From NCBI GenBank assembly GCA_900343135.1, contig OPYK01000001.1:62001-126000 (forward strand): DNA of 64,000 bases, read 5' to 3'. This document shows positions 1-64,000 of the stretch, in pieces (within the stretch, counting starts at the first letter, position 1; every line of letters begins with the position of its first letter). Below the pieces are notes generated by a model. The model was not told the DNA's origin. It saw nothing but the letters and a program-made list of their open reading frames with translations, and did not search any database. This DNA is from Atopobium massiliense. GTDB lineage: Bacteria; Actinomycetota; Coriobacteriia; Coriobacteriales; Atopobiaceae. The translations under genes were made by a program, and so were the position numbers.

Positions 1-329
1 GTTGAGGTTGATCCGTGGAGCTCAATGGGTAAAACACTTGCCTGCCCACGTCACTAAGTGAATGTAACGTCATATACGCACACTGTGCGAACTCTCGTGC
101 AGATACTATGAAGCAACGCATGCGCGCGCGTGTTACCCAGCACGTGCGCGTATTGATATGTATTCCTCGTATACCTGCGCATCTTCCCTCTTACACGCGC
201 GCACGCTCACAGCGCAACGACAATTTCCAGGTTACACATGAGTGAGGATACTGTGCACGCGGAAAAATTCTACGTTCCCGCACGGCTAAAACGTGATACT
301 ATAACTTCTGCAATAACGCACATGCATTT
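1..329. other. Intergenic region upstream of tRNA-Pro
   Basis: No gene could be supported here. An 18-codon open frame ends at a TAA at 57 and could be the tail of a plus-strand gene entering the window, but it is too short to judge. The rest is rich in alternating gcgc/tgcg words. A TACTAT at 297-302 could be the -10 element of the tRNA-Pro promoter, but no good -35 element pairs with it. Confidence 0.4.
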
Positions 330-406
<77 letters not shown>

Positions 407-551
407 TGTTTTTCTTGGTCTCAATCCTATTATGCAGTAATGCAACAACCATTCAAAAATCTCTGTACAAAAAAATAGTCCTTTATGCGTGGTGCTTACT
501 TCCACCAAACACGCATATGCCTTACGCAAAGCCACCTACCTGTGCTACAAC

Positions 552-2558
552 CTACGCGTTTTTCGTAAACTGTGCTTGAAAAAGCTCATAATATGCCCCG
601 CGTGCACGCATAAGCTGCGCATGAGAGCCCTTTTCGATAATACGTCCCTTATCAAGCATAAGAATAGTATCGGCATTCATAATGGTGGATAAGCGATGAG
701 CAACAACAATAGAGGTTCTATCACGCATAAGCGTATCGAACGCCGCCTGCACAATATGTTCGCTTCGTACGTCAACATTGCTGGTAGCTTCGTCGAGAAG
801 CAATAAATCCGGGTTTGCCAAAAGTGCACGCGCAATACAAATAAGCTGTATTTGCCCTGCTGATAGCGTGGTATGAAGAGGATCGATAATTGTATCAAAG
901 CCGTAGGGTAGCTGCATAATGGTAGTATACGCACCAAGGGTTTTAGCTGCAGAAATAAGTTCCGCGCGAGAAATACCGCTGCACCCATACGTCATATTAT
1001 CGGCAACGCTCATGTGCATAAGCGCACTTTCCTGCGAAACGAGTGCGATGTTCTGGCGTAGCTGCTTGCGCGAAAGCGCCGTAATGTTTTGACCTTTGTA
1101 ATACACGCTTCCCTTTTGCGGCACAATAAAGCGCACAAGCAAGCTCAGCAGCGTTGTTTTGCCCGATCCTGTGTGTCCCACAATAGCAAGATGCTCACCT
1201 TGCTTTACTTCAAACGATATATCGCTGAGTACCGGCACCTGCGGTGTATATGAAAAACTCACGCTATCAAATTGTACACACGCCGATGAAGATGGCACTG
1301 GCTGTGCATCGGTAGCTCCAGCAGCTCCAGCCGCTGCAGCTACATCAGTCGCACGTGGGCTGCCAAGAGGATCACCCAAACGGGTTGTCTCGGGCGAATC
1401 TTCGCAGGCAGCTCGCTCATACTGCGCAAGTGCACACAGACGCCTCAGCGACGCTGTGGCAGCTTGCATAACGCTTACCGTTGCGGATAGCTCATAGGCA
1501 GGTTTCATCATTTGCTGCGCATACGTTAAAAACGCAATAAGGCTACCAATACTTAAGTTAACCGCGATGCCAAACGGCGCAGCGTTAGTAATAATAAAAT
1601 ACCCACCAATGGCCACAATAGCAGCATAAAGCAGGTTATTGATGAGGCGCGTTGTAGGATTAGAAAGCGAACTTACAAATTGAGCGCGCATGCCCGCCTC
1701 ATACATAGCTGCATTTTTCCTGGTAAACACAGCCATGCGCGAAGCGCCGAGGCGAAATGCACGAAACAGTCCACGCGCGGCAATAGATTCGTCGATAAAC
1801 GAGTTAAGCGCGCCTTGTAGATTTTGGTTTTCTGAGAAGTGCGCCTGCGCGCGGCGCATGATGGTAAGGTTTGCCCACACTAAACTTGGCATAAGCAGCA
1901 GCATGCATACTGCCATAACAAGTGATATGTGCGCCATGCATGCCCAGCCCGCAACAAGCGTAATTACCCCGCTCATAAGCTGGTAGCTGCCTTGCAGCAA
2001 CCCATCACCAAACGTTTCACAATCAACAAGGAGTCTACTATGAATGTCAGCTTGAATACCGCCCGAAAGGTCGCTCATGGGCAAGCGGTCGATAGGAGCA
2101 ATAAGCCTACGCCTAAGCGCACAAACAAGCTGCGAACATGTGCGCGCACACAGACGCGACGATATCCACATACACGCGCTCGAGCAACATATGCACACCA
2201 ATAGACGCGCAAGCTCAGCTTGCGGCTGTGTGGCAGATACGATTTTGTGCGCAGGTGCAATACTGTCGATAAGCACGCCAATGCTTACAGGAATATATAA
2301 ACTTGCAGCCACACTGATGCAGCAAAAAAGCGCGACAAACGCAAGCTGCGTGCGATAACAAACAAGCTGCTTGGCTAAAAATGTCATGCAATCTATTGTT
2401 GAAATAGATGCAAAAAGCGCACGGGTGTGAAGGTTTGTTTCGCTGCGTGTAGACGTGGTCGTGTCCGTTTTGTCGCTAAGCGAATGCTGTGCTTCGGCAT
2501 GCTGCGCCGTTTGAATAACACTTGCTGTAGAGCCTGCTGCAATATAGGGATTAGCCAC
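552..2558 (-). CDS. Heterodimeric ABC exporter, subunit with canonical catalytic glutamate
   Basis: This 668-aa protein has a type IV ABC exporter layout: an N-terminal transmembrane region of about six helices, unusually rich in cysteine, then a C-terminal nucleotide-binding domain. The domain shows Walker A GHTGSGKTT, a variant signature LSAGQ, Walker B LLLLDEATS with the catalytic Glu, and the H-loop in AHRLS. The GTG start at 2558 was chosen because AAGGAGG lies six bases before it; the longer frame to 2579 would swallow that site. It overlaps the partner gene by 8 bases, so translation is probably coupled. It probably pairs with the upstream subunit as a heterodimer at the cytoplasmic membrane. 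The substrate (drug, lipid or peptide) cannot be read from sequence. Confidence 0.88.
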   Translation of the reverse strand: MANPYIAAGSTASVIQTAQHAEAQHSLSDKTDTTTSTRSETNLHTRALFASISTIDCMTFLAKQLVCYRTQLAFVALFCCISVAASLYIPVSIGVLIDSIAPAHKIVSATQPQAELARLLVCICCSSACMWISSRLCARTCSQLVCALRRRLIAPIDRLPMSDLSGGIQADIHSRLLVDCETFGDGLLQGSYQLMSGVITLVAGWACMAHISLVMAVCMLLLMPSLVWANLTIMRRAQAHFSENQNLQGALNSFIDESIAARGLFRAFRLGASRMAVFTRKNAAMYEAGMRAQFVSSLSNPTTRLINNLLYAAIVAIGGYFIITNAAPFGIAVNLSIGSLIAFLTYAQQMMKPAYELSATVSVMQAATASLRRLCALAQYERAACEDSPETTRLGDPLGSPRATDVAAAAGAAGATDAQPVPSSSACVQFDSVSFSYTPQVPVLSDISFEVKQGEHLAIVGHTGSGKTTLLSLLVRFIVPQKGSVYYKGQNITALSRKQLRQNIALVSQESALMHMSVADNMTYGCSGISRAELISAAKTLGAYTTIMQLPYGFDTIIDPLHTTLSAGQIQLICIARALLANPDLLLLDEATSNVDVRSEHIVQAAFDTLMRDRTSIVVAHRLSTIMNADTILMLDKGRIIEKGSHAQLMRARGAYYELFQAQFTKNA

Positions 2559-4560
2559 GACACACCTCCTTACCTGCATGTGGTTCGTTTACTGCTAACG
2601 AAGCTGAGCCCATGTAGGTATAGCCGCACAGTTCACGATAGAGCGACGAGTGCTCTAGGAGCTCTTCATGCGTGCCCTGCGCGCATATCGAACCATTATT
2701 AAGCACAATAATGGTGTGTGCGTGCTGCACATCTTGCACGTGCGACGACGCAAATAGTACCAGTCGCTCTTGTGCCAATTCATATAACGACTCAAGTACC
2801 TGCGCCGATACCTTAGCATCAAGCGCACTTGTACAATCGTCGAGAAGCAGCACCTTTGCAGGGCGTATAAACGCGCGTGCAAGACACAAACGCTGAATTT
2901 GCCCTCCCGAAAATTGTCGCGAATGCGCAGGTATATAGGTGTGTAAGCCAGAGTCCAACGAGCTCACAATTTCATCGGCACGCGCTGCAGCAAGCGCGTG
3001 TGCAATTTCTTCATCGCTGGCATCGGGCGCGCGAAGGCATATGTTATCTTTAATGCTTCCCTCTATAAGCTGAGGTTGTTGAGAAATAAGGCAGAACGCC
3101 GCGCGGTACTCATCATCTAATAGCGCCGAAGCAGCACAGCCCCCATAGAGTACCTGACCACAGCGCGGCTCAATAAGCCCAGCGCACAAAGCCAAAAAGG
3201 TAGATTTACCGCTCCCAACAGGGCCTACAACACCGCATAGCCCACTACGAGGAAACGTGCAGGAAATGTTTGAAAGTGCAGGTAGTACATGGTGTTCCAA
3301 AGAACCCTGCAAAGAAGGTGCCGAGGCAGGCTGCCCCGGCGTGTTGTTGAAAGAGGATGCATCATTACAAAACGTATTGTGGTGTGCAAAGGCAGAAGGC
3401 GCATACCACACACTGCAGCATTCAAGCGCAAGCGTATCAGGCTGTAAAGACGCGGCGTGCGGCGTGGGTTGGTTGAGCGGCTCGGACGATGCGGGTTTTT
3501 CAACAGATAGCGAAGCGCGTGCTGGCCGTGTGTGCAACGATGCAAGTACGTTTTCAATACGCTGCGCACTTGCATAACCGCGCGAGAGCAATACCAGCAA
3601 ATTTGCAATATAAATAATGGCAAAGCAGGTTTGTGTCATGTAGTTAATAAGGCACACAAGCATGCCCTGCGAAATAGGAGCAAGCGATATTAGAGAAAAT
3701 ATGTCCGCAACACCGCCAGCAACACCAATAGAAGACGCGCCAATCTGAGCGACTACCGCACCTGCGTTGGCACCTGCGGCGAGCCACAACATGCAGCATA
3801 TACCTGCATTCATAACAAAAAACGTAAGCGGAGACAACATGGTTGAGAGGCGCGCTGAAGCGTAGAGTTGTGCAGTGTAGTCGCTATTTGCCTGTATGAG
3901 CGACGCGAGCTCACCTTTTTGCGTATTGCTCATACGAATAAGCCCCTGCGCGCGCAAAAATTGCAGCGTATAGGTGCTTACGTTGTCTTGCATACGCTGC
4001 GTGCGCCCAAACGCGCGCGCCATAAGACGCATTACCGCCCAAAAAAGTGCACAGACAAGCGCCACGCACACAAGCATGATTGAAGCAAGTTGCGCATGCA
4101 CAAAAAAGGCAGAAATAAGCGACATTACAACCAGCAATGGACAGCGAATGAGTTGACGTATGGCAAGTGCACAAGCAAGCTGCAGCTGATTAGTATCGGA
4201 CATACACGCGTTAAGAAGCGTTGCATGAGAAAACCGCGAAGATTCTGCACCTTGTTGATTGAGTATGCCACAAAGCACATCGCGGCGTATATCCGCAGCT
4301 AAACGCTGTGATGTGCGCGCGGCAACATACTGGCACACCAGCGTACAGCAATAACTAATGCCCGCACATACCACCAGAAGCACGCAATATACCTGGGCAG
4401 ATGCACTATTATGCGTAGCTATGGCGTCGTCGATAAGACGCGCAATAATAAGCGGTGTAATAATTTCGAACACAACTTCAATAGCTTTACCAACCATACC
4501 GCCAAACGCCAATGGCAGATACGGGCGCATATGTGCGCGAATATTGGATAGTTTGCTCAA
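2551..4560 (-). CDS. Heterodimeric ABC exporter, subunit with degenerate Walker B
   Basis: This is the upstream half of the exporter pair: a transmembrane region followed by a nucleotide-binding domain with Walker A GPVGSGKST, signature FSGGQ and Walker B VLLLDDCTSALD. Asp stands where the catalytic Glu is expected. In known heterodimers such as BmrC/BmrD and TM287/288 one subunit carries such a substitution, so this one probably forms the ATP site that hydrolyses poorly. A linker of about 70 residues rich in Ser, Ala and Pro separates membrane and ATPase parts. The TTG start at 4560 follows GAAGG at good spacing; an in-frame TTG at 4599 lacks a ribosome binding site. It overlaps the downstream partner. 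Confidence 0.86.
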   Translation of the reverse strand: MSKLSNIRAHMRPYLPLAFGGMVGKAIEVVFEIITPLIIARLIDDAIATHNSASAQVYCVLLVVCAGISYCCTLVCQYVAARTSQRLAADIRRDVLCGILNQQGAESSRFSHATLLNACMSDTNQLQLACALAIRQLIRCPLLVVMSLISAFFVHAQLASIMLVCVALVCALFWAVMRLMARAFGRTQRMQDNVSTYTLQFLRAQGLIRMSNTQKGELASLIQANSDYTAQLYASARLSTMLSPLTFFVMNAGICCMLWLAAGANAGAVVAQIGASSIGVAGGVADIFSLISLAPISQGMLVCLINYMTQTCFAIIYIANLLVLLSRGYASAQRIENVLASLHTRPARASLSVEKPASSEPLNQPTPHAASLQPDTLALECCSVWYAPSAFAHHNTFCNDASSFNNTPGQPASAPSLQGSLEHHVLPALSNISCTFPRSGLCGVVGPVGSGKSTFLALCAGLIEPRCGQVLYGGCAASALLDDEYRAAFCLISQQPQLIEGSIKDNICLRAPDASDEEIAHALAAARADEIVSSLDSGLHTYIPAHSRQFSGGQIQRLCLARAFIRPAKVLLLDDCTSALDAKVSAQVLESLYELAQERLVLFASSHVQDVQHAHTIIVLNNGSICAQGTHEELLEHSSLYRELCGYTYMGSASLAVNEPHAGKEVCRG

Positions 4561-4729
4561 AACATACACCTTCTTTCGATGGTAGTACGCATAACCCAAA
4601 TTTCATTGCTGTAAGACATACCAAACAACGCGTCTCTAGCTAAATTGCTCAAAAGGGCTGCTGGTAAACCCACTTAAATCGGCGGTATACAATGCGGCGA
4701 TGGGGCATGCATACCAAGATGATATACAC

Positions 4730-6556
4730 CTATTCGTCAAGCATGCACGCAAGCTCAAGCCACTCGTCTTCTACCTGCTGTTTTTCTTGCTGTGCGGCTT
4801 CAAGCTCCGATTGAAGGCGGGCAAGCTTTTCTGCACACGTGGGATCGCACGATAGCATGTCTTCTTTAATAGCATCAACACGCTCTTGCAATTTTGGTAA
4901 TTTTCTATCGAGTTTATCGTAGCGTTTTTTGCGCTCAAATCGCAGCTGTGCAGCAGATTTTGCGGGCGCATCATCGCACGCGGCAGCACGTTTCGAAGAC
5001 GCGGCTGCGGAAGTAGTTGCAGCAGTGGTTGCAGGCTGTGCAGTGGATGTATCAGCCGACTCAACAAGTCGCATAAATTCATCAACACCGCCAGGCAGAT
5101 GCCGAATAGTGCCATCCATCAGCGCGTACACATCGTCACACACACGCTCAACCAAATGCCTATCATGACTCACCAAGATAAGCGTACCTACCCAGCCGTC
5201 AAGCAAATCCTCAATACATGCAAGCATATCGCAATCGAGGTCGTTTCCTGGCTCGTCAAGCACAAGCACATTTGGTTTGCCAATAAGACACATGAGAATG
5301 GCAAGCTTACGCTGCTGGCCACCTGACAAATCTTGAATACGACTTGCAAGCTCATTGTGATTAAAGCCAAGACGCAAAAAAAGCTGCTCGGGAGTATAGC
5401 GTTTATCTTCGAGCACAATTGATTGCGCACCTAATCCAAGCACCTGCGCGCAGGTTTGCGTTTGTTTATCGTCAAAATAATGAAGCCGCTGATCAACAAT
5501 ACCAAGCACCACCGATTTACCAACCGTTACAATGCCGCTTGTAGGCATATCTTCCTTACACATAAGCGACAGCAAAGTTGATTTACCCGAGCCGTTGTTG
5601 CCCAAAATACCAATACGCTCACCTGGTCCTATAAGCCAAGAGATATCGCGGAGCACCGACGTTGTGCCAAACGATTTACTCACATGTTCGAGGGTAAACA
5701 CCACTTTACCAAGCCGGCTTTGAGCCTGCGCTTGAAGCGTGAGCGTATCGCGCACCGGTGGATCTTTTTCAATGAGAGAAAGCGCGGCATCGACACGAAA
5801 TTTGGGCTTTGACGTGCGTGCTTTTGCACCGTGCGCAAGCCAGTTTAACTCTTTTCGTAGCATATTTTGATGCTTTGTCCAGCTTGCTTGTGCCATGGCT
5901 TCACGCTCGCAGCGCTGCTGTACATACGCGCTAAACCCACCGTCGTATGCATCGATAGTACCATCATGCACTTCCCAAATATGATGCGCTACCTCGTCCA
6001 AAAACCAGCGGTCGTGCGTAACCACAACAAGCGACATTTGAGAGGTTGCCTGCTGCGTTTGCACGTATTCGCTCAGCCAATAAATAGTATGCATATCCAG
6101 GTGGTTTGTAGGCTCATCTAACAACAGCACATCCCAGGTAGACATAAGCACGCGCGCCAAATCGCAGCGGCGACGCTGACCACCCGAGAGTGTGCCTATC
6201 GGGGCATCCCAAGCAATATCGTGCAACAGAGCACGTTGAATAGCACGCTTTTTTGGGTCTTGCGCCCACTCATAGTCGGCAACAGACCCCAGCACACAGG
6301 CGCGAACGAGCATGTCGTCACTAAACGCATCGTGTTGCGCAAGGTAGCCAATATGAAGGTTATTACGATACACAACGTCGCCCGAATCGCACATAAGCGT
6401 ACCCGAAAGAATATCGAGTAAGGTAGATTTACCAGAGCCGTTATTGCCCACAACACCAATGCACTCACCTTTAGAAACGCCAAACGACTGACGCACAAAA
6501 ATTGGTTTACTTGCACGCTCAAGGCTTATGTTTTCGCAGCTAATGTATGGTGTCAT
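4730..6556 (-). CDS. ABC-F family ATPase, Uup-like
   Basis: This soluble 608-aa protein has two ABC domains in tandem and no membrane segments, the ABC-F layout. Domain 1 has GNNGSGKST, LSGGQRRR and [11 protein letters not shown]. Domain 2 has GNNGSGKST, LSGGQQRK and VLDEPGNDLD. A charged C-terminal coiled coil of about 70 residues follows an Ala/Thr/Ser-rich linker, as in Uup. ABC-F proteins bind the ribosomal E site and rescue or tune stalled ribosomes; some protect from antibiotics. The Gly in DEPGNDLD replaces the usual Thr. Its start overlaps the 3' end of coaBC by 17 bases, suggesting co-expression. An antibiotic-resistance role is possible but not shown. Confidence 0.85.
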   Translation of the reverse strand: MTPYISCENISLERASKPIFVRQSFGVSKGECIGVVGNNGSGKSTLLDILSGTLMCDSGDVVYRNNLHIGYLAQHDAFSDDMLVRACVLGSVADYEWAQDPKKRAIQRALLHDIAWDAPIGTLSGGQRRRCDLARVLMSTWDVLLLDEPTNHLDMHTIYWLSEYVQTQQATSQMSLVVVTHDRWFLDEVAHHIWEVHDGTIDAYDGGFSAYVQQRCEREAMAQASWTKHQNMLRKELNWLAHGAKARTSKPKFRVDAALSLIEKDPPVRDTLTLQAQAQSRLGKVVFTLEHVSKSFGTTSVLRDISWLIGPGERIGILGNNGSGKSTLLSLMCKEDMPTSGIVTVGKSVVLGIVDQRLHYFDDKQTQTCAQVLGLGAQSIVLEDKRYTPEQLFLRLGFNHNELASRIQDLSGGQQRKLAILMCLIGKPNVLVLDEPGNDLDCDMLACIEDLLDGWVGTLILVSHDRHLVERVCDDVYALMDGTIRHLPGGVDEFMRLVESADTSTAQPATTAATTSAAASSKRAAACDDAPAKSAAQLRFERKKRYDKLDRKLPKLQERVDAIKEDMLSCDPTCAEKLARLQSELEAAQQEKQQVEDEWLELACMLDE

Positions 6557-7853
6557 GAGATGTCTTTTCCAATGGTGTACCAGGTTGTGCTACTGATGCT
6601 GATGCCACAGGCACGACTGATGCAGCCGGGGATGCTGCACACGCACGTGCAGCTGCCGCAGCGGCGTTTTGGCTTTTATCGGCCACAATATGCGTAAAAA
6701 TGTCGTGCGCAACGTGCGTAAGGTCGGCACAGGGCGCGTGCTCTACCCTATCGGCAAACACGTAACTTACTTTGTTGGTGTCGGAGCCAAAGGTAGACTC
6801 GGCGTGCGACACATCGTTTGCAATCATAAGATTGCATCCTTTACGTGCAAGTTTTTGCTGAGCATACGCAATAACGTCGGTTGTTTCGGCTGCAAAACCC
6901 GCAACATACCCGCAATGCTGACTGCTTATATACTGCAAAATGTCAGGCGCTTTAATAAGGCTTAAGTCGTAGTAAGCACGTTTGTCTTTTTTGATTTTTT
7001 GAGTCTCAACATTTGCAGGCTGCCAATCGGCAACCGCCGCAGTACACACCGCAATAGTCATCGACGAAAGGTAGCGCGTGGTAGCTTCGTACATTTCTTG
7101 AGCGCATATCACATGATCGCAACTGTCACAGGTTGGATATACACAGCTTAAAGGCCCTGCAATAAGATGAACGCGTGCGCCACGCACCCGCGCTGCACGC
7201 ACCAGTGCACAGCCCATTTTGCCTGTTGAGTAGTTGGTTAAGCAGCGCACAGGGTCGAGCGCTTCACGCGTAGGTCCCGCTGTGATAAGCACGTCTTCAC
7301 CCACAAGATCACGCGCCGGACGAAGCGCCAAGCTGTACGTATACAGGGCAATATCTTCGGGATCGGCAAGCTTTCCCGCACCGCTTATGCCGCATGCAAG
7401 CTCGCCTGCATCAGGACCAACTATACACACATCGCGTTTGCGCAGAATGTCAATATTGGATTGTGTTGCAGGGTGTTGCCACATGTGCGTATTCATCGCA
7501 GGCGCTACGCACACGGGAGCTGTTGTTGCAAGCAGTGCAGACGTTGCAATGTTGTCGGCAATGCCATATGCATACTTTGCTATGGTGTTGGCAGTAGCTG
7601 GTACAACGCAGCACACATCAGCCCATCCGGCAAGCTCAATATGAGAAATTGCAGCTGTAGTACAGCTTGTAGATTCGGATACAACAACGTCGTGCCCCGA
7701 CAGCACCGCAAAACTCTTAGGTGCAATAAACTCCGTGGAAGCAGGTGTCATAATAACGCGCACGTCGCACGCAAGCTTTTTGAGCATGCGAACCGTTTCA
7801 AGCGCTTTATAGCCTGCGATACCTCCACAAACAATCATTAAAACATGAATCAT
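6540..7853 (-). CDS. coaBC: Bifunctional phosphopantothenoylcysteine decarboxylase/synthetase
   Basis: CoaBC carries out two coenzyme A steps: joining cysteine to 4'-phosphopantothenate and decarboxylating the product to 4'-phosphopantetheine. The N-terminal flavoprotein CoaC part shows the active His71 in SHIELA, Asn121 in PAMNTHMW and Cys154 in ACGISGAGKL. The CoaB part begins near residue 190 with ITAGPTREALDPVR and STGKMG. The protein is 437 aa, slightly long because of an Ala-rich tail of about 35 residues not typical of the family. AAAGGA precedes the ATG. It overlaps the ABC-F gene downstream. Confidence 0.95.
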   Translation of the reverse strand: MIHVLMIVCGGIAGYKALETVRMLKKLACDVRVIMTPASTEFIAPKSFAVLSGHDVVVSESTSCTTAAISHIELAGWADVCCVVPATANTIAKYAYGIADNIATSALLATTAPVCVAPAMNTHMWQHPATQSNIDILRKRDVCIVGPDAGELACGISGAGKLADPEDIALYTYSLALRPARDLVGEDVLITAGPTREALDPVRCLTNYSTGKMGCALVRAARVRGARVHLIAGPLSCVYPTCDSCDHVICAQEMYEATTRYLSSMTIAVCTAAVADWQPANVETQKIKKDKRAYYDLSLIKAPDILQYISSQHCGYVAGFAAETTDVIAYAQQKLARKGCNLMIANDVSHAESTFGSDTNKVSYVFADRVEHAPCADLTHVAHDIFTHIVADKSQNAAAAAARACAASPAASVVPVASASVAQPGTPLEKTSHDTIH

Positions 7854-7980
7854 AGCGTATCCTTTGAGCGTTGTTGGTATGGGTTATAAATCGGTATGTG
7901 CCGGCAGCTCAATCGTTGTTCTGCTTTGCGCGAGCTCTTGTTTGAAAACTATTCACGCGCGTACAGGCGCAACCTACCAG

Positions 7981-8718
7981 CTATTTATCGGTGTTTGGAG
8001 CATCGGCATCGCTTGGCAAAATAAGGATGCGATGACAATACGGACAGCATGCAATACCATTTGTATTGCGAATTTGATTATACAAACTCGGCTGCAGCTT
8101 AATACGACACACAGTTGGGATATTGCCAACAAGCTCTTCTACTGCCAAGCCCTGAAAACGCGCAGCAGCGTCGTTATATGCACGCATATGTTCATCTGAA
8201 ATTTCGTGCACAAGCTGAACACGTTTTTTCTCAAGTGCATCAAGCGCCTGTTTAATAGCACGTTTATCCTGCTTGTAACTACGGGTTAGGTCTTGTGCTT
8301 GCGCGGCAAGCGTCTGCGCAAGTTTTTGGGCATTTTCCAGGGCTTTTGTACACGTTTGCTGGTGTGCTTTAAGCCCTTTGCGATCAAAACTCAATTTTTC
8401 CTTACGCTTTGCCAAATGTACCAGCTGCGCTTGATCATCTTCTAGGGCACGATAGTCGCTTTTGTGAAGCTTTGTTTGCTCTTTTACCTGCTCAATTTTT
8501 TCCATAGTGGCAGCGTGAGCCGCAGCATTATCGGCAAGCGCACTGGCAGCGTCTTTTGCGTGACCAACCAATATGGTGCATTCTTTTTTGAGTTTACGAG
8601 CTGCTTTTGTGCATGCGTCTAATTTTGCACGTTGAGGCAGATGATCGAGACGGTTTGTATAGCGAAACATCTCGAGATCAATTTCTTGGAGGTGCATAAG
8701 CGCGGTATATTCCTGCAT
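7981..8718 (-). CDS. Coiled-coil protein with C-terminal C4 zinc ribbon (DUF164/zf-RING_7 type)
   Basis: The 245-aa product is mostly a long charged coiled coil (residues about 5-180). A C-terminal segment has the family pattern of a conserved CRIKLQPSLYNQIR stretch and a CPYC pair, recognisable as the DUF164-type zinc ribbon. Members are widespread in Actinobacteria and Firmicutes and are thought to bind nucleic acid or act in RNA processing, but the function is not established. The ATG at 8718 was chosen because AAAGGA sits five bases before it; an in-frame ATG seven codons earlier has no such site. It lies between the cysteine desulfurase gene and coaBC on the same strand. Confidence 0.82.
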   Translation of the reverse strand: MQEYTALMHLQEIDLEMFRYTNRLDHLPQRAKLDACTKAARKLKKECTILVGHAKDAASALADNAAAHAATMEKIEQVKEQTKLHKSDYRALEDDQAQLVHLAKRKEKLSFDRKGLKAHQQTCTKALENAQKLAQTLAAQAQDLTRSYKQDKRAIKQALDALEKKRVQLVHEISDEHMRAYNDAAARFQGLAVEELVGNIPTVCRIKLQPSLYNQIRNTNGIACCPYCHRILILPSDADAPNTDK

Positions 8719-8760
8719 GTAATTCCTTTCATATGGCACACATAATACTACTGGATATGC

Positions 8761-9927
8761 TTATCGCGCGTGGATATTACAAGCAGAATCTATAAACCGT
8801 TGCAGGTCCTGCTTAGATACACGTTCATCAAACGAAATGCGAATACTTCGTGCTGCTTGCTCTTTAGAAAGCCCTTGAGCAACAAACACATGAGAGACGC
8901 CATCTTGCGCCGCGTGAGCAACGCCGCAAGCAGATCCCGAAGAAATGCCAAATCCTAATGCATCGAGCTGTAATACGAGCGTTTGTGCGTCGATACTCTT
9001 GTGCGTAAGCGACACAATACCAGGCAAGCGAAACTCGCCATAAGGAATATCAGAGGTGGGCTCAAACATGCCTGAGTCGCAAAGCTGTTTGGAAACATCG
9101 CGTGCCAATGCTGTTGTTGTTTGTATTGATGAGGCAAGTGCTAAATCGCACTCTGCAGCTGCAGCAGCAAATGCCGACGCCAAACAAACAGCTTGCGTGC
9201 CAGAGCGAAGCGCGGCTTCTTGCCCACCACCATATAGCAATGGAGTAATATGCACGCCGCGGCGTAGCATAAGTGCACCTATGCCCACGTATCCGCCTAT
9301 TTTATGCGCAGATATGGTAACTGCATCAACGTTACTCATCATGAGTGGCACATGGCAAAACGCCTGCACTGCATCGGTGTGCATATAAGCACCGGCATCA
9401 TGCGCTGCATGTGCAATTTCCGATATTGGCATAATAATGCCCGTCTCATTATTGGCATACATGCAGCTTACAAGCGCCACATCATCATCAAGGAGATTTT
9501 CTACTGCAGCAGAAGTAACAACACCGTGCTCATCGGGCGCCGCAAGCGACACGCGAAATCCTGCTTGCGTAAGCATACGCGGCAGCGCAAAAATAGAGTC
9601 ATGTTCAACCTGCGAAATAATAATGCGATCGCGATGCGGGTTTTTAGCACGCATAGCAGCTGCAAGACCTCGAACTGCCCAGTTGTTGGCCTCGGTTGCA
9701 CCCGAACAAAAGTAAAGCTCATGGGGCTTAACATCGGCATGAAAACACGCACACAGCATTTTTCGTGCAACATCAAGCTCACTGCGAGCAAGGCGACCGG
9801 GCGTATGAAGCGAGTTGGGGTTTGCGCCCGCATATGCTGCATCATTATAGCGCGCGAGGGCTTGCCTTGCACACGCACGAACAGGTGCGCTGGCCGCATA
9901 ATCTAAATAGGTATATGGTGATGGCAT
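8761..9927 (-). CDS. Cysteine desulfurase, NifS/IscS family
   Basis: This PLP enzyme removes sulfur from cysteine and passes it as a persulfide to Fe-S cluster or thio-cofactor assembly. Seen in the 388-aa sequence are the class V aminotransferase fold pattern, the PLP pocket SGATEANN and EHDSI, the PLP lysine K209 in SAHKIGG, and the persulfide cysteine C334 in SSGSACG. No iscU or mnmA homologue is adjacent, so whether it feeds Fe-S clusters or tRNA thiolation cannot be told from context. The ribosome binding site AAAGAA is weak. Confidence 0.92.
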   Translation of the reverse strand: MPSPYTYLDYAASAPVRACARQALARYNDAAYAGANPNSLHTPGRLARSELDVARKMLCACFHADVKPHELYFCSGATEANNWAVRGLAAAMRAKNPHRDRIIISQVEHDSIFALPRMLTQAGFRVSLAAPDEHGVVTSAAVENLLDDDVALVSCMYANNETGIIMPISEIAHAAHDAGAYMHTDAVQAFCHVPLMMSNVDAVTISAHKIGGYVGIGALMLRRGVHITPLLYGGGQEAALRSGTQAVCLASAFAAAAAECDLALASSIQTTTALARDVSKQLCDSGMFEPTSDIPYGEFRLPGIVSLTHKSIDAQTLVLQLDALGFGISSGSACGVAHAAQDGVSHVFVAQGLSKEQAARSIRISFDERVSKQDLQRFIDSACNIHAR

Positions 9928-9972
9928 ATCAAATCATTCTTTCAACATCTCACACGGTACACACACGACGCG

Positions 9973-10650
9973 CTAGGCTCGCGATGCACCATCTTGAGCG
10001 GCGGCGCGAATAGCAGCAATGGCACGGCTTCTATCTTCGTGTTTAAACACCGAAGAGCCAGCCACAAGCATCCGCGCACCTGCGCGAGCAAGTTCGGCAG
10101 CATTGTTTTCTGTAACGCCACCATCAACCTCAATAAGCGGATCGTATCCGCGCTCATGGCAAAAGTAGCTAAGTGCGGCCACTTTTTGCGTGGTGGTGGG
10201 AATAAACGATTGACCACCGAAACCAGGATTTACACTCATTACTAAAATCATGTCGATGTCGGGCAACACGGCAGATAAACTCTCAATCGCACTTCCCGGG
10301 TTAATGGCAACAGCGGCCTTTCTACCGGCGTTTTTAATGGCATAAATCATACGATGAATGTGTGTTTGCGCTTCCATATGAATGGTGATGGAGTCGGCAC
10401 CGGCGTCGATATACCAGCCTAGTTGCTCTTCTGGATTAGATACCATAATGTGTGCATCAACCGGAAGCGAAGATACGCGCTTTACTGCCTGTAGTAAAGG
10501 CACGCCAAAGCTCAAGTTGGGCACAAAATGACCATCCATAACATCGAAATGAATGGCGTCGGCGTCGCGAATAGAATCGAGCTCGCGCGCAAGCTGGGAG
10601 AAATCGCAGGCAAGAATAGATGGTGCGATGGAAATGGTATCGTGTGACAT
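9973..10650 (-). CDS. rpe: Ribulose-phosphate 3-epimerase
   Basis: It interconverts ribulose 5-phosphate and xylulose 5-phosphate in the pentose phosphate pathway. The 225-aa TIM barrel has the family signature: HFDVMDGHFVPN with metal ligands H34 and D36, the second His at 67 in VDAHIM, MSVNPGFGGQ for the phosphate loop, and catalytic D176 in EVDGG. AGGAG precedes the ATG. It follows gpsA with an eight-base gap, so the two are probably in one transcript. Confidence 0.96.
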   Translation of the reverse strand: MSHDTISIAPSILACDFSQLARELDSIRDADAIHFDVMDGHFVPNLSFGVPLLQAVKRVSSLPVDAHIMVSNPEEQLGWYIDAGADSITIHMEAQTHIHRMIYAIKNAGRKAAVAINPGSAIESLSAVLPDIDMILVMSVNPGFGGQSFIPTTTQKVAALSYFCHERGYDPLIEVDGGVTENNAAELARAGARMLVAGSSVFKHEDRSRAIAAIRAAAQDGASRA

Positions 10651-10658
10651 AGACGCTC

Positions 10659-11681
10659 CTAGTGTTGTATGTCTAATCCATAAAATTCTTCGATGGGCTT
10701 ACGCTCAAGTAGCCAGGTAACGGCTTGCTTTAGTTGAGCGTCTTTATACAAAATGGTATACACACATTGAGTAAGCGGCGCTTCAATTCCGCGCTGCTCA
10801 CACAACTGCCAAATACTCTCGGCAGCACGTACGCCCTCAACAACCATTTTGGTGCGCGCTTCGTATTCAGCAAGGCTTTCGCCATGCGCAAACGCCACAC
10901 CAAAGCTGCGATTACGCGAATGCACCGACGTGCACGTAGCCACCAAGTCGCCTACACCGGCAAGTCCCATGCAGGTAAGCGGCATACCGCCTAAGTTAGC
11001 AACAATGCGACTAATTTCGGCAAGACCTCGGCACATAATAACAGCAAGCGTGTTATCACCATAGCCCATGCCCGCAGCAGCGCCGCACGCAATAGCAACA
11101 ATATTTTTAACAGCCGCACACAGCTCAACACCAATAACATCGCTCGACACATAAATGCGAAACGTATCACTAATAAACAGCTGTTGGAAGAAGTTAGCTA
11201 CAGCAGGATCGCGCGCAGCAATAACTGCAGCCGAGATTTTGCCTAAGCAAATTTCCTCAGCATGATTAGGACCGCTTAACACCGCAATCTGCGAAATGCA
11301 GTCCCACTCCTGCGCAATAATGTCGCACATCGTACAATGCGACGTGGGCTCCATACCTTTTGTAAGTACAATGGTTGGAATATCGCCGCTGATAAACGGC
11401 CGTGCTGCACGTAAGGTAGCACGCTCAAACATCGACGGCACCACAATAATAATCGCCTGAGCACCATCGAGCACCCACGCAAAATCAGTTGAGGCAACAA
11501 CGTTGTGCGCCATCTCGTAATCAACAAGATGATCGGGGTTTTTGTGATGCGCGTTAATGTATTGCGCGCATGGCTCCTCGTACGACCACATACGCACTTC
11601 ATCGGCAGATGACGCTAAAAGGCCAGAAGCAGCTGTTCCCCAGCTACCCGAACCCAGTATTGCAACACGTGACACTGTCAT
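10659..11681 (-). CDS. gpsA: NAD(P)H-dependent glycerol-3-phosphate dehydrogenase
   Basis: GpsA reduces dihydroxyacetone phosphate to sn-glycerol 3-phosphate, the backbone for phospholipids. The N-terminal Rossmann motif GSGSWGTA, the catalytic lysine in AVKNIVAIACG and the C-terminal helical domain are all present in about 340 aa. The ATG at 11681 is preferred over a GTG three codons upstream because GAAGTGG then serves as ribosome binding site. It sits directly downstream of plsY, the acyltransferase that consumes its product, a functional pairing seen in many bacteria. Confidence 0.95.
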   Translation of the reverse strand: MTVSRVAILGSGSWGTAASGLLASSADEVRMWSYEEPCAQYINAHHKNPDHLVDYEMAHNVVASTDFAWVLDGAQAIIIVVPSMFERATLRAARPFISGDIPTIVLTKGMEPTSHCTMCDIIAQEWDCISQIAVLSGPNHAEEICLGKISAAVIAARDPAVANFFQQLFISDTFRIYVSSDVIGVELCAAVKNIVAIACGAAAGMGYGDNTLAVIMCRGLAEISRIVANLGGMPLTCMGLAGVGDLVATCTSVHSRNRSFGVAFAHGESLAEYEARTKMVVEGVRAAESIWQLCEQRGIEAPLTQCVYTILYKDAQLKQAVTWLLERKPIEEFYGLDIQH

Positions 11682-11743
11682 GCTTACCACTTCTTTTCGT
11701 GTACCACTCCAAAACCCAACGGCGCAAGGAGCATAAAGATTTG

Positions 11744-12550
11744 TTATACGCTGTGAGGTTGGTTTGGTTGATGTTGGTTTGGTTCACCTTGAGCGTGCAC
11801 ATCATCGAATGTACCCGCGTGTGCGGCAGACTGCGCTACACAAAGACCCTGCTCCTTACCCGCAAGAAGACGTGCAATGTTGGAGCGATGTGCCCAGAGC
11901 ACAAGCAGCGCCACCAAGCACATGGGTACAAGCGAAACTCCATGAATGCCCCACACGTACGCCCAGATAGGTATCGAAATTGCAGCTACAACAGAACCTA
12001 TCGAAACAGTTTTTGTTGGTAGTACCACAATAAAAAATCCGCCAATAGCACACAGCGCGCAGGGCCAGTTAAGAACTAAACACGCACCAAAGCCAACCGC
12101 AATGCCTTTTCCGCCTTTAAAGTGCAGGTAGATTGAGAAAATATGTCCGATAACGCAGGCAGCAAAATTGCACGCAAGCAAAAACTCAAAGAGCAATGCC
12201 GACGTGGTGCATCCCAAAGATGCAAGCACACTACCAAAAGGATCGCGCGCAAGCTCAGCCGTTATATCCGCAGATAAACCTAGGGCAGAAAGCTGCATAC
12301 AAAGCGGCATGAGCACACAGCGCGCAATGAGCATGGCACACACGGCTTTGCCCACATCACACAAAAAGGTAATTGCCGCTGCTTTTTTGCCTGCAACACG
12401 CGCAACGTTAGTCATGCCAATATTGCCCGATCCCTTTTGGCGCACGTCTTCGCCACAAAACAGACGACCTATAATAACGCCAAATGGAATCCCGCATAAT
12501 GCATAGCTCACCAGCATGCAAAAAGCAGTTGCAATAAAAAGCGTCTGCAT
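11744..12550 (-). CDS. plsY: Acyl-phosphate glycerol-3-phosphate acyltransferase
   Basis: PlsY is the membrane enzyme that moves the acyl group from acyl phosphate (made by PlsX, encoded here at 52854) to glycerol 3-phosphate. The three family motifs are visible: GSGNIGMTN after the first helix, KGGKGIAVGFG in the middle, and the C-terminal HRSNI region. At 268 aa it is longer than the usual 200-220. The extra length is an insert of about 40 residues near 90-130 and a hydrophilic tail of about 35 residues ending in a small Asn/Gln/Pro repeat. The start is ATG after GGGG. Confidence 0.93.
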   Translation of the reverse strand: MQTLFIATAFCMLVSYALCGIPFGVIIGRLFCGEDVRQKGSGNIGMTNVARVAGKKAAAITFLCDVGKAVCAMLIARCVLMPLCMQLSALGLSADITAELARDPFGSVLASLGCTTSALLFEFLLACNFAACVIGHIFSIYLHFKGGKGIAVGFGACLVLNWPCALCAIGGFFIVVLPTKTVSIGSVVAAISIPIWAYVWGIHGVSLVPMCLVALLVLWAHRSNIARLLAGKEQGLCVAQSAAHAGTFDDVHAQGEPNQHQPNQPHSV

Positions 12551-12644
12551 GAATTACCCCGCTTTACTCCCCGCTTTACTCAACACATAACACGCACGCC
12601 GCATAGCGCTGGGTGCGCAGCGAACAATCAACCGAACTTCTACC

Positions 12645-13964
12645 CTATTCTTTATTGCGAAACTTAAGCTCAATAGGTGTGCCCGAAAGATCAAACGCTT
12701 CGCGCAAGCGGTTTTCCAAAAAGCGGATATATGCGTCGTCGAGCAGGTCTTTTGCATTGCAAAAGAACGTAATTTGCGGCGGGTTATCTCCCGTTTGTGT
12801 AGCGTAGTGAATTTTGAGACGTCGACTTTTATGAACGATAGTATGACCCGCTTCGCGAATGCGCGTAATAAGGGCGTTAAGCTGCGATGTTTTAAGATGG
12901 CTTGAACGGGCATGCGCCGCGGCTATCGCAGCATCAAGAATCTTGTTGGTATTTTTGCCGGTAAGCGCAGAAATTTGCACTTGCTTTGCCCAGGTAGCAA
13001 ACGTAAGGCGGATGGCAAGCGAGTCTTTAAGCTTAAGTTTATCTTCTTCTGAAGAAAGCAGGTCGATTTTATTGATAACAAGCACGAGCGCGCAGCCACG
13101 ATCGATAGCCATACCCATGAGCTTTTGGTCTTGCTCGGTCATGCCTTCGGCAGCATCAATAACCATAAGTGCAACGTCGGCTTTGTCCATGGCCTGAAGC
13201 CCGCGGACAAGGCTGTAGTACTCAACATCCTCGTGTACCTGCGACTTTTTGCGCATACCTGCTGTATCAACAAGACGAATAGGCGTGTCGTGATACTCAA
13301 AACAAATATCAATGGCGTCGCGCGTGGTACCCGCAATATTGGCAACAAGCGACCGATTTGTTTTGGATAGCTTGTTTACCAGCGATGATTTACCAACATT
13401 TGGCCGGCCAATAACAGCAATCGACAACATATCATCGCCGTAGGGGCTGTCTTCCTGCACGATGCACTTAAACGATTCAACAATAAGGTCGAGAAGGTCG
13501 CCTGTTTGCGTGCCGTGGGTGGCCGAAATAGCAATCGGGCTCCCAAGTCCAAGTGACAAGTACATCCAGTCATCAATAACAGTTTCGGGATTATCAATTT
13601 TGTTTACCGCTAAAAAGCAGGGCTTATGCAAACGACGCACAATGCGCGCTACTTCTTCGTCTTCTTCAAGCACGCCAATGGTACCATCAACAACCTGCAC
13701 AATTACATCGGCTTCTTCGCACGCAAGGAGTGCTTGCTCACGAATGCCCAGCGCAAACACATCGGTGCTTTTCTGCGATTCGATACCACCCGTATCGATA
13801 AGCGTAAAATCAACGCCCCGCCAATCGCAGTCGTGATAGGAGCGGTCGCGCGTCACGCCACGCGATTCGTGCACAATAGCAGTTTTTGTTGTTGCAAGAC
13901 GATTTACAAGTGTAGACTTACCAACATTTGGTCTACCTACAATGGCAACAAGCGGCTTGGTCAT
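12645..13964 (-). CDS. der: Ribosome assembly GTPase Der (EngA)
   Basis: Der is a double GTPase needed for 50S subunit maturation. Two G domains in tandem each begin with GRPNVGKS, followed by DTGG in domain 1, DTAG in domain 2, and NKID in both. A KH-like domain completes the 439 aa. The ATG at 13964 gives MTKPLVAIVG, the usual family start; the frame is open 14 codons further upstream but without support. It lies between plsY and ispH, all on the minus strand. Confidence 0.96.
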   Translation of the reverse strand: MTKPLVAIVGRPNVGKSTLVNRLATTKTAIVHESRGVTRDRSYHDCDWRGVDFTLIDTGGIESQKSTDVFALGIREQALLACEEADVIVQVVDGTIGVLEEDEEVARIVRRLHKPCFLAVNKIDNPETVIDDWMYLSLGLGSPIAISATHGTQTGDLLDLIVESFKCIVQEDSPYGDDMLSIAVIGRPNVGKSSLVNKLSKTNRSLVANIAGTTRDAIDICFEYHDTPIRLVDTAGMRKKSQVHEDVEYYSLVRGLQAMDKADVALMVIDAAEGMTEQDQKLMGMAIDRGCALVLVINKIDLLSSEEDKLKLKDSLAIRLTFATWAKQVQISALTGKNTNKILDAAIAAAHARSSHLKTSQLNALITRIREAGHTIVHKSRRLKIHYATQTGDNPPQITFFCNAKDLLDDAYIRFLENRLREAFDLSGTPIELKFRNKE

Positions 13965-14119
13965 AATGTGTCCATTTCTTAAGCAAGCGAATATCAATAA
14001 AAACAAAGTACAAGTACTTTAAGTATAAACAATGCGCAAGGCTATCAGAAGAAACCTACAAGATACGCATGAGTACACCTAAGGCACGTGCGCGCGCACG
14101 TAAGCGCAAACCACACGTC

Positions 14120-15049
14120 TTAGCGAGCAGCGTTTTTGCCTGTAGATGCATTGGTAACACAGGTTGGCGTGCTATCTGGCGCCGTGGTCTGTGGAGCTGC
14201 AGCGGCAGCAAACTCACTATCGAGCGCACGCAGGGCGGCAACAACCTCATCAATTTGATACTGCGGCGTAGATGCACCTGCCGTTATGCCCACTCTAGAC
14301 GAAGGCGTAAACCAAGACGGCTCAAGCTCACTTGCAAGTTCAATGTGATGCACTTGCGTGCAATATTCGGCAGCGATTTCTGCTAAATGGCAGGTATTTG
14401 CCGACATTTTACCGCCGATAACCAGCATGCAATCAACCTGTGCACTCAAGCTTGCGCACGCGCGCTGGCGCTTGGTGGTGGCGCCGCAAATCGTGTCGAT
14501 AAGGCGCAGCTCATCTACCCTACCTACCAGCGCAGCTATTACCGCACGTAAGCGTTCACGTGTTTGTGTTGTTTGCACAACAACGCCAACTTTCCGCTTA
14601 AGCGTAATAGTGTCGAGATCCTCAGGACATTCAACACATATTGAATTTTTTGCATAACCCAAGGTTGCAATAACCTCTGGGTGCCCCTTTTCGCCAAAAA
14701 CGAGCACTTGATAGCCCTCGCGCTCAAACGTTTGCGCCGCTTTATGAGCACGAATTACAAACGGACAGGTGGCATCGAGAACCACGGTGTGGCTTTTGTA
14801 TGCGCGCGCTTCCTCATCGGGTGTAACACCGTGCGTACGCAGCACGAGCGCATCGCCCGCAACTTCGTCGGCAGATGCAATTGGCTGCACACCTTGGTTA
14901 GCCAATTTGCTTACAACAGTTGGATTATGAATAAGTGGACCGAGCGTATGTATACTGCCGTGCGTGGTTTTTGACAGTTTTTGAACCATGTCAAGTGCGC
15001 GATTAACGCCAAAACACGCGCCGGCATCGGTTGCAATGCGAATATGCAT
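14120..15049 (-). CDS. ispH: 4-hydroxy-3-methylbut-2-enyl diphosphate reductase
   Basis: IspH is the last enzyme of the MEP isoprenoid pathway, making IPP and DMAPP with a [4Fe-4S] cluster. The three cluster cysteines are seen at C12 (AGACFGV), near 96 (DATCPFV) and near 194 (ICGATTKRQ). The conserved histidines in THGVTPDE and the HPEV motif are also present. Length (309 aa) is normal, with a short Ala/Thr-rich tail. The organism therefore seems to use the MEP route. Confidence 0.95.
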   Translation of the reverse strand: MHIRIATDAGACFGVNRALDMVQKLSKTTHGSIHTLGPLIHNPTVVSKLANQGVQPIASADEVAGDALVLRTHGVTPDEEARAYKSHTVVLDATCPFVIRAHKAAQTFEREGYQVLVFGEKGHPEVIATLGYAKNSICVECPEDLDTITLKRKVGVVVQTTQTRERLRAVIAALVGRVDELRLIDTICGATTKRQRACASLSAQVDCMLVIGGKMSANTCHLAEIAAEYCTQVHHIELASELEPSWFTPSSRVGITAGASTPQYQIDEVVAALRALDSEFAAAAAPQTTAPDSTPTCVTNASTGKNAAR

Positions 15050-15082
15050 ACGTTAAGTTTCACCGCCTAAATGCTATGGCAG

Positions 15083-15155
15083 ATGCCAATATACGAGCTT
15101 ACGCCAATATTATGCCAATACATACTATACCGATATACCCTATACCGATAAATAA
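15083..15155. repeat. Short direct repeats between ispH and cmk-plsC
   Basis: The word GCCAATA occurs three times within about 40 bases, and ATACCGATA occurs twice just after. The repeats are imperfect and AT-rich and lie in the leader of ispH on the minus strand. No hairpin or known riboswitch was recognised. Confidence 0.4.
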
Positions 15156-15176
15156 ACTTCACACCAATGTGATATG

Positions 15177-16691
15177 TTACGCGCGGGTGTGAAAACGCGC
15201 CTTAAGCTCGTCGCGTAAGGTATATACCCTATTCATCGACTCTCGTTCAAGCAATTCGAGCATCTTCTTTTTTGACATACGAGCGCTGCCTTCTGCATGG
15301 GGCGATGTTGAAGACGTGTGTGAAGAAATAGGTGCAGCAAAACCAATGCATACGCGCGAAAATTTATGCACGAAGCTGCGCGCCTGTGCAATACTAAAGG
15401 CGCCGCTTACCGCTGCAGGAATAATATCTGCATGTGTGCGAAGCGCAAGAAAGGCAAAACCGGCACGTATGGGGGGCTTTATATCAAGGTTGCGCACGCG
15501 CGTGCCCTCGGGATACACAAGCAGCCACTCACCGCGCGAAAGCGCCTGCGTACACCAGTGCATGCACGTCATATCGGCGCTTGCGCGCACCACGGGAATA
15601 CCACCTGCTATCGCAAACAAATACGCCACAAAACGATGGCGATTAAACTCACTTTTATACATCGTACGCAGGGGAATTTTTTTGTGATGCAGGTAAAGCA
15701 TGGTAATGAGAGGCTCAATTGCCGACACATGATTCATAACAACAATGTAGGGCTTGCCTGCAAGCGCATGCACATCTATCTCATCAAAACAACGCCAGCG
15801 CCAAAGAAGCTTAGTTACCGGAAAAAGAATAGCGCAAAGGACTGCAAGAAATACACGACTCGCGCGCGGAAATTCACTCATTGCGTGCGCATAAAACCAC
15901 GAGTAGCGCTCAGTGTGCGCTGCAGATGCAGCTGCAGATGCTCCTGCGGCAGCATCCCGGTCAGCTGCAGGCTGTGTAGAGGCACTCGTAGCTGCGGCAG
16001 CGCTATCCAAATATGGCTGTGCACGTGCACAAATAATGGATACGATTTCATCAACCGTTTTATCGGAGCTGTCAATGTGAAACGCATCGGGTGCTGCTTT
16101 GAGCGGCGCTGTTTTGCGATGCGAATCAACATCATCGCGATGGAGCAAATTGGCGAGAATAGCCGCTTCGTCGGCCTTGGTAGTAGATACAATGCTTCCG
16201 GATGCAACATCTCCGCCAGCACGCTGAACAGCACGGCGGTGGGCACGTGCCTGCGCGTTTGCCGTAAGGAAAATTTTAACTTCGGCAGAAGGAAAGACGG
16301 CGGTGCCAATGTCGCGTCCCTCGGCAACAACATGCTTTGCCTGTGCTAGCCTGCGCTGTTTTTCAACCAAAAGCGCGCGAACCTTAGGCAGCGCGGCATA
16401 CGACGATACATTGGCGTCAACCTCAGCAGAACGAATTGCGCGCGTACAATCGATACCGTTTACCAGCACTTGTTGTACGCCGTCATGATACGCCAAATCG
16501 ATATCCAGCGCAGCTGCGGCGCGCACGGTGGCATCTTCATCGGTGGCTGAAATCTCGTGCTCCAAACACCACATGGTAACGCAGCGGTACATCGCACCAG
16601 TGTCGATATAGGTAATGCCAAGCCGCCTAGCGATACTGCGTGCAACTGTAGATTTTCCCGAACCAGAAGGTCCATCGATAGCTATTATCAT
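15177..16691 (-). CDS. Fused cytidylate kinase and PlsC-type lysophospholipid acyltransferase
   Basis: This 504-aa protein joins two enzymes. Residues 1-225 are cytidylate kinase: GPSGSGKST at 7-15, then YIDTGAMYR and EGRDIGT, which phosphorylate CMP and dCMP. Residues 226-260 are an Ala/Ser/Thr-rich linker. From about 262 there is a membrane-associated PlsC domain with a hydrophobic helix at 279-293, GGIPVVR (363-369) and YPEGTR (393-398). The first PlsC motif reads NHVSAIE, so the catalytic HX4D is HX4E here (H321, E326). The cmk-plsC pairing is familiar from Coriobacteriia as best I recall. PlsC makes phosphatidic acid and CMP kinase supplies CTP for CDP-diacylglycerol, a plausible link. 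It overlaps the pseudouridine synthase gene by 4 bases. Confidence 0.92.
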   Translation of the reverse strand: MIIAIDGPSGSGKSTVARSIARRLGITYIDTGAMYRCVTMWCLEHEISATDEDATVRAAAALDIDLAYHDGVQQVLVNGIDCTRAIRSAEVDANVSSYAALPKVRALLVEKQRRLAQAKHVVAEGRDIGTAVFPSAEVKIFLTANAQARAHRRAVQRAGGDVASGSIVSTTKADEAAILANLLHRDDVDSHRKTAPLKAAPDAFHIDSSDKTVDEIVSIICARAQPYLDSAAAATSASTQPAADRDAAAGASAAASAAHTERYSWFYAHAMSEFPRASRVFLAVLCAILFPVTKLLWRWRCFDEIDVHALAGKPYIVVMNHVSAIEPLITMLYLHHKKIPLRTMYKSEFNRHRFVAYLFAIAGGIPVVRASADMTCMHWCTQALSRGEWLLVYPEGTRVRNLDIKPPIRAGFAFLALRTHADIIPAAVSGAFSIAQARSFVHKFSRVCIGFAAPISSHTSSTSPHAEGSARMSKKKMLELLERESMNRVYTLRDELKARFHTRA

Positions 16692-17806
16692 TGTGTATCC
16701 TTGTCGTTATGAACGTTTGGTGTAACACCATGTTGAGTATGTCGTAAGGCACCGGTATGAGCCTTGGTTTGAGCGTTGGCTATACCGTCACTGCTCGAAA
16801 CAGTACGCATAAGCGCATCAACTTCGGCAGGCGTGCACATACGCCACGCGCCAAATGGAAGCGCATCTCCCAAAGAAAGCGGGCCAAATTGCGCACGATG
16901 AAGACGCACAACCGGACAACCAACAGCGTCAAACATGCGTTTTACCTGGTGATACCTACCTTCTCGAATAGAAATACTGCAAATAGTATAGCCGCGGGCA
17001 GATGGTATGCCATCTAGTATATGGCATTGCGGGGCGAGCGTGCAGAGCGCATCTGAAGGCGCTAAGCGGGTAATATGCGAAGGCGCACACGGCCCGTCAT
17101 CGAGCATGATGCCCGCTTCCAGCTGTTTTTGCGCTGCGCGGGTAAGGCTGCCTTGAAGCAGACACACATAGGTTTTCCACACATGATGCGACGGATGAAG
17201 CAGCCGGTTTCCCATGTTTCCATCGGTCGAAAAAAGAAGCAGCCCCGTTGTGTCGCCATCAAGCCTCCCCACCGCAAACAATCCCGGGTAGGTATCTTTG
17301 GGAACAAGCGCAGCTACACATGGGTGACCAAACGGATCGGACATAGTGGTAAGCACGCCTTGCGGTTTGTTGAGAATTAAATAGGTGTGTTCATCACCAA
17401 GCACGCAGGGCGTACCATCAACACACACTACATCGTGTGCGCAATCAACTTTGCTGCCAAGCACATCTTGCACTACCCCATTAACCGTTACTCTACCTGC
17501 AGAAATGAGCTTTTCGGCGCCACGACGCGACGCCACGCCGCAGCGAGCAAGATAGCGCTGAAGACGCATCGTAAATGTGGACGAAGGAAAATTTCCTGCC
17601 ATAATGTCTTCGTCTGTGTACGCGCGCGTAATTTTAAGGTGACGATTGCGTGCACGTTCGATTTCTTCGCGCGTAAGCGTGGACGGCGTAGGTTGATTGA
17701 GGTTCGGGTGCCGCGTGCGCCAGGCCCGTTTGGGGCGCGTAGCACGTGTGTGCACAGAGTCTTGAGGCTGCGGTTGTGTGTATCCACCAGGTGTTTTTGT
17801 CATCAT
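16688..17806 (-). CDS. rRNA pseudouridine synthase, RsuA/RluB family
   Basis: The protein has an S4 RNA-binding domain from about residue 80 (LQRYLARCGVASRRGAEKLI) followed by an RsuA/RluB catalytic domain with the active Asp in GRLDGDTTGLLLF. It likely modifies a uridine in 23S or 16S rRNA. About 78 basic, Pro-rich residues precede the S4 domain, an extension that many actinobacterial members have. The start overlaps the scpB stop (ATGA) and the end overlaps the cmk-plsC start, so the genes look translationally coupled. RluB is the likelier target class because of the scpAB neighbourhood. Confidence 0.9.
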   Translation of the reverse strand: MMTKTPGGYTQPQPQDSVHTRATRPKRAWRTRHPNLNQPTPSTLTREEIERARNRHLKITRAYTDEDIMAGNFPSSTFTMRLQRYLARCGVASRRGAEKLISAGRVTVNGVVQDVLGSKVDCAHDVVCVDGTPCVLGDEHTYLILNKPQGVLTTMSDPFGHPCVAALVPKDTYPGLFAVGRLDGDTTGLLLFSTDGNMGNRLLHPSHHVWKTYVCLLQGSLTRAAQKQLEAGIMLDDGPCAPSHITRLAPSDALCTLAPQCHILDGIPSARGYTICSISIREGRYHQVKRMFDAVGCPVVRLHRAQFGPLSLGDALPFGAWRMCTPAEVDALMRTVSSSDGIANAQTKAHTGALRHTQHGVTPNVHNDKDTQ

Positions 17807-18543
17807 GCACGCGTTTCTGTGGCTGCTGTTGAAGCGTCAGCATCCACCTCAATGGTATCTTCATGTACCGCATTTTCATGTACCGCATCAACGTCAAAGC
17901 CCTCTTCACTTACAGCAGCAGGCTCATCATCATCAAAAAGATGAAGCGGCGTTTGCTCCAGACGCTCACGAATATAGCGCTGAGCTGCCTCATCAGCGGC
18001 AAACTGCTCAATCGGCGGCAAATCACGCAAACTTGCAAGCCCAAACTCCTCAAGAAACGCTTTAGTAGTGCCATACTGCGCCGCACCGGTTGGCGTAGGC
18101 TTCGATTTAATTTCCTTTATAATGCCCCGCGCCTTAAGCGAATTTATTGCAGCGTCGCTGGTAACACCACGTATTGAGCGTATGGCTTCTCGACCAATTG
18201 GTTGCAAATACGCAACACACGCCAGCACCTCAAGCGCGGCTTGCGAAAGTTTACGTGCGTCAATGCGACCAAGATACTCTTCGATGCAATCGTGACAGCT
18301 CTCGCGCGTAACAAGCTGCCAGCCTGATGCCGTTTGCACAAGCTGAAAGCCACGCGATTCAGCATCATATTGACGAGAAAGCTCTTCGAGCTGCGCTTTG
18401 CAGGCATCTGGCGTGCAGTGAATGCTCGCGCTTGCCGCATCTACATCAACAGGCTCTGCTGATACAAGTAACACCGCTTCAAGTAAACGCCGTATGGTAG
18501 CAGCATCAATATCCATGCCAAGCTGATCTTGTGTTGAATCCAT
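17803..18543 (-). CDS. scpB: Segregation and condensation protein B
   Basis: ScpB is the winged-helix partner of ScpA in the SMC condensin complex; the SMC gene is at 47956. The 246-aa product has the typical RRLLEAVLLVSAEPV start, a middle QPIGREAIRSIRGV motif and an acidic C-terminal tail that is longer than usual and contains a repeated AVHE word. It begins three bases after the scpA stop and ends in a 4-base overlap with the rluB-like gene. Confidence 0.94.
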   Translation of the reverse strand: MDSTQDQLGMDIDAATIRRLLEAVLLVSAEPVDVDAASASIHCTPDACKAQLEELSRQYDAESRGFQLVQTASGWQLVTRESCHDCIEEYLGRIDARKLSQAALEVLACVAYLQPIGREAIRSIRGVTSDAAINSLKARGIIKEIKSKPTPTGAAQYGTTKAFLEEFGLASLRDLPPIEQFAADEAAQRYIRERLEQTPLHLFDDDEPAAVSEEGFDVDAVHENAVHEDTIEVDADASTAATETRA

Positions 18544-18546
18544 TGC

Positions 18547-19341
18547 TTAGTGTTCTCCTTCATTTGATAGCGGTTTATAGCATACACTGCGCGTAGCAGC
18601 GGTGCGCGTAAGCTCAATATCACCAAACGTCGTAGACTGCACAGCATCAAGATACCCGCCCGCAATAAGCTCGAGCATAGCCAAAAAATGTTCAACTACG
18701 TCTTGCTTAGAATATGCACTGCCAAGAAGCTGCGAAAACGAAATGTGGAGCTTCGCGCGCGTTATAGCGTCGATGCGCGCGCAGGTAAGCGCAATCGGCC
18801 TGCGTTTTGCGGCAATGTGGTGCGATTGAATAAGCTCGTCCTCACGGCGGCTCAACAAGTCCGCGCAACACACCGCAAGCGTGCGCAAAGTAGTACCTTC
18901 AAGATACGATGCACTGGTATTAAAGTTGGCAATGTGCACATGACCGCAGTTAGGATGCCTGCGCAAGCTCTTTTCATGCGCAGCTTGAAGCCATGACGAC
19001 GCCTCCAAAAATTGCTTGTAGGTAATAAGTCGCGCAACAAGAAGCTCTTGTGCTTGCTGTGCTGTTATATACTCGTCTTGTTTATCTTCATCGTCTGCAG
19101 GCACAGTTTCGCTATCGGCTACCAGCTGTTTTGCCTTAATTTGCAGCAGCGTAGCGGCAACCAGTACGAAATCGCTCGCAACGTCAAGGTCGATGGTGGT
19201 AAGTTTTTGAATTTCACGTATATACTGAGCAGCTATATCGGCAATGTCGAGAGAAGCAATATACACCTTTTGTTTATATACCAGCGAAAGCAGCAAATCG
19301 AAAGGGCCGGAAAACTGCTGGGTTTGAACTCGATACGACAT
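18547..19341 (-). CDS. scpA: Segregation and condensation protein A
   Basis: ScpA is the kleisin that bridges the SMC heads. Visible features are the N-terminal motif FSGPFDLLLSLV, DIADIAAQYI, the central acidic linker and a C-terminal winged-helix segment with FSQLLGSAYSKQDVVEHFLAMLE split over two helices. Length (264 aa) is normal. GAGG precedes the ATG. It leads the scpA-scpB-rluB-cmk/plsC gene string. Confidence 0.94.
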   Translation of the reverse strand: MSYRVQTQQFSGPFDLLLSLVYKQKVYIASLDIADIAAQYIREIQKLTTIDLDVASDFVLVAATLLQIKAKQLVADSETVPADDEDKQDEYITAQQAQELLVARLITYKQFLEASSWLQAAHEKSLRRHPNCGHVHIANFNTSASYLEGTTLRTLAVCCADLLSRREDELIQSHHIAAKRRPIALTCARIDAITRAKLHISFSQLLGSAYSKQDVVEHFLAMLELIAGGYLDAVQSTTFGDIELTRTAATRSVCYKPLSNEGEH

Positions 19342-19438
19342 AGCCTCACTTCTTTGGGTACAAACACCCGTGCATCCTGGCAGGTACCCCTATGAGTAAG
19401 ACCGAGGTGCAACTTTTGGTGCAGCGTATATATTCAGC

Positions 19439-20137
19439 CTACAAAATAAACGAGATGAGCGTTGTGTATAAAAATGAAACCACGCTGCGCACGTAGATTG
19501 AAATCACATCAACACCAATAAGCGACGGCAATACATAAAGCACAATCATCAAAATAGGCAGCGCATAGGCATTAAGCTCTTCAAACCGTGCACGCGAGCG
19601 GGGCGGCAACACAAGCGAAATGATGCTAGCACCATCGAGCGGCGGCAAGGGCACAATGTTAAAGGCAAACAGCGCGCAATTACACACAATGTAGCGCTGA
19701 AGAATGTTTTGCGCAGGTAAGATAATACCAATATACTCACTTGCTAGCTGCACATTTGTGCGTGCGCACCACAGAACAGCACCTAAAAGAAGTGTGCCCA
19801 CGAGCGCTTGAAGCAGATTGGATAAAGGCCCTGCAATTGCAACAAGAAACGCATCTACGCGTGGATTTTTAAGGCGACGCGGATTATAAGGCACAGGATT
19901 TGCAAAACCAAATACCGGACCGCCACTAAACGCCATAAGAAGCGGCAGAATAATAGATCCAAATGGGTGGATATGTGTTTTGGGGTTGAGTGTAAGGCGA
20001 CCTGCATCGCGCGCGGTTGTGTCACCGCGCCAAAGCGCGCAAACACCGTGTGCAATTTCGTGAATGATAGATGCAAACACGATAATTGCAATGCTTATAG
20101 CTGCACTTATAAGACTATCAAGGGTAAATCTTGGCAC
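19439..20137 (-). CDS. Site-2-protease-family (M50) membrane metalloprotease
   Basis: The 232-aa integral membrane protein carries the zinc motif HEIAH in its first helix and the distal NIVPLPPLDG motif that supplies the third ligand, both diagnostic for M50 proteases. Four to five more hydrophobic helices are present and there is no PDZ domain, so it belongs to the short YwhC-like group. Members cleave within membranes, sometimes to release anti-sigma factors, but the substrate here is unknown. The start is GTG after AGGATGG. It lies just upstream of scpA, a common actinobacterial arrangement. Confidence 0.88.
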   Translation of the reverse strand: MPRFTLDSLISAAISIAIIVFASIIHEIAHGVCALWRGDTTARDAGRLTLNPKTHIHPFGSIILPLLMAFSGGPVFGFANPVPYNPRRLKNPRVDAFLVAIAGPLSNLLQALVGTLLLGAVLWCARTNVQLASEYIGIILPAQNILQRYIVCNCALFAFNIVPLPPLDGASIISLVLPPRSRARFEELNAYALPILMIVLYVLPSLIGVDVISIYVRSVVSFLYTTLISFIL

Positions 20138-20204
20138 GATACCATCCTATTCATAAAACAGTGTGTAATGTAATCCTACGTAAAGCTGCGCACGCTCGCA
20201 CGTG

Positions 20205-21038
20205 TTATTGACGAAGGCGATACGCCAGTTTCTGCAAAAGAAAATCGAAACATGCACACAGCACAGCAACAAATACAAGATCGCCGCGAAGCACGCCGCC
20301 AAACACAGTGGGAATAACAGCATATCCCAACAAAAATTGCGGAACTAGGCTTTGAACAGCAAGGTTTGCATACATCACAAGCGCCCGCAAGGGGCCAAAT
20401 CCAATCATAGACACCACGCACACAGCCACTTGTGCCCACGAAAACACACGCAAACACCACGCAAGTGCAATGCAACAAAGCGCAAACACATGGCGCAACG
20501 GAAATGGCAAGGAAGAAAGAAGCTCGGATGGCGATGCGGAAGGCACGGTATTGAATGCGTTTTGCGCTGGTGCGGGTGTGCGCTGTGGGCGCTGCGGACT
20601 TGGAACGGCCGCGCGTTGCAGCCGCTGCGGACTTGCAGCAGGTTGCGGCTGCGCATAGCGTGGAGTTTGCGGCTGCGCATAGCGTGGCGCTGCTTGTGGT
20701 TGATACATCCGTGCTTGTGTACGCGGTTCTTGTGGGTACATCGCAGGTTGCTCGTAGTAGGGTTCCTGCTGGTAAGCGTCTTGCGTATAAGCTTGCTGCT
20801 GGTAAGCGTCTTGCTGGTAGGCGTCTTGCGTATAAGCAGCTGCCTGCTGATACGCACGTGGGCGCGGATACACCATCGTTTTTTGCACGTCAGACACAGT
20901 AGGCACGTAAGGCACGTTAGACGCCTCATCTGCACGAGGCACAGGCGCATCAGCATACGCAGCACGAGCGGAGGCGCTATGTCGCGGGCTTGTAGGTTCT
21001 ACATCTTGTGCACCATAACTTTTTGGAATATAGGTCAT
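20205..21038 (-). CDS. Tyr/Gln/Pro-rich repeat protein with C-terminal membrane segments
   Basis: I do not recognise a family. The 277-aa protein has a hydrophilic N-terminal half of low complexity: about five copies of a YTQDAYQQ-like unit (residues about 62-95), then PQ/YAQP and PQRPQR repeats to about 165. The C-terminal 100 residues are hydrophobic, with two to three predicted helices and basic residues at the end. No signal peptide is seen, so the repetitive half may stay in the cytoplasm. The gene overlaps the stop of the YheS-like ABC-F gene (ATGA), suggesting co-translation. The repeats at DNA level (20740-20860) could vary in copy number. Confidence 0.6.
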
Positions 21039-23134
21039 TTGTTTACATCCACTACATCGCTTAGCTCAAGCCACTCTTCTTCGAGCGCTGAGACCTTTTC
21101 TACAAGCGCGTTATATTCGCTCATTACATCGCCAAACGCAGCTTTATCATTATACAAATCGCTATCTGCCAGCTTTTCCTCAAGCTCCGCTTTACGCGCA
21201 GATCCAGCTGCAAGCGCCGCGTCAATTTCGCGAAGCCGCTTTTTTTCTTGCGCGTGCTTTTTGTTGGCAGCATTGCGCGCCTGCGCCTCAAGTCGTCGTT
21301 GTTCCTTCGTCTTAACATTCCTACCAGGTGTTTTTCCCTCAGGATTGGTCGACTTTCCATCCACACCAGCGGGAGAATGCTCGCCGTAAGCACGTGCGCC
21401 TGCCGCTGCGATAACGGGCGTGCGCGCTATACCCGCTTGTTCTTCGGCCGCATCGCGTGTCTTAAGATCCTCTTTTTTATAGAGATAATACTCATAGTCG
21501 CCATCGAACAAGCGAACATGACCATCTGACACTTCAATAATTTTTGTTGCAACATTGCGTACCAAGTGCTCGTCGTGACTTACCACCACGAGCGTACCCT
21601 CAAACGTAGAAAGTGCGTGCTCAAGCACATCAACCGAATCGATATCGAGGTGGTTGGTAGGCTCATCCAAACAAAGCAGCGGTGCGGGGTGCACAAGCAT
21701 GCACGCAAGCGCCAACCGCGCGCGCTCGCCGCCCGAAAGCACCGATACGTGTTTATCCACATCGTCGCCGTGGAACAAAAACGCACCTAACAGCTGTCTA
21801 TGCTGCGTTGTTGTCCACGCAGGATTGGCGTCTATCATTTCTTGCAAGGCTGTATGCGCGGCATTAAGCGCCTCAAGCTGATGCTGAGCATAATACGCAA
21901 CTTCAACATGCTTGCCCTGCTCAATAGTACCGCTCGTCGGCTCCTCAAAGCCACATAGCAGTTTCATAAGTGTTGTTTTACCTGCACCGTTAGGTCCAAC
22001 CAGCGCCACTTTGTCGCCACGATACAAAGTAAAATTAGAATCGCTCCACACCACATGCTCGCCAAAACGTTTGGAGAGCTGGTGGACATCAACCACCATA
22101 TCGCCCGTACGCGGCGGCGCAGGAAAGCGGAAATGCACTTTTTTAGAAGCTTGCGGCAGCACCACAAGTTCTTGCTGTATGTGTTCAAGCCGTCGAATGC
22201 GCTCTTGTACCTGTTTTGCCTTGGTTGGTTTATAACGAAATCTTTCAATAAATGTTTGCAGATGATTAATGTCGCTGAGCTGACGCGCACGTTTGGCAGT
22301 GAGCTGAGCAAGATTATCTTCGCGCTGATGCAAATAGCTTGAATAATTGCCCGTGTACGTCATAAGTCGCTTGTTTTCGATTGCTGCAATATGCGAAACA
22401 CAGGCATCCATAAACGCGCGATCGTGCGAAACAATGAGTACGCAGCCTGTATACGAGCTTAAGAAGCTCTCAAGCCAGCGAACACTTTCGAGGTCGAGGT
22501 GGTTTGTAGGCTCGTCGAGTAGCAACAAATCGGGGTGTTTAAGAAGAAGCTTCGCTAAGGAAATACGCATCTGCCAGCCGCCCGAAAATTCACAGGCAGG
22601 CTTATTAAAATCGTCAACAACAAAGCCCAAACCAGCAAGAATTTGCTTAGCGCGTGCTTCAAGCTCATAGCCACCAAGCTGCTCAAAGCGGCTTTGGTTT
22701 TTGCCGTAGCTGTCGAGAAGCTCGTCGATGTGTGCTTGCGCAGTTTGCTTTGTTTCGGTTGATGCTTGCTGCACATGCATGTCTTGCTGCGCATCCGATA
22801 TATGCAGCTGCGAAAGCTCTTGTTCCTGCTCAACCAAGCGCCGCTTTAACGCCTGAATTTCTTCGGCAGAACGTATAACTTCCTGAAGCGCCGTTGTGTT
22901 ATCAGCGAGTGTTGTTTCCTGCTCAAGATACCCAATTGTTACGTCTTTTGCATACGACACACTGCCGCAATCAAGCGATTCAAGCTTCATAAGCACGCGC
23001 AACAACGTTGTTTTACCTGCGCCATTAGGCCCAACAAGTGCCCAGCGCTGGTTTGCATTGAGCTGCAGCGTAACCTGCGTCCACAACAGCTGCGACGCAA
23101 ATGATTTTTCTATTGAATCGACAAGAGCGATCAA
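21035..23134 (-). CDS. ABC-F family ATPase, YheS-like
   Basis: This 699-aa soluble protein has two ABC domains: GPNGAGKTT twice, [15 protein letters not shown] and [11 protein letters not shown] in domain 1, [15 protein letters not shown] and [11 protein letters not shown] in domain 2. The FSGGW signature and the basic linker that follows domain 1 point to the YheS branch. A C-terminal coiled coil of about 90 residues closes the protein. ABC-F proteins act on the ribosome, relieving stalls. The start is a TTG: AAGGAG lies six bases ahead of it, while the nearby ATG is in another frame. It is the second ABC-F gene in this window and of a different branch from that at 4730. Confidence 0.85.
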
Positions 23135-23194
23135 CCATATCTCCTTATGCTACAGGTACCAATCAAAAGCTGCACGTATATCACGCGCTCGCCT

Positions 23195-23223
23195 ATTATA
23201 ACACGCTTTACGTGCGCACAAAA
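23195..23223 (-). promoter_or_regulatory. Putative promoter of the YheS-like gene
   Basis: A perfect TATAAT (minus strand, 23195-23200) lies about 60 bases upstream of the TTG start, with a weak TTTTGT at 23218-23223 at 17-base spacing. It faces away from the ECF transporter genes, so this 216-base gap is a divergent promoter region. Confidence 0.45.
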
Positions 23224-23350
23224 AAGCTCCGCTGTGCGTACGCGCGGAGGAAAAGTTGCATGTGGTTTACTCATGTGTTTTAACATTATCGTAGACGTTT
23301 GTGGTTTAGTACTATATACACATTTGCAGCGCAAGAAAGCAGGTAGCAAA

Positions 23351-23965
23351 ATGAACCACACACCAAATGGCACACTCAAGATAAAAGACCTCACGCTTAT
23401 TGGAATTTTTCTTGTTATCTATTACATCATCATCGGCATCGCAAGCATGACGGCGGTATTTTGTGCAATGGCAGCAAACAGCGTAGCCGTCTCGCTCGCA
23501 TGCTTTGCGCTTGCCCCGCTTAGCTGCGGCGTTATCACAGGCCCGTTGGTTATTCTTCTTATGACAAAAATCCAAAAACCCTGGGGCTTTTTTGTCTTTG
23601 GTATTATTCCTACGTTTTTACTTGCGTTTACCGGTCACACGTTTATTGTGCCGCTCGTGGGCGTAGTGTTTGTGGCCGCCGCCGAGGGTATCTTGCGCGC
23701 GGGGCACTACACGTCGTTTCGCGCAATGCTTGCATCATGTTCGGTGTTCAACATTTGGACTACCCTGCCTTTAGTTGCTGTATTTTTTAGCGAAAAAATG
23801 CAAACGTCCATGATTAAAAAGATGGGCACCGACCTGTTTTCGCATGTATTTACCGTGCCACATATTGCACTCATTATGGTTGTAGCTCTTATTGCGGGCG
23901 CGCTCGGAGCCCTGCTCGGCCACGCTATGCTTAAAAAGCATTTTGAGAAAGCCGGCATCGCATAA
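23351..23965 (+). CDS. ECF transporter S component, Trep_Strep (MptD-like) family
   Basis: The 204-aa protein is hydrophobic with five to six predicted helices. It begins LKIKDLTLIGIFLVIYY and carries GPLVILLMTKIQKPW and FTGH, which resemble the Trep_Strep family of substrate-binding membrane subunits. The frame is open to 23147, but the ATG at 23351 with AGCAGGTAG before it fits family length. It is followed by T and A components on the same strand, so it should be the substrate-specific part of a vitamin- or cofactor-type importer. No riboswitch was recognised upstream, so the ligand is unknown. Confidence 0.82.
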   Translation: MNHTPNGTLKIKDLTLIGIFLVIYYIIIGIASMTAVFCAMAANSVAVSLACFALAPLSCGVITGPLVILLMTKIQKPWGFFVFGIIPTFLLAFTGHTFIVPLVGVVFVAAAEGILRAGHYTSFRAMLASCSVFNIWTTLPLVAVFFSEKMQTSMIKKMGTDLFSHVFTVPHIALIMVVALIAGALGALLGHAMLKKHFEKAGIA

Positions 23966-24106
23966 GGCTGCGCATAGCACGGCCACTCGTACGTATAGCC
24001 ACTTGCACGTGCAACTGTTGCCACGATGCATGACCAACTTGCTGATTAATACGACGCCGCAAGCAGTACACAAACACAAACAATCGCAACCACCAAGGGT
24101 ACAAGC

Positions 24107-24841
24107 ATGCAGATATGCCACGTTACAAACCATAGCCCGTTTCACCCACTCACAAAAATGGCTGCCACCATACTTTTAGGCTTTACGCCACTTGTGAGCA
24201 TGCACGCTAACCTATCCTGGCTTCTTGTGGTAGTTTTCGCTGGCATATTTATGCTTGAGCGGCGCTATAAGGATGCCCTCTCAGCGCTTATATGGTATGC
24301 GCTGCTGGCGGGTTTTATTGCGTATGCCGATACGTGCATGGCAGCTGCTGGTACGGGTGGTTTTATGGAGGCACCCATACGCGTTATGTATTCGTTTATC
24401 TACATGCTCAAGGTATTTTACGTGCCCATGCTTGCAGCAAAGTGGCTTATAATCACAACCGATGTTGGCAATATGCTTGCAGCGCTCGACAGCATCCGTG
24501 TACCAAGCGCTATAAGCATTCCACTATGTGTTATGGTGCGATTTTTCCCTGCATATAAAGAGGACAACCGTGCTATAAAACAGGCGCTTACCATGCGCGA
24601 TATAACACTTCGCCGCCCGCTCATGTATGCAGAACGATTTTGCGTGCCAATGCTTATATTATCGTGTCAATTGGCCGATGAGCTGGCGAAAGCCGCAGAA
24701 ACAAAAGGGATTGCAAATCCCACGCCAAAAACGCATTATCGGCAATGTCACTTTCATGCATGTGATGGCGTGTGCCTCGGAGTGATGCTTGCCTGCATTA
24801 TGCTTGTCTGCGTATGTGGAGGTTTGTGGTGCTCTCGATAA
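24107..24841 (+). CDS. ECF transporter T component (CbiQ/EcfT family)
   Basis: This 244-aa membrane protein has four to five hydrophobic helices, and a cytoplasmic loop with the two coupling motifs of the family: ALTMRDI-type and AAETKGIANP (consensus Ala-Arg-Gly-like motif, here ETKG). These contact the ATPase. AAGGG lies seven bases before the ATG. The C-terminus has an unusual Cys/His-rich stretch (residues about 217-228) before a last helix. The gene overlaps the ATPase gene by 13 bases. Confidence 0.85.
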   Translation: MQICHVTNHSPFHPLTKMAATILLGFTPLVSMHANLSWLLVVVFAGIFMLERRYKDALSALIWYALLAGFIAYADTCMAAAGTGGFMEAPIRVMYSFIYMLKVFYVPMLAAKWLIITTDVGNMLAALDSIRVPSAISIPLCVMVRFFPAYKEDNRAIKQALTMRDITLRRPLMYAERFCVPMLILSCQLADELAKAAETKGIANPTPKTHYRQCHFHACDGVCLGVMLACIMLVCVCGGLWCSR

Positions 24842-26388
24842 GAAATTTGTCTTTGTACTACCCCGATAAAACCTCATGCAGAAACGCCGACGCGCAGATA
24901 ACCGTGCAGATGGACGGCGTTGGAGCTCAAAAGCCTACCCTTCAAAAGCCTACCCTTTGCAACATTTCGTTTAGCGTGCAGCAGGGCGAATGCGTTGTGC
25001 TGTGCGGCACAAGCGGCTCGGGAAAATCGAGCTTGCTTCACGCCATAAATGGACTTGCCACGCGCTATTATAACGCCCGCATAACGGGGCAGATACGCTG
25101 CAATGGAGCCGAGCTTACCTCTCTTCATATATATGAAATATCGCAGCTGATAGCAAGCGTGTTTCAAAATCCGAAAACGTCGTTTTTTAATGTGAATACA
25201 ACAATGGAGCTTGTGTTTGCGCTCGAAAACATGGGCGTAGACCCTGGGGAAATGCAGCGGCGCATCGATGCGCTGGCGCAGCGCATACCTATTGCACATC
25301 TTCTAAACCGTGATATTTTTGCGCTTTCGGGTGGCGAAAAGCAGCTCCTTGCAATAGCTGCAGCCTACATCACCTGCGGACCTGTCATTGTGCTCGATGA
25401 GCCGTCGTCGAACTTAGATGCGGAGCTGATAGATGCCATGGCAAAGCTCTTAGCTATCCTCAAATCGCAACACGTAAGCCTCATTATTGCGGAGCATCGC
25501 CTGTACTACGCCATGGACATTGCAGATAGGGTCATTGTACTTGAGCATGGTCATGTGTGCATGGATACGTCGGCGCGAGCGTTTTGTGCGTTGGGCGAAG
25601 ATGAACGGCAGCGTATGGGTTTGCGGTGCATTACAAAGCCGCAGCTCGCAGCCCGGTTTGCGCAACCGCTAGCGCAAGGTGCGGAGTGCGTGACGGGTAC
25701 GGAGCTTACGGCAGGTGCGGAGCTTAAGCCGCAGCATATCGAATATCTCACCATATCTCATGTTGAGTTTGCTTTTTCCGCAACGCATAAGTTGTGCATT
25801 AACGAGTACCCTTTGTATGACCATTGCATTTATGGCATAGTTGGCAAAAATGGTGTTGGAAAATCCACGCTCTTGCGCGCGCTTATGGGCCTACAAAAAG
25901 GCGCTACCGTTACGCGCAGGCAAGCGTGCGGTAAAAACGCAGGTAAACGCCTTAGTCGCCGCGCACTTTCGCGGTACGCAAGTTGGGTTATGCAAGACGT
26001 AAGTTATCAATTTTTTATGGAGAGCGCTGCTGAGGAACTTTGTTTTGGTACGAATGTTAAACCCTGTGAGCTTACAGACCCGCATAGCCAGGCATATGCC
26101 CTGTTAAGCAACCTTAATTTGCTTCAATATATTACAAAGCATCCGTTTTCGCTTTCAGGCGGACAAAAGCAGAGGCTGGCAATTGCAGTTGCGCTTTTGC
26201 AGCAAAGGGATGTGGTGTTTATGGATGAGCCTACAAGCGGCATGGATTTTGAGCACATGATGCGCATATCGCGCGTGCTGGCGTCGGCGAAGGCACACAA
26301 ACACCTTATTGTTATTGTTTCACATGATATTGAATTTTTAAACGCAACTGCCGATTATATTATTAACGTGGAAGACTATTGTGCGTAA
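24829..26388 (+). CDS. ECF transporter ATPase, two fused ABC domains (EcfA1A2-like)
   Basis: The 519-aa protein fuses both ATPases that energise an ECF importer. Domain 1 has GTSGSGKSS, LSGGEKQLL and VIVLDEPSSNLD. Domain 2, from about residue 310, has GKNGVGKST, LSGGQKQRL and VVFMDEPTSGMD. The GTG start at 24829 is supported by GGAGG six bases ahead; the longer frame from 24772 lies inside the T-component gene and has no such site. Together with the two preceding genes it forms a complete dedicated S-T-AA importer, rather than relying on a shared energising module. Confidence 0.9.
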   Translation: MLSIRNLSLYYPDKTSCRNADAQITVQMDGVGAQKPTLQKPTLCNISFSVQQGECVVLCGTSGSGKSSLLHAINGLATRYYNARITGQIRCNGAELTSLHIYEISQLIASVFQNPKTSFFNVNTTMELVFALENMGVDPGEMQRRIDALAQRIPIAHLLNRDIFALSGGEKQLLAIAAAYITCGPVIVLDEPSSNLDAELIDAMAKLLAILKSQHVSLIIAEHRLYYAMDIADRVIVLEHGHVCMDTSARAFCALGEDERQRMGLRCITKPQLAARFAQPLAQGAECVTGTELTAGAELKPQHIEYLTISHVEFAFSATHKLCINEYPLYDHCIYGIVGKNGVGKSTLLRALMGLQKGATVTRRQACGKNAGKRLSRRALSRYASWVMQDVSYQFFMESAAEELCFGTNVKPCELTDPHSQAYALLSNLNLLQYITKHPFSLSGGQKQRLAIAVALLQQRDVVFMDEPTSGMDFEHMMRISRVLASAKAHKHLIVIVSHDIEFLNATADYIINVEDYCA

Positions 26389-26516
26389 GGGCCGTAATTG
26401 TATACACGTGCGGATGTATAAAAAAGAGCCTATGCAGGCACTTTGATTAACCAAATTAAATTGTGGTACAGTGATGTTAACAAGCGTAGCTACTTCGGGG
26501 TTCAGCCCTATCGTAG

Positions 26517-26981
26517 TTACGCTTCGTTATATATTACATGGTATTTTCCGTCTCTCCCGATAAAAGACGCCCGATTCACATGTCGAGCTTTTAGCTGTTT
26601 CCTCAACGCTTCGGATATTTCCTCATCAGTGAATAAAGAATCAGTGGCGTCAAAATTGCACGACTTAAAGCCAATTTTCCTTTTTGAGTTGTGCAGGTCT
26701 TTTTTGATTCTTTTCTCCAGATTGGAAACGCCACTTAGGCTCTTAAGCTCAATACCATTAACGAGGTCTGTTTTCCCAATAATTTTTTGCCTTGCTGTAC
26801 CCTTGGTTTTCTCATCTATCTCATAATCAACTTGAAACACACACTTAATACCATGCTGCGACAAACGCTTTGCTTGCTCAATTTCATGAGGTTGTGCGTT
26901 CTTCTTAGCAAGCTTATTCTCAAACTCAATCTTCGGCACTTTGCCTGTGAGCACCCAGTCGGCGTCGCGCAAACACGGCAA
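26517..26981 (-). pseudogene. Truncated CdiA-CT-like nuclease toxin domain (orphan remnant)
   Basis: The 154-codon frame resembles the C-terminal nuclease domains of contact-dependent inhibition and phage MuF-type toxins. It has a helical start with EIEQAKRLSQHGIKCVF, a core TDLVNGIELKSL that fits the D-x(n)-E-x-K pattern of PD-(D/E)XK nucleases, and an end with FIGRDGKYHVIY. Family assignment is from memory of such patterns and needs a profile search. No ATG or GTG and no ribosome binding site exists at the 5' end: the frame opens at a TAA at 27003-27005 and the only start is TTG. Such domains normally sit at the end of large proteins, so this looks like a severed tail. Codon use is Lys/Asn-rich and AT-richer than its neighbours. 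No immunity gene is seen beside it. Confidence 0.55.
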
Positions 26982-27046
26982 TACGCTTTTACACAGATTG
27001 TTTTACATTTATGCAGGTAAATAGGGGTATTTAATAAGAAAAAGAG

Positions 27047-27121
27047 TGGTGGGCGATGCGGGATTTGAACCCACGACCCCTTCCGTGTGAAGGAAGTGCT
27101 CTACCCCTGAGCCAATCGCCC
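27047..27121 (-). tRNA. tRNA-Val (CAC anticodon)
   Basis: A 75-nt cloverleaf with encoded CCA: acceptor GGGCGAT with ATCGCCC, D arm GCTC/GAGC, anticodon stem CTTCC/GGAAG around TTCACAC, and T arm GTGGG TTCAAAT CCCGC. The anticodon CAC reads valine GUG. The toxin remnant lies just downstream of its 3' end, a position typical of integrated elements, but no duplicated attachment sequence was found. Confidence 0.96.
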
Positions 27122-27342
27122 ACAAGCTTCTCTTGCAAGAAGTACGTAAGTATCATAACAAAAAAACGCGATATGCGCACGCGTATTATGAACCTACACA
27201 TCAATGCCAACTTTGTACAACAGTAAATGCATGCTAGACGCACGTCTACGTGTGCTGTGTGTGCAGGTGCACAAGGACACATTCTGTACAAGTATGCGTT
27301 TTAGACGTATTTGTAGTGAACGCCTATGTCGGCTATTGCTTG

Positions 27343-27753
27343 CTACAGTTCGTCTTCATCATCTACCGCAGAGGCTGCCAAAACATCATTAACGCATACA
27401 ATCATCTGCTGAGCTGCACTACATAAAGCCTGGTGCGACTCAATAGCATCGCCATTAATAAAATTAATAACCATGGGCATATTCATGCCGGCATATAACG
27501 TAATGTGTTTGCCTTCAAGCACAAGGCGGCTTACAACATTACACGGTGTACCGCCCATCAGATCGGCAAATACAATAAAAGAATCGAGGTCTCGGGTTAC
27601 GTCCTCAAAACGCGTTAGAAAATCAACCTGTCCTTCGCATTCATATAGCCCAACTGTACGAATATGCTTTTGCGGTCCCATAATCATTTCAACCGCAGAC
27701 TTTAAGCCAGCAGCGAGATCGCCATGACTTACCAGTACAAGATCCTGTGACAT
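27343..27753 (-). CDS. PTS mannose-family EIIA component
   Basis: This 136-aa cytoplasmic protein accepts phosphate from HPr on His10 (VLVSHGDLAAGL) and passes it to EIIB. It has the family's FADLMGGTPCNV motif and INFINGD. The ATG at 27753 follows GGAGGT at seven bases; the frame extends eight codons further but without support. It is the last gene of the PTS cluster but is set apart from EIID by 173 bases containing a long hairpin and a good promoter, so it may be made separately. Confidence 0.92.
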   Translation of the reverse strand: MSQDLVLVSHGDLAAGLKSAVEMIMGPQKHIRTVGLYECEGQVDFLTRFEDVTRDLDSFIVFADLMGGTPCNVVSRLVLEGKHITLYAGMNMPMVINFINGDAIESHQALCSAAQQMIVCVNDVLAASAVDDEDEL

Positions 27754-27779
27754 AGATTTTACCTCCACCATACACAACC

Positions 27780-27808
27780 ATTATAGAAAACACACCACAT
27801 CGCGTAAA
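27780..27808 (-). promoter_or_regulatory. Putative promoter of the PTS EIIA gene
   Basis: TATAAT at 27780-27785 and TTTACG at 27803-27808 are spaced by 17 bases on the minus strand, about 27 bases upstream of the EIIA start codon. This suggests EIIA has its own transcript besides any readthrough from the upstream PTS genes. Confidence 0.55.
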
Positions 27809-27867
27809 ACAAGCCGACAACACACTATAATCGCAATAACATCCCAGTTCGGACTTTATGCAGACGC

Positions 27868-27905
27868 CCGTATAAGCAGGAACACAACTGTAGCTGCTTA
27901 TACGG
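27868..27905. repeat. 12-bp perfect inverted repeat (hairpin) between PTS EIID and EIIA
   Basis: CCGTATAAGCAG at 27868-27879 is followed after 14 bases by its exact complement at 27894-27905. The RNA of the minus strand would form a 12-bp stem just after the EIID stop codon. No T tract follows, so it is not a standard terminator. It could stabilise the upstream mRNA 3' end, act in factor-assisted termination, or be a protein-binding palindrome. Confidence 0.7.
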
Positions 27906-27926
27906 ACACAACAAATGACAGGTAAA

Positions 27927-28751
27927 CTATTTACCTAAAATACCAAGGCCGCCCAACACAATGCATACAATCAAAACAATAAAAATCGCTTTGGTTGACG
28001 TCATATTCTTCTTACCCAAAAGCCAATACACAGCACCAGTAATTGCGGCAGGTAGTAGGCGTGGAAGAATCATGTTAAGGTTGTTTTGAATGTTAAAGGC
28101 AACGTCACCAATGTGGGGAACGGCAACAATTTGCACATTAACCATAGTTGCGACAAGTGCACCAACCATAAACACACCAAGAAGCGTAACAGCATCGGTG
28201 ATAGCTTGTAGTTTACCTTGCATTGTTGTAACTAACGCTGTACCCTCGCGATATGCGTATTCAAGCTGTTTCCAACGAAATACCATAACAACGATTTGAG
28301 CGATAATCCAAATAAAAATACCAACGGGGTTACCCTGCATTGCCATATTAGCAGCAAGTGCACCAAAAATAGCAGGAATAAGTGCACCAAAAATAGCGTC
28401 ACCAATAGCAGCAAACGAACCCATTAAACCAGCTTTAAGTCCAGTAACACTGTCAAGGCTTTTGACGCCTTGTTTTTCCTCTAAAGCAAGATCGATACCG
28501 GTAACTACAGTGTTAAAAAAGTTAGAAGTGTTAAAAAACTGTGTATGTGTTTTCATAACCTTCTTGAGCTCATCGGTACCATCGCCGTACATTTTGCGCA
28601 ATTGAGGAAGAATAGTGTACAAATAGCCAGAACCCTGCATGCGCTCGTAATTCCATCCAAGCTGAAATCCCAAAAGCGATCGGCGGTTAATCTGTTTAAA
28701 GTCCTCATGTGTAAGTTTATATGAAGTGTTGTTGTTATTAGAGCTCGTCAT
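27927..28751 (-). CDS. PTS mannose-family EIID membrane component
   Basis: EIID is one of the two membrane subunits of mannose-type PTS permeases. The 274-aa protein begins with the family region HEDFKQINRRSLLGFQLGWNYE (positions about 14-35), contains GLKAGLMGSFAAIGDA and ends with hydrophobic helices. The ATG at 28751 was chosen because AAGGAG precedes it; a GTG seven codons earlier overlaps that site. It overlaps the EIIC gene by 14 bases. Confidence 0.92.
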   Translation of the reverse strand: MTSSNNNNTSYKLTHEDFKQINRRSLLGFQLGWNYERMQGSGYLYTILPQLRKMYGDGTDELKKVMKTHTQFFNTSNFFNTVVTGIDLALEEKQGVKSLDSVTGLKAGLMGSFAAIGDAIFGALIPAIFGALAANMAMQGNPVGIFIWIIAQIVVMVFRWKQLEYAYREGTALVTTMQGKLQAITDAVTLLGVFMVGALVATMVNVQIVAVPHIGDVAFNIQNNLNMILPRLLPAAITGAVYWLLGKKNMTSTKAIFIVLIVCIVLGGLGILGK

Positions 28752-29634
28752 CTTCGATCTCTCCTTCTTCACTCTCTGTGCTTGCAGCTACAGCTGCAAC
28801 AACTGGAGCAGCTGCTACACGATTCTGCTTATAGCTGATAAGGGCAAGACCAACACCAATAATGGTTACGCCAAGCATTGGCATACCGTTGAAAATGTGA
28901 TGGAAGTCTTTAACAACAGAAGCAACGCCACTGCCAAGGACTTGAATGCTTGAGAACACGGTCGTAAGCAACGCAGTAATCGTAAAGCCAAGCAAAAGAT
29001 ATGCAAGGTGTTTTTTAACAGGAAGATAACGAAGCAAGATTGCAAAACCAACCGCAGGAAGAGTTGCACCAGCAACAGAAAGCCCTGTACCCAGCCATGC
29101 AAATGGACCAGTAAGAATATTAACAATGTATTGAACAAAGTCTCCACCCAAGCACAGTGCAAGAAGAACAGGAAGCAAACGCGATAAACTCCAGGGTAGC
29201 GCTCCCAAAAGGAAGTTCCTATCAATTGCTTTGTAATCGAAGTTCTCAACATTTTTATCAATACGGTGTGCAAAGAAGGTGTTTGCAAAACGTGCCAAAA
29301 TGTCGAGCTGAATCATTAACGCTGCTACAGGTACAGCAATAGCGGCAATTGCCTGCTGAGGATCCATACCAACCGCAACAGCGAATGCGCACGCAAGGAC
29401 GGTACCCGAGTTTGCGTCAATTCGAGACGCCCCGCCAAATGTACCTACACCAAGAACGGTAAGTTGCATGCTGCCACCGATAATAAGACCGGTTTGCATA
29501 TCGCCCATAACCAAACCAGCAAAAAAACCGGCAAAAACAGGTGAACTTAATGATGAGTAAATTTGCAGCTCATCCAAAATCTGATAGCCGGCATACAGCG
29601 AAAGTAGCGCTATTTGCCACCATTGAATACTCAT
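28738..29634 (-). CDS. PTS mannose-family EIIC membrane component
   Basis: The 298-aa polytopic protein forms the sugar channel with EIID. It shows the family's GLVMGDMQTGLIIGGSMQL motif and the GTFGGASRIDANSGT loop, with about eight helices and an acidic C-terminal tail. It sits between EIIB and EIID, eight bases after EIIB. Sequence closeness to AgaC/ManY types suggests galactosamine, galactose or mannose-class sugars; the neighbouring GH35 enzyme favours a galactoside. Confidence 0.92.
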   Translation of the reverse strand: MSIQWWQIALLSLYAGYQILDELQIYSSLSSPVFAGFFAGLVMGDMQTGLIIGGSMQLTVLGVGTFGGASRIDANSGTVLACAFAVAVGMDPQQAIAAIAVPVAALMIQLDILARFANTFFAHRIDKNVENFDYKAIDRNFLLGALPWSLSRLLPVLLALCLGGDFVQYIVNILTGPFAWLGTGLSVAGATLPAVGFAILLRYLPVKKHLAYLLLGFTITALLTTVFSSIQVLGSGVASVVKDFHHIFNGMPMLGVTIIGVGLALISYKQNRVAAAPVVAAVAASTESEEGEIEDDEL

Positions 29635-29642
29635 GACTTCTC

Positions 29643-30131
29643 CTAACGTCCGAGATCACCCAACAATTTCCACAAATCTTTCGATTCATCGCTTGGCACC
29701 ATCTGTGCAGTAAGCGTCACGCCCGCATCTCGCAGTCTTCTAAACGCCTCAACATCTTCATCAAGTACATTAATCGATTGAGAAATATGATGGGTTTTGT
29801 CTGTTTGTGACATGTTGCCTACATTAATCGTATTAAGCTCAACACCTCGTAAGACAAGCTCCAAAAATACTAAAGGTCGCTTTGCCACAATAAGCAGGCG
29901 CTGCGATGCATATTTACCACTAGTGATATTAGCTGCAGCTTTCTCTATCGGAAGAACGCTTAGACGAACACCAGAAGGCGTTGCCATTTTAAGCGCTGCT
30001 TTTTCGATATCAGATGTGGCTACCTCATTATCTACCACCATGATGCGGCTAATAGAAAGGCTGCTTGTCCACAGATTAGCTACCTGACCATGAATAAGGC
30101 GGCCATCGATACGTGCAGCGATATAAGCCAT
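29643..30131 (-). CDS. PTS mannose-family EIIB component
   Basis: This 162-aa cytoplasmic phosphotransferase carries the phosphorylated His14 in IDGRLIHGQV and the usual DNEVA and VGNM regions. It passes phosphate from EIIA to the sugar entering through EIIC/EIID. The ATG at 30131 has AAAGGAG nine bases ahead; the frame extends 15 codons upstream into the end of the beta-galactosidase gene. It starts four bases after that gene, so the enzyme and transporter are co-expressed. Confidence 0.93.
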   Translation of the reverse strand: MAYIAARIDGRLIHGQVANLWTSSLSISRIMVVDNEVATSDIEKAALKMATPSGVRLSVLPIEKAAANITSGKYASQRLLIVAKRPLVFLELVLRGVELNTINVGNMSQTDKTHHISQSINVLDEDVEAFRRLRDAGVTLTAQMVPSDESKDLWKLLGDLGR

Positions 30132-30135
30132 ACAA

Positions 30136-32067
30136 TCACGCTCCTTTCGTTTGTGTATACATACTATGCTGCCCAACTAATGAAAGTGTTTTTTGACCTC
30201 GTCCTTCGGTGTCAAACACCACAAAAGAATTACTCCCCTCCTTCAGCAATCCGCGAGGCACATATAACGTCTGCTGAGGACCAACAGACCAAAAACGACC
30301 AACATTTACACCATTAACTACCAGTACACCTTTACCAAAAGAGGACATATCAACAAAGGTGTCAGCAGGAGTTTGAATGTCACAAGAAAATGCGTGAAGT
30401 GCGGGCATATGAGCATGCATACTAAAGTTGTAGTGCGCATCAAAACTAAGCGAAGACAAGCTAGCAGGCGAAATATAATGAGCAAAAAGTTGCGAGGTTG
30501 CAGACAAAAGAGTTGTATGCTCTGCGTGATTTGAGTTTGCAGGATGTAAGCCTGGAAGATCTACGCCTGTAGGCTTCGGCCAATAAAACACGGGCATAAA
30601 TTCAAGCGAATACTGTGTCCAATGCTGCAAAAAGTGATGATCAAGCATCACACCCTGACCAAGACCTTTACTTTGGGTATAAGCTGCAAGTTTTCTGCCA
30701 TAATTCACGCGCCCCATGTGTTCTATAAGCACGCTCAGTGTATGAGTACCAGGCGTAACAGAAAGTGTTATGTCATTGCCAATTTCCTGTTGGTATTGCG
30801 TTTGTATGTACGTTTCGTCTATCCACACAATCGCACGGTCACGCGCGTCAATAATATAAAGCACCTCCTGCGGCGCATAGGTAGTAATTGTTGTTTGATA
30901 CAACGTGTAACCCGTTTGCTGACCAAGCTCTTCCATTGAACACGGATAGAGCGATTTAACTGGCTGTGACAACGCACGCACACAATCAGCAAGTGCACAC
31001 GAACCAACATAGCTAAGATGCTGCGGCTTAAGTGTTGTTTTGATTCTTGCACGTTGCTGCACCAGCTGAGGAAACAGCTGGTGAACTATTGTTTTAAGTG
31101 CGTTATATGCCTGTGTAGGATTTCCTTGTTCATTGAGCGGCGCGCCATAATCGTAGCTTGTAATTTGTGGTAAATCGCTGTCATAACGTGCAGAGCAGCC
31201 ATTCATACAGCTAAAATTGGTACCGCCATGAAACATATACAGGTTAATACTTCCCTCTTCCATGGTTTCTCGCACGTCTTCCGTAAAATCTGTAACTTTG
31301 CGCGTTACAACATCCTCATTCCAACGAGAAAACCACCCGTCCCAAAATTCCATGCACATAATCGGGAAAACTTTATTGTGACGAGCAAAAAAGCGACGCA
31401 TAGCGGCAAAGTTTTCGTGCGCGTGCGACCCAAAATTACCTGTTGGCAGTATATTGCTATCGATAAGCGACCCTGACTCCAAACATGCATCCCAAGGACC
31501 GTCTGAAGTACACAAGGGCATTGTTATACCAGCGCTGTACATCATATTGGCAAGAGAGGTGAGATAAGAACTGTCTTCACCGTATGACCCATATTCATTT
31601 TCAATCTGGAACATAAGAATGTTGCCACCACAAGACAACTGGTGTGGCACTAATCTGGGCAAAAGTTCATCATAGTATGACTGAACGTATGATAGATATG
31701 CCGGATCACTCGACCGCAAACGAACACCTTTTGTAAGCAACCACGCCGGCAATCCCCCCATTTCCCACTCGGCACAAATGTAGGGTGAAGGACGTACAAT
31801 AGCATACAATCCGCATGCCGCAGCAAGCTCCAAAAAGTGTTCAATGTTACACATACCGTCAAACATAAATGTACCAGGTATAGGCTCATGTATATTCCAA
31901 GGGATATACGTTTCTACGGTGTTAAAACCAAGCGCTTTAAGGTTATAGAGCGAGTGTTCCCAATCCGATGGATGAATACGAAAATAATGAATAGCACCGC
32001 TGAGTATTTTCCAGGGTTTTCCATTAAGGTAGAACGAATCGGATTGAATACTAAACGTGTGGACCAT
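30136..32067 (-). CDS. Glycoside hydrolase family 35 beta-galactosidase, BgaC/GnbG-like
   Basis: GH35 enzymes release terminal beta-linked galactose; streptococcal BgaC prefers Gal-beta-1,3-GlcNAc. The 643-aa protein has the opening LSGAIHYFRIHP, GFNTVETYIPWNIHEP, the acid/base E158 in QIENEYG and the nucleophile E240 in MEFWDGW, with two C-terminal beta-sandwich regions. There is no signal peptide or anchor, so it should act in the cytoplasm on sugar delivered by the adjoining PTS, perhaps as a phospho-beta-galactosidase like lactobacillar GnbG. AGAGG precedes the ATG at 32067. Codon use is AT-richer than in the core genes, which fits acquisition. Confidence 0.92.
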   Translation of the reverse strand: MVHTFSIQSDSFYLNGKPWKILSGAIHYFRIHPSDWEHSLYNLKALGFNTVETYIPWNIHEPIPGTFMFDGMCNIEHFLELAAACGLYAIVRPSPYICAEWEMGGLPAWLLTKGVRLRSSDPAYLSYVQSYYDELLPRLVPHQLSCGGNILMFQIENEYGSYGEDSSYLTSLANMMYSAGITMPLCTSDGPWDACLESGSLIDSNILPTGNFGSHAHENFAAMRRFFARHNKVFPIMCMEFWDGWFSRWNEDVVTRKVTDFTEDVRETMEEGSINLYMFHGGTNFSCMNGCSARYDSDLPQITSYDYGAPLNEQGNPTQAYNALKTIVHQLFPQLVQQRARIKTTLKPQHLSYVGSCALADCVRALSQPVKSLYPCSMEELGQQTGYTLYQTTITTYAPQEVLYIIDARDRAIVWIDETYIQTQYQQEIGNDITLSVTPGTHTLSVLIEHMGRVNYGRKLAAYTQSKGLGQGVMLDHHFLQHWTQYSLEFMPVFYWPKPTGVDLPGLHPANSNHAEHTTLLSATSQLFAHYISPASLSSLSFDAHYNFSMHAHMPALHAFSCDIQTPADTFVDMSSFGKGVLVVNGVNVGRFWSVGPQQTLYVPRGLLKEGSNSFVVFDTEGRGQKTLSLVGQHSMYTQTKGA

Positions 32068-32111
32068 AACTTCCCTCTTGAACATGAGTGGGTTTGTTTC
32101 CCTCGACTTTC

Positions 32112-32125
32112 ATATATTAATATAT
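32112..32125. promoter_or_regulatory. AT-rich 14-bp palindrome upstream of the GH35-PTS genes, candidate operator
   Basis: ATATATTAATATAT is a perfect 14-bp palindrome about 45 bases upstream of the beta-galactosidase start, in the region where the -10 element would lie. A GntR-family dimer encoded next door could bind here. The assignment is positional only. Confidence 0.4.
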
Positions 32126-32318
32126 TAACTTACACGGTAAAAATAAAAAGGTGTAGTCGGTAAACGGTAGGAAAATAAGGAGGAACGGATGATACCGTAT
32201 GCGTTATAGTTTGTCAGTACGCTACAGTGGCGTATGTCCTTCCCCACAAAAACCAAGGCAAAGATACGTGCACTTGCAGCAACAACATGCCTTACATACG
32301 CTATGAATTACGTGAATG

Positions 32319-32366
32319 TTTAGAGAACATAACTGTTGCATTTAGAAACATACCCACTGTTGTGCA
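32319..32366. repeat. Imperfect tandem repeat upstream of the GntR regulator
   Basis: Two adjoining copies share TTTAGA, AACATA and ACTGTTG in the same order, 22 and 26 bases long. They lie 70-117 bases before the regulator start and before a possible -10 TATAAC near 32384. They may be binding sites for autoregulation. Confidence 0.4.
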
Positions 32367-32435
32367 TAATAACTATCGTATATAACGCACAGTGAGTTAT
32401 TTCAAGCATACATCCCTCGTCCAAGGAGTTAATGC

Positions 32436-33143
32436 ATGAAGATACCAAAATATCAAGTTATTAAAAATGAACTCAAGAATGCCATAGTTACAGGATGTCT
32501 AAAGAATGGTCAAAAGTTTTACACCGAGGCTGAGCTAATCGATAAATATAACGTTTCCTCAATTACGGTTATTCGTGCCCTAAACGACCTGGTAAAAGAG
32601 GGATACCTTGTCCGTCATCAGGGGAAAGGCACGTTTATTTCGCGCTCGCGTAAAGATAAACGTGTGCAATTTTCCGATGTTGAGCTATATCCGTTTAGTG
32701 AAGAGCACGTATATGTACATGAAATTATCCAGGAAAACGTACCCGAAATTCTAAAAACGCTGCAGCTCAATAAAAATGTGCATTACATTGCCATCCGTCG
32801 TACGCGTACAGTAAATGATACGCCTGTTATCTATCACCAAAGCTACCTTATAAAATCACTTATCGATACAAGCAAACCGCTTGCCTATTACACATCGATT
32901 TATGAGCGTCTCCAACAAGATCGCGGCATTGTTATGGAAGATGAACCCTACGAAGAAACAAATAGTATTGTATATCCGGCACCGCTTCATATTTCGCAAA
33001 TGCTCAACTTAACGAAAGGTGAGCCGTGTGCAAAGCAAATGCGTCTAACATATTCAGCAGCAACAGGAAAGCCTCTGGAATATGCCGTTGCATATAAGCG
33101 ATGGGACTTTTATAAGTTTACAATTAAGGGTAATGAAGTCTAA
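32436..33143 (+). CDS. GntR-family transcription regulator with UTRA domain (BgaR-like)
   Basis: The 235-aa protein has an N-terminal winged helix-turn-helix of GntR type (TEAELIDKYNVSSITVIRALNDLVKEG split across residues 30-56, then QGKGTFI) and a C-terminal UTRA ligand-binding domain of the HutC group. AAGGAG stands seven bases before the ATG. It is divergent from the beta-galactosidase and PTS genes, the same arrangement as the GntR gene beside streptococcal bgaC. It probably represses that cluster until a phosphosugar binds the UTRA domain. Confidence 0.9.
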   Translation: MKIPKYQVIKNELKNAIVTGCLKNGQKFYTEAELIDKYNVSSITVIRALNDLVKEGYLVRHQGKGTFISRSRKDKRVQFSDVELYPFSEEHVYVHEIIQENVPEILKTLQLNKNVHYIAIRRTRTVNDTPVIYHQSYLIKSLIDTSKPLAYYTSIYERLQQDRGIVMEDEPYEETNSIVYPAPLHISQMLNLTKGEPCAKQMRLTYSAATGKPLEYAVAYKRWDFYKFTIKGNEV

Positions 33144-33231
33144 GCACGCCCTCACAGGGCAAACACACCAAAGGTATACAGATGTGTAGGTGTATAGTCT
33201 TGTAGATCTGCAGATAAGCCAAAAGCCGCAT

Positions 33232-33259
33232 AAAAAAAGCCGAAAGACATGCTTTCGGC
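33232..33259 (-). terminator. Rho-independent terminator after tRNA (CAT)
   Basis: On the minus strand GCCGAAAG pairs with CTTTCGGC around a short loop and is followed by seven T. It lies 12 bases beyond the 3' end of the tRNA at 33271, and so ends the tRNA-Ala/ORF/tRNA transcript. Confidence 0.85.
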
Positions 33260-33270
33260 ATAAAATGCAA

Positions 33271-33347
33271 TGGTGGGCCCAGTAGGACTTGAACCTACAA
33301 CCAAAGGATTATGAGTCCTCTGCGCTAACCGATTGCGCTATAGGCCC
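33271..33347 (-). tRNA. tRNA with CAT anticodon (Met or lysidine-modified Ile2)
   Basis: A 77-nt cloverleaf with encoded CCA: acceptor GGGCCTA with TGGGCCC, D arm GCGC/GCGC, anticodon stem GAGGA/TCCTT around CTCATAA, T arm TGTAGG TTCAAGT CCTAC. CAT can mean elongator Met or, after lysidine modification, Ile for AUA. The Ile-like acceptor GGGCCTA leans to Ile2, but this cannot be settled by eye. The first acceptor pair is matched, so it is not an initiator. Confidence 0.93.
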
Positions 33348-33467
33348 GCATGGAACAGTAATTATCCACCTATGTAGATTACGAAAGAAACCACAATTAC
33401 GCAAGTGTTATTTTTACGTGCAAGAAAAATGCGTAGTTAGGTTGTAGATGACCATGAACTCCGCTGC

Positions 33468-33845
33468 TTAGTGCTTTTTTTGAAACACAACCATACGCCG
33501 CGCAAGCACATACACCAAAAGCGACAAAGGCAAGCACACAGAACCGATAATAAATTCAAGAATAATTTTATTGCGATCGATGAGCAAAAACGCTGCGCAT
33601 ATAAAGGCAATAAGCACAACAACTGCTGCATGATTCATAATTTTATAGGCCTGCGATGGCACATTAATGCGGCGCGCGCTCTGAAAACCCAGATGAGTAA
33701 GAATACAGCTATCAAACAAACAAACATAGCCATTAACAGAAATCGGATGAGCAATAATAAAAGCGATTGACCCAATTACAGTGAGAATACCTGCAATAAA
33801 TGCAAGAATAGACGAAAGTTTTACATTGCGTGCAAGCATATTCAT
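33468..33845 (-). CDS. Small four-helix membrane protein of unknown function
   Basis: I do not recognise a family. The 125-aa product is nearly all hydrophobic, with helices near 10-32, 37-52, 71-90 and 97-115, a few basic residues between them and a KK-rich end. The ATG at 33845 follows AAGGGTGA; a much longer frame to 34214 reads through a tRNA gene and is not real. The gene lies between tRNA-Ala and a CAT tRNA on the same strand, 41 bases after the first, and is followed only by the tRNA terminator, so all three may be one transcript. Confidence 0.65.
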   Translation of the reverse strand: MNMLARNVKLSSILAFIAGILTVIGSIAFIIAHPISVNGYVCLFDSCILTHLGFQSARRINVPSQAYKIMNHAAVVVLIAFICAAFLLIDRNKIILEFIIGSVCLPLSLLVYVLARRMVVFQKKH

Positions 33846-33886
33846 ACAATCACCCTTGGTTGCCACTGAAAACAATCGTAAAAAAA

Positions 33887-33962
33887 TGGTGGAGAATACG
33901 GGGTTCGAACCCGTGACCTCATGGCTGCCAGCCATGCGCTCTCCCAGCTGAGCTAATTCCCC
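33887..33962 (-). tRNA. tRNA-Ala (GGC anticodon)
   Basis: A 76-nt cloverleaf with encoded CCA: acceptor GGGGAAT with ATTCTCC, including the G3-U70 pair that alanyl-tRNA synthetase recognises. The anticodon stem CATGG/CCATG encloses CTGGCAG. The anticodon GGC reads alanine GCC and GCU. Confidence 0.97.
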
Positions 33963-33979
33963 ACTAACAACGATATGTA

Positions 33980-34008
33980 ATACTACCAAAGATTTGCAAC
34001 GCTGTAAA
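33980..34008 (-). promoter_or_regulatory. Putative promoter of the tRNA-Ala transcript
   Basis: TTTACA at 34003-34008 and TAGTAT at 33980-33985 lie 17 bases apart on the minus strand, 18 bases before the tRNA 5' end. Position and spacing fit a housekeeping promoter, facing away from trpS. Confidence 0.55.
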
Positions 34009-34138
34009 CAACAACATGCCCATTTGGAAAAATAACCGTGAGCTCCACAATAAACTTGTACAAAATTTGCTCCTTGCACAACGATGCACAGCAAGTAGCG
34101 TATCATTACAAGAGGAAAAACAACTACAAGGAGTATAC

Positions 34139-35188
34139 ATGCCAAACGAAAAAAGCTTTGAGGCAGCGCAGCTTGCTTCCGATACGGTACTTGCACGCAT
34201 TCAAGAGCACGCAAGCGACTATACTATGCTTACGGGCGACAGACCAACAGGGCGCCTTCATTTGGGGCATTATTTTGGTACGCTAAAAGAGCGTGTCCGC
34301 CTGCAAAATCTCGGCATGCCAACCAACATTATCATTGCCGATTATCAGGTAATTACCGATCGCGACACTACCGAACACATTCAAGATAACGTGTATAACA
34401 TGGTTATCGACTATCTTGCATGCGGTATAAACCCTGAGAAAACGATGATATTTACGCATTCGGCAGTGCCCGCATTAAACCAGTTAATGCTCCCCTTCTT
34501 GTCGCTCCTTACTGAAGCTGAACTGTTGCGCAATCCAACCGTTAAAGCCGAGCAAGAAGCCTCAGGGCACGCGCTTACAGGGTTGCTACTTACCTACCCC
34601 GTGCATCAGGCGTGCGATATTTTGTTTTGCAAGGGCAACGTTGTGCCGGTTGGCCGCGATCAGCTGCCACATATCGAAACTACAAACAAAATTGCGCATC
34701 GCTTTAACGCACGGTATGGCACTGTATTTCCCGAGGTTACAGGCCTTCTTACTGCAAGCACCATGCTTCCTGGCCTTGACGGCCGCAAAATGAGCAAGTC
34801 GTATGGCAATGCCATTTCGCTGTGCATGACAAAAGAAGAAACCACCAAGCTTATTAAAAAGTCGAAAACCGATTCTGAGCGCTGCATCACGTATGATCCC
34901 GAAAACCGCCCTGGTGTATCGGCGCTGCTTTCAACTGCTGCTATCTGCCTTGGACGCGCGCCCGAGGACATTGCCGCCGAAATTGGTATGGGCGGCGCAG
35001 GCATGCTTAAACAGTATGTAAGCAATGCCGTAAACGATTACTTTGCAGAAATTCGTGAACGCAGATGCGAGCTTATGGGCAACATGGATTATATTCGCGA
35101 AGTTCTGGCAGAAGGCAACAAAAAAGCCAATACTATTGCAAATGCCACCTTGCAAGAAGTCCGCGAAATTATGGGTATGGTGTACTAA
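34139..35188 (+). CDS. trpS: Tryptophanyl-tRNA synthetase
   Basis: This class I enzyme charges tRNA-Trp. The 349-aa protein has the HIGH-equivalent GRLHLGH at 38-44 and KMSKS at 217-221, with VGRDQLPHIE between them as in TrpRS. The ATG at 34139 has AAGGAG before it; the open frame from 34016 lacks support. The 120-base leader contains no T-box core and no recognised attenuator. It ends in a strong terminator shared by position with the convergent surface-protein gene. Confidence 0.94.
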   Translation: MPNEKSFEAAQLASDTVLARIQEHASDYTMLTGDRPTGRLHLGHYFGTLKERVRLQNLGMPTNIIIADYQVITDRDTTEHIQDNVYNMVIDYLACGINPEKTMIFTHSAVPALNQLMLPFLSLLTEAELLRNPTVKAEQEASGHALTGLLLTYPVHQACDILFCKGNVVPVGRDQLPHIETTNKIAHRFNARYGTVFPEVTGLLTASTMLPGLDGRKMSKSYGNAISLCMTKEETTKLIKKSKTDSERCITYDPENRPGVSALLSTAAICLGRAPEDIAAEIGMGGAGMLKQYVSNAVNDYFAEIRERRCELMGNMDYIREVLAEGNKKANTIANATLQEVREIMGMVY

Positions 35189-35202
35189 TTTACGCGGGGC
35201 TC

Positions 35203-35244
35203 TAGTACCCGCTCTAATGCCTGCTATAGTACCTGCTCTAATGC
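35203..35244. repeat. 24-bp tandem duplication downstream of trpS
   Basis: The unit starting TAGTACC and containing GCTCTAATGC is present twice in a row (35203-35226, 35227-35250), with the first 18 bases differing at one position. It lies between the trpS stop and the terminator, and looks like a recent small duplication. Confidence 0.6.
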
Positions 35245-35260
35245 ACGAAACGCATACAGC

Positions 35261-35298
35261 ACCTGCAGCACGTCTGAAGCGAGCTGCAGGTGTTTTTT
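35261..35298 (+). terminator. Rho-independent terminator of trpS
   Basis: ACCTGCAGC at 35261-35269 pairs with GCTGCAGGT at 35283-35291, followed by G and six T. It overlaps the last bases of the convergent surface-protein gene by its T tract. Confidence 0.85.
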
Positions 35299-37372
35299 AT
35301 TTTGACGAACGCCGCATACGCAGCGCCGCTACCGTAATGCACGCACCTGCAACACCAAGAAGTGCAAGCACAGCAAACGGCGCTATAAGCATGTCAGACG
35401 TTTGCGGAAGACGGGTAAGCTGTTTATTGTTACGAGGGATTTTCCGCGCGTGAACCGGCACAGCTGGCACCAAAGTAGGCTTGGTGGTGTCGCTTGCAGG
35501 CGAAGCTGGTACGGGTGCTGCGGGTGTGGGCGTGGGTGTGGGTGTCGGTGTTGGTGCATCAGGCACATCCGTGTGCGAGTCATCGGGCTCGTGCGGCGCC
35601 GGTGGATTAGGAACCGGAGGCTTCGGTGCTGGCGGCTTTAGCTTATCTCTATCAATCTCAATAACGTGAAGTGTTGATGGCTCTTTTGTAAGTGTGGTTG
35701 TATCACCCGTTTTCGTTTGCCATGCTATAGTAAACGCAATATCGTCTAGCTTGGGTGCATCCTTCCCTGCTTGCGTTTGGCGAAGCACATACGACCCCGG
35801 TTGCAAGTAAAGCTTGTCTTGCACTTGGTAATAGCCCTCTTGTTGCAGCGACTTCTTTGTTTTCATATCACTTACATCACCATCTAATGTTGGCGCCGTA
35901 TCTTTTGCAAAATCATTACTGAGCGTTATATTTTTCTTTACGAGTACTTCTTTATCGCCCACGCGCTGATACACATCAAAACTCCCGGTGGTAACAGGCA
36001 CAGACTTGCCCGTAGCAGCATCTTTCTTAAACTGATGCACAACAATTTGCGTTGGGATTTTTCTAAATGTGAGGTAATAATATTTTGTGTCAAGTCGCTT
36101 ATATGGCTTTCCGTCTTTCATTTCGTACGCAAACGAAAGATAGTGATTGCCTGGATTCTCTTTTGTATCATTGTTATTTTGAAACGTGCCACCTTTAGGT
36201 TTATCGATGTCGTTGTCCCAATACACATAGCCCGGAATATTGGTAGATGTAAGCTGCTCAAGCGTAGGACGAAAAACACCTGTTGTTCTGCCGTTTTCAG
36301 TTTTTGGTGCGTCGGGGTCGTCCTTAAACGAAAGGATCGAATATTTTACGTCGTTATTTCTATTGCGCATAAAAGACGCAGGTTCAGTTTCCACAGGTTT
36401 GGTAAGATCGCTCAGCCCGTCAATTTTGTGGTTGGGTGCTGCCGATATAACAAAACCCTTGTCTTTGTCTTCTTTTGATAGCAACGGATGTGTATCAGCA
36501 TTACCGCGCTGCTTTAAGGGTGTATCAGCATTAGTTTCTTGTGTTTGTGCGCGATACGCAGCGTCGTCTACAAAGTGAAATAGTGCGCGCACCTTTGGAG
36601 CGGCTTCATAGACAAAGAAATTAAACTCCTCCCCATCCGTGTTAGTTTCATCACCATAATTGGTAAGTACGCGCTCGTTTAACGAACCATCACTACTAAA
36701 TACAATTTTGTAATAGAGATAATGGTCGCGAGATTGCATTTCAATTTTAGTTCGTTTTGTTACATTATTAGCAAGCTGCAAACCATTAAATTCAAAGGAA
36801 TACGGGTGCATAGTGTACACAACTGTTGATTGTGAACCTGCGTATATGCTGCCATCTTTTAGAGTAGTGCCATTTCTTGTTTGATAGCCTTGAGCAAACA
36901 TTGTGTTAGACAGTCCCGTTTTAGAATACTTGTTTACAACAGTATAAATCGCATAGGTACCAGGCTCATCTTTAATAATCTTATTCACTATGCGTACAGG
37001 CTTTTTTGCAGGATCGCTATCGGGCGTAAAGAAATATTTTTGAATGGAACTGTTGTGCTTAAACGCTGCGGTAATTTCTCCATCGCTTATAACAGTTGGA
37101 AACGGATTTTTAACAGCCAAATCTTTAGTGCGTGTGTAGGTGATTACATTGTCATTTTCTGACTTTTGAACTAGATTGTCTGCTGGCTCTTTTTCAAGCA
37201 AAGCATCACCACTTGCTTGAGAAGCGAGTGTTGCAGAACGGGTACTATTCCGAAGGGGGGGGGCAGGTATAAATGATGCTGCAGCTGCATAAGACGGTGC
37301 AAATCCACTTAGTGCACCACAAACAATAGCAGCGGATGCAATGGATCGCCCAAGTGTATGAGAAAAGTGCAT
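35297..37372 (-). CDS. LPXTG-like cell-wall-anchored surface protein
   Basis: The 691-aa protein has an N-terminal signal peptide (hydrophobic 10-32, cleavage likely after the Ala run), a large extracellular region with no family I recognise, a prealbumin/SpaA-like segment near 490-590 (GSFDVYQ ... GSYVLRQTQAG), a Pro-rich wall-spanning linker with a TP repeat (near 616-627), and a C-terminal sorting signal. The signal reads LPQTS at 655-659, then a hydrophobic helix and RMRRSSK, so Ser replaces the usual Gly. A run of nine C in the coding strand at codons 37-40 makes it a phase-variation candidate. The frame is intact as given. It is probably an adhesin or matrix-binding protein. No sortase gene lies in the window. 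Confidence 0.85.
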   Translation of the reverse strand: MHFSHTLGRSIASAAIVCGALSGFAPSYAAAASFIPAPPLRNSTRSATLASQASGDALLEKEPADNLVQKSENDNVITYTRTKDLAVKNPFPTVISDGEITAAFKHNSSIQKYFFTPDSDPAKKPVRIVNKIIKDEPGTYAIYTVVNKYSKTGLSNTMFAQGYQTRNGTTLKDGSIYAGSQSTVVYTMHPYSFEFNGLQLANNVTKRTKIEMQSRDHYLYYKIVFSSDGSLNERVLTNYGDETNTDGEEFNFFVYEAAPKVRALFHFVDDAAYRAQTQETNADTPLKQRGNADTHPLLSKEDKDKGFVISAAPNHKIDGLSDLTKPVETEPASFMRNRNNDVKYSILSFKDDPDAPKTENGRTTGVFRPTLEQLTSTNIPGYVYWDNDIDKPKGGTFQNNNDTKENPGNHYLSFAYEMKDGKPYKRLDTKYYYLTFRKIPTQIVVHQFKKDAATGKSVPVTTGSFDVYQRVGDKEVLVKKNITLSNDFAKDTAPTLDGDVSDMKTKKSLQQEGYYQVQDKLYLQPGSYVLRQTQAGKDAPKLDDIAFTIAWQTKTGDTTTLTKEPSTLHVIEIDRDKLKPPAPKPPVPNPPAPHEPDDSHTDVPDAPTPTPTPTPTPAAPVPASPASDTTKPTLVPAVPVHARKIPRNNKQLTRLPQTSDMLIAPFAVLALLGVAGACITVAALRMRRSSK
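35522..35555. repeat. Hexanucleotide repeat coding for a Thr-Pro linker
   Basis: Units close to GTGGGT or GTGGGC follow each other about five times, coding for alternating Thr and Pro in the wall-spanning linker of the surface protein. Gain or loss of units would change linker length without a frameshift. Confidence 0.7.
37255..37263. repeat. Nine-base homopolymer (G9 / C9) inside the surface-protein gene
   Basis: The tract falls at codons 37-40, just after the signal peptide. Its length of nine keeps the frame open here. A change by one base would stop translation of the surface protein. It is the longest G/C homopolymer noticed in the window. Confidence 0.85.
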
Positions 37373-37455
37373 AAAAACTTCCTTAAGAAATTGCCATAGT
37401 ATAGTTTCTCATGCCATTCTACCCGCAACAAGGCACCTTATGCAAACATATATAC

Positions 37456-37490
37456 AAAAAACCCTGCCCGTGAAAACACCGGCAGGGTTT
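37456..37490 (-). terminator. Rho-independent terminator downstream of the YfcC-type carrier
   Basis: AAACCCTGCC pairs with GGCAGGGTTT around a 12-base loop, followed on the minus strand by five T. It is 83 bases beyond the carrier stop codon and just upstream of the surface-protein gene, separating the two transcripts. Confidence 0.85.
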
Positions 37491-37572
37491 GTAGTGTGCT
37501 TAGCGTGTGAAATTAAGCATGGAAGCTATTCAGCATGCAAAAGAGCACTTCACAATGCAGCAGCAGGCTGTA

Positions 37573-39144
37573 TTAGAGAACGAGCATCGCAATCGACAGA
37601 ATAATCATGTTCGAAATGGCGATTGCAGCAACGATCTTTACAACAAACTTAATCCATGTGCTGTATTGGATACGAGACAGCGCCAAACCACCCATGATTG
37701 CACCGTTGGTGGGTGTAAAGAGGTTTACAACACCAGAAGCAGCGGAGAAAATCATAATCATAACGGCGGGGTTAAAGCCAAGGTTCTGAGCCAAAGGTCC
37801 CATAATTGGCATGGAAACATTTGCCATACCAGATGTTGATGGAATAAGGAAGCTCAATGCAAAGTACAGCAAGTACGAACCAACGGAGAATACAACGCCC
37901 GATGTACCAGCAAGTGCATCAGATGCGCTTTGAAGTACCCATGTTGAAAGACCGGTTGAGTTCATAAGAACGGTAACAGCACGAGATACGGCGATAACAA
38001 GAACTACGCTCATCATTTCGCCTGAACCCGTCATAAACGCGTCAACAATTTCGTGCTCGGAAAGACCACCGATAATACCAATGATAATACCGAGAAGCAA
38101 GAACCAGGTAGTTGACTCAGGGAAGTACCACTGACCGATAGGCACACCGGTAAGCAATGACGACCAACCAGCGTTGTCGGTAACTTCTTTAGTAACGGTG
38201 TATTGTGCTTCGCCCTTAACATCAAGCTTACCGAGCTCTTTGTCGGCAAAGGTTTTCTTAAGATCATCGGTAGTAAGCTGAGTTACTTCGTCGTGGCTTG
38301 CAGCATCCATTTCGAAGAAATCAACACCGAGCTTTGTCCAAGGAATGAACGAGATAATCATAACAGCAAAGGTAATAGCAAATACCCAAAGTACGCAGCG
38401 CTGTTTACCAGTTAAACGTACCTCTTTTTCGGAAAGATCATCGTTTTTGTATGTTTCTTCAGCAGCTTCAATTTCGGCAGAAGTCATAAGCGTACGTGAT
38501 GGATCGGCTTTTACACTCTTTGCATATTGCATAGCAAAGAATACCGAAATGAGATATGACACAACAAGCAGAACAAAACCAAGACCAATAATTACGGATT
38601 GGTCGGCAGCGATGTGCATATCTTTAAGTGCAGCAGCAGCAACACCGGTGCAGAACGGGTTAACGGTTGAACCCAAGCAACCAACACCAGCACCAAGCAA
38701 AACAATCATTGCACCGGTAAGTGAATCGTAACCAGCAGCCATCATTGTTGCCGAAAGGAGCGCGTAGAAGCCTACCGTTTCTTCGCACATACCATACGTA
38801 GATCCACCAAGTGCGAAAACAGCCATAAGAACTGGGATTATTGCCAGCTCGCTACCCTTCATGTTGTGTACCAGGACGGAAATACCCGTGTTAAGTGCAT
38901 CTGTTTTGCTAACGATACCAAGAAAACCACCAAGTACCATAACAAACAAACAAACACCAAGAGCATCTTCAAAACCCTTTACAGGAGCCATGAAGAAATC
39001 GCCCACCGTAGCTGCTGTAATATCAGGTGTAACACTAGACATGCATAAAGATATTATGGCAACAATAATGAGGACGATGAAGATGATTGAGAATGACGAA
39101 AGCATTTCTCTTTTCTTCTTCGGCTGCTCAGTCGCATTAGACAT
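37573..39144 (-). CDS. YfcC-family carrier, probable arginine/ornithine exchanger
   Basis: This 523-aa polytopic protein with about 12 helices belongs to the YfcC/DcuC-like group of ion transporters. It has GGFLGIVSKTDALNTGI, a YGMCEETVGFY loop, NPFCTGVA and a second repeat ending in FTPTNGAIMGG. Members next to arginine deiminase genes are taken as arginine/ornithine exchangers, which replace ArcD; that role is inferred here from arcB and arcA upstream on the same strand. A hydrophilic insert of about 70 residues in the middle is notable. The start follows AAAGGAG. It has its own promoter and terminator, apart from arcAB. Confidence 0.82.
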   Translation of the reverse strand: MSNATEQPKKKREMLSSFSIIFIVLIIVAIISLCMSSVTPDITAATVGDFFMAPVKGFEDALGVCLFVMVLGGFLGIVSKTDALNTGISVLVHNMKGSELAIIPVLMAVFALGGSTYGMCEETVGFYALLSATMMAAGYDSLTGAMIVLLGAGVGCLGSTVNPFCTGVAAAALKDMHIAADQSVIIGLGFVLLVVSYLISVFFAMQYAKSVKADPSRTLMTSAEIEAAEETYKNDDLSEKEVRLTGKQRCVLWVFAITFAVMIISFIPWTKLGVDFFEMDAASHDEVTQLTTDDLKKTFADKELGKLDVKGEAQYTVTKEVTDNAGWSSLLTGVPIGQWYFPESTTWFLLLGIIIGIIGGLSEHEIVDAFMTGSGEMMSVVLVIAVSRAVTVLMNSTGLSTWVLQSASDALAGTSGVVFSVGSYLLYFALSFLIPSTSGMANVSMPIMGPLAQNLGFNPAVMIMIFSAASGVVNLFTPTNGAIMGGLALSRIQYSTWIKFVVKIVAAIAISNMIILSIAMLVL

Positions 39145-39214
39145 ATCGCAACTCCTTTCATCGGTTGAATATCTAAAACATGCACGCGAGGCATAAGCAT
39201 GCCTTACGCTTCAT

Positions 39215-39243
39215 GTCGTAATAAGTGTAAACTACTTTGTCAA
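39215..39243 (-). promoter_or_regulatory. Putative promoter of the YfcC-type carrier
   Basis: A perfect TTGACA at 39238-39243 is followed at 17 bases by TACGAC (39215-39220) on the minus strand, about 70 bases before the start codon. The -10 match is only moderate. Confidence 0.5.
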
Positions 39244-39331
39244 TAAATCCGTTGAGAATATAAAATAATTCCGTGAGCGTTATGCAATACGGTGGTAGAC
39301 GGTAGTTGGCACGCTTGTAGATGTTTTGTAT

Positions 39332-39357
39332 AAATCTACTAAAGATTTAGTAGATTT
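39332..39357. repeat. 12-bp perfect inverted repeat upstream of the carrier gene
   Basis: AAATCTACTAAA at 39332-39343 and its exact complement at 39346-39357 are separated by two bases. This is nearly a continuous 26-bp palindrome, more like a dimer-binding operator than a hairpin. No T tract follows on either strand. It lies about 90 bases upstream of the proposed -35 element. Confidence 0.65.
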
Positions 39358-39481
39358 GGAACGTAGTATACCAAGGTAAAAAAGGGCTTTACGCAGTTTA
39401 CATGTATGTTTATAAAATTGCATATAGTAGGTCATCTTACACCTGCAAACTAATCATAATATTAACACATAATAAAATATC

Positions 39482-39515
39482 GTATTTTTATTGGATATTA
39501 TGCAATATTTATTCT
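39482..39515. promoter_or_regulatory. Shared 17-mer and ARG-box-like site between arcB and the carrier gene
   Basis: GTATTTTTATTGGATAT at 39482-39498 occurs again, in opposite orientation, upstream of arcA (42247-42263). Directly after it, GCAATATTTATTCT matches 7 of the 10 fixed positions of the ArgR box TGAAT-N4-ATTCA. Both lie far (about 240 bases) from the proposed carrier promoter. The rest of the 582-base gap 39145-39726 shows the palindrome, the carrier promoter and the arcB terminator, and no gene. Confidence 0.45.
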
Positions 39516-39611
39516 TTTAAAAACGAAAATGACGCAGCACAATAATAAAGCAAATAGCAAGGAAAACCAGGGCGTTTAAAAACGCGCGCCACTGCCATGC
39601 GTTACCGCCAT

Positions 39612-39642
39612 AAAAAAGCACCGACAGCGTTGCCGGTGCTTT
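39612..39642 (-). terminator. Rho-independent terminator of arcB
   Basis: AGCACCG pairs with CGGTGCT around a ten-base loop, followed on the minus strand by six T. It lies 85 bases beyond the arcB stop codon and separates arcAB from the carrier gene. Confidence 0.85.
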
Positions 39643-39726
39643 ACATTTATACATTCAAGGATACTACCTGCAAAAATACTACTGCAAGCGACCTTAGATG
39701 CGTTATTGAACAGCGTTAATACAGAG

Positions 39727-40719
39727 TTATTTTAGCGTTGCATACATAACGGCTTTAATGGTGTGCATACGATTTTCAGCCTCATCGAATACCTTCGATT
39801 GTTTCGACTCAAATACCTCGTCGGCAACTTCCATCTCGGTTACGCCAAACTTCTTAGCAATATCAGCACCAATGGTGGTGTTGGTGTCGTGGAACGAAGG
39901 CAGGCAGTGCAGGAAAATTGCATCGTCTGCGGCATTTGCCATAACTTCTTTGGTTACGCGATAAGGCTCAAGGAGCTTAATACGTGTTCCCCAAATGTCA
40001 TCAGGCTCGCCCATCGATACCCAAATGTCGGTATAAATAACGTCGGCGTTCTTGGTACCCTCGTTTACATCCTCGGTAAGTGTTACAGTTGAGCCATGCT
40101 CAGCAGCCAGCTTCTTGCAGGTTTCTACCAGCTCAGCGCTTGGCATCTGCTCTTTTGGACCACACGCTGTAAAGTTAAGACCAAGCTTTGCGCACGCCAC
40201 CATAAGCGAGTTGCCTACGTTGTTGCCTGCGTCGCCCATAAAGGTAAAGTTAAGACCCTTAAGACGACCAAAGTTTTCTTTAATGGTGAGCATATCGGCA
40301 ATCATTTGTGTGGGGTGAAATTCGGTGGTAAGACCATTCCATACAGGCACACCTGCATTTTCGGCCAAGCACTCAACCTTCGTTTGCTCAAAACCGCGGT
40401 ACTCAATACCGTCGTACATACGACCAAGTACACGCGCGGTGTCTTCAATGGACTCTTTTTTGCCCATCTGAGAAGAACCTGGCTCAAGGTAGGTTACGCC
40501 CATACCCAAATCCATGCCGCCAACTTCAAATGCACAACGTGTACGTGTAGAAGTTTTCTCAAAGAGAAGAACAATATTTTTACCCTCAAGATAACGGTGA
40601 GGAATACCCGCAAGCTTCATGCGCTTAAATTCTGCAGATAAATCGATAAGATATTCAATTTCAGCTGTTGAGAAATCAAGCAGCTTCAAGAAATTACGTC
40701 CACGAAGGTTAACTCCCAT
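39727..40719 (-). CDS. arcB: Ornithine carbamoyltransferase (catabolic)
   Basis: The enzyme splits citrulline with phosphate into ornithine and carbamoyl phosphate when used catabolically. The 330-aa protein has the carbamoyl phosphate motif STRTR at 57-61, HPTQ, and HCLPSF near the end. The ATG at 40719 with AAAGGA ahead is preferred over a TTG five codons upstream. The catabolic assignment rests on its place between arginine deiminase and an exchanger. No carbamate kinase gene follows in the window, so it must lie elsewhere. Confidence 0.93.
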
Positions 40720-40770
40720 TGTGAGTCCTTTCAACTCGTTGGTTGTAACACAACCAAAAACACAATTATA

Positions 40771-40795
40771 AGCCGGGGACGTTTTGCCCCCGGCT
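40771..40795 (-). other. GC-rich hairpin between arcA and arcB
   Basis: AGCCGGGG pairs perfectly with CCCCGGCT around a nine-base loop, between the arcA stop and arcB start. T residues follow only after a gap, so termination would be partial at most. Just upstream, TATACTAGC matches the word seen before arcA, so a second start site for arcB is possible. It could set the arcA:arcB ratio or protect mRNA ends. Confidence 0.6.
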
Positions 40796-40816
40796 AGTAT
40801 ACACTACAATGCGCGA

Positions 40817-42067
40817 TTAGAGGTCTACACGCTCAAATGGCATGCTCATGCAGCGAGGGCCGCCACGACCGCGCGAAAGCTCAGCTGAGGGGCAAACCAA
40901 TAGCTCAAGGCCGGCTTTATAAAGCGCGTCATTGGTAACCGTGTTGCGCTGGTACACGCAAATCTTACCAGGTGCAACCGTTAAGGTGTTGGAACCGTCG
41001 TTCCACTGCTCACGTGCTGCAGCAACAGGATCGCCATTACCGCATTTAATAAGCGTTACCTGGTCGAGACCTAATGCCTTAGCGAGTACATGCTCAAGCG
41101 TGTCGTTCATCTCTTCGATGTGCACTTCGCCATACGTTTTACCAGGTGTAAGCTTGAATACCTGAAGCGTACCCATAATACCCGGGTGGATGGTGAATTT
41201 ATCTACATCGATTTGAGTAAACACGGTGTCAAGGTGCATAAACGCACGAGATACGGGGATGTTGAAGGCGTAAATCGTATCGATTTCGCATTCGTCCTTC
41301 TTTTCCCAGAACATGTGCTGTGCCATGCAGTCGATAGCCGCTGCTTGCGTGCGCTGTGAAATACCAACAGCAAGCGTGTGGCTGTTAAGGTTAAGAACGT
41401 CGCCACCCTCAGTGTGATATGCAGCATCGCGGCGGTACCACAAAGGAGCATCGCAATAGTCGGGGTGATCGCGGAACAAATACTTACCAAAGATGGTTTC
41501 GCGGTTACGTGTAATTGAGAACATGCGGTTAAGGTTTACACCTGTGCCTACGATAGCAAAGGGGTCGCGCGTAAAGTAGGTATTGGGCATAGGATCGATA
41601 AGCAGAGCCGACTCAGATTCTTTGTCGCTGGAAACGATATCGGCAAGCAAACTTGATGAATTGGTTGGAAGATCAATTTCAGTTTTGCGAATACCAGCAA
41701 TGCACTTCTCAACAAACTCTTGCGTATCGGTAATTGAATCCATAAATTCCTTTACCGCGCTACGCGTGTGCGTACCCGCAAGACCCGATTCATCGAGCCA
41801 TTGATTAGTGAACTCTTCTCGCGAGTTGGCAGCATCGAGAGCTTCAGCTACCAATTTCTCAAGATACAATACCTCTACACCCTGCTCACGCAAGATATCG
41901 GCGAAACGGTCATGTTCTTGTTGCGCTACCTCAAGAAATGGTACATCGTCGAAAAGCAAACGACTTAGTTCATCGGGCGGAAGATTGAGAAGTTCTTCAC
42001 CAGGACGATGCAACAAGACCTTTTTTAAGGTGCCAATTTCGCTGTGGACGTGCAGTCCGTTAGCCAT
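40817..42067 (-). CDS. arcA: Arginine deiminase
   Basis: ArcA hydrolyses arginine to citrulline and ammonia, the first step of the ATP-yielding arginine deiminase pathway and a source of acid resistance. The 416-aa protein shows NTYFTRDPF, the catalytic HTEGGD, MHLDTVF, and the nucleophile Cys406 in GGPRCMSMPFERVDL. The ATG at 42067 has GGGAGG four bases ahead; the frame to 42151 is open but unsupported. It is followed by arcB. The 612-base upstream gap to ftsH holds several candidate control sites. Confidence 0.97.
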   Translation of the reverse strand: MANGLHVHSEIGTLKKVLLHRPGEELLNLPPDELSRLLFDDVPFLEVAQQEHDRFADILREQGVEVLYLEKLVAEALDAANSREEFTNQWLDESGLAGTHTRSAVKEFMDSITDTQEFVEKCIAGIRKTEIDLPTNSSSLLADIVSSDKESESALLIDPMPNTYFTRDPFAIVGTGVNLNRMFSITRNRETIFGKYLFRDHPDYCDAPLWYRRDAAYHTEGGDVLNLNSHTLAVGISQRTQAAAIDCMAQHMFWEKKDECEIDTIYAFNIPVSRAFMHLDTVFTQIDVDKFTIHPGIMGTLQVFKLTPGKTYGEVHIEEMNDTLEHVLAKALGLDQVTLIKCGNGDPVAAAREQWNDGSNTLTVAPGKICVYQRNTVTNDALYKAGLELLVCPSAELSRGRGGPRCMSMPFERVDL

Positions 42068-42232
42068 GATGCCTCCCATACAGTCGGGTTGTGATTGATG
42101 CAACGAAATAATCGTACAAACGATGGTTAGATGCAAGCACCAATCACACACTTACAAAGAACACAACACGCCTTGGCGCACCATGCCAACATTACATACC
42201 ATTGCAGGCGATGCGTACCATTGGTGCGTGTG

Positions 42233-42263
42233 TACTAGTAGCTAGTATATCCAATAAAAATAC
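42233..42263. promoter_or_regulatory. Palindrome and shared 17-mer upstream of arcA, candidate promoter/operator
   Basis: TACTAG-N3-CTAGTA (42233-42247) adjoins the minus-strand 17-mer GTATTTTTATTGGATAT (42247-42263), which is also found at 39482-39498. On the minus strand the junction reads TATACT, a possible -10 element about 170 bases before the arcA start. No convincing -35 element was found, as expected of an activated promoter. Confidence 0.45.
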
Positions 42264-42438
42264 CTATGATTTTTTCAATGCATACGAATACCGTAAACGG
42301 TTGGTTTCTGTATGTTAACGGTGCAAAGATGTGAAGATATCGGGAACTCACAGGTTAATGCTAGTATTTGTTACGTTACGAGCAAACGTATAAATGCCTC
42401 TCTTAGGATACGCATATAGCGGTAAAACGCACATAACA

Positions 42439-42473
42439 TATTGCATTATTCAATATCTATGCATTATTATTCA
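42439..42473. promoter_or_regulatory. Tandem ARG-box-like sites upstream of arcA
   Basis: TGCATTATTATTCA at 42460-42473 matches 9 of 10 fixed positions of the ArgR box TGAAT-N4-ATTCA. A second right half ATTATTCA lies exactly 21 bases earlier (42445-42452), the period of paired 18-bp ARG boxes with a 3-bp gap. They are 370 bases from arcA and 200 from ftsH, so which gene they serve is open. The rest of the 42068-42679 gap holds no gene. Confidence 0.45.
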
Positions 42474-42679
42474 TTTTTATGAAGGAAACCATCGTCGCGG
42501 ACATACTTGCCATCCCTGATCAATGGCGTATTTTAGGGCAACCACGTGCTCATTGTTGTAACGCATGGTGGTACTTATAGTTTTTACGCACAGTTTTTTA
42601 TGCCATACGGCAGAAACACGCTATACATATTATAGTTAGTGCATTCTACCCTTACGTACGTAAAAGGAGTGTTCAGCAA

Positions 42680-44587
42680 ATGAAAAAAATGGACACTAAA
42701 CGCAGAAGACAGTCGATGATTCTCTACATCATCATCGCGCTCGGTATCGCATTTATCGTGCGCAGTATCATTATGCCGCAGATAAGTCAGCAAACTGTTA
42801 CCAAAACATCCTATAGCGATTTTCTCGAAAAACTCGATGCAGGACAAGTTACAAAAGTGCAGCTTGATACCGGTACTAAATATATTCGTTTTACAACAGG
42901 CGACAAAGGCTCAGAAACAGTATATGAAACGGGTCAATTCCCGCAAGACGCAACATTGGTTTCAAAGCTTACGCAGCACAATGTTGAATTTTCGGCGCTT
43001 ATCCCCGACCCCAACAAAGACGCATGGCTGTGGCTACTTATTAACCTTTTGCCGTTTATCATTATTATTTTTGCTGGTTGGATGATTAATAAACGCCTTA
43101 AAAAGCAGCTGGGCGACGATGCGCCGTCCATGAATTTTGGCGGTGGCTTTGGTGGCTTTGGCTCGTTTGGTAAGTCGCACGCAAAAGAGGTAAAAGGCCA
43201 GGAAACCGGCGTTACTTTTAATGATGTGGCAGGTCAGGACGAAGCAAAGGATTCTCTTCACGAAATTGTAAGCTTTTTGGATAATCCTAAAAAATATGCT
43301 GCTATAGGCGCACGTTGTCCTAAGGGCGCCCTGCTTGTAGGCCCTCCTGGTACTGGTAAAACACTGCTTGCCCGCGCCGTAGCTGGTGAAGCAAAGGTGC
43401 CGTTTTTCCAAATTTCGGGCTCCGAATTTGTTGAAATGTTCGTTGGTCGCGGTGCAGCTAAGGTGCGCGACCTCTTTAAGCAGGCAAAAGAAAAAGCACC
43501 TTGTATCATCTTTATTGATGAGCTTGACACCGTTGGTAAAAAACGTGGCATGAGCATAAACTCAAACGACGAGCGCGAGCAAACGCTCAACCAGCTTCTT
43601 GCCGAGATGGACGGCTTTGACAACCACGAAGGTATTGTTGTGCTTGCTGCAACAAACCGCCCCGAAACGCTCGACCCAGCACTCTTGCGTCCCGGTCGTT
43701 TTGATAGGCGCATTCCCGTTGAGCTGCCCGATCTTGCAGGTCGAGAAGCTATTCTTAAGCTTCATGCGCATGATGTAAAAATTGAACCAAATATCGACTT
43801 TACGCAGGTTGCACGTCAAACGCCCGGTACATCGGGTGCCGATTTAGCCAACATGATTAACGAGGCAGCGCTACGCGCAGTACGTGCTGGTAGAAACCGT
43901 GTAACGCAAAACGATTTGGAAGAGTCTGTAGATGTAGTTGTTGCCGGCGAAAAGAAGAAAACAGCCGTGTTAAGCGAACACGAGCGTAAAGTGGTTGCCT
44001 ATCACGAAACAGGTCACGCAATTGTGGCAGCCGTTCAAAATGGACGTTCGCCTGTTTCAAAAATCACAATTATACCGCGTACCTCGGGAGCTCTTGGCTT
44101 TACGATGCAAGCCGAAGAAGACGAACGGTACCTTACAACAAAAGAAGAATACCAGCAGCGACTTGCCGTACTTTGTGGCGGTCGTGCTGCCGAAGAAATT
44201 ATATTTGGACACCGCTCTTCTGGTGCTGCAGACGACATTGCCAAGGCAACAAAAATTGCACGTGCAATGGTAACGCAGCTTGGTATGTCCGATGAATTTG
44301 GCATGGTGGCACTTGGCGAAACGCGCAACAAGTACCTGGGCGGCGACGAAGAGCTCAGCTGCTCTGAAGGTACGGCTGTAGCAGTGGATAAAGAAGTGCA
44401 AGAACTTATTGAGCAGGCTCACCAAACAGCACTTAAAACCCTGCAAGATTATAAGTTTAAGCTGCACGAAATTGCGCGTTATCTTCAGCTTAAAGAAACT
44501 ATTACGGGCGACGAGTTTATGAATATTCTCAATCGAGAAGATGGCTTTGCGCCCAAACCAAAACAGACAGAACCTGCGGAAGGATAG
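42680..44587 (+). CDS. ftsH: ATP-dependent zinc metalloprotease FtsH
   Basis: FtsH is a membrane-anchored AAA+ protease that degrades misfolded and regulatory proteins. The 635-aa protein has two N-terminal helices (13-31 and 116-136) flanking an extracytoplasmic domain, Walker A GPPGTGKT at 221-228, Walker B IIFIDELD, the SRH region [20 protein letters not shown] (324-343) and the zinc site HETGH at 442-446. A Gly/Phe-rich linker follows helix 2. AAGGAG lies about ten bases before the ATG. It is one of few plus-strand genes, divergent from arcA and convergent with the methyltransferase gene, ten bases away. Confidence 0.97.
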
Positions 44588-44596
44588 AGCACTGCA

Positions 44597-45442
44597 CTAA
44601 CGCGCGCTACGTGCGCACTCCCAGAAAAAGACCGCGCTGCTTGCAGCAACATTAAGCGAATCGATACCGCGCTGCATGGGAATCATAACGCTCATGTCGC
44701 ATGCAGCGCGCGCTTCTGGGCTAAGACCCCATCCCTCACTGCCAAACCACAGCGCCTTTTTGGCAATTGACTGCATCTGCACGGTATTAAGGCTCATCGC
44801 CCTTTCGTCAAGCGCACATGCTATATTTACAAATCCATGCGATGAAAGCACGCAAGCGGTATCGGATGCCCACGTATGTGACGTAGGTGTGGCTGCTTGC
44901 GCCCACGGCAGCGACAAAACCGCACCCATAGATGTACGCACTGACCGGCGATTATATGGATCGGCACAGCTTGCGTTTAGAATAATGCTGTCCACGCCAA
45001 ACGCTGCAGCCGAACGAAAGAGTGCTCCAATATTACTTACGTCGCTTATAGTTTCAAGCACACAAATTAACGAAGCAGAGCTTAGATTAAGCGACGCGAT
45101 GGTGCGCCGCAAAGGACGCGGCATGCAGGCAAAATAGCCGCGATGCACAGAAAATCCAACAAGCGTGCTCATTTCTTCCTTGGGCAGGGTATAAATAGGC
45201 AGCTCGGATATAGCGGCTGTAAACGGCTCAAGTGTAGACATAAGCGTATCGAAATGTTCGCGACACACAAGAATGCTCTCAAGCGGATAGCCGCGCTCAA
45301 GTGCCGTTTTAATAACGAACTGCGACTCTAAAATAAGCTTTGCCGAAGATGGATTTCCGCGTGCCTGCAGCTGGCGTGCTGTTAGCTGCGTATATGCTGC
45401 AAGTACGGGATCGTTTTTAGATGTGAGGTGAATACACGGCAT
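44597..45442 (-). CDS. TrmH/SpoU-family RNA 2'-O-methyltransferase
   Basis: The 281-aa protein has the SPOUT knot motifs SDVSNIGALFRSAAAFGVD (motif 1), WFGSEGWGLS (motif 2) and IPMQRGIDSLNVAASSAVF (motif 3), which bind AdoMet. An N-terminal substrate-binding domain precedes them. It methylates a ribose in rRNA or tRNA; the exact site is not predictable. It begins two bases after the ffh stop codon with no clear ribosome binding site, so it probably depends on coupling to ffh. Confidence 0.9.
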   Translation of the reverse strand: MPCIHLTSKNDPVLAAYTQLTARQLQARGNPSSAKLILESQFVIKTALERGYPLESILVCREHFDTLMSTLEPFTAAISELPIYTLPKEEMSTLVGFSVHRGYFACMPRPLRRTIASLNLSSASLICVLETISDVSNIGALFRSAAAFGVDSIILNASCADPYNRRSVRTSMGAVLSLPWAQAATPTSHTWASDTACVLSSHGFVNIACALDERAMSLNTVQMQSIAKKALWFGSEGWGLSPEARAACDMSVMIPMQRGIDSLNVAASSAVFFWECARSAR

Positions 45443-45444
45443 AA

Positions 45445-46899
45445 TTAGAAACCGAAGGGATTTTTCCCGCCAAGGCCACCCATGCCGCCGCCAAAACCGC
45501 CAAAGCCACCCATACCGCCACGGCCTGCAGCACCATTTGACTGCTGGAACGAACGCATCATGTCGCGCATCTGGCGCATTCCTTTTTTGCCGCCTTTACC
45601 AGCCTGCGTAAGCTGTTTCATTTTGCTCATCATCTTATTCATTTCGCCCCACTGTTTAAGCAGCTGATTTACCTGCTGTACACTAGTAGCAGAACCTTGA
45701 GCAATGCGTTTTCTGCGCTGGCCGTTAATAATCTTGGGGTGTAAGCGCTCTTGCTTTGTCATCGAATAAATAATAGCCTCGGTTGTTTTGATTTGCTCAC
45801 TTCCAAGTTCAGCAGCGCCCTCACGCAGCGCTTTATCGCCGCCAGGAAGCGATCCTAACAACTTTTGGATACCACCCATCTTTTTTATTTGCTGCATTTG
45901 CATAAGCATATCGTTCATCGTAAATCCTTCGCGCAGCATACGCTCAGCTTGTTCGATGTCCGATTTTTGGGCAACTTTTTGCGCTTGTTCGATAATGCCA
46001 ACAACATCGCCCATGCCCAAAATACGTTTTGCCATTCTATCGGGGTGAAACACCTCAAGAGAAGAAGGTTTTTCACCCATAGAAACAAATTTAATGGGTT
46101 TACCAGTAACTTCACGAACAGATAATGCACCACCGCCACGAGCGTCACCATCGAGCTTTGAGATAATAACACCGTCGAAATCGAGGCGCGCAGAAAATTC
46201 TTTTACAACGTTAACGATGTCCTGACCAGCCATAGCATCGACAACCATTAAAATTTGGTCGGGCTTTACCGCCTGCTTAATGGCGATAGCTTCAAGCATC
46301 ATTTCTTCATCGAGCTGGGTGCGGCCGGCAGTATCGATAATAACAATGTCTTTAAGCTTATCTACCGCGTCTTGTATGGCCCCAGCTGCAACATCTTGCG
46401 CAGGCGTATTATCAGCACGATAAAAACCAACACCAATCTCACGTGCAAGCGTTTGAAGCTGATCGGCAGCAGCTGGTCGGTGTGTATCGCAAGCAGCAAC
46501 AAGTGGTGCTCTACCCTGCTGTTTTAGCAAATATGCAAGCTTAGCAGTGGCAGTTGTTTTACCCGAGCCTTGCAAACCAACAAGCATAATAACGTTAGGC
46601 GTGCGACCAGAAGAAAGCACCAAACCCGATGATGTACTACCCAACAAGCGTGTAAGCTCGTCTAATACTACCTTAACTACATTTTGTGCAGGTGTAAGCG
46701 AAGAGAGCACTTCTGCAGTTGAGCATTTTTCCTTGCATGTTGCAACAAATTCTTTTACGACGCGATAGTTAACATCGGCTTCAAGAAGCGCCATACGAAT
46801 TTCGCGCATAGCTGCAGCAATGTCTTGCTCAGTAAGAGTAGCCTTGCCGCGAAGCTGTGAAAACGTTTGTTGTAATCTATCAGAAAGACTGCTAAACAC
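45445..46899 (-). CDS. ffh: Signal recognition particle protein Ffh
   Basis: Ffh binds signal sequences of nascent membrane proteins and the 4.5S RNA. The 484-aa protein has an N domain, a GTPase G domain (GLQGSGKTTATAKLA, DTAGR, TKLDGDARGG) and a Met-rich M domain, ending in a Gly/Met/Phe-rich tail that is longer than in most relatives. The GTG start at 46899 follows AAGGGGGA; the longer frame has no support. It lies directly downstream of ftsY, its receptor. Confidence 0.96.
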   Translation of the reverse strand: MFSSLSDRLQQTFSQLRGKATLTEQDIAAAMREIRMALLEADVNYRVVKEFVATCKEKCSTAEVLSSLTPAQNVVKVVLDELTRLLGSTSSGLVLSSGRTPNVIMLVGLQGSGKTTATAKLAYLLKQQGRAPLVAACDTHRPAAADQLQTLAREIGVGFYRADNTPAQDVAAGAIQDAVDKLKDIVIIDTAGRTQLDEEMMLEAIAIKQAVKPDQILMVVDAMAGQDIVNVVKEFSARLDFDGVIISKLDGDARGGGALSVREVTGKPIKFVSMGEKPSSLEVFHPDRMAKRILGMGDVVGIIEQAQKVAQKSDIEQAERMLREGFTMNDMLMQMQQIKKMGGIQKLLGSLPGGDKALREGAAELGSEQIKTTEAIIYSMTKQERLHPKIINGQRRKRIAQGSATSVQQVNQLLKQWGEMNKMMSKMKQLTQAGKGGKKGMRQMRDMMRSFQQSNGAAGRGGMGGFGGFGGGMGGLGGKNPFGF

Positions 46900-46950
46900 A
46901 AAATCCCCCTTGTACCTAGTACACCTTAACACCACTGTGCAAAGCCAGTG

Positions 46951-47850
46951 CTACTCGCTCCCAACAAGCGCTGCAGCAAAATCGTGCGCAGAAAACGGTT
47001 GCAAATCTTCGAGTGTTTCGCCAACACCAATTCTAAAAATAGGCAGTTGAAGCTCATGAGAAGCACGAATTGCAATACCGCCTTTTGATGTGCCGTCGAG
47101 CTTTGTAACTATCATACCATCAAGACCAAGTGCCTCATTAAACTCACGCGCTTGTACAAGCCCGTTTTGCCCACAACTGGCATCGAGCACAAGCACAACA
47201 TATACCGGCATATTGGCATGTTTTTTGGTAATAGTAACCACTTTAAGTAGCTCTTGCATAAGATCTTTAGACGTATGCAAACGACCAGCGGTATCGATAA
47301 GCACAACATCGGCATTGGTTTGTTGTGCTTGCTCAAGTGTATCAAAACACACGCTTGCAGGGTCGCTTCCCCGCTCGCGCGTAACACATGGCACCTGCGC
47401 GCGCGTTGCCCATACTTCAAGCTGTTCTATGGCAGCTGCGCGGAAGGTATCGGCAGCTCCTATAATGCAACGCTTCTTCGCTTCATAGGCAGCATACGCA
47501 AGCTTTCCCACCGTTGTAGTTTTACCTGCACCGTTAATGCCAACAAAGAGCACACAAGCAGGGTACGTAGCAAACGGATCTATATCAGATACATACACAT
47601 ACGAAGCTAGTTTATCGATAAGTGCGCCTCGAATAGCTGATGCATCTTTATAATTGTTTTGCGCAGCTAACAGGCGTAAATCATCAACAATTTGCCCTGC
47701 AACATCGGCGCCAACATCACCCATCACAAGGCGATCTTCGAGATCCTCCCAAAAATCGTCGTCGACGGCGGCACCAAAATAAAAAATCTCACTTATTGCC
47801 TTGCGCGAACGCTCAAGACCTTCTTTAAGCCGTTGCGTGAATGATGGCAT
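46951..47850 (-). CDS. ftsY: SRP receptor FtsY
   Basis: FtsY docks the ribosome-SRP complex at the membrane. The 299-aa product has only the N and G domains (GINGAGKTTTVGKLA, DTAGRLH, TKLDGTSKGG) and lacks the long acidic A domain of enterobacteria; a short basic N-terminal helix would touch the membrane. The ATG at 47850 follows AGGA. Its order smc-ftsY-ffh is common in bacteria. Confidence 0.95.
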   Translation of the reverse strand: MPSFTQRLKEGLERSRKAISEIFYFGAAVDDDFWEDLEDRLVMGDVGADVAGQIVDDLRLLAAQNNYKDASAIRGALIDKLASYVYVSDIDPFATYPACVLFVGINGAGKTTTVGKLAYAAYEAKKRCIIGAADTFRAAAIEQLEVWATRAQVPCVTRERGSDPASVCFDTLEQAQQTNADVVLIDTAGRLHTSKDLMQELLKVVTITKKHANMPVYVVLVLDASCGQNGLVQAREFNEALGLDGMIVTKLDGTSKGGIAIRASHELQLPIFRIGVGETLEDLQPFSAHDFAAALVGSE

Positions 47851-47955
47851 CGATATCCTATCTTTCGTGGAGTATGACAATTAGATCGTACGTACAATTG
47901 TACGGTATTTACGCGAGATATGCAAACAATTTATCCAACATTTCCAAGCGCAGCA

Positions 47956-50900
47956 TTATGTGCGCTGAGCTGCACCTTCGAGGCGCTGCGAGACCACATG
48001 AGACACACCGTCGGCATGCATCGAAATGCCATACAGCACATCTGCCTGTTCCATTGTGCGGCGTTGGTGAGAAATAACAATGAGCTGTGTGGATGCTTTA
48101 AGCGATTCTATAGCACCAAGCAAGCGCGACAAATTAATGTCATCAAGCGCGGCTTCAATTTCATCGAACACATAAAACGGCACGGTGCGCGCTTTATACG
48201 TGGCAAAAAGAAGCGCAAGTGCACACAGGGATTTTTCACCACCGGAAAGCAGCGACATTTTTTGCACCTTTTTACCTTGTGGCTGTGCAATAATCTCAAG
48301 CCCCGTTTCGTCGATATTGTCGGGCGACGTAAGTTCAAGATGACCGTTACCGCCAATAAATAACATGCTAAATATCTGCGAGAAGTTATCATTTATCTGG
48401 GCAAACGATACTAAAAAGGCTTTTTTCATAGCGCGTTCAACAGCTGCCGTAATTTTTTTCAATGATGCCGATGCTGTTTCGAGGTCGTCTACCTGGGCAG
48501 ATATCGAATCATAGCGCGTACGTATTTCGTCATATTCGCTTTGCGCAGCTTCGTTTACTGGACCAAGTTCAGAAAGTTCATGTTCAATATGTTCAATTTG
48601 ACGTTCGAGTACAGCGCGATCCTGCAGGGGCTCAAGCGCAAGCGCATCATCTAAACTGTAGCCATACGCGCACATTCTTTCGATAGCATGTTCAATTTGA
48701 ACATCGAGCTTTGTTTTAACGATGGTAAGTTCTTGCTGCTTTTGTTCAGCTTCGAGCGTTTGGTTATGTGCTGCAACGCAAGCATCTTTTGCATCTTGAA
48801 TTGTTTTTTTCAGCGCATCAGAATCAGCTTGGGCAAGAGTTGCTGTAGACTTGAGTTTCTCGGCCCAGGCTGCCGCAGCTGACGCTAATGTTTGGTAACA
48901 CTGATACAACGGATCAACACGCTTACTCATGCCATCAAACACAAAGGCTTCTTTTTCAAGATTAGAAATTCGCTCATCATAGGTAGCAAGCTGCGAAGAG
49001 AGCTGTTCTGCCCGCGCTTTGCAGTGACGATACCGCTCTTGCGTGCGCGCTAGTGAAAGCTTTGTTTCGCTAAGACGCGTGTCAAGATGCCGCTGCTGCG
49101 ACGACAATTCACGACGCTCGTCAAGGCAACACGTAAGTTCTCTTGAAATCGTGTCGAGCTTAGCTGTAAGCTCTTGCTCTTGCTGCGTATACGTTTTATG
49201 GTTACGTACGATTTGTTCAAAACGCGCATCGGCATCATGCTGCTTTTGAGTAACAACAGAAAGCTGCTCTTGCGCGCGTGAAATACCAGCGTTTATCTGG
49301 GCGATCTCGCTTGTAAGCGCGGTATGGCGTGCGTCTTGAGCACTAAGCGTAGCAAGAAGCGCCGTGCGTTTTTCTTGCAACTCATCTAAGTGCTGCTGCG
49401 CGGTTTTATGCTTATTTGCAAGCGTAGCGCAGGTATCTTCAAGCGTGACAAGCTCTTTTGTATACGATGCAAGCATGCGCTTTCTCTCAAATGCGTGATT
49501 ATCATCTGCGCTGGTTGCGGTGGACATTCTGCCATCTGCATATAAACAAATTCCCTGCGGCGCTACAAAATTAAGCGTTGGATATGCCCTATGGAAAGAA
49601 GCCAACGCACGCACATCATCAACGCTATACCACGAAGCAAGCAATCCATACGCAAGACCATCTGCTCCATGACTGGTAAGAGCAGCAACATCCGCGTTAT
49701 CGTCGCGTGTGGCCAGCGTAATTGCCCGATACAAACTATGTGCACAAACGTTGTGTAGTGTGAGCGTTTCTGCAGGTAAAGACTGTGCATCCCTGCTATC
49801 AGCGGCACTTTCGGATGGTACAGCATCTTTCGCAACTATGCATACTGCACCTTGTTCGCGCGCAAACTCATCGCAAGCAACAAACGCGCAGAGCTCTTCA
49901 AGCGTATTTGTTACAACAAAACCCGATAACACATCGCGAAGCACACATTCGACATACTGTTCATATGCAGCAGGCACGGAAAATAGGTCGATTACCTGCG
50001 ATGCTACCGATACATCACGAGATGTACGTACAAATTTTTGCGCTTCAGATGCACATGCCAGCTGGTTCATTAAACTCTCGAGCGCTTGCTTTTTTCCGCG
50101 CACGTCGCTTAGCGACTGTTGTGCCTGCTGAAGCTGCTGCGCAAGTTCACGTACACCTTGCTGTGCCTGCGTTTGTTGCTGGGTAAGTTCATCTTTTGTA
50201 GCGCGCTGCGCATCAAGCGCCGAAGTAAGTTCATTAAGTTCATGAGTTTGAACTTCGCGCCTCGACGTAAGTTGGGAAAGTTCATCTTCCAGTTCATGCG
50301 TACGCAACGAAAACAGTTCATGCTGCGCATCGCGTTGTTCAATTTGCTCTTGTGCTTGCGCACGCTTGAGATACACGCTGTTATATTCCTGCGTAGTTGC
50401 CTTTTGCTTGGCATTAAGCGCCGCTATCTTCGAAGAAAGTTCATTATGTTGTTTTTTTACATCGGCAAAATCGGATGAGTGCTGTTGCACCTGTTCCTTA
50501 AGCACACGCAACGATTCTGCAAGCTCGGCATTGTCTGCGCTCAACGTGTGAAATTCGCTTGTATCAGCCGCTTTACTGCGTTCAAGTGCCGAAATTGAAC
50601 GTCTAATTTCGCTTATGCGCTCAACCATATGCTTGCCTTTTTCTTCGAGAAGGCGCATATCCGAATCGAGTCTGCCTACACAATCGTGCATACGACGGCG
50701 CTGTTCACTTAAGTCGCCAACAAACAAACCTTTTTGTTCAAGGAGCACTTGATAGCTGTGCAAACTTTTTTGAACTTCTTGCTCGCGATAAGCGCAAAGT
50801 TCAACTTGCGCATCGGCTTGCTTCATGCTGTGTTCAAGGGTTGTATACTGCTGTTTTAACTGTCGCACATCGTCGGTTGCAATCATCGTTTGTGCTTTGC

Positions 50901-51567
50901 GCAAACCCTGTTTAAGTTCAGTACTTTTTTGCGCTTGTTCAAGTTGGCGTTCAAGCGGTTTAAGACGACGGGCAATTTCGCGCTGGGTGTGTTTTGCCAT
51001 CGCAAGATGAACATGCATTGCTTCAAGCTTTTTTTCGGCAAGTTGTTTACGACGGCGATGCTTAGCAATACCTGCAGCTTCTTCAATAAGCTGACGTCTA
51101 TCTTCTGGTTTAGAAGCAAGAATAGCGTCAAGTTTTCCTTGCGAAATAATAGAATGCGTATCTTTACCCAAACCCGAATCATGCAAGATATCAATGATAT
51201 CGCGCAGGCGGGCAGGTGAGTTATTGATAAGATATTCATTTTCGCCACTTCGATAAAGCCGGCGCGTAATTGCAACCTCACGAAAATCGATGGGCAGCGT
51301 GTGATCGTCGTTATTGAGCACCAGGCACACTTCGCACATGCTCACAGCACTGCGCTTGGTTGAACCAGCAAAAATAACGTCTTCCATTGCTTGCCCGCGC
51401 AGAATTTTGGGGCTTTTCTCGCCAAGAACCCACAAAATGGCATCAGAAATATTCGATTTTCCCGAACCGTTGGGACCAACAATAACGCTTAAGCCCGGAT
51501 CGAACACAATAGACGTTTTATCAGCAAACGACTTAAACCCTTTAAGCGTTAACGATGCTAAATACAC
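47956..51567 (-). CDS. smc: Chromosome segregation protein SMC
   Basis: SMC is the condensin ATPase that works with ScpA and ScpB (18547, 17803). The 1203-aa protein has Walker A GPNGSGKSN near residue 32, two long coiled coils, a hinge with flexible Asp/Ser-rich inserts near 500-690, and the C-terminal signature LLSGGEKSLCALALLF and Walker B FYVFDEIEAALDD. The GTG start at 51567 follows AAAGG. An rnc-smc-ftsY order is conserved in many Gram-positive bacteria. Confidence 0.97.
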   Translation of the reverse strand: MYLASLTLKGFKSFADKTSIVFDPGLSVIVGPNGSGKSNISDAILWVLGEKSPKILRGQAMEDVIFAGSTKRSAVSMCEVCLVLNNDDHTLPIDFREVAITRRLYRSGENEYLINNSPARLRDIIDILHDSGLGKDTHSIISQGKLDAILASKPEDRRQLIEEAAGIAKHRRRKQLAEKKLEAMHVHLAMAKHTQREIARRLKPLERQLEQAQKSTELKQGLRKAQTMIATDDVRQLKQQYTTLEHSMKQADAQVELCAYREQEVQKSLHSYQVLLEQKGLFVGDLSEQRRRMHDCVGRLDSDMRLLEEKGKHMVERISEIRRSISALERSKAADTSEFHTLSADNAELAESLRVLKEQVQQHSSDFADVKKQHNELSSKIAALNAKQKATTQEYNSVYLKRAQAQEQIEQRDAQHELFSLRTHELEDELSQLTSRREVQTHELNELTSALDAQRATKDELTQQQTQAQQGVRELAQQLQQAQQSLSDVRGKKQALESLMNQLACASEAQKFVRTSRDVSVASQVIDLFSVPAAYEQYVECVLRDVLSGFVVTNTLEELCAFVACDEFAREQGAVCIVAKDAVPSESAADSRDAQSLPAETLTLHNVCAHSLYRAITLATRDDNADVAALTSHGADGLAYGLLASWYSVDDVRALASFHRAYPTLNFVAPQGICLYADGRMSTATSADDNHAFERKRMLASYTKELVTLEDTCATLANKHKTAQQHLDELQEKRTALLATLSAQDARHTALTSEIAQINAGISRAQEQLSVVTQKQHDADARFEQIVRNHKTYTQQEQELTAKLDTISRELTCCLDERRELSSQQRHLDTRLSETKLSLARTQERYRHCKARAEQLSSQLATYDERISNLEKEAFVFDGMSKRVDPLYQCYQTLASAAAAWAEKLKSTATLAQADSDALKKTIQDAKDACVAAHNQTLEAEQKQQELTIVKTKLDVQIEHAIERMCAYGYSLDDALALEPLQDRAVLERQIEHIEHELSELGPVNEAAQSEYDEIRTRYDSISAQVDDLETASASLKKITAAVERAMKKAFLVSFAQINDNFSQIFSMLFIGGNGHLELTSPDNIDETGLEIIAQPQGKKVQKMSLLSGGEKSLCALALLFATYKARTVPFYVFDEIEAALDDINLSRLLGAIESLKASTQLIVISHQRRTMEQADVLYGISMHADGVSHVVSQRLEGAAQRT

Positions 51568-51612
51568 GCGTGTACCTTTCTGACAAAACGGCCATCTACC
51601 TGGGGCGCAATG

Positions 51613-52302
51613 CTACTTTTCGAGCTTATCGAGCGCTGCTTGAGCAGCTTGCGTTTGCGACTCTTTTTTGGAGGTGCCGCTTCCCCTGCCAACAAGCTCT
51701 CCATTAACGTACACTGCCGTGGTAAAGTGCGGCAAGTGAGCCGGACCCGATTCTTCTTCGAGCTTATATATAGGCATTTCGTGATAGATACGTTGCGAAA
51801 ATTCTTGCAGCTCCGATTTGGGTGAAATGGGGTGTGTTGCTCGTTGAGGCACCATATATTCGGCAAGCGTTCTGCGAATAAAAGCTGCTGTTGGATCGTA
51901 GCCGCCATCCAAATACATAGCTCCTACCAGCGCTTCGTATACATTTTCGAGTGCAGAGTGCATACCACGCGTGCCCGTACCACGTTCAGATTCGCCAAAC
52001 ACGATAAGCGGAGCTATGCCGAGCTCATCTGCAACCTGACTTAACGTTTGACCACTAACCAGTGATGTTTTCATGCGCGTAAGTGCGCCTTCGTCCATAT
52101 CGGGAAATCGCTCAAACATGTCACAGGCAATAATAGCGCCTAAAATAGAATCGCCCAAAAACTCAAGTCGTTCATAACTTGCAGACACCGGCAAACCTTC
52201 AACCGCAGACGGATGCGTAAGCGCTGCTTTTACCAGTGTTATATCTGAAAACGTATAATCAAGAATTTCTTGCACGCGACAAACACGCTCTGTGTACGTC
52301 AT
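51613..52302 (-). CDS. rnc: Ribonuclease III
   Basis: RNase III cuts double-stranded RNA in rRNA maturation and antisense regulation. The 229-aa protein has the catalytic signature ERLEFLGDSILG at 44-55, a second acidic cluster in ENVYEALVGAMYLDGG, and a C-terminal double-stranded RNA-binding domain (SPKSELQEFSQ to the end). It lies eleven bases after acpP and 45 before smc. Confidence 0.96.
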   Translation of the reverse strand: MTYTERVCRVQEILDYTFSDITLVKAALTHPSAVEGLPVSASYERLEFLGDSILGAIIACDMFERFPDMDEGALTRMKTSLVSGQTLSQVADELGIAPLIVFGESERGTGTRGMHSALENVYEALVGAMYLDGGYDPTAAFIRRTLAEYMVPQRATHPISPKSELQEFSQRIYHEMPIYKLEEESGPAHLPHFTTAVYVNGELVGRGSGTSKKESQTQAAQAALDKLEK

Positions 52303-52313
52303 ACCATCGCCGC

Positions 52314-52553
52314 CTATAACGACTGCTGAACCGCACGAACAGCATCGCCAACAGTAACAATGTGCTGAAGGCTATCGTCGTCAAGCGTGCGAGCAAATTC
52401 ATCCTCAAACGCCGTTACGAGCGACAACAAATCAAAGGAATCGCAGCCTAAATCTTCTTTAAAACGAGTTTCGAGCGTAAGTGTGGCTTTGTCTACTTCG
52501 AGTTCTGTGCTAATAAGTTCGAAAACTTTATCGGTAATAGCAGCATTATCCAT
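52314..52553 (-). CDS. acpP: Acyl carrier protein
   Basis: The 79-aa acidic protein carries growing fatty acyl chains on 4'-phosphopantetheine bound to Ser39 in CDSFDLLSLV; the usual DSL motif is DSF here. AAAGGAG stands five bases before the ATG at 52553. A longer open frame to 52721 includes untranslated leader. It follows plsX and precedes rnc, the usual setting of the fatty-acid/phospholipid cluster without fab genes. Confidence 0.93.
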   Translation of the reverse strand: MDNAAITDKVFELISTELEVDKATLTLETRFKEDLGCDSFDLLSLVTAFEDEFARTLDDDSLQHIVTVGDAVRAVQQSL

Positions 52554-52853
52554 AATTGCTCCTTTGTAGTCTGCGTATGAAACAAGAGCACATACACGCA
52601 GATACCATACGAACATGAAGCAAACCACAAACGCCGTGCACACAGGTGTGAAAACATAAACAGCTAAGGTACAACATGCGCGTGTATAACCTGCATAAAC
52701 GCACGTCTGCCACCAAGGCACGTAGTGTGAACGGTTTACTTCATAGTACTAGGATAATGCATTATGAGCAGCGATGAATCGTGGGTGCACAAACTACGAA
52801 AAAAACAAGGGTACGCCTAAGCTGCTCCGTTCATGCCCTACTACAAAAAAGCG
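52554..52853. other. Intergenic region between plsX and acpP
   Basis: About 300 bases without a supported gene. There is no convincing promoter, terminator or RNA fold visible by eye. An 18-codon ATG frame on the plus strand (52764-52820) lacks a ribosome binding site and is not called. Confidence 0.4.
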
Positions 52854-53831
52854 CTATAAATCTTCGGCAAGTTTACTCACAAGATTGCTGCGAATTGCGT
52901 CTGCGCAGGCAAGCGTACCTTGGCAAATAGCAAGTTGAGATGTTGAGCCATGCCCAATAAATACCGGCGCATTTAAGCCCAGTAGCACCGCACCGCCGTG
53001 TTCTTCGCCCGAAAGATCGTGTTTAATGGCACGAAACGCAGGTGCAGCAAGCGTAAGACCAATACCTGCACCAAGCGATGTACGCGCTGCTTGCTTTAAG
53101 CGCTGCGCAACAAATTTCATGGTGCTTTCAATTGTTTTAAGCGTGATGTTGCCGCAAAAACCATCGCACACAACAACATCGCAGTAATCGGAAAAAATAT
53201 CGGTGGGCTCGCAATTGCCAATAAACCAGTCACCTGCTGCTTTAAGCGCTGCATGCGCTTCTAAAATGCTTTGCGAACCTTTTGTAGACTCACGACCATT
53301 GGAAAGCAAACACACCGTTGGCTGCTTTACGTGGCACATACTGCGGCTATACGCCCTACCCATGGCAGCAAACTGAACAAGCGCGTTTGGACGAACATCG
53401 GCATTGGCACCAAGGTCGAGAAACACGGTGCGATGCTGCGAAGTTGAAGGCACTGCATACGCAATTGCCGGGCGTTTTACGCCTTTAAGACGACCAATTT
53501 CGAGCGTAGCTGCAGTAAAAATAGCGCCCGTGGATCCGGCAGAAAAAAAGCCATCGGCGCGATGTTCTTTTACCGCGCGGCAACCTTGAACAATGCTCGA
53601 ATCGCGCTTGGTGCGCACAGCCTCTGCAGGATGCTCGTGCATGTCGATTGTTTGCGTAGTAACAAGTGCGCAGGCACGGGTATGTGTATCACAAAACGGC
53701 ACGACAACATCACGCGCGCCACATACTAACACTTGCAAATCAGGATCTTGACTAAGCGCCTGTGCAATACCTTTAAGCACAACAGATGGTTTTTCATCGC
53801 CACCCATAGCATCTACGCAAACACGAACCAT
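52854..53831 (-). CDS. plsX: Phosphate acyltransferase PlsX
   Basis: PlsX turns acyl-ACP into acyl phosphate for PlsY (11744). The 325-aa protein opens with VCVDAMGGDEKP and has LGANADVRPNALVQFAAMG and the C-terminal GGAVLLGLNAPVFIGHG. The ATG at 53831 follows GGAG; a TTG four codons earlier overlaps that site. Its gene is separated from rpmF by a terminator, so it likely has its own promoter in the gap. Confidence 0.95.
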   Translation of the reverse strand: MVRVCVDAMGGDEKPSVVLKGIAQALSQDPDLQVLVCGARDVVVPFCDTHTRACALVTTQTIDMHEHPAEAVRTKRDSSIVQGCRAVKEHRADGFFSAGSTGAIFTAATLEIGRLKGVKRPAIAYAVPSTSQHRTVFLDLGANADVRPNALVQFAAMGRAYSRSMCHVKQPTVCLLSNGRESTKGSQSILEAHAALKAAGDWFIGNCEPTDIFSDYCDVVVCDGFCGNITLKTIESTMKFVAQRLKQAARTSLGAGIGLTLAAPAFRAIKHDLSGEEHGGAVLLGLNAPVFIGHGSTSQLAICQGTLACADAIRSNLVSKLAEDL

Positions 53832-53953
53832 GTAAATCTCCAATATCTACGCAAAACCACGTATGGTATGCGAAATGCAGCGCATACAATGCGTATAAAG
53901 CCGAGCGTGCATCTCGCTTGCACATAACCTGACAACTTTAAGCCAGTGTTTAG

Positions 53954-53986
53954 TAAAAAAGGCCGACCCATATTGGTGGATCGACC
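53954..53986 (-). terminator. Rho-independent terminator of rpmF
   Basis: On the minus strand GGTCGATCC pairs with GGGTCGGCC over nine base pairs including two G-T pairs, followed by seven T. It lies 40 bases after the rpmF stop codon. Confidence 0.8.
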
Positions 53987-54025
53987 CTCCATTACGTGCA
54001 TACAAAAGCTTTATGTGAAAACAAG

Positions 54026-54205
54026 CTAGTCGGTAACTACAACTTCACGATCTTTGTAGTAGCCACAGTTGGTGCATACATGATGAGGGAGTTTGGTTGC
54101 TGCACAACGTGGGCATACCGAACGAGCTGCAACTGCCAATTTGCTGTTTGCCGAACGACGAGTGTGTGTTGCGCCGCGACCCTTTTTTTGCTTGGGAACT
54201 GCCAT
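54026..54205 (-). CDS. rpmF: 50S ribosomal protein L32
   Basis: The 59-aa basic protein begins AVPKQKKGRGATHTRRS after its Met, the L32 signature, and keeps four zinc cysteines (C31, C34, C44, C47). AGAGAGG is six bases before the second of two ATG codons, which was taken as the start. The DUF177/YceD gene that often precedes rpmF is absent here. The 225-base gap upstream to leuS holds no gene. Confidence 0.96.
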   Translation of the reverse strand: MAVPKQKKGRGATHTRRSANSKLAVAARSVCPRCAATKLPHHVCTNCGYYKDREVVVTD

Positions 54206-54430
54206 CATTAACCTCTCTTATACTCACTAATCGTCAGGCATGAGATTCCTGATCGCTTAATTATTAAAACATACGAACAGATACTATATCATGAGTAGTA
54301 ATAGTTGCGCAACAACAATTTCGTCTTCACGTCCCCTACAACTTCGTGCATGGCAACTACGCACACAGCTAACGAAAGAGCTGTTGTCCGCCAATACAGC
54401 AACCTCGTACAAACTCATAAAACAGTAGAG

Positions 54431-57064
54431 CTACGACGCTACGATGTTGACAAGCTTGTTTGCAATAACAATCACCTTACGTACGGTTTTACCAGCCAGC
54501 TGCGCCGAAACAGCCTCAAGCGCAACTGCTTGAATCTGATCGTTCGTTGCGTCCTTCTCAACCTGAATATGCGCACGTACTTTGCCTTGTACCTGAACCG
54601 CCATATCGACTGTTGTGTGCTGAACACGTGACACATCAAAGGAAGGCCACGCTGCGTCATACACGCTCACACCCTCATCAAGTTGCGGATAGAGCGCTGT
54701 ATGCCAAAGCTCCTCTGCCATGTGCGGACACACGCTTGCCAACATAAGCACAATATCGCGCGCAATAAGAGCGGCAAGCTGCGCATTCATGGTTTCGTTG
54801 CCATCGTGTAGACACTTTGTTGTAGCGTTTACAAGTTCCATAACTGCAGAAATCGCCGTGTTAAATTGGCAACGCTCAAAGTCGTTTGTACATTTTGTGC
54901 CAAGCTCCTGTAGCGAAGAAAAGAGCGCACGCTCAGGGGCGGTAAGTGCAGCAAGCTGCGCATCAGATAGTGCAATTTCACACGCAGGATCAGACAGCAG
55001 ATGTGTATCGTGAGAACGCGCAATCTGTGCAAGCTGCCACACCTGTTTCCACGCACGTTTAATAAAGCGGTTAGTTCCCTGTACCACATCTTCGTCCCAG
55101 TCGAAATCTTTTTCCGCGGGCGCAATAAACAAAATAGCAAGGCGCAACGTATCGGCACCATAGGGCTCGATAACACTCGCTGGTGGAACTACATTACCCT
55201 TAGACTTACTCATCGTTTCGCCATTATGATCGCGCACCATACCCTGGCAAAGCAGATGACAGAACGGCTCGTCAATAGCGCATAACCCTAAATCGCGCAT
55301 AACTTTTGTCCAAAAACGCGAGTAGAGCAAGTGCAAAATAGCATGCTCAATGCCACCAATATAGTGATCAACGCACATCCAGCGTGAAACCGCCTGTTGG
55401 CTAAACGGCAACTCGGTGTTGTGGGGGTCGCAATAGCGCAAGTAATACCAGCTTGAGCAGGTAAATGTATCCATCGTATCGGTAATACGACGCGCAGGTT
55501 TATGGCAGCGCGGACACGTGGTACGCGCAAACTCTTCTACATCACTCAAGTTTTGCCCATCATGCAAGTTTACATGCTCGGGCAAGCGTACGGGCAGCTC
55601 ATCGTAGGGCACGGGCACATCGCCACATGCATCACAATGAATCATAGGAATAGGATTTCCCCAATAACGTTGACGCGAAATAAGCCAGTCGCGCAAACGA
55701 TAGTTGGTTGTACTACGTGCGCAGCCGCGCGAAACAAGCTCCTGCGTGATAGCTTTTTCGGCAGGTGAATGCTTTCCGCCCACAAGACCGGTAAATTCGC
55801 CCGACTGAACCAGGTAGCCTTCGGCTTCCATAGCACTATCCCAGCTTACACTGCGAACAACAAGGTCGCGTTCGTCTTTAAGTTCATCGTAAAGCGGATC
55901 GGTGTCTTTGCAGATAATAGGAGCAATTTCGAGGTTGTACTTTTTAGCAAAATCGAAGTCGCGCTGGTCGCCGCAGGGCACGCCCATAACCGCACCAGTG
56001 CCGTAGTCGGCAAGTACGTAATCGGCAGCCCAAATAGGTACCAAACGGTTGTTAATGGGGTTCTTTGCATATGCGCCCAAAAAGACGCCGTGCTTTTCAC
56101 GATCGGAACCCTGTCTATCAATGGCAGAAATTTTTTCGGTAGCAGCTTTAAGCTCGTTAAATGCAGCTTCATACTCGGTGTTAGCAACGAGCTGAGCCGC
56201 AATTTCGCTTTCAGGCGGCAGCACCAAAAACGATACACCAAAAATCGTGTCGGCACGCGTAGTAAACACGCAGAGCTTGTTTTGGGTGGTGGCAAGAGCA
56301 GAGCCGTTTGCACATGAAGCAAGTTCAAAATCGATTTCGGTACCCGTCGATTTACCAATCCAGTTTTTCTGCTGGGCAATAACGTTTTCGGGCCACGCGT
56401 TAAGCGTATCCAAGTCGCGGAGCAGCTCATCGGCATACGCGGTAATTTTGAGATACCACTGCGAGAGCTTTTTCTTTTGCGCAACGCTGTGGCAGCGCCA
56501 GCAACAACCGTTAATTACCTGCTCGTTTGCAAGAACGGTATTGCAGGTGTCGCACCAATTTACGTCGGAATACGCACGGTATGCAAGACCTTTTTCCCAC
56601 ATTTTAATAAACATCCACTGACCCCAGCGATAATACTCAGGGTCGCAAGTATTAAACGTGCGCGAGTAGTCGTATGAAAAACCCATGCGTTTCATGGTTG
56701 CAGTTGCCTGTTTAATGTTGCCATACGTCCACACGGAAGGCTCGGTATGGTGCTTAATTGCAGCGTTTTCAGCTGGCAGGCCAAACGCATCAAAGCCCAT
56801 CGGGTGAAGCACATCATAGCCGCGCATGTGAAGCTGGCGCGCCATAACGTCACCAATGGTGTAATTACGTGCATGTCCCATGTGCAAGTCGCCCGAAGGA
56901 TATGGGAACATCTCAAGCACATACTGCTTGGGTTTAGACGACGATGATGGTGTTTGATAGGTGTTGTGCTTCTCCCAGATGCCCTGCCAGCGCAACTCAA
57001 TATCTTGAGCATTGTAGGCGGGCGCAGCTTGAGGCGCGCCTGTGTTCTGCGTAGATTGTGCCAT
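54431..57064 (-). CDS. leuS: Leucyl-tRNA synthetase
   Basis: The 877-aa class I enzyme has the HIGH region [16 protein letters not shown], the zinc-binding [10 protein letters not shown] and CDTCNT segments, an editing domain around residues 230-420, [10 protein letters not shown], and a C-terminal tRNA-binding domain. AAGGGG precedes the ATG. The 89-base gap upstream, to guaB, has no T-box motif. Confidence 0.97.
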
Positions 57065-57153
57065 GACTTCCCCTTACGTGCAATGGTAGGTGTGGTACCT
57101 GCTGTGTACTCATCAAACGAGTGATGATGTGCGCAGGTTACCGTTTGGTTATG

Positions 57154-58668
57154 TTATCTAAAGTTGATATCGGTGGATGAATCTTTAAGGATAACGTCGT
57201 GCGCGCCACCTTCAACCAGCGATGTTGAGCTTACGAGCGTGATACGCGCCTTTTCGCGCAGCTCTTGCAAGGTAAGCGCACCGCAGTTGCACATCGTGGA
57301 GCGAACTTTCGTAAGTGAGTTTTCTACGTTATCTTTCAAAGGACCAGCATACGGCACATATGAGTCGACACCTTCAACAAACGACAGCGATTTTTTAGAT
57401 CCGCCCAAGTCGTAACGCGCCCAGTTGCGCGCACGTGCAGAGCCCTCGCCCCAGTACTCTTTTACGTAGGAGCCGTTAACATTAAGACGACGAGTTGGCG
57501 ATTCATCAAAACGCGCAAAGTAGCGGCCGAGCATAAGGAAGTCGGCACCCATAGCAAGTGCAAGCGTCATATGGTAATCGTATACAATGCCACCATCGGA
57601 GCAAACGGGCACGTAAATGCCTGTTTCTTTGTAGTATTCATCACGAGCTCGGCACACGTCGATAAGAGCAGACGCCTGACCACGGCCAATACCTTTTTGC
57701 TCACGCGTAATACAAATTGAACCGCCGCCAATACCCACTTTCACAAAGTCGGCACCACAGTTTGCAAGATAGCGGAAACCCTCTCCATCAACAACATTAC
57801 CAGCGCCAACTTTAACCGACTCACCGTAGTTTTTACGAATCCAGTCGATGGTAAGTTTTTGCCATTCGCTATAACCTTCAGATGAGTCGATACACAACAC
57901 GTCGGCACCGGCTTCGATGAGCAGTGGCACACGCTCGGCATAATCGCGCGTGTTAATACCCGCGCCAACAACGTAGCGCTTATGCTCGTCGAGAAGCTCA
58001 TCGGGACGGGATTTATGCTGGTCGTAGTCCTTACGGAAAACGAGTGACGACAAATTGCCCTTGGCATCAACAATAGGAAGTGCGTTAATTTTCTTTTCCC
58101 AAATGATGTCGTTGCATTCTTTAAGCGAGGTATCGGGCGTTGCGGTAACGCATTCGTTTGCGGGCGTCATAAACTCACGCACAGGCTTATTTGGATCGTC
58201 GCGAGAAACGCGATAATCGCGCGAAGTTACAATACCGCAAAAACGCCCTTGTGGTAGGCCATTTTCGGTAACGGGCATGGTGGTGTGACCGGTGCGCTCC
58301 TTAAGTTCAAGCACGTCGGCAAGGCACATATCGGGTGTAAGCGTGGAGTCGGAAACAACAAAGCCAGCTTTGTAGCTTTTTACTTCGCGCACCATTTGTG
58401 CTTCGCTTTCAGGCGCCTGTGAGCCGTAAATAAACGAAATACCGCCCTGCTGCGCTAAGGCAATGGCAAGACGGGTACCAGAAACAGCTTGCATAATAGA
58501 CGAAACCAGAGGAATATGCATGGAAATGGCCGATTGCTCACCTTTTTTATAGCGAACAAGTGGCGCCTCAAGCGAAACGTTGGCAGGAATGTTAACGTGA
58601 GAAGAATACCCTGGCACAAGTAAGTATTCAGAAAATGTGTGTGACTCTTCCTTAAAAAACATTGCCAT
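57154..58668 (-). CDS. guaB: Inosine-5'-monophosphate dehydrogenase
   Basis: GuaB oxidises IMP to XMP, the committed step to guanine nucleotides. The 504-aa protein has the TIM barrel split by two CBS domains (about 100-220), the catalytic loop [18 protein letters not shown] with its Cys, and [11 protein letters not shown]. The last 50 residues differ from the enterobacterial type and look like the longer actinobacterial/eukaryote-like form. AAGGAG lies before the first ATG. Confidence 0.94.
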
Positions 58669-58834
58669 GCCTTATCTCCTTTTCTCGCATGTCATGTAGT
58701 ACGGCTACCGTAATGCACACGGCAATGCAGCTAAAAGCTACGATGCCGTACAATGTACAATGTGCGACGTATACAGACGCCCCCGTGTATATCGATTGTA
58801 ACACCTTATATCAAACTCATAAAACACATTTCGC

Positions 58835-60124
58835 TTACGAGTTACTACTCATAACATCGTCAAAATCAACCGCAATGTCATGCTTCGTTGGCACCCATTC
58901 AACCTTTTTGAACAGAGCTGCCACAGTAATAGGAATGTAGGTCATCATAAATAACGGGAATGTAAAGAGGTTTGAAATAATACGCCACTGTTTTTTTGCG
59001 TGAATGTGTTTGCGCTCGCTTAACGTGGTAATAACGCCAAGAATAAAGAAGGTTACATACATCGATAAAAACGTTATTACCAACGATGCAATACACATGG
59101 CTAGCTCGGCAGATGTAGCAATAAACCCGTGCGATACGTAGCCAACAATAAGGTAACCAAAGTTAATGAAAAACGACAGCAGCGTTAAAATCATGCCCGG
59201 GGCAACCGTCATGAGCATATCGTATGCAGCAAAACGGCGATGGCCAATGGAGCACAAAAGATTTTTTACATATGAGAAAAACACCTGGTAAAATCCCTTT
59301 GTCCAGCGCATACGCTGCGTCCACGACGCCTTAAACGTAACGGGCTGCTCGTCAAAAAACTCAGCTGGTGCATACCCAATTTGAATGTCGTGCGCGCAGC
59401 AAAACGTTGAAAACTGAATGTCTTCGGTAAGGGAATGAAAACGCCAGCCGTGCATACCGCGAATGATGGGCACGGCAACCATCCAGCCGCTCCCCGAAAT
59501 GGCGCAACTGGTGCCAAGCATCATACGTGCGTTATTGAGAAACTTTGCCTCGCGCAAAAACCACAGAGCATAAGCTGAACTAATCCAGCTTGAATCGAAG
59601 TTTTTAGAGTTGCGATAACTTGTACATACAAGATAACCAGCATCAAAAGCCTGATTCATAACACTAACATAGGTGGGCGACAAAATATTGTCGGCATCCA
59701 TAATAAAAAATGCATCGTATTTGTCTTCGTACTCATTTAAGATGCGGTTGAATGCATAATCGAGAACCCAGCTTTTCCCTTTGCGGACAAGGTCGTTACG
59801 CTGCCAGGTAATAGCACCTGCCTGCTTAGCACGCTCAAAAGTAGCGTCGGTGCACGCATCGGCAACAACAAAACAATCGATAACGCCGTCATATTCCTGG
59901 CTTAGAATGGAGTGCACCAAATTGCCAATAACCGACTCTTCGTTATGCGCGGGAATAACAAATGCATAGCGATGGTTCTTTTTTGCTTTGGGCAGCACAA
60001 CATCGCCACGCGACATCACACGCAGCAGGTAAACAATTTGATAAAAATAGGCAAATGTAAAAAACACCCATACCAAACCGTTAAATATGACAATGGGCGT
60101 AATGCCCATGACGTATAGATTCAT
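58835..60124 (-). CDS. Membrane family 2 glycosyltransferase
   Basis: The 429-aa protein has an N-terminal helix, a GT-A domain with AFVIPAHNEESVIGNLV, the metal motif DADN, the acceptor motif LTED and QRMRW, then three C-terminal helices. The D, D, TED, QxxRW pattern is that of processive or lipid-linked GT2 enzymes. It could make a glycolipid, polysaccharide or wall polymer; there is no polysaccharide operon around it to decide. GAGGTGA precedes the ATG. It stands alone between guaB and rluD. Confidence 0.85.
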   Translation of the reverse strand: MNLYVMGITPIVIFNGLVWVFFTFAYFYQIVYLLRVMSRGDVVLPKAKKNHRYAFVIPAHNEESVIGNLVHSILSQEYDGVIDCFVVADACTDATFERAKQAGAITWQRNDLVRKGKSWVLDYAFNRILNEYEDKYDAFFIMDADNILSPTYVSVMNQAFDAGYLVCTSYRNSKNFDSSWISSAYALWFLREAKFLNNARMMLGTSCAISGSGWMVAVPIIRGMHGWRFHSLTEDIQFSTFCCAHDIQIGYAPAEFFDEQPVTFKASWTQRMRWTKGFYQVFFSYVKNLLCSIGHRRFAAYDMLMTVAPGMILTLLSFFINFGYLIVGYVSHGFIATSAELAMCIASLVITFLSMYVTFFILGVITTLSERKHIHAKKQWRIISNLFTFPLFMMTYIPITVAALFKKVEWVPTKHDIAVDFDDVMSSNS

Positions 60125-60192
60125 GCATTCACCTCTACAATTGGCAAGTAACGTGTACTACCAGCAACGATAGTGCTCACGCGCGTCTTTAG

Positions 60193-61209
60193 CTACTGTA
60201 TGTTTAGTTTGTTGTATAGTATAGCACCCCATGAGGTTTCGCCCATAGATCGCGGGCGCAAATTAGTGAGCGCCGTATATAAATCAGAAGGAAGCGTATC
60301 AAATAGTTCGATATGCTCATGCGTAATTGGGTGATCGAAATTAATATGCCAGGAGTGCAAGAATTGCCGCTTAAGGTGCAAGTTAATGCGCTCGCCCGCC
60401 TTACCATACAACGGGTCACCCACCAAACAATGCCCGGTATAGCGCATATGCACGCGAATTTGATGCGTACGGCCGGTATACAAGTGACATTCCAACAGCG
60501 AATAGCCGTCATCGTGCGCAGATGCCTCAAAGCGATCGAGTGTTTTAAACGTGGTAATTGCCTGGCGCGAAAGCGGGTCTTTTGAAACACACATTTTGAG
60601 ACGGTTTTTCTTTGAGCGCGCAATGCCGGTAGTTATCGTGCCCTCATCAGGCGAAACGTACCCTTGCACAAGCGCAAGATAGCGCCGGTCAAAATCGCGC
60701 AAACGAATGAGGTCTTGGAGCTGCTCTTGCGTTTCATTATCTTTTGCAGCAACCATAAGCCCCGTGGTATCCATATCAAGCCGGTGCACAATCCCAGGAC
60801 GATCGTCGCCCTGCAATTTGCCCAAATGGTCAAACCCACAATGAGCTACCAGCGCATTTGCAAGTGTATCGTCAATATGACCGCTTGAAGGATGACACAC
60901 AAGCCCTTTTTGTTTAGAGATAACAAGCAGATACTCATCCTCATAGCGCACGTCAAGCGGAATTTGCGGATTTGGCATGATAACGGTAGGTTTTTGCTGC
61001 GTTTCGACAACAATCGACACGCGATCGCCCAGGCGGACGTGCTCTGCCTTTGACAGTGCTTCGGTGTTGTTAATTTCAACACAGCCGCGCTCGATATACT
61101 TTGCACACGCTGAGCGTGCGGGCATATCCGTTTGCGCAGCTAAAAAGCTGTCAAGTCGCATACGGTCGAATTGTGGTGATACAAGAAATGTTTGCCGCTC
61201 TTGACTCAT
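60193..61209 (-). CDS. rRNA/tRNA pseudouridine synthase, RluA/RluD family
   Basis: The 338-aa protein has an N-terminal S4 domain and a catalytic domain with HRLDMDTTGLMVAAK (active Asp), RYLALVQG and the RTHQIRVHM signature. It most likely modifies 23S rRNA like RluD. The ATG at 61209 is taken because AGG lies five bases ahead within the lspA stop region; a GTG two codons earlier overlaps it. It starts seven bases after the lspA stop, the usual lspA-rluD pair. Confidence 0.92.
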   Translation of the reverse strand: MSQERQTFLVSPQFDRMRLDSFLAAQTDMPARSACAKYIERGCVEINNTEALSKAEHVRLGDRVSIVVETQQKPTVIMPNPQIPLDVRYEDEYLLVISKQKGLVCHPSSGHIDDTLANALVAHCGFDHLGKLQGDDRPGIVHRLDMDTTGLMVAAKDNETQEQLQDLIRLRDFDRRYLALVQGYVSPDEGTITTGIARSKKNRLKMCVSKDPLSRQAITTFKTLDRFEASAHDDGYSLLECHLYTGRTHQIRVHMRYTGHCLVGDPLYGKAGERINLHLKRQFLHSWHINFDHPITHEHIELFDTLPSDLYTALTNLRPRSMGETSWGAILYNKLNIQ

Positions 61210-61215
61210 ACGCAC

Positions 61216-61764
61216 CTATTCTTCCGAATTGGTAGACGTGTAACTGCCACAAGAAATAAGCGCATACACGCGCGAAGGGCACACAAGAAGCATCACCATA
61301 ACAGCAATAGCAGCGCAGGTAATGTAGATGTCGGCAAGATTGAACACAGGAAACGTCATAAACTTAAGGTTGATAAAATCGACAACATAGCCAAGCACTA
61401 CCCTATCGATAGCATTGCCAAGAGCACCTGCACAAATAGCAAGTATGCATGCATGTTCAAGGAGCGCAAGCCGCGATGCACGCACAAGCACACGTATGCA
61501 AAAACCAACAATGACAACAGCAAAGATAGAAAAGATAACCTGAGCACCTTGAGCCGCGCCAAACGCAGCGCCTCTGTTTTGCACGTAGCAAAATTCAAAC
61601 ACGCCCGCAATGCCAGGCTGCACCTCGCCTACCGCAAAAGACGAGCGGATATGCCATTTTACCAGCTGGTCGAATGCAACAAGCACACAGCAGATAAGCG
61701 CGCTTAGCCAAAGTTTGAGGCAGCGCTGTTGCTGTTGGCTACACATCGTGCCAGTGTTGTTCAT
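61216..61764 (-). CDS. lspA: Lipoprotein signal peptidase
   Basis: LspA cuts the signal peptide of prolipoproteins after lipid attachment. The 182-aa membrane protein has four helices, the motif VQNRGAAFG and the two catalytic Asp motifs GNAIDRVVLGYVVDF and FNLADIYI. The ATG at 61764 follows GAGGGG; the open frame continues 53 codons upstream with Arg/Cys-rich sequence that is not part of the protein. It lies between ileS and rluD. Confidence 0.93.
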   Translation of the reverse strand: MNNTGTMCSQQQQRCLKLWLSALICCVLVAFDQLVKWHIRSSFAVGEVQPGIAGVFEFCYVQNRGAAFGAAQGAQVIFSIFAVVIVGFCIRVLVRASRLALLEHACILAICAGALGNAIDRVVLGYVVDFINLKFMTFPVFNLADIYITCAAIAVMVMLLVCPSRVYALISCGSYTSTNSEE

Positions 61765-61895
61765 ATCCCCTCGCCTTCGTTTGGTTGGACGGTTCTGGTT
61801 AGACGCGCGCAGGCTCAGTGCACGCGGTAAAGCAAAGCGCACACGTTTAGCAGGCGCGCAGGCGCAGACGGCTAAGCGTGTGCAAGCAGTATATG

Positions 61896-64000
61896 TTAGA
61901 GCGAAGCCATTACATCTGCACAACGCTCACATAAGCCCTCGGCATTGCAGCTGCGATAGTTCCAGCAGCGCACGCATTTAGTGCCGCGCGCAGGATATAC
62001 CTCGCATGATACGGCATCTGCGGACTCAAGCGCAACTTCAGAGCACACAAAAAGCTCAGCTAAATCGAGCGCGGCATACGATTGCAAGTTGTCTACTACC
62101 GACGCAGGGGCTTTTACAACGCAGCGTGTTGCCTGTGTTGAATTTTCGGCAATATCACCCTGTGTACGTGCAGCTTCGTAGGCTTTCGTATAGGCGCTGC
62201 GGAGCGTTACGGCGTTGGTGTAGGCCTCTTCGTTGTGCGCAATAAACTCAGCACCTACCGGCAGCTCAAACCACGACAACAGAGCAGCAAATTGCTGATT
62301 GTCGCGCAGCGATGCTGGCATGTGGCTCATAGCTTCGTCGCAGGTAAACACCAAAATTGGTTGCAAATCGCGAACAAGCATGCTTAACAAATATGCCCAG
62401 GTAGTTTGCGCACTCTTGCGAGCATGTCCGGTTGCTTTGCCACAATACATGCGGTCTTTTGTAGCGTTAAGGTAGCCTTGTGAAAGTTCAACAACCACAA
62501 AATCGTATAGCAGGCGATATACCTGGTTAAACTTGTAGTTTTCGTACGCACGCGTAACTTCGTTATGAACAGTACACATGCGCGCAAGCATGAGTTTATC
62601 TAAATCTTCAAGATCATCGGGACTCACACCATCACGCTCAAACGAGAACTGATCTTCGAGCTCGCCAAGCAAGAAACGAATGGTATTCCTAAAGTGACGG
62701 TATGCGTTGCCAACGTGCGACAAAATATCATCGTCACACGCAACATCGACCGAGGTATCAACCGATGCCACCCACAAACGAATGATGTCGGCACCTTGAG
62801 TTGCGCATACTTTATTGGGATCGATAACATTGCCAAGACTCTTCGACATTTTTCTGCCCTGACCATCGAGGGTAAAGCCCTGAGAAACAACGGCCTTGTA
62901 GGGCGCAACGCCATATGCGCCAACACTCGTCATAAGCGAGCTCATAAACCAGCCGCGGTGCTGATCGGAGCCTTCAAGATACATATCCGCAGGAAAATGC
63001 AGGTTTTTGCGATGCTTACAAACGGCAGTGTGGCTTACACCAGAATCCCACCACACGTCGAGAATGTCGGTAGTGGCGGTCAAATTGTGCGAGCCGCACG
63101 CAGGACACACGCAGGCATCTCCTAAATAATCGCTGGGCTTATCGGTAAACCAAGCATCGGAGCCTTTTTGCTTGAATAGCGCGATAACACAATCGAGAGT
63201 ATCGTCATTCATAACAAGCTCGCCGCAATCGTCGCAGGTAAATGCAGGAATTGGAACGCCCCAGTTACGCTGACGAGAAATGCACCAGTCGGGACGACCC
63301 TCAACCATCGAACCTATGCGTTTGCGCGCATGATTGGGGTAAAACGCCACCGAATCAAGGCAGGTAGCTGCTTGTTTGCGAAGCTGCGTTTTGTCCATAG
63401 ATACAAACCATTGGCTAGTTGCTCTAAAAATAACAGGTTTTTTACAGCGCCAGCAGTGCGGATATGAGTGGCTGATGTCTTCGTGCAAAATGAGGGTACC
63501 ACGCTCGCGCAAAAGGTCGATTACCTTGGGGTTTGCGTCGTTTACATTCATTTTAGAGAAGATACCACCTGTACCGATGCCCTCACCTTCGTAAAAACAA
63601 CCGTTGTCGTCAACAGGCATAACAACATCAATGTTAAATTTACAGCCGGCAATATAGTCGTCGACACCATGACCAGGTGCGCAGTGAACAACACCCGTAC
63701 CGTCGTCAAGCGTAACGTAGTCGGCATAAATGAACTCGCCTTGCTTTTCTGCGGTATCAAAAATCGGCAATTTATAGGTGTTGTGCACGAGCTCCTTGCC
63801 CGTTTTTTGCCAAAGCTCACCTGACGGCAAATGGTAAAGCTCAACTTCGCCGTAGCCAAATTTTTCACAACAGTGCTGATAGAGCGCTTCAGCCATAATT
63901 TCAAGTTGACCGTTGTGCTTAACAGCTACATACGTTGCCTCAGGATGCAAGATAACGCACATGTCGGCAGGCAACGTCCAGGGCGTCGTTGTCCAGATGT
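61896..64000 (-). CDS. ileS: Isoleucyl-tRNA synthetase, C-terminal part
   Basis: The gene runs off the window at 64000, so only the last 700 residues are here. It begins inside IWTTTPWTLP, which precedes the editing region, then shows SRQRNWGVPIP, KMSKSLGNVI and the C-terminal zinc site with CVRCWNYRS and CERC. The catalytic HIGH motif must lie beyond the window. The ileS-lspA-rluD order is common. Confidence 0.96.
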   Translation of the reverse strand, partial: IWTTTPWTLPADMCVILHPEATYVAVKHNGQLEIMAEALYQHCCEKFGYGEVELYHLPSGELWQKTGKELVHNTYKLPIFDTAEKQGEFIYADYVTLDDGTGVVHCAPGHGVDDYIAGCKFNIDVVMPVDDNGCFYEGEGIGTGGIFSKMNVNDANPKVIDLLRERGTLILHEDISHSYPHCWRCKKPVIFRATSQWFVSMDKTQLRKQAATCLDSVAFYPNHARKRIGSMVEGRPDWCISRQRNWGVPIPAFTCDDCGELVMNDDTLDCVIALFKQKGSDAWFTDKPSDYLGDACVCPACGSHNLTATTDILDVWWDSGVSHTAVCKHRKNLHFPADMYLEGSDQHRGWFMSSLMTSVGAYGVAPYKAVVSQGFTLDGQGRKMSKSLGNVIDPNKVCATQGADIIRLWVASVDTSVDVACDDDILSHVGNAYRHFRNTIRFLLGELEDQFSFERDGVSPDDLEDLDKLMLARMCTVHNEVTRAYENYKFNQVYRLLYDFVVVELSQGYLNATKDRMYCGKATGHARKSAQTTWAYLLSMLVRDLQPILVFTCDEAMSHMPASLRDNQQFAALLSWFELPVGAEFIAHNEEAYTNAVTLRSAYTKAYEAARTQGDIAENSTQATRCVVKAPASVVDNLQSYAALDLAELFVCSEVALESADAVSCEVYPARGTKCVRCWNYRSCNAEGLCERCADVMASL

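Follow-up and report, generated by a model that had tools for sequence, protein, structure and literature searches.

A solitary surface-protein gene with a nine-base C tract

The minus strand of the window, the 64-kb stretch of DNA analysed here, carries at 35297..37372 an ATG-started open reading frame (ORF) for a 691-aa protein that, judging from its architecture and its homologues, is a secreted, cell-wall-anchored surface protein. The gene is solitary, flanked by a trpS-like gene and by a gene for a DcuC-type carrier; no pilin or sortase-like ORF adjoins it, and the locus is not a sortase-dependent pilus cluster of the Bifidobacterium breve type. A ribosome-binding-site-like AAGGAAG (37378..37384, minus strand) lies upstream of the ATG. 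By inspection, the N-terminus resembles a signal peptide (HTLGRSIASAAIVCGALSGFAPSYAAAA), whose region spans approximately residues 1-32 (37277..37372, minus strand), and is followed by a Pro/Thr-rich stalk, an LPQTS sorting-like motif at residues 655-659 (35396..35410, minus strand), which aligns with LPKTG, LPDTGD and LPHTS in the homologues, a hydrophobic stretch and a basic tail, RMRRSSK. The term "LPXTG-like", used in an initial sequence-only reading of this DNA, is therefore a fair description of the protein.

Domain searches are informative mainly at the level of the family. Pfam and NCBIfam give no match to the 691-aa protein; Pfam Gram_pos_anchor matches two of nine homologues and not the window protein, whose motif is LPQTS, and Pfam SpaA is present in three of the nine, with the window protein on its own unmatched. 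A profile built from 8-9 homologous sequences matches PDB chains of FbaB CnaB2 and of pilins (best E 5e-7), placing a SpaA/CnaB-like (prealbumin-fold) domain at approximately residues 437-545 (35738..36064, minus strand). The protein is likely to be a sortase-anchored adhesin or a pilin-like protein, with its architecture being what points to an adhesin role. Single-sequence PDB matches to xylanases were weak (E 0.04-0.4) and judged to be due to chance, and an AlphaFold model computed from four sequences was poor (pLDDT 49).

Four to five residues beyond the signal peptide region, codons 37-40 contain a homopolymeric tract of nine C's on the coding strand (37255..37263, minus strand; the plus strand reads GGGGGGGGG, or G9), just where the sequence-only reading had placed it. 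The tract occupies positions 110-118 of the coding sequence and is read as G-CC CCC CCC C-TT. Among the tract lengths from 7 to 12 that we computed, only 9 and 12 yield the full protein; eight C's leave a 66-aa stub and ten a 42-aa stub, which bears out the earlier claim that slippage by one base would shut the protein off. The next in-frame ATG 3' of the tract is codon 158, and weaker GTG and TTG codons start at codon 58; a product restarted at any of these sites would be without the signal peptide.

The tract is the only homopolymer of at least eight bases in the 64-kb window. G/C runs there number 20,885 at length 1, two at length 6, none at 7 and 8, and one at 9, and A/T runs reach at most 7; a first-order Markov model predicts approximately 0.02 runs of at least nine bases in the window, versus the one present. 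A homopolymer of this length is far above chance expectation, and it is placed where a one-base shift changes the frame.

Twelve G/C tracts at surface-protein genes

The genome to which the window belongs was surveyed as a single assembly of 1,548,103 bases in 16 contigs, 95.5% complete and the sole genome of its genus compared; its tracts were found by pattern searches and by reading the stretches around them (the window and L009-L016). Word counts over both strands gave 40 occurrences of C7, 26 of C8 and 13 of C9, and exact G/C run lengths were 7 in one case, 8 in one, 9 in eleven and 10 in one, so that 12 runs of at least nine bases are present versus 0.53 expected under a first-order Markov model fitted to the window. 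Since the classes of 7 and 8 are nearly empty and that of 9 holds eleven runs, a random distribution would not have a tail of this shape.

Each of the 12 tracts is located either within the 5' part of a gene for a secreted or surface protein or a short way upstream of one, and all of these proteins have by inspection a signal-peptide-like N-terminus; the products include proteins with a C69 peptidase and DUF5648, GA, aRib, FIVAR and LRR_5/DUF5648 proteins, and LPKTG proteins. Six tracts, including that of the window gene, lie inside ORFs between codons 6 and 111, all in frame, and a one-base shift truncates each of the products. The other five affect a C69 peptidase with DUF5648 (L009, codons 6-9), a GA-module protein (L010, codons 12-15), an 1843-aa aRib/GA/FIVAR protein with the tract in its signal peptide (L014, codons 49-52), a FIVAR protein of at least 1949 aa (L015, codons 108-111) and a DUF5648 protein (L012:7381, codons 53-56). 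The frame is otherwise open at five of the six, the last of these genes having an additional, independent TAA that interrupts it after codon 107.

The remaining six tracts are noncoding. Two sit convincingly in promoter spacers, each within TTGAAA-18-TATACT with 10 of 12 matches (L011, with 0.5% of shuffled sequences equally good, and L013:4692, with 0.2%), and a third plausibly does so (L012:5296, TTGACG-17-TAAGAT, 6% of shuffles equally good). Three lie at most 270 bp upstream of an ATG: that of a 606-aa protein with ALPKTGDS near its end (L013:7695), that of the FIVAR gene just mentioned, which thereby has a second tract 267 bp upstream (L015:5887), and that of a protein of at least 1651 aa (L016, 82 bp upstream). 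Across these three tracts, promoter pairs were absent or no better than in shuffles. Pfam matches within the long L016 protein (BigA_N and others) look like repeat artefacts, as no stretch passes alone.

A C-terminal DUF5648 (PF18885) is common to six of the tract genes (in L009, L011, L012, L013 and L014) and is possibly a shared means of surface attachment without LPXTG. The DUF5648 gene with the premature TAA (L012:5807-7546, minus strand) stands in tandem with a 1635-aa aRib gene; its in-frame stop is unrelated to the tract, and the gene looks like a decayed copy.

Neither MutS (PF01624) nor NucS (PF01939) was detected in this 95.5% complete assembly, and control genomes gave the expected results; the absence could possibly reflect the incompleteness of the assembly instead of true loss.

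Homologues of the window gene in both frame states

Among 140 genomes of the family, searched at a cut-off of 1e-6, the window gene has beyond itself only distant partial matches, with 29-38% identity over the matched part and a best score of 78 bits. Its closest orthologue is found in Coriobacteriales DNF00809 (64% identity), followed by proteins of Gardnerella greenwoodii and Bifidobacteriaceae NR047 (40% identity over approximately 600 residues, up to 313 bits). A tree groups the window gene and its DNF00809 orthologue with the Bifidobacteriaceae proteins and sets other Atopobiaceae apart (100/99, midpoint root), which suggests a transfer of the family between classes.

The tract varies within this family. 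Gardnerella (L018) and NR047 (L019 and L038) have G10 3' of the signal peptide, out of frame; in a second paralogue, Gardnerella again has G10 out of frame (L036), and NR047 has G9 in frame in an 856-aa protein (L039). The Atopobiaceae genome G124, which belongs to another genus, has C10 at codons 6-9, out of frame (L021), and in four further, distant homologues (L022-L025) the tract is absent. Tract length and frame state thus differ among related alleles, as seen here between homologues, and a single protein family displays tracts of either base, in three different places and in both ON and OFF states. Because base and position differ from one homologue to the next, tracts arise repeatedly, and the differences between G9 and G10 are most simply explained by slipped-strand mispairing during replication. 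The DNF00809 orthologue (L017) has no tract but an unrelated linker at the corresponding place. The sequence-only reading had taken non-homopolymeric sequence in close relatives to speak against a switch, and such sequence is found in one relative, this orthologue; it looks like tract turnover, because other homologues carry tracts elsewhere. In Gardnerella greenwoodii, homologues of the window gene and of a 587-aa gene from the same genome as the window lie side by side (L018:1717-6875), and both carry G10 out of frame.

DNF00809 has approximately ten tract places of its own (L026-L034), and where both partners of a homologue pair bear tracts, base or place often differs between them. Pairing each gene of our genome with its homologue, the 642-aa gene with G10 in its promoter corresponds to a DNF00809 gene with G10 upstream (L032; 87%), the 1949-aa gene with G9 both upstream and in the ORF to one with C10 upstream (L027; 79%), the 1843-aa gene with G9 in the signal peptide to one with G12 upstream (L029; 40%) and the 1651-aa gene with G9 upstream to one with C9 upstream (L034; 42%), and the 587-aa gene with G9 in its promoter is matched in Gardnerella by a gene with G10 in the ORF, out of frame (L018:2005; 48%). 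Promoter pairs across the DNF00809 tracts at L027, L029, L032 and L033 were absent or no better than in shuffles. The association of DNF00809 tracts with surface proteins is strong but incomplete, with two lying by genes of other kinds. One of them, C10 at L033:4048-4057, is approximately 54 bp before an ORF whose sequence looks L-lactate dehydrogenase-like, an unusual target for a switch; the other, C9 at L026:3599-3607, lies in frame within a 281-aa ORF whose product has no Pfam match but to the eye is similar to DNA adenine methyltransferases of phages. Short stretches from other Atopobiaceae genomes hold several more G tracts beside signal-peptide-like ORFs; many of these genomes are G+C-rich, and some of the runs may be due to chance.

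A candidate contingency locus, currently ON

Very probably, C9 acts as a simple-sequence contingency locus, subject to phase variation by slipped-strand mispairing and currently in the ON state. We posit that mispairing during replication adds or removes one base within the nine C's. With nine, as in this assembly, the reading frame continues beyond the tract, and the adhesin-like protein would be exported and anchored; with eight or ten, translation would stop shortly past the signal peptide and leave only a stub, the OFF state, until a second slip brings the frame back. In the genome as a whole, approximately 12 G/C tracts would switch surface proteins independently and randomly, through frameshifts in some cases and through altered promoter spacing in at least two. 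The sequence-only reading of the tract as a phase-variable switch finds support in the 12-tract set and in homologues captured in both frame states, and the testable features of the tract support placing it among the homopolymeric contingency loci; switching itself, its rate and reversibility and its benefit, be it immune escape or bet-hedging in adhesion, are what we infer.

Could the tract be a chance run or an assembly error that has no function? Sequencing of homopolymers is error-prone, and a single run of nine in 1.5 Mb would be unremarkable, but this genome has 12 runs, all at surface genes, with homologues arranged alike in independent assemblies, and a one-base error would break a frame that is in fact open; we give this explanation hardly any credence. 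The same holds for a slippery site at which RNA polymerase or the ribosome would turn a single DNA length into a constant mixture of frames. Long homopolymers can make both machines slip, but C9 is already in frame, so that slippage could only cost product, similar tracts occupy untranscribed promoter spacers, and similar G tracts in B. breve have been shown to slip at replication (PMC9187656).

A more serious contender, albeit an unlikely one, is a tract that is mutable but slow, drifting on an evolutionary scale and disabling the gene in certain lineages rather than switching often and reversibly within a population. The clade-wise variation of tract lengths in Propionibacterium acnes (PMC4746626) and the lack of a tract in the closest orthologue, that of DNF00809, favor slow drift; against it stand the sharp genome-wide peak at nine, the confinement of tracts to the 5' ends and promoters of surface genes, the frames still open at five of six ORF tracts, the failure to find MutS and NucS, and variation at the level of colonies in Gardnerella (PMC11287997). 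Taken against these alternatives, a reversible switch remains our preferred reading.

Relation to known systems and implications

Switches of this kind are well known in mucosal bacteria: Neisseria, Campylobacter and Helicobacter have poly-G/C tracts in the 5' coding regions and the -35/-10 spacers of many surface genes. The present case differs in that the proteins are Gram-positive surface proteins and in that MutS and NucS were undetected in the genome. The mechanism is already known from Gardnerella and B. breve. In Gardnerella, genes with Rib, GA, FIVAR and LPXTG features bear G/C tracts of at least eight bases, either inside the gene or upstream of it (mSphere 2024, PMC11287997), and after one re-streak the 9-base tract of a GA-module gene was read as 10 in 1/10 and 2/9 colonies (PMC11287997). 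The likeness extends to the window protein family itself, which has tracts there; these are, however, runs of G on the coding strand approximately 55-95 codons into the gene, whereas the window gene has C at codons 37-40, and Gardnerella belongs to the class Actinomycetes and the window species to Coriobacteriia. In B. breve UCC2003, replication slippage in G tracts joins or splits an ORF and thereby switches sortase pili (Sci Rep 2022, PMC9187656). There, as predicted for the window gene, the homopolymer separates the signal peptide from the rest of a sortase-anchored protein with a pilin-like domain, but the B. breve gene is the first of a pilus operon that has a sortase of its own, and the window gene is alone. 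Cutibacterium (Propionibacterium) acnes is, like the window species, an actinobacterium with mostly G/C tracts, which are intergenic or affect the frame (Sci Rep 2016, PMC4746626); its tract lengths follow clades, and the authors read this as slow accumulation, not active switching (PMC4746626).

In the literature searched, switching by homopolymer tracts is apparently unreported in Coriobacteriia. If our reading is correct, this Atopobiaceae species has approximately a dozen independent, random switches of surface proteins, and a clonal population would be a mosaic of surface types, which would bear on strain typing, on biofilm and on escape from immunity. With tracts recurring in shared protein families of two classes, comparison would offer a direct test of how phase variation evolves. 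More tentatively, and with the odds somewhat against it, phase variability could be a conserved trait of a shared set of adhesins whose families have been exchanged between Coriobacteriia and Bifidobacteriaceae, the tract being made anew in each lineage with a different base or at a different site (in the ORF, the signal peptide or the promoter). A biased mode of tract formation, in which the G run ends up followed by T, may help this along.

Bases flanking the tracts

Read on the G strand, long G tracts are followed by T in 46 of 64 cases (the window, L009-L016, L026-L034 and L040-L079), including 10 of 12 tracts in the genome of the window, eight of nine in DNF00809 and eight of nine in genome G018; after runs of three to four G's, T follows in 16-38% in most of the same genomes. 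The base preceding the G tracts of DNF00809 and of the window's own genome is mostly C, and the sequence is often GC-G9-T.
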